64,000 nucleotides of DNA from Arenibacter certesii DSM 19833 (lineage in GTDB: Bacteria > Bacteroidota > Bacteroidia > Flavobacteriales > Flavobacteriaceae), in NCBI RefSeq assembly GCF_000429545.1, contig NZ_AUCB01000011.1:62001-126000 (forward strand). Direction: 5' to 3'. Positions 1 to 64,000 of this stretch are shown here, one piece after another. The notes under the pieces are model-generated. The model was not told the origin of the DNA. It saw only the letters and a list, made by a program, of their open reading frames with translations, and made no database searches. The position numbers were made by a program, and so were the translations under genes. Numbering within the stretch: the first letter of the stretch is position 1; every line of letters begins with the position of its first letter.

Positions 1-1322
1 TACAGTCAGATCAGGCCGTTATTGAGGACAGAGCCTTTAGGACGGATCAACTTTCACAAGACAGTCTTACCGTGGCAGCGGTTTCTTGGAGAACGCTTTT
101 TACCGATCCTATTCTTACCCAATATATAGAGCAAGGACTAGACAATAATATGGATATAAGGGTAGCCTTGCAGCAGATAGTTGCTGCAGAGGCATACCTT
201 AAGCAAGGAAAAGCGGGATACTATCCTACATTTTCGGCTAATGGGCGATATACACATCAAGAATTGTCCAAAAATAGCCCTATGGGTGCTCTTGTAGGTA
301 GTTCTCAAGATCAATTCGAACTTACAGGAAGCTTGGCATGGGAAGCAGATATTTGGGGGAAAATCCGTAGTAATAAGAGGGCTTCTGAAGCTTCTTATTT
401 ACAAACGGTAGCCGCTCATCATGCTGTAAAGTCAAGACTAATTGCCAATATAGCATCGGTATACTACCAACTATTGACCGTAGATGAGCAAATTTCTATT
501 ACGAAAGAAACCATTGCCACTCGAGAAAATAGTTTAGAAACCTCCAAAGCATTGAAGGAAGCAGGGGGTATAACCCAAGTTGCTGTAAAACAGACCGAGG
601 CACAGCTCCATACGGCTGAAGCAATATTGGTAGACCTCAATAACCAAGCGTACTTATTGGAAAACACCCTATCCGTGCTATTAGGGGAAATGCCGAAAGC
701 CAGGGAAAGAACCGTTTTGGATAATCAAAAGATTTCTACAGAATTGGTAGTTGGGGTGCCTATGCAGCTATTGAGCAATCGTCCAGATGTCATGGTAGCG
801 GAATTAGAATTAAGAAAAGCATTTGAGCTTACTAATGTAGCTCGTAGTAGTTTTTATCCTTCTCTGACCCTTTCGGCAACAGGAGGTTACCAAAGTCTGG
901 ATATTGATCAATTGTTCAGTGCTAATTCGCTTTTTGCCAATCTCGTAGGGGGACTTGCGCAACCCATATTGAATGGACGAAAGATCCGAACCCAATACGA
1001 AGTATCCAAAGCACAGCAGGAAATGGCTAGTTTAAACTTTAAACAATCCGTATTAACTGCAAGCAAGGAAGTTTCGGATGCCGTATATTCCTTTGGAACG
1101 GCTACCGAAAAAATAGCGATAAAAGAAAAGGAATACGAAGCCTATGCCTTGGCTACGGAGTATTCTCAAGAATTGTTAAACAACGGACTAGCAAACTATT
1201 TAGAGGTATTACGAGCTCAGGAAAATGCACTAAATTCTAGTCTAGATCTAGCAAATGCTAAAAATAGACAATTGCAATCTGTTGTAGATTTATATGAAGC
1301 ATTAGGGGGCGGATGGAATTAA
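1..1322 (+). CDS. TolC/NodT-family outer-membrane efflux protein, 5' end missing
   Basis: The outer-membrane channel of a tripartite (probably RND) efflux pump. The reading frame is open from base 3 to the stop at 1322, and the GTG at 72 lies inside the mature domain, so the true start is upstream of the window. At least 440 residues are visible. Family marks are a WWxLF-like N-terminal segment (SWRTLFTDP), the mid-protein LLSNRPDVMVAELEL motif that begins the second half of OMF proteins, and the C-terminal YEALGGGW. Long alpha-helical stretches with heptad-like spacing match the periplasmic barrel. The signal peptide or lipobox cannot be seen. Partner pump and adaptor genes would be expected just upstream, outside the window. 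Substrate unknown. Confidence 0.9.
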   Translation, partial: QSDQAVIEDRAFRTDQLSQDSLTVAAVSWRTLFTDPILTQYIEQGLDNNMDIRVALQQIVAAEAYLKQGKAGYYPTFSANGRYTHQELSKNSPMGALVGSSQDQFELTGSLAWEADIWGKIRSNKRASEASYLQTVAAHHAVKSRLIANIASVYYQLLTVDEQISITKETIATRENSLETSKALKEAGGITQVAVKQTEAQLHTAEAILVDLNNQAYLLENTLSVLLGEMPKARERTVLDNQKISTELVVGVPMQLLSNRPDVMVAELELRKAFELTNVARSSFYPSLTLSATGGYQSLDIDQLFSANSLFANLVGGLAQPILNGRKIRTQYEVSKAQQEMASLNFKQSVLTASKEVSDAVYSFGTATEKIAIKEKEYEAYALATEYSQELLNNGLANYLEVLRAQENALNSSLDLANAKNRQLQSVVDLYEALGGGWN

Positions 1323-1364
1323 GTTATATTTTTGGGTATCTTAAAATCGATATCCCAATAAAAG

Positions 1365-2480
1365 ATGACAGATTTTTTTGAAATATATAGAGCACATCTA
1401 ATTTATGCTCTTTTAGTTATTATCACGGTATTAGTATTGCGCGGGTTAACTAACTTGCTAAACCGTTGGTTATTGAATAAGGGAGATCAAAAATTTCCTG
1501 GAGAAAGGCCTAAGGCAGTTAATTTGGTAAAGCGTATCCTTAATTCGTTATGGATTGTGCTTGGCCTAATTGCCTTAGGCTTTATTTTTGTTGGTGAGAA
1601 TAAATATGCTATTCTCAAGCACAATTTTCTTTTGATATTATATTTAGGCTCGGTTGCGGTAATTACTATAGCGTTAACAGCATTTGCTAATTTGTGGTTC
1701 AAACGTGAAATTCAACGGAAAGCAACTACGAATGCCGATGCTACAAGCCTAAAATTTTTGGGTTATGTGGTAGTGTTTGTCATTTATACGATAGGACTGC
1801 TGTTCGGGCTTCTTGCTTTCCCAGCTTTTAAAGGAATTACACAGACTGCTTTGGGAGGAGCTGGAGTTTTGGCCCTAATTGCAGGAGTGGCGTCCCAAGA
1901 GGCACTTGCCAATCTTGTGGGAGGAATATTTATTATCAGTTTTAAACCCTTCAAAATAGGGGATATAATTAAGGTCTCAGATACTATGGTGGGCACTGTG
2001 GTAGATATAACTTTGCGCCATACTATTATTCGTAATTTCGAGAATAAGATGATAGTTATTCCAAATGCCATAATCAATAAGGAGAAATTAATCAACTATA
2101 ACTTGGGGGATCTTAAATGTTGTGAACGCATAGAGATCGGTATTTCTTATGATAGTGACGTTACTTTGGCAAAGAGGATTATGCAAGAAGAATGCGAGAA
2201 ACATCCTTTAATTTATGATAACCGATCCAAATTGGAAAAAAAAGACGGCCAGCCAATGGTAAGGACAGCACTCATCTCATTGGACGACTCTTCTGTAACC
2301 ATAAGAGCTTGGGCATGGGCAAGAAATTATGGTGACTCCTTTAATTTAAGATGTGATATTTTGGAAAGTGTAAAAATGCGCTTTGATAAGGAAGGTATCG
2401 AAATCCCCTTTCCCTATAGAACTCTGGTGATAAAAGAGAATATTAAGAAAGAAGGTAATAGTGAATTTAAGGATGATTGA
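1365..2480 (+). CDS. MscS-family mechanosensitive ion channel
   Basis: A 371-residue inner-membrane channel of the small-conductance mechanosensitive family, which opens under membrane tension and lets solutes out during hypo-osmotic shock. Four or so hydrophobic helices occupy residues 10-160. The pore-lining helix is recognisable as the Gly/Ala-rich run GGAGVLALIAGVASQEALAN followed by the VGGIFIISFKPFKIGD hinge and the beta domain (residues 185-240), then a C-terminal alpha/beta cage with a charged tail. It starts 43 bases after the efflux gene on the same strand and is followed by a CLC gene, so all three may be co-transcribed. Function in osmotic protection is inferred from the family; gating was not assessed. 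Confidence 0.9.
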   Translation: MTDFFEIYRAHLIYALLVIITVLVLRGLTNLLNRWLLNKGDQKFPGERPKAVNLVKRILNSLWIVLGLIALGFIFVGENKYAILKHNFLLILYLGSVAVITIALTAFANLWFKREIQRKATTNADATSLKFLGYVVVFVIYTIGLLFGLLAFPAFKGITQTALGGAGVLALIAGVASQEALANLVGGIFIISFKPFKIGDIIKVSDTMVGTVVDITLRHTIIRNFENKMIVIPNAIINKEKLINYNLGDLKCCERIEIGISYDSDVTLAKRIMQEECEKHPLIYDNRSKLEKKDGQPMVRTALISLDDSSVTIRAWAWARNYGDSFNLRCDILESVKMRFDKEGIEIPFPYRTLVIKENIKKEGNSEFKDD

Positions 2481-2528
2481 TTTTAGGAATAATAGCTAGT
2501 TGTATGACCTCACGATAAATATAATGTT

Positions 2529-3803
2529 TTGAAGCTTAAACAAAGAAGGAAACTTGTAACCTACCTAAATATTTTAGATCAACCTATACGGTTTAATCCA
2601 TTTGTCTTTAGTCGCACTTTCCTCTTATGGGCCTTATTGGGATTAATAGGTGGCATTATTGCTGGACTCTATTGGATTGTGTTGGAATTTTTAACGACCA
2701 AGATTGCCTTCTTTGAAGGTTGGCTTGTGATCCCGATTATGGCAATTTGTGGTCTTTTGGCGGGACTGATAATTTATTTCATAGGGGATCCAGGAGAAAT
2801 TCATTTAATCGTAAATAACATTAGGTTTAATAAGGGAAAACTGGATCCTAAGAACAACCCTTCCATGATCTTGTCCTCCCTACTATGCGTGGCATCGGGA
2901 GGTAGTTTGGGTCCAGAAGCTCCATTGGTTCAAGTTACTGGATCTACAGGTACGTGGTTGGGGAAAATTTTTAGATTAAAAGGGGAGGAGTTACGGTCTT
3001 TAAGTATTGCTGGAATGGCTTCTGGATTCACCGCATTGTTTGGAGCTCCACTAGGTGGAAGTTTGTTTTCCTTGGAAATTTTACATCATAAACATGCCGT
3101 TGAATATTATAAGGCTATAATTCCAGCCTTGGTTGCCAGTAGCTTTAGTTATGTAATTTTTGCGTTAATACTTCAATTGGGGCTAGGTGCCACCTGGGAA
3201 TTAAAATCATATGAATATGCTGGGTTATTCGATTTTGGACTAGCTGTATTGTTTGGTATGGTCGCTACATTCGTAGGCTGGGGATTTATCTATTGTGTGA
3301 AATTCTTTAAAATAGTGTTTGAAAAGAAAACGCTGCCTATTTATATGAAAACTTTAATAGGTGGAATTCTATTAGGGGTCATTTCTTATTATTTTCCATT
3401 GACTCGCTATTTTGGCCATCATGAAATAAATGAACTGTTGGAGTCTAATCTCACATTAACCCTGTTATTAGGAATATTGATATTTAAAATTTTGGCAATT
3501 TCCATTACAGTAACATCCGGATGGCGTGGCGGATTTATAATCCCTTTGTTTTTTGTGGGGACAACGCTAGGGCTAATAATCCATCAGATCTTTCCAGAAA
3601 CTAATGTAACCTTAGCAATTATTAGCTGTATGGCGGCTATAAACGCTTGTGTTACCCGTACTCCTATGAGTACTACTATCTTATTAGCATCCTTAACCGG
3701 ATTCTCCTATTTTATCCCAATTTTGTTCGCTAGTTTAACAGGGTATTTTCTAGCACCTAGAATTCCTTTTATCGGATCCCAAGGGGAGAGTGAAAAAGCG
3801 TAA
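2529..3803 (+). CDS. CLC-family chloride channel/transporter (divergent filter)
   Basis: A 424-residue CLC-family anion transporter. The gating-glutamate motif is present in the form GGSLGPEAPLVQ and the third filter motif as GGFIIPLFF (canonical GxFxP). The first filter motif, normally GSGIPE and carrying the chloride-coordinating serine, is replaced here by GDPGEIH, so anion selectivity or mechanism may differ. No cytosolic CBS domains follow, and the protein stops soon after the last helix. The start is TTG at 2529; the nearest upstream ATG (2524) runs into a stop in two codons, so TTG or a later start must be used. It lies 48 bases after the MscS gene. Confidence 0.82.
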   Translation: MKLKQRRKLVTYLNILDQPIRFNPFVFSRTFLLWALLGLIGGIIAGLYWIVLEFLTTKIAFFEGWLVIPIMAICGLLAGLIIYFIGDPGEIHLIVNNIRFNKGKLDPKNNPSMILSSLLCVASGGSLGPEAPLVQVTGSTGTWLGKIFRLKGEELRSLSIAGMASGFTALFGAPLGGSLFSLEILHHKHAVEYYKAIIPALVASSFSYVIFALILQLGLGATWELKSYEYAGLFDFGLAVLFGMVATFVGWGFIYCVKFFKIVFEKKTLPIYMKTLIGGILLGVISYYFPLTRYFGHHEINELLESNLTLTLLLGILIFKILAISITVTSGWRGGFIIPLFFVGTTLGLIIHQIFPETNVTLAIISCMAAINACVTRTPMSTTILLASLTGFSYFIPILFASLTGYFLAPRIPFIGSQGESEKA

Positions 3804-4079
3804 TTAACTGCATATCTTTTTAAAATTTTAATTTTTAAGTGTTTTAATTGATGTAAGATCCACGGAAAGTTTAAAATGGGTGTAAAGGAAATTAAATGAC
3901 TTTTACGAATCTATTAATACCTTTCTTATTTTTTATGTTCAGGATTTTGAACAATATAATTTACTGGTAAAGTAATATTCATCCCTTATATAAAACCGAC
4001 TTTAATTTTAAATATAGATCATTTTTTGACCATATTTATGTAGAAGGGTTATTTTTGCAAAAACCATAAAGAGGAACCT
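3804..4079. other. Intergenic region before the K+/H+ antiporter
   Basis: AT-rich spacer of 276 bases. No reading frame or convincing hairpin terminator is visible. Its 3' end holds the antiporter promoter candidate listed separately. Confidence 0.6.
4025..4057 (+). promoter_or_regulatory. Candidate Bacteroidota-type promoter for the antiporter
   Basis: TATTTTTG at 4050-4057 matches the Bacteroidota -7 consensus TAnnTTTG exactly. A TTTTTTG at 4022-4028 supplies the -33 TTG about 21 bases upstream. The ATG follows 22 bases later, preceded by an AAGAGGA stretch (about 4069-4075) that resembles a ribosome binding site. Known consensus; use here is inferred. Confidence 0.5.
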
Positions 4080-5558
4080 ATGAACTTGACCATTGAAAAC
4101 ATTTTATTAGTTGGATCTTTGCTCCTTTTTATTAGTATTATTGCCGGTAAAACTTCTTATAAATTTGGTGTTCCTACCTTATTGCTTTTCCTAGCCATTG
4201 GAATGCTAGCAGGGTCTGACGGGATTTTAGGGATTAAATTTGATGATCCCAAAATGGCTCAATTTATAGGTATTGTATCCTTGAATTTCATACTCTTCTC
4301 TGGGGGCCTAGATACCAACTGGGGAGAGATAAAGCCCATTCTAAGGGAGGGGGTTGTACTGTCTACCGTTGGGGTGCTCTTGACAGCATGCTGTATCGGT
4401 GGCTTTGTATATTACATTACAGATTTTACTATTTATGAGAGTATGCTCCTAGGCTCTATTGTCTCTTCTACAGATGCCGCGGCAGTTTTCTCTATTTTAC
4501 GTTCCAAAAACCTAGCCCTTAAAAAGAACTTAAGGCCTACTTTAGAGTTGGAAAGTGGAAGTAACGATCCTATGGCCTACGTGCTTACTATTGCCTTTTT
4601 AACGTTGGTAGTGCATCAAGATCAAAGTATTTGGTCTGTAATTCCTAAGTTTATACAGCAGATGGTAGTAGGTGCCATTGCAGGATTTATTTTCGGTAGG
4701 ATAAGTAAATATGTCATCAACAAAATTAAATTGAGTTTTGAAGGACTTTATCCGGTTTTGGTAATAGCCCTTATGTTCATCACTTTTTCTGCAACTGATT
4801 TTATGGGCGGTAACGGATTTCTTTCTATTTATATATGTGCTGTTTATTTGGGGAATCAGGATCTAATACATAAAAGATCTATCCTGAAAATGTTCGATGG
4901 ACTGGCTTGGTTAATGCAAATAGTACTCTTCCTCACCTTGGGTTTATTGGTTTTTCCATCAGAAATTGTTCCCGTAATGGGAATAGGGCTGCTTATTTCC
5001 CTGTTTTTGATCATTGTTGCCAGGCCCGTTAGTGTGCTCCTCAGTTTAATGTTCTTTAAAATGAAGTTCAGAAGAAGAGCATACATTTCCTGGGTTGGGT
5101 TACGGGGAGCTGTTCCTATTGTATTTGCAACTTATCCTTTGCTAGCAGGAATAGATAAGGCAGATATGATTTTTAATATTGTCTTTTTTATTTCCGTAAC
5201 CTCTGTACTTATTCAGGGAACTACACTTTCTATTGTGGCTAAATGGTTAAGGGTTGCCCTTCCCGCACAGGAAAAAAGAATGACCGCTACTGATTTATTA
5301 TTAATGGAAAATCCCAAAACATTACTTAAGGAAATCCCTGTAGGGGCCGATTGTTATGCGGTGAATAAACAAATAGTGGATCTAGGCTTTCCCAAGCATG
5401 CTATTATTGCTATGATAAAAAGGGAGGGCGAATTTATAACCCCAAATGGTTCCACAAGAATTGAGGATCAGGATACGCTTTTTGTACTTGCGGATAAAGA
5501 TGAAATTATAGAAGAAGTGAATAGGGTTCTAAAAAGACCAATAAAGAAACCCGCATAA
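4080..5558 (+). CDS. CPA1-family K+(Na+)/H+ antiporter with TrkA-C domain
   Basis: A 492-residue cation/proton antiporter of the NhaP2/CvrA type. Residues 1-400 form about 12 transmembrane helices; the ion-binding core shows the motif ELESGSNDPMA, in which Asn-Asp sits in the unwound helix region of CPA1 exchangers, preceded by SSTDAAAVFSILR. Residues about 415-485 form a cytosolic TrkA-C (RCK-C) regulatory domain, recognisable from the segment GADCYAVNKQIVDLGFPK through DTLFVLADKDE. Known relatives expel K+ (sometimes Na+) for H+ and control cytosolic pH and turgor. It has its own promoter candidate and stands downstream of two other ion-homeostasis genes. Exact cation is not readable from sequence. 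Confidence 0.88.
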   Translation: MNLTIENILLVGSLLLFISIIAGKTSYKFGVPTLLLFLAIGMLAGSDGILGIKFDDPKMAQFIGIVSLNFILFSGGLDTNWGEIKPILREGVVLSTVGVLLTACCIGGFVYYITDFTIYESMLLGSIVSSTDAAAVFSILRSKNLALKKNLRPTLELESGSNDPMAYVLTIAFLTLVVHQDQSIWSVIPKFIQQMVVGAIAGFIFGRISKYVINKIKLSFEGLYPVLVIALMFITFSATDFMGGNGFLSIYICAVYLGNQDLIHKRSILKMFDGLAWLMQIVLFLTLGLLVFPSEIVPVMGIGLLISLFLIIVARPVSVLLSLMFFKMKFRRRAYISWVGLRGAVPIVFATYPLLAGIDKADMIFNIVFFISVTSVLIQGTTLSIVAKWLRVALPAQEKRMTATDLLLMENPKTLLKEIPVGADCYAVNKQIVDLGFPKHAIIAMIKREGEFITPNGSTRIEDQDTLFVLADKDEIIEEVNRVLKRPIKKPA

Positions 5559-5667
5559 TATTACATAACCCCAAGTTTTGAGTTCTTTATTTAGCTTTCC
5601 TTTTATAAAATCTAAAAAAATTAAGAAATTTGTGTAATCATTATAACACACTTCAATTTAAAGGCTC

Positions 5668-7500
5668 CTATAGTTTAGTGGTTAATATAGTAGCCCCTTT
5701 GGAAGAAAGCCTAATGCTATCTTTCCAAATAAGTGTTGTGTGGGATATTATATTTTTCATGATTTTCCCTGTTAGTCCAATTTCGGAGAATGATGTTAAG
5801 TTGAGCGTATAGGGATTCTTGTTTTTATTGATAATAATAGCCACAATTTCATCTTCAAAACTTCTGAACAACACATAAACTCCATTGAAAGGCGCAAAAT
5901 GGATGGTTTTTCCTTCGTGTATAGCTTTGCTGTTTTTTCTGTAATTTAAAAGTTGCTTTAGAAAAGACTGCATATCCTTTTGGGCCTGTGTTAAGTTTTT
6001 TCCAGTAAAAGCATTTACAGGATCCCTGTTCCATCCACCGGGGAAATCGGACCTAATTAAACCGTGATCTCCAGGCTTTTCGGAATTATGCATTAATATC
6101 TCTGTCCCATAATACAATTGAGGAATTCTAGGCAGTAGTAATAAATAACCAAGTGCCATTTGAGTGTCTACTATGTTTTTATTTAATAGCGTAAATACTC
6201 TATCCATATCATGATTGTCCAAAAACGCCATTAAATCTTTAGGAGAGGCGTAAGCAAAATCATTGGCTAGGCCCTCATATATTTTTATTAATCCCGTACC
6301 CCAATGCTCCTCTTCTTTTAAAGCTTCAATTATTATGTTCTGCATGGAGAAATCCATGGTAGATTTTAAATTGGATTTGTAACCATCTCTATTTTGGTCA
6401 CCATTTTGCCAATAAGCAATTAACAATGGATTATAGCTCCATTCCTCACCAACGATACTAAAGTTAGGAAACTCGGTCATAATAGCACCCGCCCATTGGG
6501 CCATAAAGTTCTTGTCCGAATAGGAATAGGTGTCTTGGCGTATTCCTCCCAAACCTAAAGTCTCTATCCACCAAATGCTATTTTGAATGAGGTATTTGGC
6601 CATAAAGGGATTACGCTGATTTAAGTCGGGCATGGCATATACAAACCATCCTTCGGTCATTTCTTTCTTGTCCTTTTCAGAAGCATAGGGATCTTGATTG
6701 CAGGTCCTTCTATGATTGGTGAGGATAATAGGCTTTTGCTTCTCAAAATTCTCCTGATAATTTATCCAATCCCTAAAAGGGAGATCTAACATCCACCAAT
6801 GATTTAATCCGCAGTGATGGACCACCTGGTCCATTATAACTTTAATATTGCGCTCTTTTGCCTTATCTACCAGTTCCTTATAATCTGATAATGTTCCAAA
6901 GCGTGGGTCCACTTGGTAGAAGTCTGTTATAGCATAGCCGTGATAGGACTCTTGTTCCATATCGTTAAGCAATACAGGGGTAGGCCAAATAGTGGTAAAT
7001 CCCATATCGTCAATATAGTCCAAGTGTTTGGTTATCCCTTTAATATCTCCCCCATGACGGGCATAGTCATTGTTGCGGTCTATGCTATTATCTATTAGGT
7101 GGGAAACTGTATTTTTAATGGCTTCAGAATTTGCAAATCTATCGGGGGTGATCAAGTAAATAACATCAGAGCTATTAAATCCAATATATTCCTCCCCAGG
7201 TTTAACTCTTTCCTTTAGTTCATAGCGATGCGTTTTTAGGTCCCCATCTTTAAATTTAAATTCTATAATGAAGAAGCAAGGGCCTACCTTATCCGATATG
7301 TTTAAGTCTATAAATAGATAATTTGGACTGCTCCCTTCAGTGGTCTTTTTTATTGAAATCCCTTTTTTGGAAATTTCAGGGACACTTTTTGCAATATTAG
7401 TTGCTTTCACCATCAATTGAAAATCGGTGTTTTTAAAACCTACCCACCAATTGGGAGGTTCTACCCGGACAATTTCATTTTCCATTGCTATGCTAGCCAT
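5668..7500 (-). CDS. GH13 cyclomaltodextrinase/neopullulanase-type alpha-glucosidase
   Basis: A 610-residue glycoside hydrolase of family 13 with an N-terminal Ig-like domain (about 1-115, beginning RVEPPNWWVGFKN as in cyclomaltodextrinases), a (beta/alpha)8 catalytic domain (about 116-510) and a C-terminal beta domain. Predicted catalytic residues are Asp323 in GGIRQDT (nucleophile), Glu352 in IVGEEW (acid/base) and Asp431 in FLDNHD (transition-state stabiliser). Conserved region I reads MDQVVHH, with His in place of the usual Asn. No signal peptide is visible, so the enzyme should be cytoplasmic and act on imported maltodextrins. The next gene upstream on the same strand encodes a GH65 phosphorylase, 92 bases away, implying joint maltodextrin use. 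Confidence 0.9.
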   Translation of the reverse strand: MASIAMENEIVRVEPPNWWVGFKNTDFQLMVKATNIAKSVPEISKKGISIKKTTEGSSPNYLFIDLNISDKVGPCFFIIEFKFKDGDLKTHRYELKERVKPGEEYIGFNSSDVIYLITPDRFANSEAIKNTVSHLIDNSIDRNNDYARHGGDIKGITKHLDYIDDMGFTTIWPTPVLLNDMEQESYHGYAITDFYQVDPRFGTLSDYKELVDKAKERNIKVIMDQVVHHCGLNHWWMLDLPFRDWINYQENFEKQKPIILTNHRRTCNQDPYASEKDKKEMTEGWFVYAMPDLNQRNPFMAKYLIQNSIWWIETLGLGGIRQDTYSYSDKNFMAQWAGAIMTEFPNFSIVGEEWSYNPLLIAYWQNGDQNRDGYKSNLKSTMDFSMQNIIIEALKEEEHWGTGLIKIYEGLANDFAYASPKDLMAFLDNHDMDRVFTLLNKNIVDTQMALGYLLLLPRIPQLYYGTEILMHNSEKPGDHGLIRSDFPGGWNRDPVNAFTGKNLTQAQKDMQSFLKQLLNYRKNSKAIHEGKTIHFAPFNGVYVLFRSFEDEIVAIIINKNKNPYTLNLTSFSEIGLTGKIMKNIISHTTLIWKDSIRLSSKGATILTTKL

Positions 7501-7592
7501 AATTTTATTTTATTTCATCCTCAACAATAAGAGATCGTAAACGTTACTAGCTAGGTAACTATACGTTCCATATTACCAACCACTTTAAATTT

Positions 7593-9899
7593 TTAAATAG
7601 GTATTATATTGTTTTGGGTAATGGAAATCAATTTTCCGTTTACAGAAATCTGTAATTCATCTCCCTGCTGTAAGGTAAATTGGGCCTCTTTTTGAGAAAC
7701 GTTTACCTTAACGGTACGATTTCTAAAAATAACATTGAAGGAATAGGAAACCCATTGCTTCGGAATTTTTGGTTGAAAGGATAAGGTGTTATTAACCACC
7801 CTCATTCCTCCAAAGCCTTCAACGATGCTCATCCAGGTGCCCGCCATGGAAGTGATGTGTAAGCCTTCTTCTACTTCCTTGTTATAATCATCCAAATCCA
7901 ATCTAGAGGTTCTTAAATAGAAGCTATAAGCCTGATCCATTCTATCTAATTTGGCAGCAAGGATGCTATGTACACAAGGTGACAAGGAGCTTTCGTGGAC
8001 TGTGAAAGGCTCATAGAAATCAAAATGACGTTCAAGTTCCTCTCTACTAAATTGGTCTTCAAAAAAGTAAAATCCTTGTAAGGTATCTGCTTGTTTAATA
8101 TAAGGCGATCTTAAAATTCGGTCCCATGACCATTTCTGATTTATAGGTCGTTGTGATCGCGTTAAATGGGCCACAGTAGTAAGCTCTTTATCCAAAAACC
8201 CATCCTGTTGTAAAAACACCTTGTGCTCTTCAGAGTATGGGAAATATAGATTATCTGCTACTATTTTCCACTTTTCAATTTCTTTGGGTTCAAGTGCAAC
8301 CTTGGTAATAATTCTTTGATATTCCTCGCTGTAGCTCGCCTTTACCTTATCTATGGTCTCCATGGTATAATTAAGACACCATTGGGCTATATAGTTGGTA
8401 TACCAATTATTATTGATGTTATTCTCATATTCATTTGGACCTGTTACCCCTAGTATGACGTATTTATTCTTTTTCGTAGAGAAAGTAGCTCTTTGCTTCC
8501 AAAATCTGGCAATAGCTATTAGTACTTCTAAGCCTTTCTCGGGTATATAGGAATAGTCACCGGTATAACGATAATAGTTATAGATTGCAAAGGCGATAGC
8601 GCCGTTTCTGTGAATCTCCTCAAAAGTTATTTCCCATTCATTATGACATTCTTCTCCGTTCATAGTTACCATAGGGTACAGTGCAGCGCCATCGGTAAAG
8701 CCGAGCTTTTCTCCATTTTCTATGGCTTTTTCTAAGTGATTGTATCGGTATTCCAATAGATTTCTACCTACCTGTTGGTCCTTGGTGGCCATGTAAAAGG
8801 GGAGGCAATAAGCCTCTGTATCCCAATAGGTACTACCTCCATATTTCTCCCCCGTAAATCCTTTAGGGCCAATATTTAATCTAGAATCGGTGCCTAAATA
8901 GGTCTGATTCAATTGAAAAATATTAAAACGAATGCCTTGTTGTGCCTTTACATCGCCCTTAATGGTAATATCAGAGGTTTCCCAAATCTGGGACCAAGCA
9001 ATTCTCTGAGCTTCCAGAAGAATTCCAAACCCCATTTTTATAGCTTTGGTCAGCGCTTTCTTAGCCGCAGGGATCAATTGCTCTTTCTTATGATTCCTAT
9101 CGGCTGTATATCCCCCATATTTGTGAATGGTGAAAATTTGATTCTGTTTAATTTCCGCCGAATAATGGAAGGATATTTTTTTCTCTAATTTTTCAACATC
9201 AGGACTTAGCTTAGTAATTGCACCATTTATAAAGCATTGAGATTGCATAAAAGTGCAGGTGTTAAAATTGGTTTTAAGGGTATGTGCCTCTATAAAGGCC
9301 ATTTCATTTTCCTGGGTGATATTTGTTATTTCCCAAAATTTATCGTCCCAATTACTATCTTCATTGGTAATTCCCGCATCTAAATAAGGACTATAAGCAA
9401 TTTTAGCATGCCCGGATAGGGGAGTTATATTATAGGATATGGCCCCAATTTCATCCAAGGTTAAACTTAAAAATCGTTTCGTTTCTACTTTTATAATAGC
9501 ATCATTCTTCATGGTTGCGGTAAAGCTTCTGGACAACCAACCTTCTTTCATGTTTAGCTCTCTTTTATAATCGGACACCGATTTGCAACTGAACAAGTCC
9601 AGGGTTTCACCATTAATCGTAATATGGATACCAATCCAATTAGGGGCGTTTAGCACTTTTGCAAAATACTCAGGATATCCTTTTTTCCACCAGCCAACCT
9701 TAGTTTTATCAGGATAGTAGACTCCTGCAATATAGCTTCCTTGAAATGTTGCTCCAGAATAATGCTCCTCAAAATTGGCCCTTTGTCCCATGGCGCCATT
9801 GCCTAAGCTAAATATACTTTCAGAAGATTTTACCATGTCCGGATTAAACCCTTCTTCTATAATGGACCATTCATTTGGTTTAATATAATCTTGATTCAT
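7593..9899 (-). CDS. GH65 maltose (disaccharide) phosphorylase
   Basis: A 768-residue family-65 glycoside hydrolase/phosphorylase. Known members cleave maltose (or kojibiose, trehalose and similar) with inorganic phosphate to glucose and beta-glucose-1-phosphate. The N-terminal beta-sandwich starts with the typical NEWSIIEEGF and SLGNGAMGQRANFEE segments. The (alpha/alpha)6 barrel contains GGSTYWDTEAYCLPFY and the block NEWEITFEEIHRNGAIA (about residues 420-436), which carries the general acid. No signal peptide, so cytoplasmic. It is the first gene of a two-gene unit with the GH13 enzyme. Maltose is the likeliest substrate because of that neighbour, but GH65 specificity cannot be fixed by eye. 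The beta-phosphoglucomutase that usually accompanies it is not in the window. Confidence 0.88.
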   Translation of the reverse strand: MNQDYIKPNEWSIIEEGFNPDMVKSSESIFSLGNGAMGQRANFEEHYSGATFQGSYIAGVYYPDKTKVGWWKKGYPEYFAKVLNAPNWIGIHITINGETLDLFSCKSVSDYKRELNMKEGWLSRSFTATMKNDAIIKVETKRFLSLTLDEIGAISYNITPLSGHAKIAYSPYLDAGITNEDSNWDDKFWEITNITQENEMAFIEAHTLKTNFNTCTFMQSQCFINGAITKLSPDVEKLEKKISFHYSAEIKQNQIFTIHKYGGYTADRNHKKEQLIPAAKKALTKAIKMGFGILLEAQRIAWSQIWETSDITIKGDVKAQQGIRFNIFQLNQTYLGTDSRLNIGPKGFTGEKYGGSTYWDTEAYCLPFYMATKDQQVGRNLLEYRYNHLEKAIENGEKLGFTDGAALYPMVTMNGEECHNEWEITFEEIHRNGAIAFAIYNYYRYTGDYSYIPEKGLEVLIAIARFWKQRATFSTKKNKYVILGVTGPNEYENNINNNWYTNYIAQWCLNYTMETIDKVKASYSEEYQRIITKVALEPKEIEKWKIVADNLYFPYSEEHKVFLQQDGFLDKELTTVAHLTRSQRPINQKWSWDRILRSPYIKQADTLQGFYFFEDQFSREELERHFDFYEPFTVHESSLSPCVHSILAAKLDRMDQAYSFYLRTSRLDLDDYNKEVEEGLHITSMAGTWMSIVEGFGGMRVVNNTLSFQPKIPKQWVSYSFNVIFRNRTVKVNVSQKEAQFTLQQGDELQISVNGKLISITQNNIIPI

Positions 9900-10320
9900 A
9901 GATAGCGTTTTATATAAAAATGATAGTGTTATATGATTATGTAGCGTTCAATACAAGATATTGATAAGTTATCTTCGCTTAATTGACAAGGAATTTTGTT
10001 GTATATTGTTAATCAAGGTGTTAGACATGATTTTTGCGGATTTATGATAATATTCCTAAACTCTTTTTCTAAAAAAGATGAATATAAAATATTTTCTTCT
10101 CAAAGCTGCAATAATTTGTAGTAAGAGAATATACAGTTTCTAAAAATTTTATGTAAAAATTGAGGTTGTATTGCTATTAAATAGTGAGAAATATAGTGTA
10201 ATTAATAAATAAAATGATTTAAGTGAGGATATTCTTTAGTGGTAAAAGGGTTTAAATTTTATTAAATGTGTATTTTTACTAAATAGTTCCCCACTCATTA
10301 CTCATTACTAAAATTCAACA
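9900..10320. other. Divergent intergenic region, GH65 gene / receiver gene
   Basis: 421 bases, strongly AT-rich, between divergently transcribed genes, so it must hold promoters for both. I could not find an exact TAnnTTTG on either strand; TATTTTTA at 10270-10277 is one base off and faces the receiver gene. A short tandem repeat of ACTCATT occurs at 10292-10305. No coding sequence seen. Confidence 0.4.
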
Positions 10321-10734
10321 ATGATTCCACTGGTGTACATTATTGATGACGATTTGGTTTCCCAATTCGCAACCCAATACAGGTTGAAACAGGCCATTGG
10401 TGAATGTTCCTTAGTTAGCTTTGATAGCGCCAAGGAAGGGCTAAAAGGATTTATTGACCAATTAACAGATGGTAAAAAGCTCCCAGATATTTTATTTTTA
10501 GATCTCGAAATGCCCAATATGGATGGATGGGAGTTTCTTAAGGAATTTAGGAATATACATAACAATAATATTCCCACTGAAATTTATGTGTTATCCGCAT
10601 TCGCCAATGCAGAAGATCGTAAGAAGGTGAAAAACCATCCTATGGTGAAAGGCTATTTTAATAAGCCACTAACGCTAGTGGATGCGAAGAAGATTGTAAT
10701 AAATAAACAGAAAGTAAAACTTTCGTCTGACTAA
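10321..10734 (+). CDS. Single-domain response regulator (receiver only)
   Basis: A 137-residue CheY-like receiver with no output domain. The acidic pocket is the DDD at residues 9-11, the phosphorylation site is the Asp in ILFLDLEMPNMDGWEFL, the switch Ser is in YVLSAF, and the conserved Lys is in YFNKPL. Flavobacteria have many such short regulators that receive phosphate from hybrid or orphan kinases. No kinase gene is next to it, so its partner is unknown; the multi-PAS kinase near 31-34 kb has its own receiver. It converges on the acyl-CoA dehydrogenase gene and ends before a shared hairpin terminator. Confidence 0.88.
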   Translation: MIPLVYIIDDDLVSQFATQYRLKQAIGECSLVSFDSAKEGLKGFIDQLTDGKKLPDILFLDLEMPNMDGWEFLKEFRNIHNNNIPTEIYVLSAFANAEDRKKVKNHPMVKGYFNKPLTLVDAKKIVINKQKVKLSSD

Positions 10735-10819
10735 CTTCCAGTTATATTACGAATTGGATGATTACGTTCATTTTTGATTTAAACCTATATGGCATTTAAA
10801 TTAAAGTTGGTCTTCGTAA

Positions 10820-10872
10820 AAAAATAACACCTCTATTCCTTAAAACTTCAGGAATGAAGGTGTCATTTTTTA
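10820..10872. terminator. Bidirectional hairpin terminator
   Basis: Arms at 10827-10840 and 10850-10863 pair over 12 of 14 positions around a 9-base loop. An A-run lies on the left and a T-run (10866-10871) on the right, so it can end transcription from both the receiver gene (+) and the acyl-CoA dehydrogenase gene (-). Confidence 0.8.
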
Positions 10873-10914
10873 TTCAGGTAATGCTAGGGTTAAAAATAAA
10901 AATAGTCCCTAGAT

Positions 10915-12405
10915 CTATACAAAATCGTACCAATGACTGTTGTGGTGGTAATCTGCTATCTGTACAACTGTGTTATTGTTATTAAACGAATTTAATAAAG
11001 AGGAGACCTCACCTTGTACAACTTCAACACAGTTAGCGACCAAGTCTTTTCTGAACCCCTTTTCTTCCATTTCCAACACAAAATTCAAAGAAATAATTCT
11101 AGAGAACATTTTTCCCAAATCAACTAGCTTTCTTTGCTTCAACCCTTGGGTAATGGTAAAATCCATATCATTTTTAAAATAGGGATGCGATCTTTCCGTT
11201 AGGTTAAATTCTTTTAAAAAGGCATAGACGTTATAATCGTTTTTGCGCTTCATTTGTTTAACAATAATTTCAGCAATCTGTGTATAAAGCATTTCATTAG
11301 AACCTTCAAATATTTGAAAAGCCCTACTATCCATAATTCCTCTGCCTGCAACATTTTCCATTTTAAAGCCTGTTGATCCGTATAATTGCGTTGCAGTTTG
11401 TGCTGCTTCTTGCATAAGATCTGTTATATAGGCCTTCATAGAGTTCGCTTCTACACCTGCATCTGCAAGGTCGTTATCTATACCGCTGTTTGTGCTACTT
11501 CTAAAACACATCGCCGAAGCTATAGTAAAAGCAGATTGGATTTTTGAAATTTGGTATTGTACCATATCAAGTTCAATTAACTTGCTATTACCAACCACTC
11601 TTTCCTCGCAATGTCTTAAACATTCGTCTAGCATTCTTTTGATAAAACCAAGTGCCATTCCTGGAAACTGCATCCTACTTCTGTGGAGTATATCTAGCAT
11701 CATTTTAACTCCAGATGATGCCGGCTCTAGTTTAAACTGGGAAGGAACGGTAATGTCTACCTTGTTCTTTCCATAGGGGATCATATATAACCCTAGGTTA
11801 TTATAATATTCTTCCACTACGATCTGCTGATTAGGTTGGGTAACATCACAGATGAAAAAATCAATATCCCTATTCAGGTTTCCCTTAGCATTTTTTTCAC
11901 GGGAGGCGATAATCCAATAATCGGCCATTCCTGTTAAACCTTGCCAGTGTTTTGTTCCTTTAACCGTATAGCTATCTCCTATTTTTTCATTATAGGTTTC
12001 CATACCCAAAGCATTACTTCCATAATCGGGTTCGGTAATCATAAGACCACCCATATTACGCTTTTTTAAAAACCGATTGAAGATGTCGGCCTTTACGCTC
12101 TCATTAGCGTATTTGGCTACTGGCTCTAAGAAAAGTGCTATGTTTATTCCGAAAGTTAGGGATAGGGAAAGAGACTCGTATGAAGCCGCCGATAGAATGC
12201 CTAAACACTCCTTAACCTTTAATCCACGACCTCCAAATTTTTCTGGAATCGCCACGGATAAAGGAGCTTTCTCCATAATTTCCCGCAATGCTACTGGCGG
12301 AATACCTCGTTCTTTACTGAATTGATCAATGTTATATCTTTCATGAAAGACACTTTTTAAAACATTTTCAAACTCTTTAATATACTCGGTGAAATTTTTG
12401 TGCAT
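10915..12405 (-). CDS. Acyl-CoA dehydrogenase family protein
   Basis: A 496-residue flavoenzyme of the acyl-CoA dehydrogenase family, which oxidises an acyl-CoA at the alpha-beta bond and passes electrons to ETF. The N-terminal helical domain is followed by the flavin and substrate segment MITEPDYGSNALGMET (about 122-137) and by SYTVKGTKHWQG. The C-terminal helical domain contains QLYGSTGF and the likely catalytic base Glu367 in FEGSNEM. About 110 residues follow the usual end of the core, longer than simple short- or medium-chain enzymes. No beta-oxidation genes are adjacent, so chain-length preference is not inferable. Confidence 0.85.
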   Translation of the reverse strand: MHKNFTEYIKEFENVLKSVFHERYNIDQFSKERGIPPVALREIMEKAPLSVAIPEKFGGRGLKVKECLGILSAASYESLSLSLTFGINIALFLEPVAKYANESVKADIFNRFLKKRNMGGLMITEPDYGSNALGMETYNEKIGDSYTVKGTKHWQGLTGMADYWIIASREKNAKGNLNRDIDFFICDVTQPNQQIVVEEYYNNLGLYMIPYGKNKVDITVPSQFKLEPASSGVKMMLDILHRSRMQFPGMALGFIKRMLDECLRHCEERVVGNSKLIELDMVQYQISKIQSAFTIASAMCFRSSTNSGIDNDLADAGVEANSMKAYITDLMQEAAQTATQLYGSTGFKMENVAGRGIMDSRAFQIFEGSNEMLYTQIAEIIVKQMKRKNDYNVYAFLKEFNLTERSHPYFKNDMDFTITQGLKQRKLVDLGKMFSRIISLNFVLEMEEKGFRKDLVANCVEVVQGEVSSLLNSFNNNNTVVQIADYHHNSHWYDFV

Positions 12406-13716
12406 ACTATAATTAAATAAATTATTAACGTTTCAGATTTATCACTTCAATACATTATTAAATCAAACCGATCCTAAAGATATTCTAGCAACTTTGTGGC
12501 CCGATATAAATATACTTCCTTAGCGAAATTCGTTAGTCCATAAGCTGTTCAAAACAAACTTTATGCTATCCTTTAAATAACAATAAATTACCTAACCACC
12601 TAATTTTGTGGTAGTTGTATCTGATATGTAAATTCAGACTCATTAGATGTGGCCAATTTAACAAATAGTTTGTTTAATAAGCAAAACTAGCTTATCCAAA
12701 TTACTTCAAAACTGATATTTATCAGTTTTAATAACCTAGAAATCATACTTGTGACCAGTTGAAATATGCAGTTGTTTTTCTTTTGTTTTAGAATTGGAAA
12801 TCGACACAAGACATAATTCCGAAAATGACATATTTATAGTGTTCCTTTTATTGGATGTCCAGGGAGCGTGGGATTAAATTTAAAGGAATAAGCCGTAAGG
12901 TGGCCCTTTAAAATTCATAAGGTGCATATTTTAATAAGTCGGTCTAAATATGCTACCCTTCCAAGCCATATTACTAATTGCTAGCTAGATAAGTAGTTAA
13001 ATTGAGGTGCGATAAATTCTAGTGCATAAATTAGAAATACAACCAATCAATATTTTGTTAAAATTTATGTTATAAAATTGCCAAATTTGCTTTATTTTAT
13101 ACTATTGTTTAAAGATAAGGTATTAGCTTTGCCTTGATTGCTGGTTAAGCAGATTTAAATGTATCAATTTTCATTTATCCTTCAAAAAAAATAAATTTGA
13201 TAATTCTGCTATATTAGATGCACTCAAGGTTTAGCGAAATAAAAAATTGCTCGGTATATTAGTTCGGGTTATTTAAAATAGGAAAGTAACCATTTCTTGC
13301 TATTGCGATTATGCGGTAGTAGTTGAGTGCGAAATATTCCTTGCTAAAATGTAAAATATACAATAATTTTATAAAGAAGGATTTCTTAGGAAGTACTTAG
13401 CTAAACAGGTCAAATTTGTTTTAAATTCCGCATCCTTTTTGGCATAAATGGAATAAAAAACAAGTGTAACTTAAGGGGAATGGCTAAATACGAGTTACAG
13501 GTATTTTTCGTATTAAAGAGCACTATCTAGAGGTTGTCCCATTATAATAGGATTTGAGAATATTCTAGTGGTGCTATTGATAAATTGAGTTTAGTTTGGA
13601 GTTCAGGATTGATATTCTACAACATGATAATTATGCTATAATTATGCTGATTATTTTATCAACACTTTTTTTTAGTGTATTAATACAAATGACACCCATA
13701 AATAAATAATAATGAT
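12406..13716. other. Long non-coding stretch upstream of urease
   Basis: 1,311 bases in which I find no open frame of useful length, no RNA gene and no recognisable riboswitch. It is very AT-rich with stop codons in all frames. Only its last 100 bases show structure: two adjacent palindromic 11-mers (listed separately) and a short 5-bp hairpin with an all-T loop at about 13673-13690. It could be the scar of lost genes, a long leader for the urease operon, or contain a regulatory RNA that I cannot recognise. Confidence 0.5.
13627..13648. promoter_or_regulatory. Tandem palindromic 11-mers upstream of ureA
   Basis: The 11-mer ATAATTATGCT occurs twice back to back (13627-13637 and 13638-13648). 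Each copy contains the perfect palindrome ATAATTAT, so two identical dyads sit one helical turn apart, about 70-90 bases before the ureA start. This arrangement suits cooperative binding of a dimeric regulator. No known NikR-type GTATGA dyad is present. Function is inferred. Confidence 0.35.
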
Positions 13717-14019
13717 ATGAGATTAACAGAAAGAGAAAAAGACAAGTTACTTATTGTCGTTGTGGCCGATTTAGCTCGCCGTAGAAAAGAGAGGGGTCTA
13801 AAATTAAACTATCCCGAAGCAGTTGCGATGATTACCTATGAAATAATGGAAGGGGCTCGGGATGGAAAAACAGTTGCAGAACTTATGCATTATGGTACTC
13901 AGATCTTAACCCGTGACGATGTTATGGACGGGATACCGGAATTATTAGATGTTATACAACTAGAACCTACTTTCCCCGATGGCTCAAAATTGGTAACTGT
14001 ACATCATCCGATTAGTTAA
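13717..14019 (+). CDS. ureA: Urease subunit gamma
   Basis: A 100-residue urease gamma subunit of standard bacterial length. It begins [20 protein letters not shown] and contains the family block [20 protein letters not shown] and the C-terminal [17 protein letters not shown]. With UreB and UreC it forms the (alpha-beta-gamma)3 nickel enzyme in the cytoplasm that hydrolyses urea to ammonia and carbamate. It is the first gene of a seven-gene same-strand urease run, followed after 24 bases by ureB. The start ATG has little Shine-Dalgarno sequence, normal for this phylum. Confidence 0.97.
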
Positions 14020-14043
14020 ATTCATTAATAAAAATATACGATT

Positions 14044-14358
14044 ATGAAACCAGGTGAATATATTTTAAAAGACGAAGACATTATATGTAATGCAGATTCA
14101 GAAGCTATTAGCTTAATGGTGACCAATAGTGGTGATCGTCCGGTTCAAGTGGGTTCTCATTATCATTTTTATGAAGTTAACAATGCGCTTAAGTTCGATC
14201 GTGAACAAGCATATGGGAAGCGCTTAGATCTACCCGCAGGTTCGTCTGTACGCTTTGAGCCTGGTGATAAAAAAGAAATAAACTTGATCGATTATAAAGG
14301 AAAAAGAGAAGTTTACGGCTTTCAAAATAAGGTAGATGGACCATTAACTAAAAAATAA
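14044..14358 (+). CDS. ureB: Urease subunit beta
   Basis: A 104-residue beta subunit. Diagnostic segments are [13 protein letters not shown] at the start, [20 protein letters not shown] in the middle and [19 protein letters not shown] near the end. It packs on the alpha subunit at the trimer surface and has no catalytic residue. Unlike the Helicobacter arrangement, gamma and beta are separate genes. ureC begins only 6 bases after its stop. Confidence 0.97.
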
Positions 14359-14364
14359 AAGATT

Positions 14365-16083
14365 ATGAGTTTTAAAATGTCAAGGGAGCAATACTCCCAA
14401 ATGTTCGGTCCAACTACAGGGGATTCAGTACGGTTGGCCGATACGGATATATATATACGAGTAGAAAAAGATTATACTATTTACGGCGAAGAGGTTGTTT
14501 TTGGTGGAGGAAAAGTAATTCGCGATGGAATGGGGCAAAATTCCCAAATAACCCGTGAAGACAATCCGGATGTACCAGATACAGTAATTACCAATGCCTT
14601 GATTCTTGATTATACCGGTATCTATAAAGCTGATATTGCAATTCGTGATGGTAGAATTTCCGGAATCGGAAAGGCTGGGAATTCCAACATTCAAGATAAG
14701 GTAACCATTCATATTGGCGCAGCTACCGATGTTATTTCTGGTGAAGGTAAAATTATCACCGCAGGTGCTATTGATACGCACGTCCATTTCATTAACCCAG
14801 AACAAATTGTTGTTGCGTTAAATAATGGAACCACCACATTAATTGGAGGGGGAGCCGGACCAACCGATGGATCTAGGGCTACCACTGCCACACCTGGTAA
14901 ATGGCATATTCAAACCATTTTAAAGGCCGTTGAAGAACTTCCTATCAATATTGGTCTAACCGGTAAAGGGCATGCATCCACAATGGGTCCATTAGAAGAA
15001 CAAATTCGTGCTGGCGCCATCGGATTAAAAGTTCACGAAGATTGGGGAGCAACACCATCTGTAATTGATCAAGCTTTGAAGTGTGCTGATAAATTTGATG
15101 TGCAAGTTACATTGCATGCAGATACCTTGAACGAGAGTGGATTTTTTGAAGATACTATGAAGGCCGTTGATGGCCGACTATTGCATATGTACCATACCGA
15201 GGGAGCAGGTGGTGGCCATGCCCCAGATCTTATTAGAGCGGCTGGTTACAATAATATTATACCAGCTTCTACCAATCCAACCTTGCCTTTTTCAATAAAT
15301 ACGGTTGAAGAGCACTTAGATATGGTGATGGTAGCTCACAACCTAAACCCTGCTATTCCTGAGGATTTAGCTTTTGCAGATTCCAGGATTAGGGCAGAAA
15401 CTATTGCCGCAGAAGATGTGCTACATGATATGGGAGTGTTTAGCATTGTTAGTTCCGATTCCCAAGCCATGGGCCGTGTTGGAGAAGTAACACTGAGAAC
15501 ATGGCAAGTTGCCCATCATATGAAGAAACAACGCGGTACCTTAAAAGGTGATAGTAAATACAATGATAATAACCGTGCAAAACGATATGTTGCCAAATAC
15601 ACCATCAATCCCGCAATTGCACATGGAATAGGAGATCATGTTGGTTCCGTGGAAGTAGGGAAATTAGCCGACCTTGTTATCTGGGACCCCAGATTCTTTG
15701 CTGCTAAACCGGAAATTATCTTGAAAAATGGGGAAATAGTGAGGGCCCAAATGGGAGATGCAAATGCGGCCATACCAACTCCACAACCTGTTATGCTACG
15801 TCCTATGTTTGGAAGTTTAGGCAAGGCTCGCTATCAAAGCTGTACCACCTTTGTTTCCCAGATAGCATATGATAATGATATAAAAGGTGAACTTGGTCTA
15901 GAAAAACTAATATTACCGGTTAATGGAATTAGAAAACTGACTAAGCAAGATCTAAAGCTTAATTGTGAGACACCTAATATAGAAGTAGATCCGCAGACCT
16001 ATCAAGTAAGGGTCGATGGTGAAATAGTGACTTGCGATCCGGCCAGAGATTTACCCTTGACGCAACGCTATTTCTTGTTTTAA
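14365..16083 (+). CDS. ureC: Urease subunit alpha (catalytic); flap Cys replaced by Ala
   Basis: A 572-residue catalytic subunit. Aligning by motifs to Klebsiella urease gives a constant offset of +5: nickel ligands His139 and His141 (HVHF), carbamylated Lys222 (GLKVHEDWG), His251 (LHADTL), His277 (YHTEG) and Asp365 (SSDSQAMGR), with substrate-orienting His224 and proton donor His325. All metal ligands are intact, so the enzyme should bind two nickel ions. The mobile-flap cysteine (Klebsiella Cys319) is Ala324 here, in MVAHNL where most bacteria have MVCHHL. Activity is expected because mutants and natural variants at this site remain active, but sensitivity to thiol reagents should be lower. 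Embedded in the ureABCEFGD run. Confidence 0.98.
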
Positions 16084-16105
16084 TAATGTCCAAAAAATAA
16101 ATATA

Positions 16106-16567
16106 ATGATTATAGAAGAAATTGTGGGCAATATTCATGATATGGATACCACTGAATTTAAGAACCATCATGTCGAAAAAGTCAGGATTGAAAGTGCTGA
16201 CCTAGTCAAAAGAATCCAAAGAGTTAAAACGGATCACGATAGGGATTTGGGTATTCGCTTAAAAATATCCCAAGATTTGAGAGATGGCGATATTCTTTTT
16301 ATGGATGATAAGAATATGATTATCATTGATGTGAAAACTGACGACATACTTGCTATACAACCCAAAAACATCAATGAAATGGGGATTATAGCACATGAAT
16401 TGGGAAATAGGCACATGCCAGCAAAATTTGAGGGCAATGAGATGCTCGTTCAGTACGACTATTTAGTAGAAGATTTATTGAAGCAAAAGGGCATTCCTTT
16501 TAAAAGAGAAGATAGAAAACTTAAAGAGGCTTTTAGGCATACGACAGGAGGACATAGTCATGGATAG
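16106..16567 (+). CDS. ureE: Urease accessory nickel chaperone UreE
   Basis: A 153-residue nickel-binding chaperone that passes nickel to the UreG-containing activation complex. The N-terminal peptide-binding domain is followed by the metal-binding domain with [10 protein letters not shown]; His97 and His103 there correspond to the conserved dimer-interface nickel site. The C-terminal tail HTTGGHSHG is histidine-rich but short (three His at the very end) compared with the long His tail of Klebsiella UreE, so storage capacity is probably low. Its end overlaps ureF by 8 bases, suggesting translational coupling. Confidence 0.93.
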
Positions 16568-17246
16568 TAGTTTATTGGCTCTATTTCAACTGTGTGATTC
16601 TAATTTTCCCAGTGGTGGTTTTAGTCACTCTTTTGGGTTGGAAACTTTTATACAGCGCAATAAAGTCCATAATCGGGATACATTTTCCCAATGGTTGTCG
16701 TTATTTTTAAAAGAGCAGATGGTCAGTGCTGATGGTCTTGCCATGAAGCTCGTCTTTAACGCTTTAGAGGAAGGTAATATAGAGGAAGTTTGGCGTCTGG
16801 ACCGTTTACTTACAATCCAAAACATGTCTCGTGAAACTCGCGAAGGAACTCGGTTTATGGGAAGATCACTTGTGAAAATTGCAGAGACCATTTATGACTC
16901 AGAAATGATTACTATGTATAGTAAGCGTATTTTGGAGAAAAAATCATTTGCGCATCCGGCTATTTTATTTGCTTTGGCCGGAAATCACTTGAAGATTTCA
17001 AGGGATACCACAATATTATACTATTTGTATTCTACAATTATTAATCTTGTTCAGAATGCTGTTCGCGCTATTCCTATTGGTCAAACTGACGGACAGCGTA
17101 TTATCTCCGATTTTCAGCCAAAACTTAAGGAAGCTGTAGAGGTCATAAAGCGGTTGGAAGAAAATGATTTTGGAACCATTGCGCCGGGTATAGAAATGGC
17201 ACAGATGCAGCATGAATATCTTAATGTTAGGATATTTATGTCCTGA
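16560..17246 (+). CDS. ureF: Urease accessory protein UreF
   Basis: A 228-residue all-helical urease assembly factor. Typical segments are [24 protein letters not shown] residues at the N terminus ([19 protein letters not shown]) and [12 protein letters not shown] near residue 165-180. UreF bridges UreD and UreG in the apo-urease activation complex and controls GTP hydrolysis by UreG. The start overlaps ureE by 8 bases, which supports this ATG. ureG follows after 41 bases. Confidence 0.93.
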
Positions 17247-17287
17247 CTTTTGAAAATCTAATAAAACTAACAAAATACAATATTGAT

Positions 17288-17908
17288 ATGAAACCAATAA
17301 AAATAGGTATAGGTGGGCCAGTTGGAGCGGGAAAGACCCAACTTATCGAAAAAATAACCCGTGCATTAGACGGCAGGGTAGAGACTTGTGTAATTACCAA
17401 TGACATTTACACCAAAGAAGATGCTAAAATTCTTATTAGAACTGGGATTTTGCCAGCAGACCGTATTATTGGGGTGGAAACAGGAGGATGTCCCCATGCT
17501 GCAATCCGTGAAGATATCTCAATGAATGCCGAAACCGTCGATATTTTAATAGAAAGGCATCCTAACGTAGAGCTGATTTTTATAGAGAGCGGGGGAGATA
17601 ACCTTGCAGCAACATTTAGTCCGGAACTTGTAGATTTCTCTATTTATATCATAGATGTGGCTCAAGGGGAAAAAATACCACGTAAAGGTGGTCAAGGTAT
17701 GATAAAGGCCGACCTATTTATTATCAATAAAACAGATTTGGCGCCTTATGTAGACGCTAACCTAGATATTATGGCCTCAGATACTAAAGTATTCCGCGGG
17801 GATAAACCATTTTATTTTACTAATCTTAAAACAAATGATGGTCTGGAAGATGTTATTAACTGGATTGATCAACATGTGCTATTAACGGGATTGAATGAAC
17901 TTAAATAG
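17288..17908 (+). CDS. ureG: Urease accessory GTPase UreG
   Basis: A 206-residue SIMIBI-class GTPase that couples GTP hydrolysis to nickel insertion. The P-loop GGPVGAGKT lies at residues 9-17, the nickel-binding Cys-Pro-His at 68-70 ([11 protein letters not shown]), the switch region in [15 protein letters not shown], and the guanine-specificity motif NKTDLAPYV near 150. All functional motifs are intact and the length is normal. It overlaps ureD by 14 bases. Confidence 0.97.
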
Positions 17909-18731
17909 TGATAAATGGACTGGCTTTCTTAGAATTGACATTGAAAACCGAGCAGGAAAGTCAGTCCCTAAAAACATCTATTATTATAATGCTCTAAAGG
18001 TGCAACGCCCCATTTACCATGGAACTACAGGGATGCCGTGTTATTACATCCTTAATGTGGGAGGTGGTTATATGAATGGTGATACCTACCGCTTAGAAGT
18101 GCGGTTAAGGGAAAATGCTAAATTAACGCTAACCACCTTGGGAGCTACATTGATTTACAAAACGCTGGATAAACCGGCTTATCAAGAGTCAGAGATAGTT
18201 CTTGAAAAGGATAGTTATTTGGTGTACTTGCCCGATCCAATAATAGGGTATGAAAACGCTCAGTACAAACAGGTCGACACTATTTACATGGAGAAAGGTG
18301 CTACCTTGATCTATTCTGATATTTTAACGCCTGGTTGGTCTGCCAATGGTAATTCCTTTACCTATAACATGCTTCAACTCAAAACCAATATTTACATGGA
18401 AGATGAGTTGGTGGTTTATGACAACATAAAGCTAGCACCTGCCGTTCAGCAAATAGATGTGCTCGGGTTTATGGAGGATTTTACACATCTTGGAACGCTA
18501 ATCGTTATAGGTGAGAAAACAGATGATGATTTAGTAAAACGCCTGCACCAGGTTATTCATGAACAACCCGGAAAATTTGATGTTGGAATTTCTCGGCTTT
18601 CAGTTCCCGGTTTTACAATACGTATCATGGCGAATATGACCCAGGACGTTCAACGGATAATTTCGGTATGTCACAAATTAATCAGTGAAGAGTGGTTTGA
18701 TGAAACACCTATGTTTTTGAGAAAGTATTGA
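17895..18731 (+). CDS. ureD: Urease accessory protein UreD
   Basis: A 278-residue urease scaffold protein (called UreH in some species). The family core is visible in [20 protein letters not shown], then [11 protein letters not shown] and [10 protein letters not shown]. It binds apo-urease and recruits UreF-UreG. Here it is the last gene of the urease run rather than the first, as in Yersinia-type clusters, and is followed by a 331-base gap and then the nickel-type importer. The start overlaps the end of ureG. Confidence 0.92.
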
Positions 18732-19062
18732 TATTTTGGTATAATTTCTCACCCACCAAGTTAAATTTATATGTCCGGACCCGTTCCTTTAAAGTGGGCA
18801 TCAGAATATCAAAACTCATTTTTGTCATATGCCTCATGTGCTTGCCCTGAGGTAATTGACTATAAATCCATTGTGCATTAAATAATTTCTTAGCATCATT
18901 CTACATTAATTTTTTTGAAATTTGTTTCAATGTTGATAGTAATTTAGCGAAGAGAGAGAGTAATGCGCAAGGAGTTTATTTTGTCCCCGATAGTAGTAAG
19001 ATTGAGTCAAATAATGTTACCTTTTCGTCCAATTTTTATTTATTGGATGCTTGTGAATTATA
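18732..19062. other. Intergenic region, ureD / importer
   Basis: 331 bases. Holds copy A of the dispersed repeat (18781-18875). No exact promoter consensus; a TTTG-rich stretch at 18911-18950 may serve the importer. No strong terminator is seen after ureD, so read-through from the urease genes is possible. Confidence 0.5.
18781..18875 (+). repeat. Dispersed intergenic repeat, copy A
   Basis: Shares with copy B (24201-24312) the block from ATRCCTCATG through CTTG to AGTAATTGACT (copy A 18829-18861), roughly 27 of 33 aligned positions, and weaker similarity upstream around GTTCC. Non-coding, between ureD and the importer genes. Confidence 0.5.
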
Positions 19063-20664
19063 ATGATGAAAAAAACAATAAAGTACCCCTTGTATTTACT
19101 GCTCAGCATACTCCTGAGTTCCTGTGCAAACCAGGATAAAAATAAAAATAGTGCAGAAGGCGGGAAGAAAGATAATCTGATTTTGGCAATAGGAGGGGAG
19201 CCAGATAATGGTTTTGATCCCACTACCGGTTGGGGACAATATGCGTCACCACTTTTTCAAAGTACGTTATTGAAATATGATACGGATTTTAATGTTGTAT
19301 ATGATGCCGCAATCGATTATCGGATTAGTGATGACGGGCTAAACTGGACAGTTAAGCTACGTGATAATATTAAATTTTCCGATGGAAAACCGCTTACAGC
19401 CAATGATGTGGTTTTTACTTTTAAAACCGCTAAAAATAGCGCTTCTGTGGTTGATCTTACCAATCTGGACGATGTTAAGAAAATTGATGACTTTACGGTC
19501 CAGTTTTTCTTAAGGAAGCGGAATTCCACTTTTATTCATCATCTTATAAGTTTGGGTATTGTCCCTGAACATGCTTATGGTGCATCTTATAATGAAAACC
19601 CTTTGGGATCGGGGCCCTACAAATTGGTTCAATGGGATAAAGGTCAACAACTAATTGTCAAAGCCAATCCCCATTATTATGGAAAAAAACCTTTTTTTAA
19701 GAAACTAATATTTTTGTTTTTATCCCAAGATGCTGCTTTTGCTGCAGCTAAAGCAGGTCAGGTAGATGTTGCATCGGTAACCCCGGCATTGGCCAATGAA
19801 AGAATAAACGGGATGAAGCTGGTCGCTTTAAAAAGCGTGGACAATCGCGGGGTAGTGCTTCCTTTTGTTCCAAAGGAAGGAAAATCTGTTGATGGGGTTC
19901 CCATTGGGAATAATGTAACCTCAGATATCGCCATCCGTAAAGCCATGAATGTGGGGGTGAATAGAGAAGCTTTGGTTAACGGAGTTTTAAAAGGTTATGG
20001 GACACCGGCCTATACCATAGCTGATCATTTGCCATGGTGGAATTCTGAAACGGAGATTAAAAATGACGGAGATGTAAAAAAAGCTATTGAAATATTAGCT
20101 AAGGCTGGTTGGATAGAAAATAAAGACGGCATCAGAGAAAAGAATGGAGTTAAGGCAGAATTCACCTTGCATTACCCCTCCAATGATCATACTAGACAAT
20201 CTTTATCCATTGCTTTTGCAGATATGATGAAGGCCTTGGGTATCAAAATCAATGTTAAAGGGAAAAACTGGAATGGGATAGAAAAAGAACTCCATTCCAG
20301 CGCTATCTTATTTGGTCTAGGGAGTCATGATCCGTTAGAATTGTACAATGCCTTTAGCAGTAAAGTACAAGGTCATGGCCTTAATAATCCAAACTATTAT
20401 GGCAACGAAATCGTGGATGCGTATTTTGAAAAAGCGCTGAGTGCCACTTCACAAGAACAAGCTAATACCTTTTGGAAAAAAGCACAATGGGATGGAAAAA
20501 CAGGTTTCTCTAACAAAGGAGACGCCCCTTGGGTGTGGTTGGTTAATCTGGACCATTTATTTATAATGCGGGAAAATCTGATAATAGGTCCACAAAAGTT
20601 ACAACCCCACGAACACGATTGGCCTATTACGGATTTTATTGAAACTTGGCATTGGAAAGATTAA
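19063..20664 (+). CDS. ABC importer substrate-binding lipoprotein, nickel/peptide (SBP family 5) type
   Basis: A 533-residue extracytoplasmic solute-binding protein of family 5 (NikA/OppA/DppA). The N terminus is a lipoprotein signal peptide with lipobox LLSSC, so the mature protein is anchored to a membrane. Family blocks include EPDNGFDPTTGWG, RDNIKFSDGKPLTANDVVFT and GSGPYKLVQWDKGQ. Two ATGs lie 3 bases apart at the start. It heads a five-gene importer directly downstream of urease, so nickel, probably as a complex with an organic ligand, is the likely substrate (compare YntA of Yersinia). The sequence alone would also allow a peptide substrate. Confidence 0.85.
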   Translation: MMKKTIKYPLYLLLSILLSSCANQDKNKNSAEGGKKDNLILAIGGEPDNGFDPTTGWGQYASPLFQSTLLKYDTDFNVVYDAAIDYRISDDGLNWTVKLRDNIKFSDGKPLTANDVVFTFKTAKNSASVVDLTNLDDVKKIDDFTVQFFLRKRNSTFIHHLISLGIVPEHAYGASYNENPLGSGPYKLVQWDKGQQLIVKANPHYYGKKPFFKKLIFLFLSQDAAFAAAKAGQVDVASVTPALANERINGMKLVALKSVDNRGVVLPFVPKEGKSVDGVPIGNNVTSDIAIRKAMNVGVNREALVNGVLKGYGTPAYTIADHLPWWNSETEIKNDGDVKKAIEILAKAGWIENKDGIREKNGVKAEFTLHYPSNDHTRQSLSIAFADMMKALGIKINVKGKNWNGIEKELHSSAILFGLGSHDPLELYNAFSSKVQGHGLNNPNYYGNEIVDAYFEKALSATSQEQANTFWKKAQWDGKTGFSNKGDAPWVWLVNLDHLFIMRENLIIGPQKLQPHEHDWPITDFIETWHWKD

Positions 20665-20688
20665 CAAAAGATTGGAAAAGGTTTATAG

Positions 20689-21669
20689 ATGATTAAGTTT
20701 ATCCTGAGAAAAATCGGAAAATTAATGGGTTTACTGGTGGCTATCAGTATTTTCTCCTTTATACTGATAAGTAATTCCCCAGTTGATCCGGTACAATCTT
20801 ATATTGGTGCAGAAATATCAAGGATAAGTCCAGAGCAACGAACAAATATTGAAGAATATTGGGGGTTGCACCGCTCTAAACCTGAACAATATTTCCTATG
20901 GTCAAAAGCAGTTTTTCAGGGCAATTTGGGAGAATCGTTAATATACCGAAAACCGGTGACAGACATAATTTGGGAACGTTTTTCTGCCTCAATTCTCCTC
21001 ATGGGGATCGCATGGGTATTATCCGGAGTTTTTGGTCTAATTCTGGGGATCTTAGCTGGAATGAATGAAGGGTCTATACTGGATCGTATTATAAAAAGTT
21101 ATTCTTTTATTTTAGCTTCTACCCCTGCTTTTTGGTTTGGCTTATTGGTATTGATGGTTTTTGCAGCTTGGTTAAACTGGTTTCCCGTAGGGCTAGCCGC
21201 ACCAGCAGGTAGTTTAAGGGGAGAAGTTAGCTTAGCAGATACATTTAAACACTTGTTTTTACCGGTCCTAACTTTGAGTATTGGCGGGGTGGCCAGTATA
21301 GCATTACATACAAGGGAAAAAATGATAGAGGTGCTTAGTAGTGAATTTATCCGCTTTGCAAGGGCTAAGGGGTTAAGCGGAATGAGATTGTTTTGGAGGC
21401 ACGGATTACGCAATATTTCATTGCCAGCCATATCCTTACATTTTGCATCTTTTGGGGAACTGTTTGGTGGTGCAGTCTTAACGGAACAAGTGTTTTCATA
21501 TCCCGGTTTAGGACAAGCAGTGGTGAGAGCAGGCTTAGGTGGAGATATACCCCTTCTTTTGGGAATTACCTTGTTTAGTGTTGTCTTTATTTTTGTGGGC
21601 AATTTTATGGCAGATTTACTATATGTGGTAATAGATCCTCGGATGAAAACTAAACAAGCCCATGACTGA
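20689..21669 (+). CDS. ABC importer permease, NikB/DppB type
   Basis: A 326-residue inner-membrane permease with about six helices. The first helix and periplasmic loop have the family form KLMGLLVAISIFSFILISNSP, PVDPVQSYIG and YWGLHRSKPEQYF. The cytoplasmic EAA loop, which contacts the ATPases, reads EFIRFARAKGLSGMRLFWRH. It follows the binding protein by 24 bases and its stop overlaps the next permease gene by 8 bases, indicating one operon. Nickel specificity is inferred from urease next door. Confidence 0.87.
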   Translation: MIKFILRKIGKLMGLLVAISIFSFILISNSPVDPVQSYIGAEISRISPEQRTNIEEYWGLHRSKPEQYFLWSKAVFQGNLGESLIYRKPVTDIIWERFSASILLMGIAWVLSGVFGLILGILAGMNEGSILDRIIKSYSFILASTPAFWFGLLVLMVFAAWLNWFPVGLAAPAGSLRGEVSLADTFKHLFLPVLTLSIGGVASIALHTREKMIEVLSSEFIRFARAKGLSGMRLFWRHGLRNISLPAISLHFASFGELFGGAVLTEQVFSYPGLGQAVVRAGLGGDIPLLLGITLFSVVFIFVGNFMADLLYVVIDPRMKTKQAHD

Positions 21670-22525
21670 AATAGGAACTAAATATCTGCCATTGAAACGT
21701 TCCGAAAATTGGAATCGGAGAAAACGAGCGCTAATGACCTCCGTTATCGCCATTATCTTATTAATGGTTCTTGTCGTGAGTGGATTTTTTATTGGGACCG
21801 ACGGATTGGCGGTTAATTTTGATGCATCCAACAGTGCACCTTCATTGACGCACCCCTTTGGCACGGATTGGTTAGGGCGTGATATGTTTGTACGAACAGT
21901 AAAAGGCCTTACCCTAAGTTTTTGGGTAGGTTTGTTGGCCGCTTTTATCAGTGCCCTTATCGCGTTGCTGCTAAGTTTGTTATTAGTGCTCAATAAAACC
22001 TTGGATTCTTTGGTGACGGGACTTATTGATTTGTTTCTAGGACTACCACATATGGTAACCTTGATCCTAATATCTTTTATGCTCGGCGGCGGACTCAAAG
22101 GGGTTATTATTGCCCTAGCATTAACCCATTGGCCCCGTTTGGCGCGTTTATTGCGTGCAGAAATCATGCAAATAAAAAATACCGAGTACATTACGGTTTC
22201 GCGAAACATGGGAAAATCGTGGTTTTGGATTGCTCGTCATCATATTTTACCCCATTTAATCCCTCAGTTAATTATTGGGTTTATCTTGACGTTTCCACAT
22301 GCTATTTTACACGAGGCCAGCATTACCTTTTTAGGATTTGGTCTATCTTCGGAGCAACCCGCTATTGGAGTTATCTTGTCTGAATCTATGGGATATTTAT
22401 CCTCAGGAATGTGGTGGTTAGCATTGTTTCCAGGTTTAATGTTGTTACTGATGGTTGCTGTTTTTGATAGTCTAGGTCGTAATTTGCGTAATATTTTGGA
22501 CCCATTTAAAGGACAAAAAGGTTGA
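21662..22525 (+). CDS. ABC importer permease, NikC/DppC type
   Basis: A 287-residue permease, partner of the preceding one. It has the N-terminal NDPN-type segment variant SAPSLTHPFGTDWLGRDMFVR, typical of DppC/NikC proteins, and an EAA loop NTEYITVSRNMGKSWFWIAR. About six helices. Overlaps the upstream permease by 8 bases and the following ATPase frame by 4 bases if that gene uses its TTG start. Confidence 0.87.
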   Translation: MTEIGTKYLPLKRSENWNRRKRALMTSVIAIILLMVLVVSGFFIGTDGLAVNFDASNSAPSLTHPFGTDWLGRDMFVRTVKGLTLSFWVGLLAAFISALIALLLSLLLVLNKTLDSLVTGLIDLFLGLPHMVTLILISFMLGGGLKGVIIALALTHWPRLARLLRAEIMQIKNTEYITVSRNMGKSWFWIARHHILPHLIPQLIIGFILTFPHAILHEASITFLGFGLSSEQPAIGVILSESMGYLSSGMWWLALFPGLMLLLMVAVFDSLGRNLRNILDPFKGQKG

Positions 22526-22533
22526 GTTTTGCT

Positions 22534-23493
22534 ATGGAAAATATATCGATTCCCAATAAAAAGAATAAAATACCATTATTGGAGGTAAAACAGCTTTCAT
22601 TATCCTTTCCACAGTATAAAAAAGGATTTGAAGAATCCTATATTCAAGTTATCAGGGATTTTGAACTCACTATTTATCCTGGTGAGATAGTGGCCGTGGT
22701 GGGGTCTAGTGGATCGGGTAAAAGTCTTCTAGCCGATTCCATCTTGGGAATTTTGCCAGAAAATGCCGCGATTAACGGAACTCTTTTATTTAAAGGGGTT
22801 GCATTGACTAAAAATAGGCAAGAACAACTTCGCGGAAAAGCGATATCGCTTATTCCGCAATCCGTAAAGGCATTAGACCCGCTAATGAAAACCGGTAGGC
22901 AAGTACAGGGTATTATCCGAGATAAAAAAGATAAAAAAAGAATACAAGAAGAGGCCTTTCTAAAATTAGGTTTAGCACCCGGTACTGGTGATAAATATCC
23001 CCATGAGCTTTCAGGAGGAATGGCCCGAAGGGTTTTAATAGCGTCGGCTATGGTAAGTGAGGCACAATTAATAATTGCCGACGAGCCCACTCCAGGTTTG
23101 GATGAGCTGGCATGGGAAGAAACGCTTAGCAATTTAAAGCAACTGAGCGAAGGCAATAGGGGTATTATGTTTATTACTCACGACATTCAGGCCGCTTTAA
23201 AAATTGCTGATAAGATAGCCGTGTTTTATGCCGGTGAAACATTGGAAATAGCAAATAAAGAAGATTTCTCGGGAAAAGGTGAAGTATTAAGACATCCCTA
23301 TACTAAAGCCTTGTGGCTTGCCTTACCTGAAAATGATTTTAAAGTCTTAAAAGGTAATCAACCAGAATCCGAGGATGTTTTCCCAGGATGTGTATTTGAG
23401 CCACGATGCCCCATAGCTACCGGGCTTTGTAAAACAAATAAGCCGGACTCTACGATGATCAACAATGGGATAACACGCTGTTTTTATGCTTAA
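22534..23493 (+). CDS. ABC importer ATPase 1, NikD/DppD type
   Basis: A cytoplasmic ATPase of 319 residues from the ATG at 22534; an in-frame TTG at 22522 overlaps the permease stop and would add four residues. Walker A is GSSGSGKS, the signature LSGGMARR, Walker B LIIADEPT followed by PGLDE (D-loop), and the H-loop is FITHD. The C-terminal oligopeptide/dipeptide extension with Cys-rich form GCVFEPRCPIATGLC is present; in known relatives this region can bind an Fe-S cluster or modulate activity. It is coupled to the next ATPase gene by an 8-base overlap. Confidence 0.88.
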   Translation: MENISIPNKKNKIPLLEVKQLSLSFPQYKKGFEESYIQVIRDFELTIYPGEIVAVVGSSGSGKSLLADSILGILPENAAINGTLLFKGVALTKNRQEQLRGKAISLIPQSVKALDPLMKTGRQVQGIIRDKKDKKRIQEEAFLKLGLAPGTGDKYPHELSGGMARRVLIASAMVSEAQLIIADEPTPGLDELAWEETLSNLKQLSEGNRGIMFITHDIQAALKIADKIAVFYAGETLEIANKEDFSGKGEVLRHPYTKALWLALPENDFKVLKGNQPESEDVFPGCVFEPRCPIATGLCKTNKPDSTMINNGITRCFYA

Positions 23494-24097
23494 AATAAAC
23501 AATATAAGCTACAAATATCATTCAGATCATTGGATATTTGATAGCATTCAGCTCAATGTTAATCCAGGAGAAGTGGTTGGAATTTACGGGCCTAGTGGTG
23601 TTGGAAAATCTACTTTTGCAAAAGTTATTGCAGGTTACTTAAAACCAGATAGGGGCTCCATTATAGTAAATGGAAAAGTATCCCCACAAATTGGAAGAAA
23701 CCCGGTACAATTAATAGGTCAACATCCAGAAAAAGCTATTAATCCTCACTGGCGGATGAAGCAAGTTTTAGCAGAATCTGGAGAATACAGCGATGGGTTT
23801 TTATCGGAATTGGGGATTAGTAAAGAGTGGATGCACCGCTTTCCATCACAGCTGTCTGGAGGCGAATTACAGCGGTTTTGCCTTGCAAGAGCTATTGCAC
23901 CTGAAACATCGTACTTGATAGCGGACGAAATGACTACAATGCTGGATGCCATTACCCAAGCACAGATTTGGCAAACCGTATTATTGCTCGTGGAACGAAG
24001 ACAACTGGGAATGTTGGTCATAAGCCATGAGCTGCCTTTATTGAAACAAATTTCTAATCGTATTCTCAACTTTGAAGAGCTTGCAAGAGCTATCTAA
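23486..24097 (+). CDS. ABC importer ATPase 2, NikE/DppF type (short)
   Basis: A 203-residue second ATPase. Walker A is GPSGVGKST, the signature LSGGELQR, Walker B YLIADEMT, and the H-loop VISHE. It is shorter than most DppF proteins because it lacks the C-terminal oligopeptide extension, as is common in NikE. It completes the binding protein-permease-permease-ATPase-ATPase order of Nik/Ynt importers. No clear terminator follows; copy B of the dispersed repeat lies about 100 bases downstream. Confidence 0.87.
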   Translation: MLKINNISYKYHSDHWIFDSIQLNVNPGEVVGIYGPSGVGKSTFAKVIAGYLKPDRGSIIVNGKVSPQIGRNPVQLIGQHPEKAINPHWRMKQVLAESGEYSDGFLSELGISKEWMHRFPSQLSGGELQRFCLARAIAPETSYLIADEMTTMLDAITQAQIWQTVLLLVERRQLGMLVISHELPLLKQISNRILNFEELARAI

Positions 24098-24200
24098 AGA
24101 ATAGCGTATGGGGAATGGATTTCAATCAAAAATTGGTATACGGAATTAAGGAGATATAGTTTGTAAATGGAATATCACTGCACCAGTATAATTTTACTCA

Positions 24201-24312
24201 CTAAGGCTCGCCTGCCGGTTCCGTTTTTGCGGACGTCAAAATGGTAGTAATGGATTACGTCCAATACCTCATGGCCTTGTTTAGAAGTAATTGACTGCTA
24301 GATGCCAAATGA
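24201..24312 (+). repeat. Dispersed intergenic repeat, copy B
   Basis: Best copy for comparison. Its left half (24203-24246) aligns to copy C with 31 of 43 positions the same, most differences being transitions. Its right half matches copy A around CCTCATG and AGTAATTGACT. Its GCCTGCC, CGTCCAATACCTCATG segments also resemble copy D read on the other strand. Lies between the importer and the aspartate-dehydrogenase-like gene. Confidence 0.5.
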
Positions 24313-24360
24313 CTTATGACTGGATTGTTTTAAGATAAAAAACACAGTATCTTGGCCGGC

Positions 24361-25161
24361 ATGAAAACAAAATCACTTGCTATTGTTGGTTGTGGGAAAC
24401 TTGCCCATATAGTTGTAAAAGCAATAAACTCTGGTTTATTACCCCATTATCAGCTTATTGGCGCCTATTCACGCACCTTTGAAAAAGCGGAGAAAATTGC
24501 GGAACTGGTCTCCAATTCCCAACCCCAAGAATTGTGCACTGCTTTTAAAACCATTGATGAATTACTGGCCCTTAAACCCGACTATATTGTTGAGGCGGCT
24601 TCACCAAACGCTTTTCGTGAGTTCGCAATTCCTGCATTAAAAAACGGCTCCTCCATTGTAACTCTTTCTATAGGTGCATTGGCAGATACTGCTTATTATG
24701 AGGAGGTTAATACGGCCGCGAGTGAAAACAATACTCGAGTACATTTAGTTTCTGGTGCTATTGGTGGTTTTGATGTTATGCGAACTATCTCTCTCATGGA
24801 AAGTTGTACTGCATCTTTTGACACCGAAAAAAATCCTAACTCTCTTAAAAACACACCCGTATACGAGGAATCCCTTCAAACTGAAAAGAAAACGGTTATG
24901 AAAGGAAACGCTAAAGAAGCTATTGCTCTTTTTCCTTCCAAAGTAAATGTGGCGGTTGCCGCTTCACTGGCTACAGTAGGTCCGGACAACATGGAAGTTT
25001 CAATAACATCCACACCAGGCTTCGTGGGTGATAGACATCGAATAGAGGTTAAAAGTGAACAGGTAAATGCTTTAATGGATATTTATAGCAAAACCTCACA
25101 AATTGCCGGGTGGAGCGTTGTCAATACCTTACGTAATATTACCTCGCCTATTGTATTTTAA
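24361..25161 (+). CDS. L-aspartate-dehydrogenase-like protein (DUF108/NadX family)
   Basis: About 266 residues from the ATG at 24361; a TTG nine bases upstream is in frame but less likely. An N-terminal Rossmann fold has LAIVGCGKLA and YSRTFEKAEKIAE; the catalytic domain has HLVSGAIGGFDVMRTI and GDRHRIEV, the family's active-site and ligand-binding blocks. Known enzymes interconvert aspartate and oxaloacetate plus ammonia with NAD(P)H, or feed NAD synthesis. No nadA or nadC is adjacent; urease and a nickel importer are. It could reassimilate urease ammonia, or modify a nickel ligand. Both are inference. It converges on and overlaps the next gene by 14 bases. Confidence 0.75.
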   Translation: MKTKSLAIVGCGKLAHIVVKAINSGLLPHYQLIGAYSRTFEKAEKIAELVSNSQPQELCTAFKTIDELLALKPDYIVEAASPNAFREFAIPALKNGSSIVTLSIGALADTAYYEEVNTAASENNTRVHLVSGAIGGFDVMRTISLMESCTASFDTEKNPNSLKNTPVYEESLQTEKKTVMKGNAKEAIALFPSKVNVAVAASLATVGPDNMEVSITSTPGFVGDRHRIEVKSEQVNALMDIYSKTSQIAGWSVVNTLRNITSPIVF

Positions 25162-26059
25162 GGTACTGCTTAATCTTTGCCAATACCTTCTTGCTTAGTC
25201 GGTCAAAAGCCTGTCTAGTTCTTCCTACGGAGACTTGCATGCAATATACATTAGGATGGTCTAAAAATTTTTCATTTCCTAAAGCCTCTATTGTATCTGC
25301 ATAAAGTCTATTTTCCCCCTTTATCCAATTTTCAAAAGGAACTTCGTCCCAAGCAGGGGAAAGTCCGGTATTAAAAAGTATTTTTCGGTTTCCCAAACTT
25401 GCGAACTCTTCTTTGTGCAAGAGGACCGTATTTTTATTGAGACAGGTGATAACTACTTCACTTTCTGCAAGTAATGTTCTTAATGGTAAATATCGATATC
25501 CTTTGGCTAGTGCTTCTGTTTTTTGACTAAAGGAAAAATAGGCGATCTCGGCACCTAGAAAATGAAGGGTATCGGCAACCATACCTCCAGATGCTCCCAA
25601 ACCTACGATTCCTACTTTCAATCCTGTAATTTCCCTAGGGACTCCATCCCAAGGTTGTTCTGGATTGCCATTGGGTTTGGTGCCAAAACCATGTAGGCAT
25701 CGGACTAGCTCACTAATAACATATTCTACGACCCCTTCATCACCATAATCGCGAATTCCCGTAACGGTAATTCCACGCGCATTGGCGTATGAAATAGCTA
25801 CATTTGCACTTTCCGGAGAGTATAGAGAGCAACACATTCCAATGGATTTTATATTAGGACACTCTTCTAGCGCTGCTGTACCAAGATTGGACGTGTAGCT
25901 TAATAATACAGCATCGGCATCGCCAATTCGCGTTGCTATTTCTGCATTATTGGAGGGGATGTCCCTAGACAGAACTACTTCTTTTGCATAGTTATAAAGA
26001 TCTATTTCCGCTGATGGAATTAAATTTAGCGGCTCAATAGCAACAAGTTTATTGAACAT
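25148..26059 (-). CDS. D-isomer 2-hydroxyacid-dehydrogenase-like protein lacking the catalytic Arg and His
   Basis: A 303-residue protein with the two-domain fold of D-2-hydroxyacid dehydrogenases. The NAD-binding motif is intact (VGIVGLGASGGMVADTL, Gly154-Gly159) and the domain boundary helix matches. The catalytic triad does not: the segment that normally reads NTARGGVVDE is NTGLSPAWDE, placing Leu233 where Arg should be, and the C-terminal segment that should end in TPH reads CMQV, placing Val276 near where His should be. It may therefore bind a dinucleotide but catalyse a different reaction or none. Tail-to-tail overlap with the aspartate-dehydrogenase-like gene. Frame is otherwise intact, so it is not an obvious pseudogene. 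Confidence 0.75.
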   Translation of the reverse strand: MFNKLVAIEPLNLIPSAEIDLYNYAKEVVLSRDIPSNNAEIATRIGDADAVLLSYTSNLGTAALEECPNIKSIGMCCSLYSPESANVAISYANARGITVTGIRDYGDEGVVEYVISELVRCLHGFGTKPNGNPEQPWDGVPREITGLKVGIVGLGASGGMVADTLHFLGAEIAYFSFSQKTEALAKGYRYLPLRTLLAESEVVITCLNKNTVLLHKEEFASLGNRKILFNTGLSPAWDEVPFENWIKGENRLYADTIEALGNEKFLDHPNVYCMQVSVGRTRQAFDRLSKKVLAKIKQYLKIQ

Positions 26060-26247
26060 TATCTAGTTTGATTTTTTTCCATAGCGCATTATAAAGTATC
26101 TTTTGTGGAAAAACAAACCTAAGGTTGGGAAAAACTTGGGATTGGTAATTCCCTCCGATATCGATAGGAATAAATTCCCCAATGCTATATTCCACGATAT
26201 AGTGTAAACTTAAGGGTTTGTAAAATGATCATCGGTACAACACTCTT

Positions 26248-27909
26248 TTATTTATTATAATAAAGCCACCATTTAGTATATTCTAATTGAGCTTTAAAAT
26301 GGTTTTTCAAGAAATTTAAATTATTGGGCAGTGGGCTTTTTTTCCTGACCAGTAGAAATGTATGAGGTTTGTAACTTATCGAATCCAATCGATAGATCGT
26401 CTGATCATCCTTCATATCCCAAAGATTATTTCTCCATAGATTATCATGTTGAAATAGCACTTCCCTATCTGTAGTGTTGTGGGTAGATTTTAAAGTTATT
26501 TGATTCGCCTCGGTATAAAATGGAACAGAAGAGAGAAGATAATCGTATACTAATATAGTAGACTCCTGATTATGACCTTCGGCATTGATAAAGCCAATGA
26601 TCTCTTTGGTAGAATTGATCGCTACACTATTATCTGGCAGAATGGAGGTTGTGGTTACTAACACTGTTCCACTAAAAACTGTCGCTAGAATAGCCGTTTT
26701 AATGGGAGAGTAATTATCTAACGCAAAGTAAATACCTGTATATATGGAAACACAAATGAAAGTCAAGATTAAAGTTCCGTTTGCAATCTTGATGAATTCA
26801 GGTTTCATAATATAACAGGTGAAAACTCCCATGAAAAAAACAAGTATCATAAAACTGAAAGCATGGTTTAAAATAAAACTGATTTTATTTCCGGTCTTAA
26901 TCAATAGTGCTGAAATTAATAGGGACATCATCCAAAACACTGGAAGGATATATAAGATCAATTTAGTGCTGAAAATGGAAAATACTATAAGGGTGCAAAG
27001 GGTCGAGATCAAAAGCAATTTTGACTCCTTGTCCCCTTTAAATGCGATTAGTAATCGCTTCACATATTTCCCAATTATTGGGATCCACCATGGGAAAAGT
27101 AATATAATAATTAGAGGGATGAAGAACCAAAAAGGTTTGGAACGGTTAAAGGAATCTAGGGCGACTCGGGAATAAAGTTGCTTCTCCAAAAAATAATTCC
27201 ATAAGCCAGAATTGTCCATTATCAATATGAAATACCAACTTCCACCTAAAAGAAGACACAGTATAAAACCCAACGCATGGTGGAGAGTAATCTTAAAACC
27301 AGCTCTAAAAAGTATTTTGTAAGTGATGATATAGGTGAAGATAAATATAAGTTCAACCGGACCTTTGGTCAGCAAACCTAGGGCAACTAAAATATAGAAC
27401 AGATAAAGGTAAAATATCCTTTTATAATTGGTGTAATTCTGCCAGCAATAAATGGCCCCTAGGATAAATGTAGTAAGATAGGCGTCTGTGGTTAAATTGC
27501 GACTTGATATTAACACTATCGGTATGGAAAAATAGATGAGTCCAGATATAAACGCTATCTTTTTATTGTGGAACAGCAACTGAGCCATTCCATATATTAA
27601 TAGTAATTGGATTACGATGGCAATCTGAAGGAAGAACCTCGCACCAAATTCATTTATCCCAAAGATACGGTAGCCCACGGTTGTAATATAGTAGGTTAGA
27701 GGAGGTTTATGATAGTGAAATATGCCCAGTAGCTTCGGATTCAAATAATCGCTAGAGATGAACATTTCCCTACTGATCTCTGCGTAACGGGCCTCACTGG
27801 TTTCTGCTAAACCGTAATTGCCTATGCCATTTATTAACAATATAAAGACAATAGCGATAAATACTATATAAAACCGAAATGTAGTTATTTTAGTTAGTAA
27901 TATTTTCAT
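26248..27909 (-). CDS. GT39/ArnT-like membrane glycosyltransferase
   Basis: An integral-membrane glycosyltransferase of the PMT/ArnT superfamily with about 12 helices. The first periplasmic loop carries NYGLAETSEARYAEISREM, with the acidic residue typical of polyprenyl-phosphate-sugar-dependent transferases, followed by FHYHKPPLTYYIT as in ArnT-like proteins (YDKPPLXYWL pattern). The C-terminal 150 residues form a soluble domain. I use the ATG at 27909 (553 residues); an in-frame TTG at 27960 would add 17 residues. Known relatives move a sugar from undecaprenyl phosphate to lipid A or to protein. Acceptor unknown; no lipid A gene adjoins it. Confidence 0.8.
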   Translation of the reverse strand: MKILLTKITTFRFYIVFIAIVFILLINGIGNYGLAETSEARYAEISREMFISSDYLNPKLLGIFHYHKPPLTYYITTVGYRIFGINEFGARFFLQIAIVIQLLLIYGMAQLLFHNKKIAFISGLIYFSIPIVLISSRNLTTDAYLTTFILGAIYCWQNYTNYKRIFYLYLFYILVALGLLTKGPVELIFIFTYIITYKILFRAGFKITLHHALGFILCLLLGGSWYFILIMDNSGLWNYFLEKQLYSRVALDSFNRSKPFWFFIPLIIILLFPWWIPIIGKYVKRLLIAFKGDKESKLLLISTLCTLIVFSIFSTKLILYILPVFWMMSLLISALLIKTGNKISFILNHAFSFMILVFFMGVFTCYIMKPEFIKIANGTLILTFICVSIYTGIYFALDNYSPIKTAILATVFSGTVLVTTTSILPDNSVAINSTKEIIGFINAEGHNQESTILVYDYLLSSVPFYTEANQITLKSTHNTTDREVLFQHDNLWRNNLWDMKDDQTIYRLDSISYKPHTFLLVRKKSPLPNNLNFLKNHFKAQLEYTKWWLYYNK

Positions 27910-28131
27910 TTCGGTAGTTAATGGGATGTTTTTGATCCTAGTAGTTAGGTTAAGGTACAAAAATCTTTTTGGGCATAAAGTATTGTATTCCAGAAAACTA
28001 AATAGATATGGTTTGGTAAATCAATTATTACAAGAGTAAGTTATCTACCTTTAACCCATAATTCCAGTTGAATAAGCCCTTTCTGGCAAACAGTTTGTTA
28101 ATGGTTTAGTTCACTTCAATCTGATAGGAAA

Positions 28132-28587
28132 ATGAAAAAAACAATTTCAGTATTTGGTATGTTAGGTTTGTTAGTCATGTCTTGTAAAAACAACGATAAA
28201 AAGCAAGACCACACCCTTGAAGTTAAAAACATGACAGAAAAAATTACTACTCCGGATATGCACACTTCGCAGATATCACTGGATTGGGAGGGAACCTATA
28301 CTGGAACGTTACCATGTGCCAGTTGCGTGGGTATAAAAACCATAATATCTTTAAAAGCAGATAACACGTATACCTCTGAGGCTGCCTATTTAGGGGAGGA
28401 AGAAGGAAAGTTTTTTGATAAAGGAAATTTTGAATGGAGGGCAGATGGTAATACTATTACATTATATGAAGCGGACGGGGGAAAACAATTATATAAAGTG
28501 GTGGAGAATGCTATAATTCTCTTAAATTCGGATGGAAAAATCACTACAGGGGAGTTGGCCGGGCATTACATATTATCTAAAAAGTAG
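28132..28587 (+). CDS. NlpE-like lipoprotein
   Basis: A 151-residue lipoprotein. The signal peptide ends in the lipobox LVMSC, followed by a charged linker. The domain resembles the N-terminal beta-barrel of NlpE (copper homeostasis and surface-sensing lipoprotein), with WEGTYTGTLPCASCVGIKT: the Pro-Cys-x-x-Cys is the family's conserved feature. Known NlpE proteins signal envelope or copper stress in Enterobacteria through Cpx, which flavobacteria lack, so the role here is open. Stands alone between GT39 and pncB. Confidence 0.8.
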   Translation: MKKTISVFGMLGLLVMSCKNNDKKQDHTLEVKNMTEKITTPDMHTSQISLDWEGTYTGTLPCASCVGIKTIISLKADNTYTSEAAYLGEEEGKFFDKGNFEWRADGNTITLYEADGGKQLYKVVENAIILLNSDGKITTGELAGHYILSKK

Positions 28588-28723
28588 TATTCTTTCTCAT
28601 AATAGTGGCCTTGGTGAAAATCAATTCAGGATACTATGGTTAAAAATGCTATATATATTATATTCGTTATAATAGGTGCTAATATGGCCCTTTAATTCAA
28701 CGAAGATTTTTAATACCAACAGC

Positions 28724-30145
28724 ATGAAATCAACAAATAAATTCTCCGGTTTATACACTGATCAGTACCAACTATCAATGGCTGAGGGCTATTTTTTGGC
28801 CGGGAGGGGGACAGATAGTGTCAATTTCGATTATTTTTTTAGAAAAAATCCTTTTGGAGGTGGATTTACCATTTTTGCAGGATTACAAGACCTTTTTGAA
28901 ATGATAGAAGACTTTAGGTTTAATTCGGAGGCTATTGATTTTCTACACAAAAGAGGCTTTCACAGTAGTTTTCTGGATTACTTAAAGGACTTTAAATTTA
29001 AGGGGACTTTACATGCGCCGCAAGAGGGAGAAGTCGTTTTTCCTAATGAACCGACAATTACAGTTGAAGGAAATATTATTGAGGCTCAACTTTTGGAAAC
29101 CTTATTACTAAATACCATCAATTATCAATCTCTTATCGCTACAAAGGCAAACAGACTACGACATTCTGCGGGGGATAGGGGTGTAATGGAATTTGGAATG
29201 CGACGAGCACAAGGATGGGCCGTTATCCATGGTAGTAGGGCAGCGGTAATTGGTGGGGTAGATAGTACATCAAATGTGCTGAGCGCCTATTTGTACGGAT
29301 TGGAATCTTCTGGGACCCAAGCTCATTCCTGGATACAAAGTTTTAAGGATGAAATAACGGCCTTTAGGGTTTATGCCGAAACCAGGCCCAAGAACTGCGT
29401 GTTGCTGGTAGACACCTATCATACCCTCAATAGTGGCGTACCCAATGCAATCGTTGTTGCAAAGGAAATGGAGAAAAAAGGAGAACGACTCTCCGGTATT
29501 AGATTAGATAGTGGGGACTTGGCCTACTTGTCTAAAAAAGCGAGAATAATGTTGGATGATGCCGGGTTGAGAGGAGTAAAAATTATTGCATCTAATCAGT
29601 TGGATGAATACATCATTAAAAGTCTTATTGACCAAGGAGCAAAAATTGATGCATTTGGGGTAGGAACTAGTCTGATTACTGGGCGAGAAGATGGGGCATT
29701 GGACGGCGTCTACAAACTGAGTCAGGTTAACCAAAGACCTACCATAAAACTATCTGAAGATGTGTATAAATTGACACTCCCCGGAAAAAAGAAAATTGTA
29801 AGGTACTATAACGGGGAGAATAAACTATATGCCGATGCTATTGTACTAGCAGAAGAAAATTTATCGGAAATAGACACTATTTATCATCCTCAATACGCCG
29901 ATAAAAAATCGGACGTAAGCGGATTAAAAAGTGAGGTCCTAGTTTCCAAAGTTTTTGAAAATGGTAAGGTTCTTGCCCCCAAAAAAGAGGTAAGGGAAAT
30001 TTCAGAATATAGAAAATATAGAGTTTCCCAATTGTCCGAGGAGCATAAGCGGTTCGAATTTCCTCATATTTATAAGGTAGGATTAAGCGATGCCCTCATT
30101 AAACTGAGAGAAAAGCTATTGGCTGATATTAAAAAGAAAAAATAG
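28724..30145 (+). CDS. pncB: Nicotinate phosphoribosyltransferase
   Basis: A 473-residue enzyme from the ATG at 28724; a GTG at 28676 in the same frame would add 16 residues unlike the family. It converts nicotinate and PRPP to nicotinate mononucleotide with ATP in the Preiss-Handler NAD salvage route. Motifs are FSGLYTDQYQLSMAEGYF at the start, GVMEFGMRRAQG, the conserved SGTQAHSW containing the phosphorylated-His region, and IRLDSGDLAYLSKKAR with the DSGD substrate loop. Length and motif order are those of type-III bacterial/eukaryotic enzymes. No other NAD gene is adjacent. Confidence 0.93.
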   Translation: MKSTNKFSGLYTDQYQLSMAEGYFLAGRGTDSVNFDYFFRKNPFGGGFTIFAGLQDLFEMIEDFRFNSEAIDFLHKRGFHSSFLDYLKDFKFKGTLHAPQEGEVVFPNEPTITVEGNIIEAQLLETLLLNTINYQSLIATKANRLRHSAGDRGVMEFGMRRAQGWAVIHGSRAAVIGGVDSTSNVLSAYLYGLESSGTQAHSWIQSFKDEITAFRVYAETRPKNCVLLVDTYHTLNSGVPNAIVVAKEMEKKGERLSGIRLDSGDLAYLSKKARIMLDDAGLRGVKIIASNQLDEYIIKSLIDQGAKIDAFGVGTSLITGREDGALDGVYKLSQVNQRPTIKLSEDVYKLTLPGKKKIVRYYNGENKLYADAIVLAEENLSEIDTIYHPQYADKKSDVSGLKSEVLVSKVFENGKVLAPKKEVREISEYRKYRVSQLSEEHKRFEFPHIYKVGLSDALIKLREKLLADIKKKK

Positions 30146-30317
30146 AAATATAGCATTATAGAGAAAAATATGGTACTATTACTAATGAGAGGGAAGTAGG
30201 GGGTAATAAGTTAATGTAGTATCTTCCTCAGTTTAATGAAAGAGTTTAATTTATAATATCTCTCCCTATTTTAACCGATTGATAAAATAATTATAACCAA
30301 AACACCCATTTAACCTT

Positions 30318-30482
30318 ATGGAAATCTTTCGCTTTTTTCCCTTTCTCTTCATGATTATTTATCTAGCAATATTTTTTGGAATTCTTTATTTAATCTATAA
30401 ATGGGTAAATAAATTTATTGCACTGAAACAAGAACATAACGAGCTGCTTAGAGAAATTATTATGCGGATGGATAAAAGATAA
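30318..30482 (+). CDS. Small single-pass membrane protein, 54 residues
   Basis: A short frame, ATG at 30318 to TAA at 30480-30482. The protein has a hydrophobic N-terminal segment (MEIFRFFPFLFMIIYLAIFF and on to about residue 26), a Lys-Trp positively charged boundary (YKWVNK) and an amphipathic, charged C-terminal helix with heptad-like leucines (LKQEHNELLREIIMRMDKR). This topology, one helix with a cytosolic coil, is common in small regulatory or scaffold proteins of Bacteroidota. It lies 172 bases after pncB on the same strand. I do not recognise a family; coding status rests on the coherent topology. Confidence 0.6.
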   Translation: MEIFRFFPFLFMIIYLAIFFGILYLIYKWVNKFIALKQEHNELLREIIMRMDKR

Positions 30483-30958
30483 TATTAGGTAGCGTCTCTG
30501 CTCGTTAAGCTCATTTGTTCTGACAACTATTGGTCTTTGATAATTGAAATTATACTATTTAACACTATTCCAAACCTAACATAGATAGGGTAGTAAAATT
30601 TAATTGTATAGAAATTTCACCTCAGGAGTTGCTATCTCCCATAGACTTGGTGTAAATGTAATTGTACTTATTGCCAATTTCCTTTCCCTCAGGAGCTTTC
30701 TCCGTCTTTGCGATTTGGGTCAACTCAGTACCAGAAGACATGTTGCTTACAGTTACAGTCCGTGATTCTATTCTATTCTTGTGTCCTTAGATTCTTACCG
30801 GTATTCAATGACCTTTTCCTAGGAGCACTTATAAGCAGTGTCGCAACTAATAAAAAGAATAGCAACGATTATTCTAAATTGAAGCAGTACCTCAGTTAAA
30901 ATCATTAATGCTGCGTAAACATGGTACATAAACTAATTTAAAAAATAAAATAGACCTT
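30483..30958. other. Intergenic region before the histidine kinase 3' end
   Basis: 476 bases. Apart from the possible 39-codon frame on the minus strand (30622-30741) I see nothing certain: no RNA gene, no strong terminator. Confidence 0.4.
30622..30741 (-). pseudogene. Possible coding remnant or 39-residue peptide
   Basis: A minus-strand frame from ATG (30739-30741) to TGA (30622-30624) encodes 39 residues with normal, hydrophilic composition (for example TELTQIAKTEKAPEGKEIG and NKYNYIYTKSMGD). The frame remains open upstream to about 30786 without a start, also with protein-like composition (ESRTVTVSN). This suggests the tail of a lost gene rather than a designed peptide. Family not recognised. 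Confidence 0.25.
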
Positions 30959-33900
30959 TTAAATACCTATTTTCTGGTCTTCAACGGGAAGAAAAATATG
31001 GAAAGTAGCACCGACGCCCAATTCCCCTTTCGCGACAATTGCACCATTATGATTTTCTACTATCCTTTTTATAATGGCAAGACCAATCCCAGTTCCTGGA
31101 TATTCGTTTTTTCCATGTAGCCGCTGAAAAAGTTCAAAAATCTTATCGCTATACCGTTGATCAAAACCAATTCCGTTATCGGTTACCGAAATGCGGCAGT
31201 AGCTATGATCATCCATTAAATTTTCATTTTCTATGGTATTCCCCTTCACAATAGCAGTGCTTATTGTGATGCGTAGAGGTTCTTCTGTTTTAGCGAATTT
31301 TAAGGAATTAGTAAATAGATTGTGAAAGAGCTGTTGAATCTGAAAAGGAATTATATTTACCTCCCCACTAGTTTGAATATCAATGGTAGCATTTTTATCT
31401 AATAATTCTTCTCCAAGGTCATCTTCTACTCGTTCAATAATGCCTCTTAAAGCTACTTTTTTAAAATCTCCCTCTAGATTATGAGTTCGGGAATATGCAA
31501 GCAAATCCTCAATTAGTGACTGCATACGTTCGGCAGACGATTGCATGCGATTAAAAAGATCTAGACCGTATTCTGATAAGGAGTTGCTTTCTTTTTCTGC
31601 TATACGAGAGGCAAAAGTCTGAATTTTTCTTAGTGGCTCTTGTAGATCATGGCTAGAAATATACGCAAAAGATTGAAGCTCCTTATTCATTTTCTGAAGC
31701 TCATTATTTTTTTGTTCTAGTTCTATCTTTTTCTCCTGTAAAGCGTCATCGGCCTCTTTTTTTGCTGTTTGGTCCCGCGTAACTTTAGAAAAACCTATTA
31801 ATTTATTATTATTTCCATGTACAGCTGTAATAACGACACTTGCCCAGAATAGAGTTTTGTCTTTCCTAACCCGCCAGCCTTCTTGTATTGCTTGGCCGTT
31901 TTTTATAGCCTTTTTTAATAATTTTTGGGGTAGTCCACTTTTTTGATCTTCCTCTGTATAAAAGTTGGAAAAACTTTTACCAACAAACTCTTCAGCGGTA
32001 TATCCTTTGATTTTTTCTGCGCCAGCATTCCAGTTCTCCACAATCCCATCCTTATTTAGATATAGAATAGCGTAATCCTGTACTTCTTCCACCATAAGGT
32101 GGTAGCGTTGTTCACTTTCTTTTAAAGACTCATTTAGCTTAAGCAGCTCTGTGGTGCGTTCCCTAACTTGTTTTTCCAGCTCGTTTGTAAACATTTTTTG
32201 TTCTTGAATATCTGTGCTGGTTCCTACCCACATCGTTATTTCACCGTTTTCATTGAATTGAGGTCTTGCTCTACTCAATTGCCATCGATATTCCCCATCA
32301 TGACGATAAAAGCGGTGCTCTATTATAAAATCTTCACCAGAAGCAATAGATTTTTTCCATAATCTAACATTCTCTTCTCTGTCGTCTGGATGTACCATTT
32401 GTAACCACCCATCTTTTCTTATTAATTCTTGCGGAGTAAAACCTGAAAACTTAAATACAGATTGGTTAAAGTAATTTATATTGCCTTGCGGATCTGCAAT
32501 CCAGACAAATTCGGGCATGGAATCTGCTAGAAGTCTAAATTTCTGTTCGCTTTCCTCAAGTCTCTTTTTTGCTTCAATGTGCTCTGTAATATCAGTATTA
32601 CTTCCAAACCAATTGGAAATTTCGCCAGATTCATCATAAACTGGCAAAACACGTGTCAAAAATTGTCTATACCCATTATCAGCACCTTTAAGGGGAAATA
32701 TCATTTCAAATTCTTTTCTTGCTTTTAACGATTGCTGCCACTTCGCTAAAACTTCTTGTAAGTATTCTGGGTGAATTACCTTTTGCCAATTCCATCCTTC
32801 CACTTCTTCCAAGGTTGTACCTGTATAATCCTGCCATTTTTTATTATACCAATAAACACTTCCATTGGCATGAGTCATCCAGGCCATATTAGGTATGTTA
32901 TCTGCTATAGCACGCATTCGAATGGCACTTTCCTTTATTTTTTCTTGACCTCTTATTTGATCTGTAATATCAATAAGGGTGTTAATTACACCACTAATTT
33001 GACCATCATTATTATAAATAGGTTTGGGGTGTGGAATAAAATGCCGTCTGCTACCATTTGGTCTTTCCACCACAAGGATTGGGTTAGTTACCTCACCACC
33101 TTTTAAAGCATGTGACATTGGAAGATCTTCTGATAACACTGGATTACCTTCAAGAGTGAAAATCTTCCATGATCCGGACCATAAATCCTTCCCAATAGCT
33201 GGGGTGTGGCCCCATAACTTAACAGCAGCCTCATTGAAGAGTTGTATATATCCTTCGCTGTCACAGATATATAACGCTACTGGCAACCCATGAACTAAGG
33301 ATTTATATTTAGCTTCACTTTCTTCAATTGTTTTACGGATAATAACGTGATCGGTAACCTCTACACCAAGAGCCATAATCCCATCAATCTCCCCCTTAGC
33401 ATTTACTAGTGGTTCAAAGCTGAAATTAAGATAGATAGTTTCTAATTGTTGGTTTCTAAGTAGTTGTAGTTGATATTCTGATGCAGTAAAAATTTCACCT
33501 GTTTTAAATACCTGATCCACAATTTCTTTTATTCCTTGTGTTTTTAGCTCTTGCAAAACTTCTAAAATGGGTTTATCTTCTACCTCATCAGCAGTTCTGC
33601 CCCATAACTCCAATGCCTTGGAGTTTGCTATTTCTGTAATATGTTCACTGCCTCTAAATATCGCGATTGCCACAGGGGCTTGTCTTATCATGGAGCGTAA
33701 CAAATTCTCACTCTCCTGCAATTCTGTTTTGGCCTTTACGTTATCCGTAGTTTCAGTAAAGGTTATTAATGCTCCATTAACCTTGCCTTCATCATTAAAC
33801 GCAGCACTACAACAGAATGTCCAATATCTATTTTTTGATGCCTTGTTTGTAAGAAATGGCAGATTCTCATTATAATAGGAGACAGGTTTAGTTGTAGACA

Positions 33901-34225
33901 CTACTTCCTTTACCATTGGCCCTAATCGATTCCACATTTCTGGCCATGCTTCAAATCCCCTTTTGCCGATTACGGGATTCTTTTCTTCCCCTTCCAGATG
34001 TATCCTAAAAGCGTCATTATAAAAGCAGATATGCTCCTCTCCCCAAAAATAACACATAGGAAAGGCAGAGTGTAAAATCAAGCCAAGCGTGGAGCATAGG
34101 CTAGTGGGCCATTCTTTAATGTCACCCAATGAAGTTTTATCCCACTCTATTGATTTTATCAAGTCGCCCATTTCACCTCCACCATTGAGGAAAGTGAGTT
34201 CATCCCCTTTTAACGGTTTAGTCAT
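30959..34225 (-). CDS. Multi-PAS sensor histidine kinase
   Basis: A 1,088-residue kinase without transmembrane helices, hence cytoplasmic. About six PAS/PAC domains fill residues 20-840 (PAC ends are marked by repeats such as GALITFTETTDN, GVINTLIDITDQ, FGSNTDITEH, VGTSTDIQEQ and IGFSKVTRDQ). A coiled coil (EKKIELEQKNNELQKMNKEL) leads into the HisKA domain with phospho-accepting His859 in SYISSHDLQEPLRK, then the ATPase domain with N box FTNSLKF, G1 DNGIGF and G2 GTGIGLAI. This PAS-rich, phytochrome-like kinase type commonly pairs with an Rcp1-like receiver; such a gene lies 6 bases upstream. Ligands of the PAS domains are unknown. Confidence 0.92.
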   Translation of the reverse strand: MTKPLKGDELTFLNGGGEMGDLIKSIEWDKTSLGDIKEWPTSLCSTLGLILHSAFPMCYFWGEEHICFYNDAFRIHLEGEEKNPVIGKRGFEAWPEMWNRLGPMVKEVVSTTKPVSYYNENLPFLTNKASKNRYWTFCCSAAFNDEGKVNGALITFTETTDNVKAKTELQESENLLRSMIRQAPVAIAIFRGSEHITEIANSKALELWGRTADEVEDKPILEVLQELKTQGIKEIVDQVFKTGEIFTASEYQLQLLRNQQLETIYLNFSFEPLVNAKGEIDGIMALGVEVTDHVIIRKTIEESEAKYKSLVHGLPVALYICDSEGYIQLFNEAAVKLWGHTPAIGKDLWSGSWKIFTLEGNPVLSEDLPMSHALKGGEVTNPILVVERPNGSRRHFIPHPKPIYNNDGQISGVINTLIDITDQIRGQEKIKESAIRMRAIADNIPNMAWMTHANGSVYWYNKKWQDYTGTTLEEVEGWNWQKVIHPEYLQEVLAKWQQSLKARKEFEMIFPLKGADNGYRQFLTRVLPVYDESGEISNWFGSNTDITEHIEAKKRLEESEQKFRLLADSMPEFVWIADPQGNINYFNQSVFKFSGFTPQELIRKDGWLQMVHPDDREENVRLWKKSIASGEDFIIEHRFYRHDGEYRWQLSRARPQFNENGEITMWVGTSTDIQEQKMFTNELEKQVRERTTELLKLNESLKESEQRYHLMVEEVQDYAILYLNKDGIVENWNAGAEKIKGYTAEEFVGKSFSNFYTEEDQKSGLPQKLLKKAIKNGQAIQEGWRVRKDKTLFWASVVITAVHGNNNKLIGFSKVTRDQTAKKEADDALQEKKIELEQKNNELQKMNKELQSFAYISSHDLQEPLRKIQTFASRIAEKESNSLSEYGLDLFNRMQSSAERMQSLIEDLLAYSRTHNLEGDFKKVALRGIIERVEDDLGEELLDKNATIDIQTSGEVNIIPFQIQQLFHNLFTNSLKFAKTEEPLRITISTAIVKGNTIENENLMDDHSYCRISVTDNGIGFDQRYSDKIFELFQRLHGKNEYPGTGIGLAIIKRIVENHNGAIVAKGELGVGATFHIFLPVEDQKIGI

Positions 34226-34231
34226 AGCAAT

Positions 34232-34684
34232 CTAATTTTCAGGTTCAATAAGAAAGATTTCCTTTTTAGGTTGTAGGCCAATGTTAGCGGTAAGAAGAGA
34301 GATAGCCTTTTTAATTACCGTTTTTAAATCCGAAAAAGCCGCAGGTTTCCGAATATAATGGTGAGCACCTTTGCCATATAGCGTATCAATTACTTGGGGA
34401 TTGTTAGAGGTAGAATAGATTACCACGGGCAAATTTTTTAATTCCTCGCTCTGCTTTATTTCGGTTAAACATTCAAAACCTGTTTTACAAGGCATATTTA
34501 AGTCCAAAAAAAGAATATGTGGAAGATTGGTAAAATTATGCTGAAGATAATTCATTAATTCCACGCCATTATTCATTGTCTTTAACGATACGGGTAAAGT
34601 AAGTTCATCCAAAGCATCTTTGAAAAACATGCAGTCGTCCTCATCATCATCTGCGAGCATTATTTGTATATGGGCATTATTCAT
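34232..34684 (-). CDS. Rcp1-like response regulator paired with the PAS kinase
   Basis: A 150-residue single receiver domain. The acidic pocket is DDDEDD near residue 12, the phosphorylated Asp is in HILFLDLNMPCKTGFE, and the conserved Lys is in HYIRKPAAF. There is no DNA-binding output domain, as in cyanobacterial Rcp1 partners of phytochromes. It is the first gene of a two-gene unit with the multi-PAS kinase (6-base gap), so the two very likely exchange phosphate. Downstream output must be a protein interaction or a further phosphotransfer step. Confidence 0.9.
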   Translation of the reverse strand: MNNAHIQIMLADDDEDDCMFFKDALDELTLPVSLKTMNNGVELMNYLQHNFTNLPHILFLDLNMPCKTGFECLTEIKQSEELKNLPVVIYSTSNNPQVIDTLYGKGAHHYIRKPAAFSDLKTVIKKAISLLTANIGLQPKKEIFLIEPEN

Positions 34685-34877
34685 TCTAATTTCAAATTTA
34701 AAGAACTATAAGAAATAATTATGAGTTATTTTTCCTTGGTTTTAAATGTAGCGAAAATATTATTAAAACCGGTGTTTGGTGAGGATGTCTATTTATTTTT
34801 TTGTTATCAACATTTTACGTCCATGTAATTTAATTTATGGCCTCACAATGCTACAGATTAATGAAAAACGAATGCTA

Positions 34878-34955
34878 TAAGGCCTATCTGTCTGTTCTTT
34901 TTTTGCGGGCGTCCAATTGTTTTCAGTAATCGACTTTTAATTTTCATGGGCTTAC
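34878..34955 (+). repeat. Dispersed intergenic repeat, copy C
   Basis: Aligns to copy B from AAGGC through the TTTTTGCGG-CGTC block (31 of 43 positions, differences mostly C/T and A/G), then AGTAAT and TCATGG-CTT after small gaps. Non-coding. Confidence 0.45.
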
Positions 34956-35073
34956 CATGTCTACTTATAAACACCTTAATCATCCTAAAATTTCAATTCA
35001 TCCAGGCACTTATAATACTAAGCTACATTATGCAAATACTGTAAAGGGTAAATTAATAATGAACTTAATCAGA

Positions 35074-35241
35074 TTATAGGAAAGGACCAAAGTAAAAATC
35101 GACCTTTTCAGTGTCAAAATACTGAAATTGAACTTGCTTTTGCTGTTTGTTGTGCAGACGTAATTTAAACTGGGTTCTATATTGTGGATATCTATTCCCA
35201 GATTTATCCGCTATCCTTTTTATTAAATATATATTTGGCAT
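35074..35241 (-). CDS. Possible small protein, 55 residues
   Basis: A minus-strand frame from the ATG at 35239-35241 to TAA at 35074. The translation is rich in Lys, Gln and aromatic residues with alternating patterns that suggest beta strands (RTQFKLRLHNKQQKQVQFQY, then VDFYFGPFL). It would be transcribed away from the DUF4494 gene, whose start is 16 bases further on. The frame extends upstream into that gene, which is less plausible. No family recognised; may be chance. Confidence 0.3.
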   Translation of the reverse strand: MPNIYLIKRIADKSGNRYPQYRTQFKLRLHNKQQKQVQFQYFDTEKVDFYFGPFL

Positions 35242-35256
35242 CCTAAAAAAATAATT

Positions 35257-35796
35257 ATGAGCGTAACTTGGTACGAGTGCAAAGTAAAATACAGAAAAAC
35301 ACACGAAACAGGAGAACAAAAAGTAACTACGGAAACCTATCTCTTAGATGCTATATCCTATACGGAGGCAGAAACTAGGATTAACGAAGAAATGGCAGCC
35401 TATACAAGTGAGGAGTTTCTAATTACGAATATTAAGGTAGCAAATTTTTCGGAAGTCCATCCTTATGAAAATTCCGATCGATGGTTTAAATCTAAAGTTT
35501 CTTTAATCGCCTATGATGAAGAGAGTGGGAAAGAAAGAAAGACGAATTTATATATGCTGGTACAAGCCAATGACGTAAAAGAGGCGTATGATAATACGAT
35601 AACTGCGATGAAGGGTACCATGGGCGAGTATTCTATTCCTGCAATCACCGAATCACCTATATTGGATGTATTTCCGTACTTTACAGGTGAAGAGGAGCAG
35701 TTGGAAAAATTTAATGCCATTGCAAAAACCGAACCCGAATCTGAATCTGAATCGGAAGACGTTCTAGAAGAGATGGAAGAGAGTGAAAGTAAGTAA
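35257..35796 (+). CDS. DUF4494 domain protein
   Basis: A 179-residue cytoplasmic protein of a family that I associate with DUF4494 and that is widespread in Bacteroidota but uncharacterised. It opens MSVTWYECKVKYRKTHETGE and contains YLLDAISYTEAETRINEEM and the repeat-like second half DRWFKSKVSLIAYDEESGKE, suggesting two related alpha/beta halves. The C terminus is an acidic Ser-Glu tail (EPESESESEDVLEEMEE) encoded partly by a tandem GAATCT repeat at about 35736-35753. A GC-rich hairpin follows the stop. Confidence 0.8.
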   Translation: MSVTWYECKVKYRKTHETGEQKVTTETYLLDAISYTEAETRINEEMAAYTSEEFLITNIKVANFSEVHPYENSDRWFKSKVSLIAYDEESGKERKTNLYMLVQANDVKEAYDNTITAMKGTMGEYSIPAITESPILDVFPYFTGEEEQLEKFNAIAKTEPESESESEDVLEEMEESESK

Positions 35797-35803
35797 TCAA
35801 TGT

Positions 35804-35840
35804 AAAGGCCTCTGATAATAAAAAAGGAGGCCTAAATTTC
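35804..35840 (+). terminator. Probable terminator after the DUF4494 gene
   Basis: Arms AGGCCTC (35806-35812) and GAGGCCT (35827-35833) pair perfectly around a 14-base A-rich loop. Only a short T tract follows, so strength is uncertain. Confidence 0.45.
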
Positions 35841-35934
35841 TTCTGTATTTTAGATAGGCTTAACCTTCAATAGGTATTCTTTGTTCAAAATCCTAAAGAT
35901 TTCTGAACGGAGAAGTTTAATAAATAATAGGCTT

Positions 35935-36075
35935 TTAAGATAGTTCATACGCTGCATCAATCCGTGTTTGGAATTTTTCTTTAATAGATTTATCATCATT
36001 CCATGGTTGCCAGTACTCAAGGGATCGCGTTTCGCTATCTTTATTTTCTAAACTATAGAATACGACACGTTTTAA
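35935..36075 (-). pseudogene. C-terminal gene remnant
   Basis: A minus-strand frame of 46 codons ending in TAA at 35935-35937 has strongly protein-like sequence (SLENKDSETRSLEYWQPWND, then FQTRIDAAYELS) but no start codon before an in-frame stop at 36076-36078. This is what the 3' end of a deleted or frameshifted gene looks like. The parent family is not recognised. It sits next to a palindromic repeat, a plausible site of rearrangement. Confidence 0.4.
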
Positions 36076-36123
36076 TTATAGTTATAAAATTATATCTTGA
36101 CTAATTTAGCTCTTATATTTAGG

Positions 36124-36195
36124 GCGTTCGGGCGGGCTATCCGTTTCAATCCCCCAACCTATGGCTTGGGGGATTTCCGCTGCTATCCCTAACGC
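36124..36195. repeat. REP-like palindromic element
   Basis: A GC-rich 72-base unit in AT-rich DNA. Outer arms GCGTTCGGG (36124-36132) and CCCTAACGC (36187-36195) pair except for one position; an inner hairpin has perfect 8-base arms TCCCCCAA (36150-36157) and TTGGGGGA (36166-36173). GCTATCC occurs on both sides. I recall similar palindromes in flavobacterial intergenic regions but cannot name the family. Located 25 bases before the MFS gene. Confidence 0.55.
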
Positions 36196-36220
36196 AAAAG
36201 AATAAAAATAATCTCCTATA

Positions 36221-37387
36221 ATGAAGAAACAGCTTTCCAACGCTACTTTATATCTAATGAGTATTTCGGCCGGACTTATAGTAGCGAATCTCTACTATAA
36301 TCAGCCGCTATTGCATTTGATTTCAGAATCTTTTGGAGTCACGGAATCTGCGGTGAGTAACGTGGCGCTCGCAACACAATTGGGCTATGCAGGTGGATTA
36401 CTTTTTATTAACCCTTTGGGCGATATGATGTCTAATAAGAAAATTGTACAGTATAATTTTATTTTGATGATTATATCGCTCTTGGCATGCGCAATGTCCA
36501 GTTCCCTAATGCTGTTAATTACTAGTAGTTTTTTTATAGGTTTAAGTTCATCGTTACCTCAACTATTTGTACCCATGGCGGCACAACTTAGTGATGATGA
36601 AGGAAGAGGAAGAGCTATAGGAATCGTTATGAGCGGATTGTTGATTGGGATTTTAGGTAGTAGGGTTATCAGTGGCCTGTTAGGAGAGCAATTTGGATGG
36701 AGGGTGATGTACTATGTGGCCGCAGTAATGATGTTGCTCCTTTTTATACTTCTCCAATTTAAATTGCCGAAAATTACCCCTAAATATAATGGATCCTATT
36801 GGGAGCTGATGAGGTCACTTTGGTATTATTTTAAAACGGAACGCTCGTTGCGTTTAGCTGCAATTAGAGGAGCATTGGCCTTTGCGGGTTTAAGTGCCTT
36901 CTGGACTACGTTGGTTTTCTTAATGGAAGATTCTTTTGGATATGGAAGTGGAATTACAGGAATCTTTGGGTTATTAGGGATTGTAGGTGCCTTGGCAGCG
37001 ACAGTGGTAGGGAAAATGAGCAGTAAGGTAAGTAACAACAAAATTATTCTGTTTTCTAGTATTCTGCTTGTTCTGTCTTGGATGATCTTTCTGTTCTCTA
37101 CCTATTCCCTGATAGGATTAATTATTGGGGTGATATTGATAGACCTAGGATTACAATCTTTGCATATTATTAATCAACATATTATATTTTCAAAAAATCC
37201 TGAGGCCCGGAACCGCGTAAACACAGTTTATATGGTCGCTTTTTTTATCGGAGGCGCTTTAGGAACTACCTTAGGAGCAATTTCCTGGGAAAATTATGGT
37301 TGGCTAGGAGTTTCTGTACTGGGAGGTGTTTTGTCCATAGGTATCCTTGTAGTACACCTTTTTTCTAGACGTAAAGCAACCATCTAG
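36221..37387 (+). CDS. MFS transporter (YnfM/YgaY-like exporter)
   Basis: A 388-residue major-facilitator protein with 12 predicted helices. The start SAGLIVANLYYNQPLLHLI is characteristic of a group of small-molecule exporters related to E. coli YnfM and arabinose or chloramphenicol efflux proteins. The loop after helix 2 has the MFS motif form NPLGDMMSNKKIVQ. No regulator is adjacent and substrate is unknown. The start ATG is 25 bases downstream of a REP-like palindrome, so its promoter must lie within or before that element. Confidence 0.85.
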   Translation: MKKQLSNATLYLMSISAGLIVANLYYNQPLLHLISESFGVTESAVSNVALATQLGYAGGLLFINPLGDMMSNKKIVQYNFILMIISLLACAMSSSLMLLITSSFFIGLSSSLPQLFVPMAAQLSDDEGRGRAIGIVMSGLLIGILGSRVISGLLGEQFGWRVMYYVAAVMMLLLFILLQFKLPKITPKYNGSYWELMRSLWYYFKTERSLRLAAIRGALAFAGLSAFWTTLVFLMEDSFGYGSGITGIFGLLGIVGALAATVVGKMSSKVSNNKIILFSSILLVLSWMIFLFSTYSLIGLIIGVILIDLGLQSLHIINQHIIFSKNPEARNRVNTVYMVAFFIGGALGTTLGAISWENYGWLGVSVLGGVLSIGILVVHLFSRRKATI

Positions 37388-37497
37388 GGGATAAGAAATA
37401 AATGAATTATTAAAGGATAACATTTGGCCCAAGATTAGCTTCGGGAATGCAAATAGAGCTTTTCTTCCTTAAATAGTAACACAAAATAATTTTATAC

Positions 37498-38001
37498 ATG
37501 AATAATACTAAAGAATCACTTTCAGAAAATGATTTAAAACATCTGGCTCATTGTCTTGCTTTAGCGAAAGAAGCAGTAGATGCAGGAGATAAACCTTTTG
37601 GATCTATTCTTGTTAATAACAAAAACGAGGTAATTGCATCGGCACGGAATAGGGTGAACGAATTAAATGATTTGGCACATCCAGAGATCGAATTAGCACA
37701 TTGGGCAGCAAAACATGTCTCTCCCGAAGAACGGAAACAAATAGTGATGTACACCAGTGGTGAACATTGCCCTATGTGTGCTGCGGCCCATGGATGGGTA
37801 GGTTTAGGGGGAATTGTATATCTAAGCTCTGCAAAACAATTAAAAGAATGGCTCTTGGAAATGGAAGTTCCTACAGCACCCATTAATTTTTATCCCATTC
37901 AAGATATTGTGCCTAATATTCAGGTAAAAGGTCCGGCAAGTGGGGAATTGCTAGAGGGCATCAAAGCCTTGCATAAGAAGTATTATGAACTGTATTCTTA
38001 A
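37498..38001 (+). CDS. Nucleoside/nucleobase deaminase, zinc-dependent
   Basis: A 167-residue member of the cytidine/deoxycytidylate/guanine deaminase superfamily. The second zinc-ligand motif is PMC in GEHCPMCAAAHGW (Cys-x-x-Cys). The first motif, normally HAE, reads HPE in LAHPEIELAHWA, keeping the zinc-binding His and the catalytic Glu. The C-terminal region matches free-nucleobase or nucleoside deaminases rather than tRNA adenosine deaminase TadA. Cytoplasmic. Substrate cannot be set from sequence; guanine or a modified base is possible. A hairpin terminator follows at about 38.1 kb. Confidence 0.82.
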   Translation: MNNTKESLSENDLKHLAHCLALAKEAVDAGDKPFGSILVNNKNEVIASARNRVNELNDLAHPEIELAHWAAKHVSPEERKQIVMYTSGEHCPMCAAAHGWVGLGGIVYLSSAKQLKEWLLEMEVPTAPINFYPIQDIVPNIQVKGPASGELLEGIKALHKKYYELYS

Positions 38002-38088
38002 GTGAAAATTGGAACAATGGAGAATAGAGCTTTCCTAGATGAATGATAGAATAGGGGGCAGGAGATTCCTTCAATAGATAAATATAAA

Positions 38089-38130
38089 AATAAGCCCCAT
38101 CAATATACACTTGATGGATTATTTTTATAA
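38089..38130 (+). terminator. Terminator after the deaminase gene
   Basis: Arms CCATCAA (38097-38103) and TTGATGG (38111-38117) around a 7-base loop; flanking AATAA/TTATT extend the stem and a T tract follows. Confidence 0.65.
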
Positions 38131-38222
38131 TACCATATCGGATACACCTTCAAGCGTAAGGGTTTAATTTTAGGGGTGCCAATTGAAATAAGTATAATTT
38201 AAGGCAAATACACCTAATACAA

Positions 38223-38744
38223 TTAATTGCAGAGACTACAATTAGACTCTCCCACCAACTTACCTTCAAGGTTCAATTCATATTTACAACATTCATTAAA
38301 TTTCTCAATGAGAAGGCGCTTAGCCCGTCTTATCCGAGCTTTCACATTGGCTAGACTAATTCCTATTTCGGAGGCTACGTCCTTCTGCTTCATTCCTTTT
38401 ATATAAACCATGGTAATTACCGATTTATATTCCTCGGGTAAATTGGCCAAAAAGCGATCAAAACAACATAAATCCAAATAACTTTCTGTTTGGACAATGG
38501 GAGCGTGATTAAGGTCTTGGACTATTTTACTCGACTTATTAAAATAATCATGGATTTCATTACGGACAATTTGAAATGCCCAAGCCTTTGCTTTTTCCCG
38601 GTTTTTTAACTGATGTATATTTTGATGAATTTTTAAAAAAGAATTTTGCATTATATCATTGGTAGTATCCCGATCATTTACTTTTTTAAGTATAAAAAAG
38701 TACATCTGACCATTATATTTATTCCATATGGTAGAAGTTTCCAT
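38223..38744 (-). CDS. sigZ: SigZ-like ECF RNA polymerase sigma factor
   Basis: A 173-residue extracytoplasmic-function sigma factor. Region 2 is at residues 5-75 (NDIMQNSFLKIHQNIHQL, KAWAFQIVRNEIHDYF) and region 4 at 100-155 (LPEEYKSVITMVYIKGMKQ, EIGISLANVKARIRRAKR). The C terminus carries the SigZ hallmark, a Cys-rich tail with CCKYELN and ESNCSLCN, which could bind metal or respond to thiol oxidation. No anti-sigma gene is adjacent. Instead, 48 bases upstream on the same strand lies a gene for a 14-cysteine peptide, so the two are probably co-transcribed. Target genes are unknown. Confidence 0.85.
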   Translation of the reverse strand: METSTIWNKYNGQMYFFILKKVNDRDTTNDIMQNSFLKIHQNIHQLKNREKAKAWAFQIVRNEIHDYFNKSSKIVQDLNHAPIVQTESYLDLCCFDRFLANLPEEYKSVITMVYIKGMKQKDVASEIGISLANVKARIRRAKRLLIEKFNECCKYELNLEGKLVGESNCSLCN

Positions 38745-38792
38745 TTCCTATTTTTAATGTTAAAGGTCGGATCTAAATCCAACCCTTTTTTT

Positions 38793-38906
38793 TTAACAAC
38801 AATCACATTTGCTACATTCGCACTTGTCACAGGGACATTTATTTTCTAGGCAGTTTCCACAATTACATTGTTTGCAGTCGCAATCGGTACATTTACAATT
38901 ATTCAT
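38793..38906 (-). CDS. Metallothionein-like Cys-rich peptide, 37 residues
   Basis: ATG at 38904-38906, TAA at 38793-38795. Fourteen of 37 residues are Cys, mostly as Cys-x-Cys and Cys-x-x-Cys pairs (MNNCKCTDCDCKQCNC, then CPCDKCECSKCDCC), with Lys, Asp and Asn between and no aromatic or large hydrophobic residue except one Leu. This composition is that of metallothioneins and would bind several Zn, Cu or Cd ions. It does not visibly match the classical SmtA or mycobacterial MymT pattern. It precedes the SigZ-like gene on the same strand. Coding is very likely because chance would not give such periodicity. Confidence 0.8.
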   Translation of the reverse strand: MNNCKCTDCDCKQCNCGNCLENKCPCDKCECSKCDCC

Positions 38907-38993
38907 ATCTAAATTGTTTAAGTTCTATATAAGTAGACCGATAAACTTATAAAAAGATACAAATTATTTACTATTTTTTTAATCAGGAAAAGA

Positions 38994-39842
38994 TTAACCT
39001 TGGAAAGTCCATGCAATAAACCGACTTTTTTTATTGCCTAGTTGCATATTAATCACCTTTACAGAGGTAGGAAGGGTTTTGTTTATAGCTCGTTTTATGT
39101 CTTTCACATTTTCATTTTGAGATACTAAGGAAGTAAACCAGTGTATTTGGTCTTTGAATTGCACACTTTCCATTGCCATTTTTTTTATAAAGGCTGTTTC
39201 CCCACCCTTGTACCACAGTTCGTTAGAGAGTCCGCCAAAATTTTGTGAATCTTTTTCTAATAACCTAAGATTTTGGACCTTGCGCTTATTGCTGCGAAGT
39301 GCTTCGGACTTATTCCTAAAAAATGGCGGATTGCATACCACCACATCAAAAACATCATCGGGCAATACAACGTGCTCTAAAATATTATTTTTAAACCGTT
39401 GATGGCGCAAATCTATTTCTTTTAAAACACGATTCTTTTCAATAAGAATTTGAGCGTTATTAAGGGATGTCAGATCCACTTCGGTTCCAGTACACTCCCA
39501 ATTAAAATGACGACAGCCCAAAATAGGGTATATCAAATTGGCTCCAGTACCAATGTCCAATAACCGAATATTAGTTTTTGGAATTAAATCGGAAATATAC
39601 AGTAGATAGTCCAGCCGACCAGGGATAGGAGGGCAAAGATTATTTTCTGGAATATCCCAATAGGTGAGGCCGTAATGCGACTTTAATAAAGCTGTGTTCA
39701 ATGCTTTTACCGCATCTCTATCACCAAATTTTATAGTTTTACTCCCATAATCATTTACAAAAACAAAGTCATTTAGGGTAGGATGAATAGAAGTTAACCT
39801 ATCAAAATCATACTCTTTTATGAAAGGATTTTTTGGGTGCAT
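38994..39842 (-). CDS. rlmF: 23S rRNA (adenine(1618)-N(6))-methyltransferase
   Basis: A 282-residue SAM-dependent methyltransferase matching RlmF (YbiN), which methylates N6 of A1618 in 23S rRNA. It opens with the family sequence MHPKNPFIKEYDFDRL. The SAM-binding loop is DIGTGANLIYPILG and the catalytic N6-adenine motif is NPPF in VCNPPFFRNKSEA. Length is slightly below that of the E. coli protein. It follows the P1-peptidase gene on the same strand with an 8-base gap, so the two are probably transcribed together. Confidence 0.93.
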   Translation of the reverse strand: MHPKNPFIKEYDFDRLTSIHPTLNDFVFVNDYGSKTIKFGDRDAVKALNTALLKSHYGLTYWDIPENNLCPPIPGRLDYLLYISDLIPKTNIRLLDIGTGANLIYPILGCRHFNWECTGTEVDLTSLNNAQILIEKNRVLKEIDLRHQRFKNNILEHVVLPDDVFDVVVCNPPFFRNKSEALRSNKRKVQNLRLLEKDSQNFGGLSNELWYKGGETAFIKKMAMESVQFKDQIHWFTSLVSQNENVKDIKRAINKTLPTSVKVINMQLGNKKSRFIAWTFQG

Positions 39843-39850
39843 AAGGCAGT

Positions 39851-40978
39851 TTATTGTTTACTGATTTTTCCATAGTCGGTCATGATTTTCATAACCCTAT
39901 CAATGGGAAGCGACGCTACTGTATTTCCATTTCTTCCAATCATGGTTTCTGCAGCAAACAAGGAATTTATAATAGCCTCCTCGGTTGCTTCTATAGTTGC
40001 TAAAAATAAGGGTGTCATAGCCTCATTTCTTAGTAGTTTAGCCTCATTAATTAAAGATTCACTGGAATAGGGGATTAAATTATCTTTTGCCGTTGATACC
40101 GCTATTATATAATCACCACTACCATTAGAGGCAATTCCCCCAGTTTTTCCTAATCCTAGCATAGCTCTTTTAGCAAGTCGCTCTAAATTTCTGGAGTCTA
40201 ATGGTGCATCAGTGAAGACTACTATCATGCAAGAGCCATCCGTATCGTAATTGTACTGTTTAGGGATGGAATTCAACTCTTTGGCAATAGGAACGCCATT
40301 GATTTCTAGTACTCCTCCAAAGTTGGATTGAACTAAAACCCCCACAGTGTATCCTCCTTGTGATGGTGGAATTACACGAGAAGATGTACCAATACCTCCT
40401 TTGAACTGAAAACACACGGTACCAGTTCCTGCACCCACATTGCCTTCCATTACCTCCCCAGCCTTGGCATTTTCAATAGCACTCAATACATGTTCTAGTT
40501 TAATGTGCCTTCCCCTTATATCATTTAACCGACTATCGTTGGTTTCCCCAACTATGGAATTTACGGAATGCACATTTTCGTTGCGATCTAAAGTATAGGT
40601 GATTAAGGCATCAGAAGCTATGGGAACACTTAACGTATTGGTTAAGATAATGGGAGTTTCTATATTCCCTAATTCTTTTACTTGACTATAACCTGCTAAT
40701 TTACCAAAACCGTTACCGATATAAATGGCAGCTGGCACTTTGTCTTGAAAAATGTTGCCAGAGTGGGGGAGTATGGCAGTTACCCCCGTTCTTACATTAT
40801 CTCCTAAAATTAGGGTAGTATGTCCAACGCTAACTCCTAAAACATCTGTAATGGCATTGTTTTTACCGGTTTTTAAGACTCCAATCTCAATTCCGTAGTC
40901 CCTTGCTCTTTTGCGTTGGGAATGTGTTTGAAGGGAAATTAGTAAAACTACCAATACAAATAATCTAGTTGGTTTCAT
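39851..40978 (-). CDS. P1 (DmpA)-family aminopeptidase, exported
   Basis: A 375-residue N-terminal-nucleophile peptidase of the DmpA/BapA family, which self-cleaves and then releases N-terminal (sometimes D- or beta-) amino acids. A Sec signal peptide spans about residues 1-20 (LFVLVVLLISLQTHSQ). The domain starts RARDYGIEIGVLKTGKNNAI with VGVSVGHTTL-type strands (LGVSVGHTTLI). The nucleophile Ser is expected in SNGSGDYIIAVSTA. Periplasmic or secreted. Forms a two-gene unit with rlmF, with no evident functional link. Confidence 0.87.
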   Translation of the reverse strand: MKPTRLFVLVVLLISLQTHSQRKRARDYGIEIGVLKTGKNNAITDVLGVSVGHTTLILGDNVRTGVTAILPHSGNIFQDKVPAAIYIGNGFGKLAGYSQVKELGNIETPIILTNTLSVPIASDALITYTLDRNENVHSVNSIVGETNDSRLNDIRGRHIKLEHVLSAIENAKAGEVMEGNVGAGTGTVCFQFKGGIGTSSRVIPPSQGGYTVGVLVQSNFGGVLEINGVPIAKELNSIPKQYNYDTDGSCMIVVFTDAPLDSRNLERLAKRAMLGLGKTGGIASNGSGDYIIAVSTAKDNLIPYSSESLINEAKLLRNEAMTPLFLATIEATEEAIINSLFAAETMIGRNGNTVASLPIDRVMKIMTDYGKISKQ

Positions 40979-41577
40979 AGGGTAACTTTTAGTGCCGTTG
41001 GTGGTTTTCAGACAAGTTAAATTTATAATTGACAGAATTGTTTATTAGTTCTAGGATACACCAAATATAAGTGTTCCATAATTTAAAATTTAATTATCAG
41101 CTTTTCCTAAATATACATTAGAGATAAGCTACCACTCTAATGATTTATATGTTTTTCAGGTAGGCTATAAATAGATATTGAAATTATTCTAATGGTACTA
41201 CATGGTTGTAGATAGGAAAAATTATATAAAACGTAATCTTATAAAAAGAAAACTGAGAATTATGCCTTAAATGTGATTTAACTATTCTAGGAAATAGTTG
41301 TAAAATAGTCCTATTTTTATTATAATGGCCGATCGCAGAATTTACCAAATCGCAAAACAAATATTTATGAAACGCATTCTCTTCAGGCAACCTGAGGTAA
41401 CCCATTTGTTGTATTTAATTTTCACGATGCCTTTTTTGGATAAGCATCATATTAAATTGTTTCCTTCTTATGATTCACCAAATCACGCAAGCTCAAGTCT
41501 ATAATTCAAATTTTCTTAATTCTTTCTTCAGGTTATGAGGAAGGATAAATTTAAAATTAGTAATCCAATAAAGAAAT
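40979..41577. other. Divergent intergenic region, P1 peptidase / BCCT transporter
   Basis: 599 AT-rich bases. A 73-codon minus-strand frame (41184-41405) has unconvincing composition and was not accepted. No RNA, repeat or clear promoter consensus was found, although promoters for both flanking genes must be here. Confidence 0.45.
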
Positions 41578-43242
41578 ATGCCAGTAAAAGTTACTAGAAA
41601 AGAAAAATCTTCCAAGTTTTTAGGATTGGTAGTCAATAAAACAGTTTTCTTAAGTGCCACCTTAATTCTTATAGGAAGTATCCTCTTCACTTTAATATTT
41701 GAGAAAGAGGCCGATCATTATTTTGGAATTGCACAAACTTATGTGTCCGCCCACGGAGGTTGGATCTATACCTTAGCGGTTAACCTGTTCATTATATTTT
41801 GTCTATATATGGCTTTTGGGAAATTCGGAAAAGTCCGAATTGGCGGAAAAAACTCCAAACCCGAATTTAGCCTTTGGGCTTGGTTTTCCATGTTGTTCAG
41901 TGCTGGAATAGGAAATGGATTAGTGCTTTTCAGTATTGCTGATCCAGTGCGTGATTTTTTAAATCCCCCACGTTTAGCGGGAGAAGAACCGGCACTTATT
42001 GCACAAGAAGCTATTAGTTTTTCATTTCTTCACCATGGAATACACGGTTGGGCTATTTATTCTGTTGTGGGCCTCTCCTTAGCTTACTTTACATATAATA
42101 GAAAAATGCCCCTTACGCTACGATCCGCTTTCTATCCACTTTTAGGAAACAGGATTCATGGATGGATGGGAGACGTGATCGATATTATGGCGGTAATTAC
42201 AACCTTATTTGGACTGGCTACAACAATAGGCTTTGGAGTAGGGCAGATCAATTCTGGACTGACTCATGTTTTTGGTATTCCAAGCTCCCTGTTTTATCAA
42301 ATAATTATAATTCTTGCAGTTACCCTTGCTGCCACGCTCTCTGCATTTAGTGGTGTAAATAAAGGGGTTCAAATGCTAAGTAAGCTAAATGTAAGAGTCG
42401 CTTCGGCAATTTTTCTTTTGGTTCTTATTCTTGGGCCAACCACCTTTATATTTAAATCCTATATCCAAAATATTGGGGTTTACCTCACCAACTTTGTGGA
42501 TATGGCCACATGGACAGAAGCGCTCAGGGGAACAGATTGGCAGAAAACTAGGACTATCATGTATTGGGGATGGTGGATTTCTTGGTCTCCATTTGTAGGT
42601 ACCTTTATTGCCCGAATATCTAGAGGTAGAACCGTAAAGGAATTTATGCTCTGTGTGTTGATCCTTCCGGCATTGGTTACATTTCTTTGGTTCAGTGCCT
42701 TTGGTGGAATTACAATGCGCGATATTCTGTTAGGGGATACCGCTATGATCGCTGCGGTTAATGACAATATCTCTACCGCCCTTTATGTGTTTTTCGATAA
42801 ATTTCCATTAGCAATGTTGCTTAAAGTATTGGGTGTTGTGCTTATAAGTAGTTTTATAATCACATCTGCAGATTCAGGAGCCTTGGTAGTAGATAGTATT
42901 ACTTCTGGAGGTAAGCTGAAGACGCCTCCTTTTCAGCGAGTTATATGGGCAGTTGCTACGGGCACTATAGCAGGTGTACTTATGTATGGAGGTGGATTAA
43001 ATGCACTGCAGACTGCAGTCACCATTTCTGGACTTCCCTTTGCCATACTGCTTGTGATGATGTGCTTCTCCCTCCATTCGGGAATGAAGGAAGATTATGA
43101 ACAAGCAGAACGAGAACAGAAACTACTGGAAAGGGAATCCTATAGAAAAAATATCCTTCAACTAGTAGACAGGGAAAGGGAAGCTAGAAGCCAAAACGAA
43201 AAAGAAATTAACGTAGAATCTACACTAACAGATAATAAATAG
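41578..43242 (+). CDS. BCCT-family betaine/choline/carnitine transporter
   Basis: A 554-residue secondary transporter with 12 predicted helices. The BCCT signature appears as MYWGWWISWSPFVGTFIARI (Trp-x-Trp-Trp, helix 8), followed by SRGRTVKEF. The N-terminal core has GIGNGLVLFSIADPV and the Gly-rich segment of helix 3. The last 50 residues are a highly charged cytosolic tail, a region that senses osmotic stress in BetP. Known members import glycine betaine or choline with Na+ or H+ as osmoprotectant. A UspA-type gene begins 3 bases after its stop. Confidence 0.9.
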   Translation: MPVKVTRKEKSSKFLGLVVNKTVFLSATLILIGSILFTLIFEKEADHYFGIAQTYVSAHGGWIYTLAVNLFIIFCLYMAFGKFGKVRIGGKNSKPEFSLWAWFSMLFSAGIGNGLVLFSIADPVRDFLNPPRLAGEEPALIAQEAISFSFLHHGIHGWAIYSVVGLSLAYFTYNRKMPLTLRSAFYPLLGNRIHGWMGDVIDIMAVITTLFGLATTIGFGVGQINSGLTHVFGIPSSLFYQIIIILAVTLAATLSAFSGVNKGVQMLSKLNVRVASAIFLLVLILGPTTFIFKSYIQNIGVYLTNFVDMATWTEALRGTDWQKTRTIMYWGWWISWSPFVGTFIARISRGRTVKEFMLCVLILPALVTFLWFSAFGGITMRDILLGDTAMIAAVNDNISTALYVFFDKFPLAMLLKVLGVVLISSFIITSADSGALVVDSITSGGKLKTPPFQRVIWAVATGTIAGVLMYGGGLNALQTAVTISGLPFAILLVMMCFSLHSGMKEDYEQAEREQKLLERESYRKNILQLVDREREARSQNEKEINVESTLTDNK

Positions 43243-43245
43243 GAA

Positions 43246-44124
43246 ATGACAAAGAATAAAAGTTTGGATAACGAATTAAATCTTATTGTAGCGCTGGACC
43301 TTACAAGAATGGATCCTATTCTGCTGAAATATGTTAGTTATTTAAGCAATGTTTGGAAGGTGAAACACCTTTATTTTACTCATAATATAAAACAGTCCAA
43401 GCTTTATAATCTATACGAGGATTTTTTGAAGGACGATATTACAGTGGAAGATATCGTAGAGCGAGAACTAGAGCGTTCCATTAAAGAAAACTACAATGGA
43501 AATGCGCCACATACTGTTGTAATTACTTCCGATAATTATACAGAAAGTATAATTGCCGATTTAGCGAAGGAATACGATATAGATGTTGTGGTGATGGGGA
43601 ATAAGGACGAGTTGCAAGGAACGGGTGCAATACCGCAAAAATTGGTACGTATGTTAAATAGACATTTGCTATTGGTGCCAGAGGATGCAAGGCATAGTTT
43701 ACAAAAAATGTTGGTTCCCGTAGATTTTAGTTCTAATTCCGCAAAGGCATTTTCAGCAGCAAAAAGTTTAGGTAGTGATGATAATAAGGAAATACAAGCC
43801 TTGCATGTGTACAATATCCCTTCATTCTATTTCCCCTACATTGACACCCAAAAAGCAAAGGATAAAACGAGTGCGCATCTACACGCTAGATTTGATCAGT
43901 ATCGTAAAAAGCACCGACTGCCGCGAGACATCGATTTTATACATATAGATCGCGAAGAGCACTCGGTAGTAGAGATAATTGAACGAGAAGCAGAGAAAGG
44001 GAATTTCGACATTATTTTAATGTCTGCCAGGGGAGGAAACAATATCACGTCCCTTTTTATAGGAAGTATTACAAACGACCTATTATTAATGAACCGAACA
44101 ATGCCCTTGTTGGTCGTTAAGTAA
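43246..44124 (+). CDS. Tandem UspA-domain universal stress protein
   Basis: A 292-residue cytoplasmic protein with two Usp folds: residues about 8-140 (ending NRHLLLVPEDA) and 148-292 (starting LQKMLVPVDFSSNSAKAF). The second has the ATP-loop-like segment SARGGNNITSLFIGSITN, close to the GxxG-x9-GS pattern. The 3-base gap to the BCCT gene makes co-translation near certain, and the pairing suggests that this Usp modulates, or is induced with, osmolyte uptake (TeaD, the Usp paired with the TeaABC ectoine importer, is a known precedent in principle). Hairpin terminator follows. Confidence 0.85.
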   Translation: MTKNKSLDNELNLIVALDLTRMDPILLKYVSYLSNVWKVKHLYFTHNIKQSKLYNLYEDFLKDDITVEDIVERELERSIKENYNGNAPHTVVITSDNYTESIIADLAKEYDIDVVVMGNKDELQGTGAIPQKLVRMLNRHLLLVPEDARHSLQKMLVPVDFSSNSAKAFSAAKSLGSDDNKEIQALHVYNIPSFYFPYIDTQKAKDKTSAHLHARFDQYRKKHRLPRDIDFIHIDREEHSVVEIIEREAEKGNFDIILMSARGGNNITSLFIGSITNDLLLMNRTMPLLVVK

Positions 44125-44129
44125 TAAAG

Positions 44130-44164
44130 CTAGGGCTTTTCCAACAGGTAAAGCCTTTTTTTTT
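44130..44164 (+). terminator. Rho-independent terminator after the Usp gene
   Basis: GGCTTT (44134-44139) pairs with AAAGCC (44150-44155) and is followed by a run of nine T bases. Confidence 0.8.
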
Positions 44165-44244
44165 GTACTCAATAATGTTTAAATTATAAGTCTAGTGATT
44201 TTGTTTGTATGATAAACCTGTATTCTTAGACCTGTATAGACGGA

Positions 44245-45561
44245 CTACCCCGTAGGTCTATCAGGTTTCTCTAGAGGGTTTTGAAGCGATATGGGTGATG
44301 GAGTGTTGTACACATCTTTTACAATCTGGCGCAAGTCTGGAATTACTGTTCTTGCCAATTTAGAATTACTGTTCAACAATACACAAATCCCTAGATCGGA
44401 TTCTGGGTATACTGCAATCTCATTTCTATAACTATTAACACTACCACCGTGATGCCAAACGGTTTTTGGAACTTCGCTATCGTCCTCCAAAAAGGTGTGG
44501 ATTCGCCATCCAAATCCATAATATGATTTTAAATGCCCGGGCCAACGTTGGTAATATTTGCTACTCCCTTTTATTTCTACAAACGGATTAAAGGTTTCTA
44601 ACAAGGCAGATTTCTCCATTAATTCTGGATGGTGTCCCAATAAAAAACGCATCCATTTACCCATATCCAATGCACTGGCATTGATGCCGCCTGCGGCAAT
44701 GGCATTATAATAATTAGAATTGAGGGCTAAAGTTCTCCATCCATTTTTAATGGGTGAATGTGGCATGGCTACATTCTGCTCATGTGACAAAGCTTCGTAA
44801 TCCATAGTTACATTTTTCATGCCCAAAGGTTTAAAAAATCGATTGGTCAAAGAGGTGGTAATATTTTGCCCGGTGGCCTGTAGTACCAACTCTTCACAGA
44901 GTGCAAACATGGCATTTTGATAGCTATACATCAATCCTGGTTTACTAATTGGGACCACATCTTTAAAGCGTGCCGCAATGGTTGTTAAGGGTAATCCGGC
45001 CTCCACAAGATTGGTGTAACTATGATAAGGTGTACCAGATGTGTGCGAAAGTATATTGGCAAGTGTAATATTATCTGTATTAGTTTTGTCTCCTAAGCGA
45101 AATGCAGGAATAAAATCACTTATCCTATCCTCCCAATGTAATTTGCCCTCACTCTTTAAATTAGCGGCCAATACTCCGGCAAACCCCTTGGATAAGGATC
45201 CTAGCCGAAATACAGTTTCACGATCTACACTGCTATTTTGATTGATATCTCGCCTGCCATATCCATCCGAAATTATAATAGAATCTCCTTTTACAATACT
45301 TACTCCTGCACCTACAATATCTCCTGCTGCAATTGCCTTATCAAAATAGGCCTGAACAGCAATTTTTAAGTCGCGTTGTTGCAATTTATACAGTTGCACT
45401 TCAAGGGGGTCAACTAATGGTTCCTCTATGTTCGCTGAAAAGTCCGACTTTTCGGATACGGAATCGTTTTGTGGTGAAACTAGTGAAAAGCCAATATAGG
45501 TAAAAACAAAAATCGTAAGGATTAATAAAGATGTTCTTACTATCATTTTGTTTTGAAGCAT
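44245..45561 (-). CDS. Serine beta-lactamase-like (class C/esterase family) hydrolase
   Basis: A membrane-anchored or exported serine hydrolase of the AmpC/D-Ala-D-Ala-peptidase-like family. The nucleophile motif is Ser-x-x-Lys in RLGSLSKGFAG, the Tyr-x-Asn equivalent is YSYQNAMF, and a His-Gly motif is in VWHHGGSVNSYRN. I use the ATG at 45561 (438 residues), which gives an N-terminal hydrophobic segment (SLLILTIFVFTYIGF) close to the start; the frame extends to 45654. Family members include esterases, peptidases and transpeptidase-like proteins, so antibiotic resistance should not be assumed. Confidence 0.82.
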   Translation of the reverse strand: MLQNKMIVRTSLLILTIFVFTYIGFSLVSPQNDSVSEKSDFSANIEEPLVDPLEVQLYKLQQRDLKIAVQAYFDKAIAAGDIVGAGVSIVKGDSIIISDGYGRRDINQNSSVDRETVFRLGSLSKGFAGVLAANLKSEGKLHWEDRISDFIPAFRLGDKTNTDNITLANILSHTSGTPYHSYTNLVEAGLPLTTIAARFKDVVPISKPGLMYSYQNAMFALCEELVLQATGQNITTSLTNRFFKPLGMKNVTMDYEALSHEQNVAMPHSPIKNGWRTLALNSNYYNAIAAGGINASALDMGKWMRFLLGHHPELMEKSALLETFNPFVEIKGSSKYYQRWPGHLKSYYGFGWRIHTFLEDDSEVPKTVWHHGGSVNSYRNEIAVYPESDLGICVLLNSNSKLARTVIPDLRQIVKDVYNTPSPISLQNPLEKPDRPTG

Positions 45562-45800
45562 ACTAATTATTTTGTAAGTTGATGAAAATAATGGGTTAAA
45601 TTTCGGGTAATATACTTTATTAACGGATGAAGAGCATAGTTTCTTATATTTCAATCGTTATTTGTTTCTTATTAAAGGAGAAGTCCTAAGTTTTAGATGG
45701 TACATGGCAGATTTATAATGTATTATAATATAAGTTGAAGACCTATTTTAATTGGTTGCTATTTTTGTCTGTGTAGATTCACCTTAAACAATCGCTCTTT

Positions 45801-45930
45801 TCACATTTTTATTTGGTTGAAATATTCATTTAGCTCTTTTAAATTTTTTAATATACCACTACCCCAAAATACCCTTTTCAATCTTCTTCAGAATCTTATA
45901 ATTTTCGGCTTTATCTGGCATAAATTTCAT
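45801..45930 (-). pseudogene. Frameshifted small gene translationally coupled to the upstream membrane protein
   Basis: The ATG at 45928-45930 overlaps the stop of the preceding gene as ATGA, a classic coupling arrangement. The frame reads MKFMPDKAENYKILKKIEKG and stops after 23 residues. Removing a single T from the TTTTGGGG tract near 45866-45873 restores a 42-residue protein that continues WGSGILKNLKELNEYFNQIK and ends at 45801-45803. Both halves look coding, so a one-base insertion, a real mutation or a sequencing error, has split the gene. Family not recognised. Confidence 0.4.
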
Positions 45931-46340
45931 TGCTTTTTTTCAATATCTACTATAATTTCATTTTCAGATTTTTCTATAGTTAGAATAGAATCTATGAATT
46001 TTTGGTGGACCTGTGTCTTTATAATATTCCCTATTTTCTCTAGTATTTCTAATTTTACGAATGGAGTTTGGATCATTTGAAGAATGTTATTCCAGTTTTT
46101 ACTATTATACTTAAAAGTTACTCTATGGGTAGACTCCAGAAAATCGGACATATCTATATCCTCAAACTTTTCGTAATCAAAAATATTCCAAAATACAATT
46201 CCGAACGATATTACTAATCCAGCAATTACCGGAATCACCCAGTACTCCAAGTCAAAACCATTAATTAAAACCCATAGGGATAATCCAATAGGGAGTAATA
46301 CTAGGCTTTTTACTGTTATTTTCCATACTTTTTCGTTCAT
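45927..46340 (-). CDS. Hypothetical membrane protein, 137 residues
   Basis: Not recognised. Two hydrophobic helices lie at about residues 10-26 and 33-51 (VIPVIAGLVISFGIVFW), separated by a short loop, followed by an 85-residue soluble region with mixed helix and strand character (HRVTFKYNSKNWNNILQMIQ). The layout resembles small PH-like-domain membrane proteins (membrane hairpin plus beta domain), but this is only an impression. Its stop overlaps the start of a short frameshifted gene by four bases. Confidence 0.65.
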   Translation of the reverse strand: MNEKVWKITVKSLVLLPIGLSLWVLINGFDLEYWVIPVIAGLVISFGIVFWNIFDYEKFEDIDMSDFLESTHRVTFKYNSKNWNNILQMIQTPFVKLEILEKIGNIIKTQVHQKFIDSILTIEKSENEIIVDIEKKQ

Positions 46341-46532
46341 TTTATACTCAGCTAATTATTACTGCTAAAATCTTTAAACCAATACAGAAAATATCTTTCT
46401 CATATCTACTATTAATATGTAGGATCCGCTTTACGTAAAGTTTTCAATGAATATAAATCTTAAGTAATTTTTATTTAGCCTTACTACGAATACCATTTTT
46501 AAAACATCTCCATTATCAAAGCCGGTTTGACG

Positions 46533-47252
46533 TTAATTTTCTATCACAGAATTAAATCCCTTAACTTCTCCCATACTAAAGTTAAATGGCCCCAATTGGT
46601 GGCTAGCAGGAAGTAACGCCCCACTATCCATTACTTGCCATCCTTCCCATGTGGCTTCTAAACCGCCAATGGGAATAATTTTCACCCACATCTTAAAGCT
46701 TTGTGGAATTCCCTCTTCATCTAAAACCCATAAATATGAATCTCCTGGAGTATCTCCTCCGGTGGTATAGGTAACCAGAAGGCCATAAGTTTCATTATCA
46801 AATGGCACCAAACTCCGCTGGGTACCCTTATCGAATACTTTATAAGGGGCTACTAACCAAAAAGAATCATTGTTAAAATAAGTTCGGGCCTTTTCCATTA
46901 TTTTCTTCTTTTCCTCACCAACTATTGCTTCTCCATTTTTTAACGCTTCGCCTAGATTGCTAACCTTTAAATTTAGAATTACAGTATAGGCATCCCAATT
47001 TACTTCTACTAGATTTTCCTGTTTATCCCATAAATAATGATGTTTGTTATTAGTAAAGGACCATTCCAAGAAACGGGTGTTTTTATAGGCCTCATAGTTA
47101 AGGGCAGTGAGCATTTTACTGGCTAGTGCATCTGCTTCTATGCTAGGAGAATTTTGGGGGCGCGACTCATGCAACAAGGCAAAAAGAGTTCCTGCTACTA
47201 CTAATAGCAGTATGAAAGCGACAAGTAAAAATTTCCCAATTTTCTTTATCAT
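46533..47252 (-). CDS. Hypothetical membrane-anchored protein
   Basis: A 239-residue protein that I do not recognise. An N-terminal hydrophobic helix (FLLVAFILLLVVAGTLFALL) anchors it; the rest is likely periplasmic. The domain is rich in Trp and beta-type segments (FLEWSFTNNKHHYLWDKQ, FWLVAPYKVFDKG, ATWEGWQVMDSG), reminiscent of LolA/LolB-like lipoprotein-handling folds found in other bacteroidotal outer-membrane proteins, though no motif proves this. It lies 12 bases downstream of the gamma-glutamyltransferase gene and is probably co-transcribed with it. Confidence 0.7.
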   Translation of the reverse strand: MIKKIGKFLLVAFILLLVVAGTLFALLHESRPQNSPSIEADALASKMLTALNYEAYKNTRFLEWSFTNNKHHYLWDKQENLVEVNWDAYTVILNLKVSNLGEALKNGEAIVGEEKKKIMEKARTYFNNDSFWLVAPYKVFDKGTQRSLVPFDNETYGLLVTYTTGGDTPGDSYLWVLDEEGIPQSFKMWVKIIPIGGLEATWEGWQVMDSGALLPASHQLGPFNFSMGEVKGFNSVIEN

Positions 47253-47264
47253 ATGTAACGCTCC

Positions 47265-48953
47265 TTAAAAGCCAACGGCAGTATCATCTCCCCGGTGGTC
47301 CGCTCCTCCTTCCAACCTACCATCGGGTAATACCATAATAGCATCTACTTTTCCTATTATCGGAGTTCGTTCCTCGTTTATGACATATCCTTTTTCTTTT
47401 AACTCAATCATTAGATCCGGAGAGAAACCATTAGGCTCAAAAACTACATTGTCTGGCATCCATTGATGGTGAAATCTTGGCGCATTAACTGCCTCTTGCA
47501 TACTCATATTAAATTCGTATCCATTCAAAATAGTTTGTGCCACTGCTGTAATTATAGTAGATCCACCTGGGGTACCCACTACCATCCATAATTTTCCGTT
47601 TTTCTCTACAATAGTAGGGGTCATACTGCTCAGCATTCTTTTTCCGGGCATAATGCTATTGGCCTCTGCGCCAATCAATCCAAACATATTGGGGACGCCT
47701 GGTTTAGCGCTAAAGTCATCCATTTCGTTGTTTAAGAAAAAACCTAATTCCTCTGAAAATAGTTTGGAACCATAACCACCATTTATAGTAGTGGTAGCGG
47801 ACACGGCATTTCCAAAACTATCTACGATAGAGTAGTGTGTAGTCTCATCACTTTCTACAATAGTTACATCGCCATGGGATACGGCTGTAGATTTTGTGGC
47901 CTTGTCAAAGCTAAAGTCGGCCATTCTACTTTGTATATAACTATCACTTAACAATTCGTTCATCGGTATTGCCACATAATCCGGATCGCCCAAATAGTAA
48001 TTTCTGTCGGCATAAGCTCTTCTAGCTGCTTCCGTAAATAATTGTATTGTCTTGGCCGAATTATGTCCAAATTTAGAAATCTCGTGAGGTTCCATCATTT
48101 TAAGGATCTGCTGTATAGTAAAACCACCACTACTAGGCGGACTCATAGAAATGATATCTAAATCCTTATAGGAGAATTTAAGGGGAGCACGCCATTTGGC
48201 CTCGTACAGCGCTAAGTCTTCCATAGAAACATATCCTCCCATGTCTTGAATAAAAGCACTTAACTTCTCAGCTATTTCACCCTTATAAAATCCGTCTTTC
48301 CCTTCCTCGGCAATTTTTCTCATAACCCTAGCCAAGGCCTTATATTTAATAGTATCCCCTTTTTTATAGGGTTGGGCAAAAAATGTGCTATCTCCATTAA
48401 CCTCAATAAACTGACTTCTGTAAGAGGCTAATCGGTCTTCTTGCTTTTGGGTAACTACCACACCTTTTTCTGCTAATGCGATTACGGGGGCCAATAATTC
48501 TTTTAAGGGCATGGTCCCAAATTTTTCATGTACCGCCATTACGCCAGCTACCGTCCCTGGAACTCCTACAGCGGTTGCACCCACAGTGCTTTTGCCCGGA
48601 ATAACATTACCCAAAGAATCCAAATACATATCCTTATGGGCTGTCATAGGGGCTTTTTCACGATAGTCTATACCACCAAAATCACCATCGGCCTTCCTAT
48701 AGACCATAAATCCGCCACCACCAACATTTCCCGCAAAGGGAAAGGCCACGGCAAGTGCTAATTCTGTTGCTACCATAGCATCAAAGGCGTTACCACCTTT
48801 TTGTAAGATATCTGATCCAATTTTGGAGGCTTCCTCACGTGCAGAGACCACCATAGCATTTTCTGTTACCAAACCTGTAGGGACAGGAACAGCTTTCTTA
48901 CAAGAAACAAATGCGATAAGCAATAGCGCGACAATAAACTGATGTAATTTCAT
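47265..48953 (-). CDS. ggt: Gamma-glutamyltransferase/glutathione hydrolase, lipoprotein
   Basis: A 562-residue Ntn-hydrolase that cleaves gamma-glutamyl bonds, for example in glutathione. The precursor self-cleaves before the catalytic Thr in ETTHYSIVDSFGNAVS (around residue 380), giving large and small subunits. N-terminal segment VSAREEASKIGSDILQKGGN and the oxyanion-related segment GKRMLSSMTPTIV with GTPGGSTI are present. The signal peptide ends in lipobox AFVSC, so it is probably anchored in a membrane and faces the periplasm or outside. Neighbours on the same strand: an ACP phosphodiesterase gene 36 bases upstream and a membrane-anchored protein 12 bases downstream. Confidence 0.93.
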   Translation of the reverse strand: MKLHQFIVALLLIAFVSCKKAVPVPTGLVTENAMVVSAREEASKIGSDILQKGGNAFDAMVATELALAVAFPFAGNVGGGGFMVYRKADGDFGGIDYREKAPMTAHKDMYLDSLGNVIPGKSTVGATAVGVPGTVAGVMAVHEKFGTMPLKELLAPVIALAEKGVVVTQKQEDRLASYRSQFIEVNGDSTFFAQPYKKGDTIKYKALARVMRKIAEEGKDGFYKGEIAEKLSAFIQDMGGYVSMEDLALYEAKWRAPLKFSYKDLDIISMSPPSSGGFTIQQILKMMEPHEISKFGHNSAKTIQLFTEAARRAYADRNYYLGDPDYVAIPMNELLSDSYIQSRMADFSFDKATKSTAVSHGDVTIVESDETTHYSIVDSFGNAVSATTTINGGYGSKLFSEELGFFLNNEMDDFSAKPGVPNMFGLIGAEANSIMPGKRMLSSMTPTIVEKNGKLWMVVGTPGGSTIITAVAQTILNGYEFNMSMQEAVNAPRFHHQWMPDNVVFEPNGFSPDLMIELKEKGYVINEERTPIIGKVDAIMVLPDGRLEGGADHRGDDTAVGF

Positions 48954-48989
48954 AAATCTACAGTTGTTAGATGTTTGTAATATTTAGTT

Positions 48990-49583
48990 CTATTGGTCTG
49001 TTAATTCAATATATTTTGCTCTTGCATGGACCATAAGTTCGGCAAAAAAAATGGTAAACTCATTTTCAAATTCGGTGTAATGTTCTTTTAAATCTCCTAT
49101 GGCTAGATTCATTTTGGATTTGTTTCCTGTACGCTGGTTTAAACCCCTCAACACCCCTGATATACCGTCTAAATTGGCGTAATTCAAAAGCCAGTTATCT
49201 TCTATCATATACGGCATCATTCCTTTTATTCTTGGAGGAAGTAATCCGTAATTGCTTTCTAAAAGAGCGTAAAAGTTTTTGGTAAAAATGGGAAGAGGAG
49301 TATCAGAATAATTTAACCAGTTTTTAGCCAAAAAATGATCGTAATAAATATCTACGATAACACCACTATAATGACTATAGTTATTGTGAAGTCGTTTAGT
49401 ACTCTTTCTAAAAGTAGGGTGTTTGTCCGTAAATGTATCAATGGCACGGTGCAGTATAATTCCCTTCTGTACTTTTTCTGGTAGGTGCGTGTAATTATTA
49501 CCTCTAATACTGTCCGCTATAAAATTCCCTATAGTTATTTCATCATCATTGCCGGAAAGGAATATATGTGCCAAAAAATTCAT
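48990..49583 (-). CDS. acpH: Acyl carrier protein phosphodiesterase
   Basis: A 197-residue HD-fold enzyme that removes the phosphopantetheine arm from holo-ACP. The start MNFLAHIFLSGNDDEITIGN and the block KGIILHRAIDTFTDKHP are highly characteristic of AcpH; metal-binding His/Asp residues occur in the latter and in VIVDIYYDHFLAKNW. Cytoplasmic. First in a likely same-strand run with ggt, and divergent from glmM, with 96 bases between starts. Confidence 0.88.
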   Translation of the reverse strand: MNFLAHIFLSGNDDEITIGNFIADSIRGNNYTHLPEKVQKGIILHRAIDTFTDKHPTFRKSTKRLHNNYSHYSGVIVDIYYDHFLAKNWLNYSDTPLPIFTKNFYALLESNYGLLPPRIKGMMPYMIEDNWLLNYANLDGISGVLRGLNQRTGNKSKMNLAIGDLKEHYTEFENEFTIFFAELMVHARAKYIELTDQ

Positions 49584-49679
49584 ACTGACAAAAGAAGGTT
49601 ATTAAGAACTAATTTACAACTTAGGGCCATAGTAATTAAACCTAACCCGTTATATTTGTATAAACTTATAATTGTAAAA

Positions 49680-51068
49680 ATGACTTTAATTAAATCCATT
49701 TCAGGAATCCGAGGCACTATCGGAGGAAAACCAGGAGACAATTTAACACCTATAGATGCAGTGAAATTTGCTGCTGCTTATGGAATTTGGTTAAAAGACT
49801 ATTCCAAAAAAGAAAAATTAAAAGTAGTAATAGGAAGGGATGCCCGACTATCAGGTGAAATGATCCAGAATTTGGTAGTTTCTACTTTGGTAGGCCTTGG
49901 TATAGATATAATAGATTTAGATCTTTCAACCACCCCAACTGTGGAAATAGCCGTTCCCTTGGAAAATGCCGATGGTGGAATTATTCTAACCGCTAGCCAT
50001 AATCCTAAGCAATGGAATGCCCTTAAACTTCTAAATGAAAAAGGAGAATTTTTGGATGCTGAACAAGGCGCCAAAATATTGGAAATTGCAGCGGAAGAGG
50101 CGTTTGTTTTTGCAGAAGTAGACGATTTGGGAACAATTACCCGAAACGATTCTTATATAGATATCCATATCGATGAAGTTTTAAATCTTTCCCTTGTAGA
50201 TGCAGATGTAATTAGGGCTGCTAAATTTAAGGTAGTGGTAGACGGGGTAAATTCTACAGGTGGAATTGCCATCCCCAAGCTCTTAAGAGAATTAGGAGTA
50301 GAGGTTGTAGAGCTTTACTGTGAGCCAACGGGACACTTTCCACATAACCCCGAACCCCTTAAAGAACATTTAGGTGATATCTGTGAATTAGTGGTAAAAG
50401 AAAAAGCAGATTTTGGAATTGTTGTGGATCCTGATGTAGATCGGTTAGCTTTTATAACCAATGAAGGGGAAATGTTTGGAGAAGAATATACTTTGGTTGC
50501 CTGTGCAGATTACGTGCTAGGGAAAACCAAGGGGAATACCGTCTCTAATTTATCGTCTAGTCGTGCTCTAAGGGATATTACCCAGAAACACGGCGGTACT
50601 TATGAAGCGTCTGCAGTAGGCGAGGTGAATGTAGTAACCTTAATGAAAAAGAATAAGGCCATAATTGGAGGTGAAGGTAATGGTGGTATTATCTATCCAG
50701 AGAGTCACTATGGTCGCGACTCCCTTGTAGGAACCGCGCTGTTTTTAATGCTGATGGCAGAAAAAGGAGGTACCGTAAGTGAACTTAGGGCTAGTTACCC
50801 AAGTTACTTTATGAGTAAAAAGAAAATTGAATTGACTCCAGGGTTGGATGTTGATGGTATTTTAACAGCTATGGCGGAAAAATACAAGAATGAGGAAATC
50901 TCTACTATTGACGGGGTTAAAATTGACTTCCCCGAAAATTGGGTGCATTTACGTAAATCTAACACTGAGCCAATTATCAGAATATATACCGAAGCGAAAA
51001 GTCAGGCTGATGCAGATACACTTGCTGATCGGATTATAGGAGAGATTAAAGCGGTAGCCGGATTATAA
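49680..51068 (+). CDS. glmM: Phosphoglucosamine mutase/phosphomannomutase family
   Basis: A 462-residue alpha-D-phosphohexomutase, most likely GlmM, converting glucosamine-6-phosphate to glucosamine-1-phosphate for peptidoglycan and lipid A precursors. The phosphoserine loop is TASHNPKQWN, the metal loop DPDVDRLA and the sugar-binding loop GEGNGG; the phosphate-binding loop RKSNTEPIIRIY is near the end. I choose the ATG at 49680 because the protein then begins SISGIRGTIGG like the family; the longer frame from 49485 would overlap acpH. GlmM versus phosphomannomutase specificity is a judgement. A strong terminator follows. Confidence 0.87.
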   Translation: MTLIKSISGIRGTIGGKPGDNLTPIDAVKFAAAYGIWLKDYSKKEKLKVVIGRDARLSGEMIQNLVVSTLVGLGIDIIDLDLSTTPTVEIAVPLENADGGIILTASHNPKQWNALKLLNEKGEFLDAEQGAKILEIAAEEAFVFAEVDDLGTITRNDSYIDIHIDEVLNLSLVDADVIRAAKFKVVVDGVNSTGGIAIPKLLRELGVEVVELYCEPTGHFPHNPEPLKEHLGDICELVVKEKADFGIVVDPDVDRLAFITNEGEMFGEEYTLVACADYVLGKTKGNTVSNLSSSRALRDITQKHGGTYEASAVGEVNVVTLMKKNKAIIGGEGNGGIIYPESHYGRDSLVGTALFLMLMAEKGGTVSELRASYPSYFMSKKKIELTPGLDVDGILTAMAEKYKNEEISTIDGVKIDFPENWVHLRKSNTEPIIRIYTEAKSQADADTLADRIIGEIKAVAGL

Positions 51069-51100
51069 TGGATAATTTGGTTCGTATACAATTAAACTAT

Positions 51101-51142
51101 ATTTTTAAAGGTCCTGGTTCTTTCCGGGACCTTTTATTTTCT
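51101..51142 (+). terminator. Rho-independent terminator after glmM
   Basis: Arms at 51107-51117 and 51124-51134 pair over 11 positions (one T-G wobble) around a 6-base loop; TATTTT follows. It lies before the ATG at 51173, which argues against the longer frame of the next gene starting at 51068. Confidence 0.85.
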
Positions 51143-51172
51143 ATACATTTCCTTAATTTTAAAATTACCATA

Positions 51173-51961
51173 ATGAAATTAACTTGGATAAAGTTGTTAC
51201 ATATTGGAGCCATATTAGCGTCAATCCCTAAAGTAAATGCCCAAACGGACACACTAAGAATAATGAGTTTCAATATTCTTCACGGGGCAACAGTTAAAAA
51301 CGATTTCAATTTGGATACCCTTGCTGGGGTAATCAATAGTTATCAACCACATTTAGTAGCATTACAGGAGGTAGATTTTAAAACGAAGCGTGCAAAGGAA
51401 TATGATCTACCCACAGAATTGGGCCATAGAACAAAAATGGCCTCTCTTTTTGGCCGTGCAATGTACTACGATGGTGGAGAGTATGGGGAAGGTGTGCTGT
51501 CTAAATTCACCTTTGTTGAAACCGAAAATTTTGCCTTACCTCATTTACCAACTTCGGAACCTCGAGCTGCATTGATTACTAGAGTAAGAACAAAAAAAGG
51601 GAATATTATTCAGTTTGTAGCCACGCATTTAGACCATTTGGAAGATAATACGGATAGAGTGATGCAGGCGAAAGCTCTGGTGGAAAAACTGAAAGATTCT
51701 CCATATCCTACTATTCTTGCCGGTGATTTAAATGCACAACCTAAGGACGAGTCTATAAAATTATTGTTAGCAGAATTTACAAAACCCGAAACACCAAATG
51801 CCTATTTACCTACTTGGCCTTCAGATAATCCAAGGATAAATATAGATCATATACTATATAATGTACCCCAGAAATGGAAGGTAACAGATTATCAAGTGCT
51901 TTGTGAGAACTATGCAACAGATCACTGTGTGGTAATGGCTACTTTGGTATTTACTCCTTAA
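51173..51961 (+). CDS. Exported endonuclease/exonuclease/phosphatase-fold hydrolase
   Basis: A 262-residue secreted protein. A Sec signal peptide (LLHIGAILASIPKVNAQ) precedes the EEP fold, whose metal and catalytic motifs are LRIMSFNILHG, ALQEVDFKT (Glu), VATHLDHLEDN (His/Asp), LAGDLNAQP (Asp-x-Asn), NIDHILYN (Asp-His) and ATDHCVVMATL (final His). All are intact. The frame is open from 51068, but a terminator lies in that extension, so the ATG at 51173 is chosen. Substrates in this family range from nucleic acids to sphingomyelin and inositol phosphates; unknown here. Confidence 0.85.
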   Translation: MKLTWIKLLHIGAILASIPKVNAQTDTLRIMSFNILHGATVKNDFNLDTLAGVINSYQPHLVALQEVDFKTKRAKEYDLPTELGHRTKMASLFGRAMYYDGGEYGEGVLSKFTFVETENFALPHLPTSEPRAALITRVRTKKGNIIQFVATHLDHLEDNTDRVMQAKALVEKLKDSPYPTILAGDLNAQPKDESIKLLLAEFTKPETPNAYLPTWPSDNPRINIDHILYNVPQKWKVTDYQVLCENYATDHCVVMATLVFTP

Positions 51962-52112
51962 TTATTTATTTCTGAAGAGGGGTGTTACGGACTAATTTAT
52001 CAGTCGGGTGCTCTCCAGTGTAACTCCATGCCAGGGGCAGTATGAGGTATTCTGTTTTTTTAAATATAAGTAAACCGCTCTGTTTTTAACAAAAATTACT
52101 GATAAAAACAGC

Positions 52113-53000
52113 CTACTTAAACTCGGCAGGAACCTTGTCCCGATGTTTCCATCTTCTGTGGGTCCACAGGTAATAATCCGGTTTATCCCTGATCTGTTGT
52201 TCGGTAAGACGTAAGAATTGCTCAGTTATCTCATTTTCTTTCGTTTCCCCGCCCGATAAGGTGATAGGGATAAATTCTGCTTCGTAATTTCCGCGTTTCA
52301 CCTTTGAAACTTTTAAAAAAACAACTGCCAAATCTAATTTACGGGCTAAAGCCTCGGCACCATTATAAACAGGTACTTTTATTCCCATAAAATCACTCCA
52401 ATAATGGGCCCGTTGTGCCATTGGAGACTGGTCGCTTACCATCCCATAAACAGAACGTACATTTCTTCGCTCGTTATAGAGAACAGTTTTTGGAGTTTCA
52501 TTGGTAGTAATAGGAGTAGTGTTCCATTTTGCCCTTATCCGTTTTACTAGTCGGTCAAAATAAGGATTTCCTATTTTCTGATATACGGCATAACCTTTGG
52601 CATCTATATAATTGTTGATGCTAACATTCCACTCCCAATTTGCATAATGAGAACATACTACCAAGATACTTTTCTTCCGTGAAATCTTCTGTAGCAGTTC
52701 AATGTTGGTAACATGGTACCGTTGTTTTACTTTTTCTTTAGATAAGGCCATGGTCTTTACCATTTCTAAAAACATATCGCACATATGATGGTAGAAGGAT
52801 TTTCTAATCCCTAACAGTTCTTCCTTATCTTTATTGGGGAAAACAAGTTTTAAATTGTTTAATACCACCTCTTTTCGATATCCTACTACATGGTAGACCA
52901 AAAAAAATACAAAATCAGAAAACGCGTAAAACAGTCTATATGGAAGTATGGAAATAATCCATAAGAAAGGAAATACTAATAGAAAAACAACAAGCTGCAT
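52113..53000 (-). CDS. LpxL/HtrB-like lipid A acyltransferase
   Basis: A 295-residue inner-membrane acyltransferase of the lysophospholipid/late lipid A family. Starting at the ATG at 53000 puts the membrane anchor (LVVFLLVFPFLWIISILPYR) at the N terminus, as expected; the frame extends to 53135 but would run into the rhomboid gene. The catalytic His-x4-Glu motif is in VCSHYANWEWNV, and the partner block is SDQSPMAQRAHYW. Known function is transfer of a secondary acyl chain to lipid A. Divergent from the rhomboid gene with 58 bases between starts. Confidence 0.87.
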   Translation of the reverse strand: MQLVVFLLVFPFLWIISILPYRLFYAFSDFVFFLVYHVVGYRKEVVLNNLKLVFPNKDKEELLGIRKSFYHHMCDMFLEMVKTMALSKEKVKQRYHVTNIELLQKISRKKSILVVCSHYANWEWNVSINNYIDAKGYAVYQKIGNPYFDRLVKRIRAKWNTTPITTNETPKTVLYNERRNVRSVYGMVSDQSPMAQRAHYWSDFMGIKVPVYNGAEALARKLDLAVVFLKVSKVKRGNYEAEFIPITLSGGETKENEITEQFLRLTEQQIRDKPDYYLWTHRRWKHRDKVPAEFK

Positions 53001-53058
53001 GCAAAGAGGATTAGTCGAAATATAATTATATTTGGCGTCAAAGATAATCCATTTAAAT

Positions 53059-53709
53059 ATGAATGACATCCATTTTGCCACCATAGCTATCATGGCAATC
53101 AACTTAATTGCCTCTTTAAAAGGTTTTAATGACACTCATTTTTTTGAACGCTACAAATTTGGAGTGGGAGCTATACAAGCAGGACAAAAGGACAGAATGG
53201 TTACTTCGGGATTCTTGCACGTAGATTTCTCGCACCTTTTCTTTAATATGTTTACCCTCTTTTTCTTTGCTCCCGTGGTAATCAATTGGTTTGGGCCAGG
53301 GAAATTCTTAATAATTTACTTTATAAGCCTAATAGCAGGTAGTCTATTAGCCTTGTTCTTTCACAAAAAAGAACCTTATTATAGTGCCGTAGGGGCCAGT
53401 GGTGCAGTAACCGGTATTTTATATGCTGCCATATTATTGGAACCTGGTATGAGGTTGGGGATAATGTTTATTCCTATTCCGTTGCCTGCCTACGTATTGG
53501 GAATTCTATATTTGTTCTACTCTATTTATGGAATGAAAACCAGATTAGGGAATATTGGGCATACCGCACATTTTGGTGGGGCAATAGGTGGTTTTGTAAC
53601 GACATTGCTTTTTAAGCCAGACCTCTTTATTACCGATACATGGATGGTGATATTGCTGGCAGTTCCCATTATCATATTATTTATTCTGGGTAAAATGGGT
53701 AAGCTGTAA
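53059..53709 (+). CDS. Rhomboid-family intramembrane serine protease
   Basis: A 216-residue, six-helix membrane protease. The nucleophile Ser is in VGASGAVTGILYA and the catalytic His in NIGHTAHFGGAIGGF. The usual N-terminal-side Asn/His for the oxyanion hole lies in HVDFSHLFFNMFTLFFFAP. The ATG at 53059 is preferred over an upstream in-frame start at 53032. Known rhomboids cleave transmembrane segments; substrate unknown. The gene faces the TlpA-like gene across a terminator hairpin. Confidence 0.9.
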   Translation: MNDIHFATIAIMAINLIASLKGFNDTHFFERYKFGVGAIQAGQKDRMVTSGFLHVDFSHLFFNMFTLFFFAPVVINWFGPGKFLIIYFISLIAGSLLALFFHKKEPYYSAVGASGAVTGILYAAILLEPGMRLGIMFIPIPLPAYVLGILYLFYSIYGMKTRLGNIGHTAHFGGAIGGFVTTLLFKPDLFITDTWMVILLAVPIIILFILGKMGKL

Positions 53710-53746
53710 AAAAAAAGAGGTCTAAAACTTCTAGTAATAGACCTCT
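53708..53746 (-). terminator. Terminator of the TlpA-like gene
   Basis: Nine-base perfect arms AGAGGTCTA (53716-53724) and TAGACCTCT (53738-53746). The A-run at 53708-53716 is the T tract on the minus strand, so it mainly serves the minus-strand gene, though it also follows the rhomboid stop. Confidence 0.8.
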
Positions 53747-53765
53747 CAATAAAGCAAATTTTATA

Positions 53766-54896
53766 TTAATTAAGTAGCTCAGAAATTTTCTCTTCCAAAG
53801 CAGGACCACGTAAGTTTTTTGCAATAATTACTCCGTTTTCATCTAGGATGAAAGTTGCGGGGATAGCATCTACGTTGTATAGTTTAGCGATAGCGTCATC
53901 AAAATAATCCAAACTAGAGATATGGCTCCAAGTTAAATTGTCATCGGCAATCGCTTTTTTCCAATCTTCTTCTTTTCGGTCTAAGGAAACGCCTATAATA
54001 TTTAATCCTTTCTCGTGGTATTTGTTGTATACTCTTACTACATTAGGATTTTCTACTCTACATGGCTTACACCAAGCAGCCCAGAAATCTATTATAGTAA
54101 CTTTACCCATCGCTTCTTTTAAAGAGATTTCACCACCATCTGGAGTTGGACCGGAAAAATCGGGAGCAACAGCACCAATGGAGGTGCTTTTCCCTTTTTC
54201 TTCTCTTGCTTTTGCCGCAGTAAGGCTAGTAGCAATTTGTTTACCTGGAACTGTCTCCTTAATTTCTGGAGTTAGAGCATCATACATTTCTTGTGCTTCA
54301 GCACTCTCTATAATTCTTCCGTTTAAGGCTTTATCTATTAATAGAGCAGAGATAAGTCCATTTGGATTATCCTTGATAAACTGTAATTCAAAATTCTTAT
54401 ACTCTTCTTGTAGTTCCCCAAATTCGTCCTGAAGCGACTTTATAGTGGCTTCATTTCCAGCCATGCTAGCTTCTTGTAGGTCTTGCTGTATGGACATTGC
54501 CTTGTCAGACAACGATCTAGAGTTATCCAAATATTTAAAGAAGATATCGTTCTGAACTGTTCCTTTTACCTTGGCAAAATTTAGGCTATCCTTATGAGCT
54601 GTTAATTCAATAGTCCCATTGTCGGCAACAAGCGGGGTATATCCCTGTACATTGTCTACAAACACATAGATTAAATCTGGGGATTCTGCAGTACCGGCTA
54701 CACTAAACTTTCCATTTTGAACGGTAGTAGTATCAATATCAAAAGGCTGATTGTTTTCGTTGATCTTTCGTATAAATACTTGCGTACCGTCCTCAACGTC
54801 TCCAGATAAAGAGCCGTTTAAGACATAGCCTTCCGGTTTGTTGTTACAAGCAACCAGACCGACTATTACGGAAAGGGATAAAAATAATTTCTTCAT
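53766..54896 (-). CDS. TlpA/ResA-like thiol-disulfide lipoprotein with DUF4369 domain
   Basis: A 376-residue lipoprotein from the ATG at 54896 (nine in-frame codons upstream are discarded because they precede the signal peptide). The lipobox is GLVAC. Residues 25-120 form a DUF4369-type beta domain (YVLNGSLSGDVEDGTQVFIR), then a helical linker, then a thioredoxin fold with active site WAAWCKPCRVENP and cis-Pro segment DAIPATFILDENG. Such proteins reduce or exchange disulfides in the periplasm, often for cytochrome maturation. Own terminator; not in an operon. Confidence 0.9.
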   Translation of the reverse strand: MKKLFLSLSVIVGLVACNNKPEGYVLNGSLSGDVEDGTQVFIRKINENNQPFDIDTTTVQNGKFSVAGTAESPDLIYVFVDNVQGYTPLVADNGTIELTAHKDSLNFAKVKGTVQNDIFFKYLDNSRSLSDKAMSIQQDLQEASMAGNEATIKSLQDEFGELQEEYKNFELQFIKDNPNGLISALLIDKALNGRIIESAEAQEMYDALTPEIKETVPGKQIATSLTAAKAREEKGKSTSIGAVAPDFSGPTPDGGEISLKEAMGKVTIIDFWAAWCKPCRVENPNVVRVYNKYHEKGLNIIGVSLDRKEEDWKKAIADDNLTWSHISSLDYFDDAIAKLYNVDAIPATFILDENGVIIAKNLRGPALEEKISELLN

Positions 54897-54944
54897 TGTT
54901 TTATTGTTTTTAAAGTGGTGCAAATGTACTTATATATGGTTGAT

Positions 54945-54986
54945 AAAAAAAGCCAAAAGCAGTACATAAGGGCTTCTGGCTTTTTA
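54945..54986. terminator. Hairpin terminator between beta-barrel and TlpA-like genes
   Basis: Arms 54951-54960 and 54972-54981 pair with one mismatch; an A-run precedes and a T-run follows. It should end transcription of the minus-strand beta-barrel gene. Confidence 0.75.
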
Positions 54987-55004
54987 TTTGATTAGGGTGC
55001 TTCC

Positions 55005-55514
55005 TTAAAATTGGTAGCGTATTCCTAGGGCAATATCAAAATCGAAGTTATTCGAGAAATTTTTATAACCTACTAGTCCAATTTCTGGCCTAAAATCTAA
55101 GGATAGCAATAAGGGAATATCAAAGTTGTATTCCACACCAATATCCCCTGCAGCAAAGACAAAGAGACCTCCATCTGGAGTGTAGGGTTCTTTATTATTG
55201 CCGGTTCTAGTAACAAAATCTACACTTCCTAAACCTCCTCCAGCACCGTAATACCAGTTGAAGTTTCCGTCTATAGGAAACACCCATTGGTAAAGGCCCG
55301 ACACTTTAAAGGCGTTAAAATACCTACTATCTCGCCAGCCAAGATTGGCTTCCAGTCTGTTATACTGAAAAAGGGACTTTTGATAAGAAATCTCGGCACC
55401 AAAACCATCGCTGTCTCCCAAGCGAAGACCAATGGAGTGATCAGATATTTCTTGAGCGCTAACAGAGTACCAAGAGCAACACAGTACCAAAGCAAATAAT
55501 TTAATGATTTTCAT
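55005..55514 (-). CDS. Outer-membrane beta-barrel protein, small
   Basis: A 169-residue exported protein from the ATG at 55514; the frame opens further upstream, but this start places a signal peptide (IIKLFALVLCCSWYSVSAQ) at the N terminus. The mature part alternates polar and hydrophobic residues in eight or so strands (SIGLRLGDSDGFGAEISYQK, LEANLGWRD, WYYGAGGGLG) and ends in RYQF, the terminal aromatic typical of outer-membrane barrels. Similar to small flavobacterial OmpW/PorT-like barrels of unknown function. Transcribed away from the FAD oxidase gene. Confidence 0.78.
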   Translation of the reverse strand: MKIIKLFALVLCCSWYSVSAQEISDHSIGLRLGDSDGFGAEISYQKSLFQYNRLEANLGWRDSRYFNAFKVSGLYQWVFPIDGNFNWYYGAGGGLGSVDFVTRTGNNKEPYTPDGGLFVFAAGDIGVEYNFDIPLLLSLDFRPEIGLVGYKNFSNNFDFDIALGIRYQF

Positions 55515-55618
55515 GGGGTTCTTAATTTTGAGTATAGTTAAAAATGAAAGTTTCCTTGTCACGCTCAAACAATAATAACTTATTTTAGTGGCCAAAATTG
55601 TACTGAGCTTTAAAAACC

Positions 55619-58519
55619 ATGCTAAATTATATAAAAGATCAATTAGAAGGGGAGTTGTTTATAGATAAATTAACAACTACCTTATATGCTACCGATGCTT
55701 CTGTTTATAGGAAAATACCAATGGCCGTTGCCTATCCTAAAAACGAGACCGATATTAAAAAATTAATATTGTTCGCTAAAGAAAACAAAATCGGACTAAT
55801 TCCTAGGACAGCTGGAACCTCATTGGCAGGGCAGTGTGTGGGTGATGGTATAGTAGTAGATGTTTCCAAACACTTTACCGAAATACGTTCCTTGGATACG
55901 GATAAGAAGCAAGTTACAGTTCAGCCCGGGGTGATCAGGGATGAATTAAATCAGTATTTGGCGCCTTACGGTCTTTTCTTTGGCCCCAATACCTCTACCT
56001 CAAACCGGTGTATGATTGGTGGAATGGTAGGAAATAATTCCTCTGGAACTACTTCTATACAGTATGGCGTGACCCGTGATAAGGTTGTTTCTATGACTAC
56101 TTTTATTTCTGATGGGAGTAAGGTCCAATTTGGGACACTTTCACAAAACGGTTTTTTGGGAAAAATGTCCCTAGAAAACTTTGAAGGGGATATTTATCGT
56201 AACATCCATAAAGAGCTTATAAATAAGGAGATTAGGGAAGAGATTCTAACAGAATTCCCAAAACCCCAAATTCATAGAAGGAATACGGGCTATGCAGTGG
56301 ACGAACTGCTTAAGAGTAGTGTTTCTGGGGAGGGCGAAGAGGAATTGAATCTGTGTAAATTACTAAGCGGAAGCGAAGGAACTTTGGCTTTTACCACAGA
56401 AATTGTACTACAACTAGATGATCTGCCCCCTAAACTTTCTGCCATGGTCGTTACCCATTACAAAACATTGGAAGATTGTTTAAGTGACGTAGCACCAGTG
56501 ATGGCCCATAACCTTCATACCTGTGAGATGATGGACAAGGTAATCTTGGACTGTACTAAAAATAACCGAACCCAACTGGAAAATCGCTTTTTTGTTGATG
56601 GAGATCCTGCGGCCTTGTTAATGTTGGAAGTAAAATCGGATACCGAGGAGGATTTGGAGCTTCAATTGAAACAGCTGTTGACCACCGTTGAATTATCCGG
56701 TTTAAGTTACGCCCATCCAATTCTTAGGAATGATGATATTAATAAGGCTGTAGAATTAAGAAAGGCGGGCTTGGGATTGTTAGGAAATATTGTCGGAGAC
56801 CGAAAGGCTGTGGCTTGTATAGAAGATACAGCCGTGGCTTTAGAAGATCTTAAAGATTTTATAGGGGAGTTTTCCCAAATAATGAAAGGATATGATCAGG
56901 ATGCGGTTTACTATGCGCATGCAGGGGCCGGTGAACTTCACCTTAGGCCTATCCTTAACCTCAAAAAATCTACCGATGTAGCCCTCTTTAGAGCGATAAC
57001 TACAGATGTGGCAAAACTTACTAAGAAATACAAGGGATCCTTTAGTGGTGAACATGGTGATGGTATTGTTAGGGCAGAATTTATACCCCTAATGATAGGC
57101 GACAAGAATTATGAACTGCTAAAACGAGTAAAAAGTTATTTTGATCCCCATAACATTTTTAATCCCGGTAAAATTGTTGACGCCTATCCCATGGACGAGT
57201 CGCTGCGCTACGAAATAGATAGGGAAGAGCCAGAGATTAAAACTTTAATGGACTTCTCAGATAGCGAAGGGATCTTGAAGGCTGCCGAAAAATGTAATGG
57301 TAGTGGTGATTGTAGGAAGACCCACCACATGTCTGGGGCTATGTGTCCAAGTTATCATGCAACCAAGAACGAAAAAGATACCACTAGAGGCCGTGCTAAT
57401 GCTTTGCGGGAATTCCTGACCACTTCTGATAAATCCAATAAATTTGATAATAAGGAGCTTAAAGAAGTCTTTGACCTGTGCCTAAGTTGCAAGGCGTGTT
57501 CCAGTGAGTGTCCTAGTAATGTTGATGTAGCTACCTTAAAAGCGGAATTCCTGTATCAATATCAAGAAGAAAATGGATACCCTCTACGTGCAAAACTTTT
57601 TGCTTATAATACCGCTTTAAACAAGATGGGAAGCAAAATGGCAGGAATTACGAATGCCCTCTATGATTCAAAATTGATAGGTGGTTTTATAAAAAAATCT
57701 GTAGGAGTAGCGCCCGAAAGGAGTTTGCCAAAAGTTTATAAGGTAGATTTTGATGCATTGCTGAATACGGCAAAAGAGAAAAGTACTATTACTAAATCTA
57801 AAGTAGTACTCTATATCGATGAGTTTACTCAGTTTCTAGATGTGGAATTGGGGAGGGATGCTATTGAGGTGTTGACTAGATTAGGGTATGAGGTACAACT
57901 TTTTTATGCGGAGAGTGGGCGTACCTTTATTTCCAAAGGATTTTTAAAACAGGCTAAAGACCTTGCTATTAAAAATGTGTCGAAGTTGCTGGAGTTTGCA
58001 GAAAAGGGACTTCCTGTTCTAGGTTTGGAGCCATCTGCAATCCTTACATTTAGGGATGAGTACAAACGATTTGGTATAGGGAGTGGGACTATGGAGGCTA
58101 TTGCCAAAAATGCGTATCTAATAGAAGAATTTTTGGCCAAAGAGATTAAGGAGGGAATTTTAACATCAGATTCGTTTACAGAAGAAAAGAGAACGGTTAA
58201 GATACATAACCACTGTCACCAGAAATCAATTTCTAACCAGAAGGTGACTTTCGATATTCTTAATCTGCCTGCAAATTACAGTGTTTCCATAATTAATTCC
58301 GGATGTTGCGGGATGGCCGGATCTTTTGGCTACGAAAAAGAACATTATGAGGTGAGTATGCAGGTAGGGGAGTTAAAATTGTTCCCTGCTGTTCGTAAAA
58401 CAACAGAGGACGTGATTATTTCCGCTAATGGAACCAGTTGTAGACATCAAATTTATGATGGGACCAAAAGAAAAGCATTACATCCTATAAGTATTCTAAA
58501 GCAGGCCCTAGTTGTTTAA
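55619..58519 (+). CDS. FAD/Fe-S oxidoreductase (D-lactate/glycolate dehydrogenase-like, YdiJ type)
   Basis: A 966-residue fusion. Residues 30-240 form an FAD-binding type-4 domain (AYPKNETDIKKLILFAKENK, PRTAGTSLAGQCVGDG), 260-540 the FAD-oxidase C-terminal domain (HAGAGELHLRPI, GEHGDGIVRAEFI), about 555-660 two ferredoxin-like 4Fe-4S sites (CNGSGDCR with MCPSYHAT; CLSCKACSSECPSNVD), and 750-960 a heterodisulfide-reductase-like CCG region (HNHCHQKSIS, NSGCCGMAGSFGYE). Known relatives oxidise 2-hydroxy acids such as D-lactate or 2-hydroxyglutarate and pass electrons to quinone. Single gene. The stop is inside a short hairpin. Confidence 0.88.
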   Translation: MLNYIKDQLEGELFIDKLTTTLYATDASVYRKIPMAVAYPKNETDIKKLILFAKENKIGLIPRTAGTSLAGQCVGDGIVVDVSKHFTEIRSLDTDKKQVTVQPGVIRDELNQYLAPYGLFFGPNTSTSNRCMIGGMVGNNSSGTTSIQYGVTRDKVVSMTTFISDGSKVQFGTLSQNGFLGKMSLENFEGDIYRNIHKELINKEIREEILTEFPKPQIHRRNTGYAVDELLKSSVSGEGEEELNLCKLLSGSEGTLAFTTEIVLQLDDLPPKLSAMVVTHYKTLEDCLSDVAPVMAHNLHTCEMMDKVILDCTKNNRTQLENRFFVDGDPAALLMLEVKSDTEEDLELQLKQLLTTVELSGLSYAHPILRNDDINKAVELRKAGLGLLGNIVGDRKAVACIEDTAVALEDLKDFIGEFSQIMKGYDQDAVYYAHAGAGELHLRPILNLKKSTDVALFRAITTDVAKLTKKYKGSFSGEHGDGIVRAEFIPLMIGDKNYELLKRVKSYFDPHNIFNPGKIVDAYPMDESLRYEIDREEPEIKTLMDFSDSEGILKAAEKCNGSGDCRKTHHMSGAMCPSYHATKNEKDTTRGRANALREFLTTSDKSNKFDNKELKEVFDLCLSCKACSSECPSNVDVATLKAEFLYQYQEENGYPLRAKLFAYNTALNKMGSKMAGITNALYDSKLIGGFIKKSVGVAPERSLPKVYKVDFDALLNTAKEKSTITKSKVVLYIDEFTQFLDVELGRDAIEVLTRLGYEVQLFYAESGRTFISKGFLKQAKDLAIKNVSKLLEFAEKGLPVLGLEPSAILTFRDEYKRFGIGSGTMEAIAKNAYLIEEFLAKEIKEGILTSDSFTEEKRTVKIHNHCHQKSISNQKVTFDILNLPANYSVSIINSGCCGMAGSFGYEKEHYEVSMQVGELKLFPAVRKTTEDVIISANGTSCRHQIYDGTKRKALHPISILKQALVV

Positions 58520-58526
58520 ACTAGGG
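58506..58526 (+). terminator. Hairpin at the end of the FAD oxidoreductase gene
   Basis: Eight-base perfect arms CCCTAGTT and AACTAGGG with a 5-base loop, spanning the TAA stop. The following T content is weak, so termination is only possible. Confidence 0.4.
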
Positions 58527-58702
58527 TCTTGGCTTTTAAGCTATAGATTTTTTTAAGGTCATATCCAACGTCAATATTTAACTTTTTTAGACCAATAAGG
58601 TCTATATCCATTTTTGTATCTCTTTTTTAAAATTTACCTTTGAAGGCGTAAGCCTAACAACGGCTTGCTAGCATTACTAACCACTTAGCTTTACACAAGA
58701 TT

Positions 58703-59767
58703 ATGGCAGGAAATACTTTTGGTACTCTTTTTAAATTAACAACTTTTGGAGAATCGCATGGCGTAGCCATAGGAGGCGTGTTGGATGGTTGTCCAGCAGG
58801 CATACAATTGGATTTGGAAGCAATACAAGATGATTTAAATAGACGTAAACCGGGACAGTCGGCCATAGTGACCCAGCGTAAGGAACCAGATACCGTGGAA
58901 TTCTATTCTGGACTTTTTGAAGGGAAGACCACGGGGACCCCTATTGGCTTTGCTATTCATAACACGAATCAGAAATCTCGTGACTATACCCATATAAAAG
59001 ACTCTTACCGACCTTCCCATGCCGATTATGTGTACGACCAAAAGTATGGGTTCCGAGACTACCGTGGTGGTGGGAGAAGCTCCGCAAGGGAAACGGCAAG
59101 TAGAGTAGTGGCTGGTGCCATTGCAAAACAATTCTTGGGTGATATGAAAATTAACGCCTATGTCTCCCAAGTAGGAGATTTAAAATTAGATAAAACCTAT
59201 CAGGAATTAGACTTTAGTTTAATTGAATCTAATCCGGTACGTTGTCCAGATCAAGAAATTGCGGCGAAAATGGAGAAATATATCAAGGAAATTAAAAAAC
59301 AAGGAGATACGATTGGTGGCGTAATTAGTTGTGTAATCCAAAATGTGCCTGTAGGGCTAGGAGAACCTGTTTTTGATAAGTTGCATGCCGATTTAGGAAA
59401 AGCCATGTTATCTATTAATGCCGTTAAAGGCTTTGAGTATGGTAGTGGTTTTGAAGGCGTAAAAATGAAAGGGAGCGACCATAACGATAAATTCAATACT
59501 GATGGCACTACCAAAACAAATTATAGTGGTGGCATTCAAGGAGGTATAAGCAATGGCATGGATATTTACTTTAACATCGCTTTTAAGCCGGTAGCTACTG
59601 TTATTCAGGCCTATGATACTATAGATAAGGATGGCAACAAAGTAAGCACCCAAGGCAAGGGAAGACATGATCCCTGTGTAGTACCACGTGCAGTACCCAT
59701 AGTGGAAGCGATGGCAGCCTTAGTAATGGCTGATTTTAAGTTGCTTAACCGGACTATTAAATTATAA
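58703..59767 (+). CDS. aroC: Chorismate synthase
   Basis: A 354-residue enzyme that makes chorismate from 5-enolpyruvylshikimate-3-phosphate, the last common step of aromatic amino acid synthesis, with reduced FMN. The signature blocks are [39 protein letters not shown] and [19 protein letters not shown]. Length is normal. No other aro gene adjoins. Cytoplasmic. Confidence 0.97.
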
Positions 59768-59831
59768 AGTTTTATTTTTTTGGCGCTTTATAACTCATTA
59801 TAGTATCTTACCTACCTAAATCTGCTATTTT

Positions 59832-61139
59832 ATGAAGAAATTGGAGTTGCATTGGCAAATATTATTGGGAATGCTGGGGGGCGTACTTTTTGCTCTGGTA
59901 ATGGTTCAATTTGAATGGGGTCCTAAAATAGTAGCGGATTGGATTAAGCCTTTTGGTAATATTTTCATCAATTCTTTAAAGTTAATTGCAGTTCCGTTAA
60001 TTCTAGGGTCTCTTATTAAAGGTGTGTCCGATTTAAAGGATATTTCCAAGCTGTCTAAAATGGGCGGTAGAACCATAGGAATTTACATTCTTACCACCGT
60101 AATTGCGGTTTCTATAGGACTAACAATTGTCAATGTCGTACAACCTGGAGCATCAATCAGTGAAGAAACCAGAAATGAATTAGTTGAAAATTATAAGGGG
60201 GATGCCGACTCTAAAATCTTACAGGCTAACCAACAAAAAGAAGCTGGACCTTTACAAGCTTTGGAAGATTTAGTGCCTAGTAACATTTTTAATGCAGCAA
60301 GTGATAATGGGAATATGCTTCAGGTTATCTTTTTTGCCATATTCTTTGGGATAGGTCTTATTCTAATTCCTGAAGAAAAAGCTTCCCCAGTAAAGAAATT
60401 CTTTGATGGTTTTAATGAAGTAATTTTAAAACTGATAGATCTTATCATGTTGGCCGCCCCCTTTGGTGTGTTTGCCCTTTTGGCTGCCTTGGTGGTAGAA
60501 TCACCTAGTTTAGATCTATTTAAAGCGCTAGCATGGTATGCGGTATGCGTACTTAGTGGACTTATATTAATGATAGGCGTATATATTTTGATCGTTTTTT
60601 TAATTACGAAACGTACTCCCGCCTTTTTTATTAAAGGAATATCCCCAGCACAGCTCTTGGCATTTTCTACCAGCTCTAGTGCCGCTACCTTACCGGTTAC
60701 TATGGAACGTGTAGAGGAGCATTTGGGCGTAGAGGAAGAGGTTACCAGTTTTGTATTGCCAATTGGAGCCACTATAAATATGGACGGAACTAGCCTTTAT
60801 CAAGCGGTTGCTGCAGTTTTTATTGCCCAAGCTTTTGGTATGGACCTGAGTTTTTCCACCCAATTGGGAATTATTGTTACAGCAACATTAGCATCTATCG
60901 GTAGTGCCGCGGTCCCCGGGGCAGGAATGGTAATGTTGGTCATCGTATTGGCGCAAGCTGGAATACCAGAAGCCGGATTGGCATTAATATTTGCTGTAGA
61001 TAGACCTTTGGATATGTGTAGGACCGTTGTTAACGTTACAGGAGATGCAGCAGTTTCTATGGTGGTAGCAAAATCTGTAGGTAAGTTAGGAGATCCAAAA
61101 GTTAAGAACTGGGACGATAGTTACAAGATGAGAAAATAA
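59832..61139 (+). CDS. Dicarboxylate/amino acid:cation symporter 1 (DAACS)
   Basis: A 435-residue Na+ or H+ coupled carrier of the GltPh/EAAT fold. Hairpin 1 shows FSTSSSAATLPVTMERV, helix 7 NMDGTSLYQ, hairpin 2 GSAAVPGAGMVML, and helix 8 LDMCRTVVNVTGD. The Asp and Arg in the last segment align with GltPh Asp394 and Arg397, which bind the amino group and side-chain carboxylate, so glutamate, aspartate or a dicarboxylate is the likely cargo. A close paralogue of equal length lies directly downstream. Confidence 0.9.
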   Translation: MKKLELHWQILLGMLGGVLFALVMVQFEWGPKIVADWIKPFGNIFINSLKLIAVPLILGSLIKGVSDLKDISKLSKMGGRTIGIYILTTVIAVSIGLTIVNVVQPGASISEETRNELVENYKGDADSKILQANQQKEAGPLQALEDLVPSNIFNAASDNGNMLQVIFFAIFFGIGLILIPEEKASPVKKFFDGFNEVILKLIDLIMLAAPFGVFALLAALVVESPSLDLFKALAWYAVCVLSGLILMIGVYILIVFLITKRTPAFFIKGISPAQLLAFSTSSSAATLPVTMERVEEHLGVEEEVTSFVLPIGATINMDGTSLYQAVAAVFIAQAFGMDLSFSTQLGIIVTATLASIGSAAVPGAGMVMLVIVLAQAGIPEAGLALIFAVDRPLDMCRTVVNVTGDAAVSMVVAKSVGKLGDPKVKNWDDSYKMRK

Positions 61140-61195
61140 CCGGACTATATATTTTCCATATAAAATTGTTAAAAAAAGTGGGTAGGAGTACTATG

Positions 61196-61282
61196 ATCAC
61201 AGGGCACGTACATGAGACCTCCAACGATAACTACCAATAACTTTTAATCACCTGCCTTAAAGAACGGGCAGGCAAGTGCCTA
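61196..61282 (-). repeat. Dispersed intergenic repeat, copy D (inverted)
   Basis: On the minus strand this region reads GCCTGCCCGTTCT, then after a gap TTATCGTTGGAGGTCTCATG, matching copy B's GCCTGCCGGTTCC and TTACGTCCAATACCTCATG in the same order and spacing. It sits between the two paralogous symporter genes. Confidence 0.4.
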
Positions 61283-61377
61283 GTTTATTTAATTCCCACA
61301 TAGTACGTAAATTATTTTTATGGAATGTAATTTCAAATGATTGTTCCTATAAATTAGCACAATCTTATTTTGAAATT

Positions 61378-62685
61378 ATGAGAAAACCTGCTCTGCATTG
61401 GCAAATCCTTATTGGAATGCTTTTTGGATTGCTTTTTGGCGTGTTAATGCTTGGAATTAATGGCGGAAAAGTAGTTATCCAAAATTGGATCAATCCCTTT
61501 GGGATTATCTTCATCAATCTTTTAAAGCTTATTGCTATTCCCTTAATCTTAGCCTCTATTATTAAAGGGATTTCAGATTTAAAGGACATTGCCAAGTTTA
61601 AGGTAATTGGTCTCCGTTCGGTAATCCTCTTTGTTATTACGACCATAATGGCCATTAGTATTGGCTTGGTTTTGGTCAATATCTTTTCTCCAGGAAAAGG
61701 AATCTCCCCAGAAACCATAACTAGAATTACCAATGATTTTGCTAGTGACCAAGGAGTACAATCCAAACTGGCCGAAGCTTCCCTGCAAAAAGAATCAGGT
61801 CCGCTACAATTTTTGGTTGATATGGTGCCTGATAATGCATTTAATGCAATGAGCGATAATAAGTTGATGCTCCAGGTAATATTTTTCTCTGTTTTCTTAG
61901 GGGTATCCATGTTATTAATAGAGGAGGAGCGAGCAAAACCTTTAAAAATGCTTTTCGATTCACTTAATGATGCGGTGCTAAAAATGGTCGATTTAATTAT
62001 GAAAACCGCACCTTTGGCCGTCTTTGCACTTTTGGCAAATGTAGTAGTTAGCTCCGGAGATTCGGATCTGCTTTTGGCCTTGGTGAAATATGCAGGCGTG
62101 GTAATTTTAGGGCTCTTTTTGATGATCGTTTTTTACTGTGTGGTATTAGTGTTGGTTACTGGGAAAAATCCATTTTGGTTTTTAAAAATTTTGAGTCCAG
62201 CACAACTATTAGCATTTTCAACTAGTTCTAGTGCCGCTACTCTTCCTATAACCATGGAAAGGGTAGAGAATCACTTAGGGGTAGACAAGGAAGTTTCTAG
62301 TTTTGTACTTCCTGTAGGAGCAACTATCAATATGGATGGAACAAGTCTTTATCAAGGTGTGGCAGCGGTTTTTATATCTCAAGCTCTAGGGCATCATTTG
62401 GAAATTACAGATCAACTAATCATAATTCTTACTGCACTTTTAGCTTCCATAGGATCGGCCGCCGTACCTGGAGCTGGAATGGTGATGTTGGTCATTGTAT
62501 TGGAATCCATTGGGTTTCCTAGTGATAAGCTGGCTGTTGGCCTCGCTTTAATCTTTGCGGTAGATAGGCCTTTAGATATGCTTAGAACTGTGGTGAACGT
62601 AACTGGGGATGCAATGGTATCTATGGTTGTTGCAAAATCAATTGGAAAATTACATGATATGCCCAATAATGGTAATCTTAATTAA
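61378..62685 (+). CDS. Dicarboxylate/amino acid:cation symporter 2 (DAACS)
   Basis: From the ATG at 61378 the protein has 435 residues, the same length as the neighbour, and begins MRKPALHWQILIGML, parallel to MKKLELHWQILLGML; the longer frame from 61276 is rejected for that reason. Same functional blocks: FSTSSSAATLPITMERV, NMDGTSLYQ, GSAAVPGAGMVML and LDMLRTVVNVTGD with the Asp/Arg pair for acidic substrates. It is a tandem duplicate of the upstream gene, now clearly diverged, so affinity or regulation may differ. Confidence 0.9.
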   Translation: MRKPALHWQILIGMLFGLLFGVLMLGINGGKVVIQNWINPFGIIFINLLKLIAIPLILASIIKGISDLKDIAKFKVIGLRSVILFVITTIMAISIGLVLVNIFSPGKGISPETITRITNDFASDQGVQSKLAEASLQKESGPLQFLVDMVPDNAFNAMSDNKLMLQVIFFSVFLGVSMLLIEEERAKPLKMLFDSLNDAVLKMVDLIMKTAPLAVFALLANVVVSSGDSDLLLALVKYAGVVILGLFLMIVFYCVVLVLVTGKNPFWFLKILSPAQLLAFSTSSSAATLPITMERVENHLGVDKEVSSFVLPVGATINMDGTSLYQGVAAVFISQALGHHLEITDQLIIILTALLASIGSAAVPGAGMVMLVIVLESIGFPSDKLAVGLALIFAVDRPLDMLRTVVNVTGDAMVSMVVAKSIGKLHDMPNNGNLN

Positions 62686-62706
62686 AATTTATAATTTGTT
62701 ATACGT

Positions 62707-63882
62707 ATGATAAAAATGGAAGGAATGGGAACACAGGTAATTCATCAGTACCCTAATGTATTTAAAATTGATGCAAACTTGGATCGATTAGTAAAAAAAA
62801 TAGAACTCCTTACTTATCTTAACCCGCAAAATATTGAAAAGGAAAAGCAGCGCTTTTTTGCATCCAAATATACAGAAGTCCCTGTTTTTAAATATAAAAA
62901 GCTTCAATTTAATCCGTATGAACTGCACCGTCAACTTTTTTCTCAGCGGTTGGAACTGATCAAGGATGAACAGATTCGTAAATTCTATCAGGAGATAATT
63001 TACTACTATGCAAATATGATTCAATGCATAGAAACCATTGGGCAAGGTAAAAAGTTTTATTACAATTCTCTAAGGGTTTACGGGACCCCAACAGATAGAG
63101 ATGTGCAAAATGCGCGGTTTATACTTCATTTTAAGGAAGAAGAAAATACAGGCGATATGGTTAAGAAATACTCACCTGAAGATGCGAAGCGGTATTTTGA
63201 GAAATATGTAGAACAATATAACTTCCCCTTAAATATCTCCTATTCCACAAGTATAGCTGCTGATGCTATGGTGAGCAACAATACCCAATCCCTATTAATT
63301 AAAAAAAACGCTAGTTTTAGTAAAAATCAGTTACTTACTCTAGCGCATCACGAGATTGGAGTACATTTGGTAACTACTTATAACGGATTGGCGCAACCTT
63401 TAAAAGTATTCTCCAACGGGTTTCCTAAGAATGTGGAAACACAAGAGGGCTTGGCTGTTTTTAGTGAGTATATGGGTGGAGCGCTTAGTTTAAATAGGCT
63501 AAAAGAGTTAGCTTACAGGGTGATAGCATCAGATAGTTTAATAAAAGGCTTTAGTTTTTCTGACACTTTTGATTTGCTTCATGGGCAGTATAAACTGGAG
63601 AAGAACCATGCATTTACCATTACAATGCGGGTGCATAGGGGAGGCGGATTTACAAAAGACCGACTCTATTTAAGTGGATTGCGAAAAGTATATAAACGAT
63701 ATAAAAATGGACTTCCCATGGACTCCTTAATAACCGGAAAGGTATCTTTGGAACATGAAGATATTATCCTTCGATGGACTGATTTGGGATTGTCACATCC
63801 CATTACGCATTTTAATGCTGCCTTTAAGGAAAATTTGAATACCAATAAAAAGTTAGATTTTATATTGGACAATTTAAAATAA
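62707..63882 (+). CDS. QEGLA-motif (DUF1704) metallopeptidase-like protein
   Basis: A 391-residue protein of the DUF1704 family, sometimes annotated flavohemoglobin expression-modulating QEGLA motif protein. It has a zinc-protease signature HEIGVH (HExxH) in LAHHEIGVHLVTTYNGLAQP, and the name-giving ETQEGLAVFSEYM about 35 residues later, supplying a candidate third ligand Glu. Eukaryotic homologues (MATCAP/KIAA0895) remove tyrosine from tubulin, so peptidase chemistry is plausible. No signal peptide. The start could also be the ATG at 62716. In other genomes as I recall them this family sits by ATP-grasp and glutamate-cysteine-ligase-like genes; what follows here is outside the window. Confidence 0.85.
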   Translation: MIKMEGMGTQVIHQYPNVFKIDANLDRLVKKIELLTYLNPQNIEKEKQRFFASKYTEVPVFKYKKLQFNPYELHRQLFSQRLELIKDEQIRKFYQEIIYYYANMIQCIETIGQGKKFYYNSLRVYGTPTDRDVQNARFILHFKEEENTGDMVKKYSPEDAKRYFEKYVEQYNFPLNISYSTSIAADAMVSNNTQSLLIKKNASFSKNQLLTLAHHEIGVHLVTTYNGLAQPLKVFSNGFPKNVETQEGLAVFSEYMGGALSLNRLKELAYRVIASDSLIKGFSFSDTFDLLHGQYKLEKNHAFTITMRVHRGGGFTKDRLYLSGLRKVYKRYKNGLPMDSLITGKVSLEHEDIILRWTDLGLSHPITHFNAAFKENLNTNKKLDFILDNLK

Positions 63883-64000
63883 GTTATGGCTGGTATTCTA
63901 ACTAATTTGAATTATAGGGATTAAGAAGGGTATTGACGATAATTAAGAAGTAGCTCCATGGAAAACCGTATTAAATCTATCATAAATTATTATTGACTAC

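Follow-up and report, generated by a model that had tools for sequence, protein, structure and literature searches.

In many flavobacteria, a mini-gene encoding a cysteine-rich peptide is followed directly by the gene of a SigZ-like ECF sigma factor, and the two are conserved together as a unit. The unit was analysed in Arenibacter certesii DSM 19833, within a stretch of 64,000 nucleotides of contig NZ_AUCB01000011.1 (positions 62,001 to 126,000), referred to as the window; coordinates below are those of the window. The reading favoured here, with a probability of roughly 0.6, is that the two genes constitute a self-regulated operon for the buffering of metals or metalloids.

The two genes of the unit

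The mini-gene is found on the minus strand at 38793-38906. The encoded peptide, denominated type A, reads MNNCKCTDCDCKQCNCGNCLENKCPCDKCECSKCDCC and has 14 cysteines in 37 residues, organized in two halves of seven cysteines each and alike in spacing (CxCxxCxCxxCxCxxC and CxCxxCxCxxCxCC). Small in size, Cys-dense (38%) and with CxC and CxxC spacing, it has the outward features of a metallothionein in the functional sense of the term. Full-length frames retaining all 14 cysteines are present in 15 of the 18 genomes of the genus. The search with this single query covered 60 genomes, and none of the 42 outside the genus was matched. Among the 15 genes of the genus, differences at codon positions 1, 2 and 3 are 330, 386 and 1475, respectively; pN is 0.10 and pS 0.70 (uncorrected values, obtained by pooling every pairwise comparison among 15 related sequences). 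TGT and TGC are switched at 11 of the 14 Cys columns with no Cys ever replaced, and the non-Cys positions are selected as well (pN 0.18, pS 0.58). A frame devoid of protein selection had been indicated beforehand as ground for dismissing the proposal; the invariant cysteines and a pN of 0.10 against a pS of 0.70 denote that selection is present. The 37-residue frame is a real protein gene, because of its conservation in 15 of 18 genomes, the codon switching, and a pN much lower than pS.

Type A peptides (24 aligned) measure about 36-41 residues. All their 14 Cys columns are invariant, and neither His nor aromatic residues are found in any of them. A second type, denominated B, has 11 cysteines in 33-36 residues (30 aligned), and again every Cys column is invariant. 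No match to Pfam or NCBIfam was obtained at E<=10 for the scanned peptides; that of the window was part of this set, and gave no match at E<=1 in a separate NCBIfam scan either. The family is missed by the models of both collections.

The mini-gene is separated by 48 bases (38745-38792) from the sigma factor gene (38223-38744, minus strand), which encodes a protein of 173 amino acids. Sigma-70 regions 2 and 4 were both identified above cut-off (PF04542, 39.4 bits; PF08281, 54.4 bits) and no match to region 1 or 3 was found in the Pfam scan, which places the protein among ECF sigma factors. The top NCBIfam models are those of SigZ, TIGR02959 and NF007215. Since the scores are under the curated cut-offs of both (128.9 vs 168.65, and 137.8 vs 212, respectively), the protein is not a member of the SigZ equivalog. 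Six cysteines are invariant in 15 orthologues: the CC pair at residues 93-94 (codons at 38463-38468), in the linker just before region 4; the CC pair at residues 152-153 (38286-38291), where the last helix of region 4 ends; and the C-terminal CxxC at residues 169-172 (38229-38240). In a larger alignment of 71 rows the cysteines of the CC...CxxC array are at least 90% conserved. The AF2 model, built on 71 sequences (pLDDT 81.7, pTM 0.42), predicts sigma2 and sigma4, joined by a linker of low confidence, and a tail forming a short strand-turn-strand between CC152-153 and the CxxC; it does not fix the placement of the tail relative to the rest of the protein.

The unit is flanked by genes encoding the RlmF methyltransferase and a deaminase, as assigned by Pfam and NCBIfam, and no metal gene adjoins it among the neighbouring frames scanned. 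The re-reading of the sequence agrees with the original prediction on several points, namely a peptide of 37 residues and 14 cysteines at 38793-38906, a gap of 48 bases, a sigma factor ending with CC (residues 152-153) and the terminal CSLCN, and the lack of an anti-sigma gene next to it. Elsewhere in the window, a multi-PAS-like sensor kinase of 1088 aa (30959-34225) and an adjoining single-domain response regulator (34232-34684), both on the minus strand, were read from translations.

Association of peptide and sigma genes

The sigma gene is directly downstream of the peptide gene in all the 15 genomes of the genus that have the latter. The three that lack the peptide (G010, G011, G017) are also without a close sigma, as their best matches score 50.7, 47.7 and 88.4 bits vs at least 205.9 in all the others. 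Fifteen loci hosting other, weaker sigma matches of the genus (L031-L045) served as control, and the script filter found no Cys-rich short frame at any of them.

Sigma genes were further searched with a profile of the 15 genus sequences, which matched 106 of 397 genomes of the family at E<=1e-22, and with TIGR02959, which matched 92 of 395 genomes of the phylum at E<=1e-25; at most the eight best candidates per genome were scored in either search. The family search supplied 27 loci outside the genus and 80 of 84 further places (G305, G432, G136 and G087 were left out), and the phylum search supplied 30, among the matches listed. Together with the 15 genus loci, and once five duplicates were removed, these make up a set of 147 SigZ-like loci. 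The sigma factors ending with a GxLxG..CxxC tail are 87, and 86 of them have a mini-gene of type A or B directly upstream. Peptide and sigma types are matched, type A peptides accompanying type A sigmas and type B peptides type B sigmas. The lone exception is L059, where no peptide is found in the 500 bases upstream of the sigma gene; by resemblance, we take this interval to contain a stretch similar to a tRNA and a GIY-YIG-like frame. The other 60 SigZ-like sigmas have different tails. According to the script filter, two of them have a mini-gene upstream (L086, L094), five have one downstream (L087, L088, L089, L095, L192), and 53 have none. The mini-genes at these seven loci are unlike types A and B, and accompany distant SigZ-like genes, mostly from other families of Bacteroidota. 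It had been proposed to look for a short Cys-rich frame near other SigZ genes throughout the Bacteroidota. The expectation holds for GxLxG..CxxC tails (86 of 87 loci, always upstream), and proved too wide for the other tails, 53 out of 60 being without peptide.

A maximum-likelihood tree was built from 138 sigmas of the 147 loci, using 6 of the 15 genus rows and a midpoint root only. A branch (98/89) separates the sigmas paired to type A or B peptides from the others; on their side, 77 of 78 rows are paired and L059 is the sole unpaired one. The pairing thus looks like one ancient event, kept over deep divergence, rather than the result of many independent gains; with a single ancient origin the pairing counts are therefore not to be regarded as independent events.

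Named genomes were also scanned at the DNA level with a nine-Cys pattern, with no reference to the sigma factor, and at least 80 loci were found. The listed matches reading as a type A peptide are four (Aequorivita lipolytica, A. aurantiaca, Salegentibacter sediminis and Pontibacter sp.), and it is these four loci, and no other of the 80, that have a SigZ-like frame, in each case just downstream. Individual inspection of the other listed matches covered six short frames having a start codon, all of low complexity.

Putative regulatory sequences

A promoter-like site, TGTATCTTTTT-N12-GTCTACTTA, was identified by pattern searches and conservation upstream of the peptide gene, at 38930-38961 on the minus strand. 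It includes the -35-like element TGTATC (38956-38961) and the -10-like element GTCTAC (38933-38938). Sites of this ECF type, TGTATC-N17-GTCT with a run of Ts after the -35 element, are found at a median distance of about 54 bases from the peptide start. The strict form is present within 150 bases in 15/15 units of the genus, 13/20 other type A units and 47/51 type B units, as well as at L086 and L094. The relaxed form is found in 84 of 88 units (genus, 15/15; other type A, 19/20; all the rest, L086 and L094 included, 50/53). Frequencies in base-shuffled upstream regions were 0.06% for the strict and 0.2% for the relaxed form. The -35 consensus follows the sigma types, being TGTATC in type A and TGCATC in type B units. 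None of the three forms (strict, loose, relaxed) occurs at the 17 testable loci in which the peptide is found without the sigma gene (one of these, L405, has just 127 bases upstream). As site and sigma occur together, and the former is missing where the latter is, the sigma factor itself probably uses the TGTATC-N17-GTCT site of its own operon. The strict form is found also upstream of 5 of 54 SigZ-like genes without peptide, and the site is for this reason no proof of pairing.

The extended pattern TGTATCYTTTTN12GTCTMCTTA, searched in the 18 genomes of the genus with up to two mismatches, detects all the 15 operons and six other places. The genome hosting the window has a single match, at this operon. 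No site was found in the 18 genomes when the pattern was reversed. A shorter pattern gives 13 perfect sites in the same genomes, all at this operon; at one mismatch the sites are scattered, and one of them is elsewhere in the window genome. Matches to a pattern with a 16-base spacer do not exceed the level of the reversed control. A wider regulon, made of weaker sites, may exist.

A conserved stem-loop with a stem of 11 bp is located between the peptide stop and the sigma start, at 38762-38787 on the minus strand (-13.7 kcal/mol, folding z -4.5). In an alignment of 28 type A units, selected from a total of 35, the pairing holds while the sequence varies. As many as 99.3% of the 270 cells are paired, and 7 of the 10 pairs changed on both sides, in a total of 28 cells. 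The controls gave 0/500 for shuffles, and at most 61.5% paired cells when the alignment was slid. No obvious stem was noticed by eye in four (L058, L061, L062, L063) of the seven units left out of the alignment. Strong folds in the 60 bases following the peptide stop (z<-2 vs base shuffles) are found in 14/15 units of the genus, 17/20 other type A and 47/53 of the rest, and in just 1 of 17 loci without sigma gene; accordingly, the hairpin belongs to the two-gene unit. It may be a partial terminator keeping the sigma factor low relative to the peptide, an attenuation that is unsure because some of the hairpins have a weak T-run. RNAalifold, which returns one structure per run, predicted no conserved alternative pairing in 14 sequences. 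The promoter-like site and the hairpin, conserved and shared, support the original idea that peptide and sigma factor are made together.

Peptides without sigma genes and sigma genes without peptides

When the same 397 genomes were searched starting from the peptides (E<=0.001), 25 had a type A and 68 a type B match. Compared with the list of the sigma search in the family, a type A sigma is present also in 23 of the 25, and a SigZ-like match in 51 of the 68. In 19 genomes (17 with type B, 2 with type A) no frame fitting the SigZ profile is found in the 3-5 kb covered at the peptide match. Several matches of this set are weak, with E values up to 5.5e-4, and one is interrupted by a stop; at L408 and L417 the peptide was not found again by the script, and the two were dropped, leaving the 17 loci used in the tests above. 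Genome size is 1.3-2.2 Mb in 12 of the 19. Three loci, L404, L407 and L411, feature the same gene order as the sigma-bearing L068 except for the absence of the sigma gene, and because of this collinearity the gene was probably lost in place. The peptide left behind is complete in cysteines (11) at L411, one short at L404 (ten) and three short at L407 (eight). In another genome (G087, L422) the peptide is followed by a truncated sigma frame. The finding of peptides with no sigma gene nearby argues that the peptide may work on its own, the sigma factor being its switch, and that it is probably not merely a regulator of the sigma factor.

Genes for carbonic anhydrase, amidohydrolase and metallo-beta-lactamase-fold proteins, found near several sigma-less type B peptides, had been considered as a link to zinc, and were dropped as support. 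The amidohydrolase gene is part of an old syntenic block found also beside sigma-bearing units; amidohydrolase and AsnC genes flank many type B units by synteny, and provide no functional support. In two genomes of one genus (L409, L415), both without sigma gene, the peptide is located behind cation-efflux and metallo-beta-lactamase-fold genes on the same strand. The cation-efflux neighbour is what remains of the zinc link, a weak one.

The neighbours of the 53 SigZ-like genes without peptide (L059 aside; loci within L073-L102 and L195-L233) were surveyed by scanning 102 of 145 frames. ArsI/CadI genes are found at 9 loci, arsenite methyltransferase (ArsM) genes at 7, and ArsP_1 permease genes at 4. 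An ArsR/SmtB regulator is encoded beside one more gene (L083), so that metal(loid) neighbours amount to 21/53 by locus. The ArsI/CadI cases are not all independent, since six of the nine loci come from one family (f38); of two scored singly, one was under its cut-off. The one ArsP_1 permease scored singly was under the NCBIfam cut-offs for SaoE and Cu/Zn efflux. Fifteen of the 53 loci feature a PhzF-family gene (L099, L197, L200-L203, L205, L208-L210, L212, L214, L217, L219, L224). Their sigma factors form one branch whose tail has lost the CxxC, with the PhzF neighbour present at all its loci (15/15), which speaks for another role of this branch. At one locus (L211) the neighbour is distantly like bacillithiol/mycothiol enzymes (63.7 bits, cut-off 195). 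Judging from the ArsI/CadI, ArsM, ArsP_1 and ArsR/SmtB neighbours, several branches of the SigZ-like group, not every one, have a metal(loid) context. A SigZ-like paralogue is present in four copies in one genome of the genus (G002, contigs C3, C13, C14 and C15; L034), each scoring 104.1 bits and falling into two pairs of equal offset. The copies are perhaps a repeated mobile element.

Functional interpretation

In the favoured reading, the sigma factor would be inactive or weakly active at rest, with no anti-sigma gene involved. Thiophilic metal ions, candidates being Zn, Cd, Cu and trivalent As, would switch it on by binding to the set of cysteines formed by the linker CC and by the CC and CxxC of the tail. 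Once active, the sigma would bring RNA polymerase to its own operon, at the TGTATC-N17-GTCT promoter. As the peptide gene comes first, and the hairpin after its stop would cut read-through to the sigma gene, the peptide would be produced in excess, and by chelating the metal it would put an end to the signal. Buffering and sensing of metals are suggested by the metal(loid) genes found beside sister SigZ genes and by the published precedent of CorE. The original prediction envisaged a functional unit responsive to metals or thiols. The functional link between the two genes is supported by selection and by the 86/87 pairing; the metal or thiol chemistry is what we infer beyond it. A broader proposal is put forward tentatively, its odds being somewhat short of even. 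The sigma factors of these units may form a single-target class, each having a lone promoter from which a single Cys-rich peptide and the sigma itself are made, in a ratio governed by an RNA attenuator, as a metal-buffering loop that limits itself, and the SigZ-like sigmas of Bacteroidota may be thiophilic metal(loid) sensors free of anti-sigma, in which the partner gene (peptide, ArsM, ArsI/CadI, efflux) has been exchanged.

The main rival to a metal(loid) buffer is a thiol-stress version of the circuit, unlikely in our estimate and still the one to be taken most seriously. The operon logic would be the same, but stress by disulfides or electrophiles would be what the cysteines of the sigma factor sense, and the peptide would act as a thiol sponge, not as a store of metal. 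Cys pairs and CxxC fit disulfide chemistry as well, no His is found in 24 type A peptides, and the L211 neighbour resembles, at 63.7 bits and under the cut-off of 195, enzymes of bacillithiol/mycothiol. However, the Cys columns are invariant in 24 type A and 30 type B peptides, as metal clusters would need, and many neighbours of sister SigZ genes are metal(loid) genes. Strict linkage and the matching of types (A-A, B-B) could also suggest that the peptide binds the sigma factor directly, as a small anti-sigma or a metal-donating partner, and is no buffer at all. This we hold to be improbable, given the 19 genomes in which a peptide match, weak in a few instances, has no SigZ-like frame in 3-5 kb, and the otherwise collinear L411 and L404, where the sigma gene is missing and 11 and ten cysteines, respectively, are kept.

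A comparably low chance is given to attenuation by a leader peptide, according to which Cys codons and hairpin would make up a sensor of cysteine starvation for the sigma gene, the peptide product being idle. A series of Cys codons and, between it and the next gene, a hairpin resembling a terminator are what such a device would look like. Yet the Cys spacing is invariant and selection acts on non-Cys positions too (pN 0.18, pS 0.58), RNAalifold, with its single structure, predicted no conserved alternative pairing in 14 sequences, and the peptide occurs without the sigma gene, 16 of 17 such loci having no strong fold after the stop. That the frame is an accident, Cys-rich by chance and located beside an unrelated sigma gene, could be thought of because it is very short and fits no family model; conservation and substitution pattern refute this, linkage is also against it, and hardly any weight is left to the idea. 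The metal(loid)-buffering operon is retained as the preferred reading.

In the literature surveyed by title and beginning of abstract, with most subscription journals outside the scope, no paper was found dealing with SigZ of Bacteroidota in connection with arsenic, metallothioneins or Cys-rich peptides, and no signal for SigZ-like sigma factors was encountered. If the metal(loid)-buffering reading is true, SigZ-like sigmas would gain a testable signal and a target, a peptide family missed by Pfam and NCBIfam would be added, and metal sensing by sigma factors without anti-sigma, of which CorE is the precedent, would be widespread in flavobacteria. The unit is smaller than 1 kb and looks self-contained, so that its logic is directly testable.

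Relation to known systems

Known metallothioneins include SmtA (PF02069), MymT and the fungal Cu-MT. The window peptide is similarly very short, has 38% cysteines in CxC and CxxC spacing and, as the 24 type A peptides aligned, lacks aromatic residues. It differs from the described metallothionein families because no Pfam or NCBIfam model matches it at E 10, and because type A has no His. SmtB is a repressor controlling a metallothionein; in the proposed reading the peptide would be placed, in contrast, under a sigma factor. The window sigma is like SigZ in that TIGR02959 and NF007215 are its top NCBIfam models, and unlike SigZ in that it scores under both cut-offs and belongs to a tree group of its own, with a linked peptide.

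The closest parallel in regulation is provided by CorE and CorE2 of Myxococcus xanthus (ECF238, formerly ECF44), in which, as in the window sigma, the C terminus is extended by a Cys-rich stretch and the linker bears a Cys motif (PMC8999054, PMC3107203). CorE is an ECF sigma factor in which both the Cys-rich tail and the CXC of the linker are required for the response to copper (PMC8999054, PMC3107203). By term count, the word metallothionein is absent from both papers. The tails are different, as the window sigma has 4 cysteines in the 22 residues from C152, and the CorE extension 6 in 38. The CorE-like group is defined in PMC8999054 by a CXC motif in the sigma2-sigma4 linker; the linker motif of the window sigma is CC (residues 93-94), and for this reason the protein is not filed as CorE-like, in spite of the similar layout.
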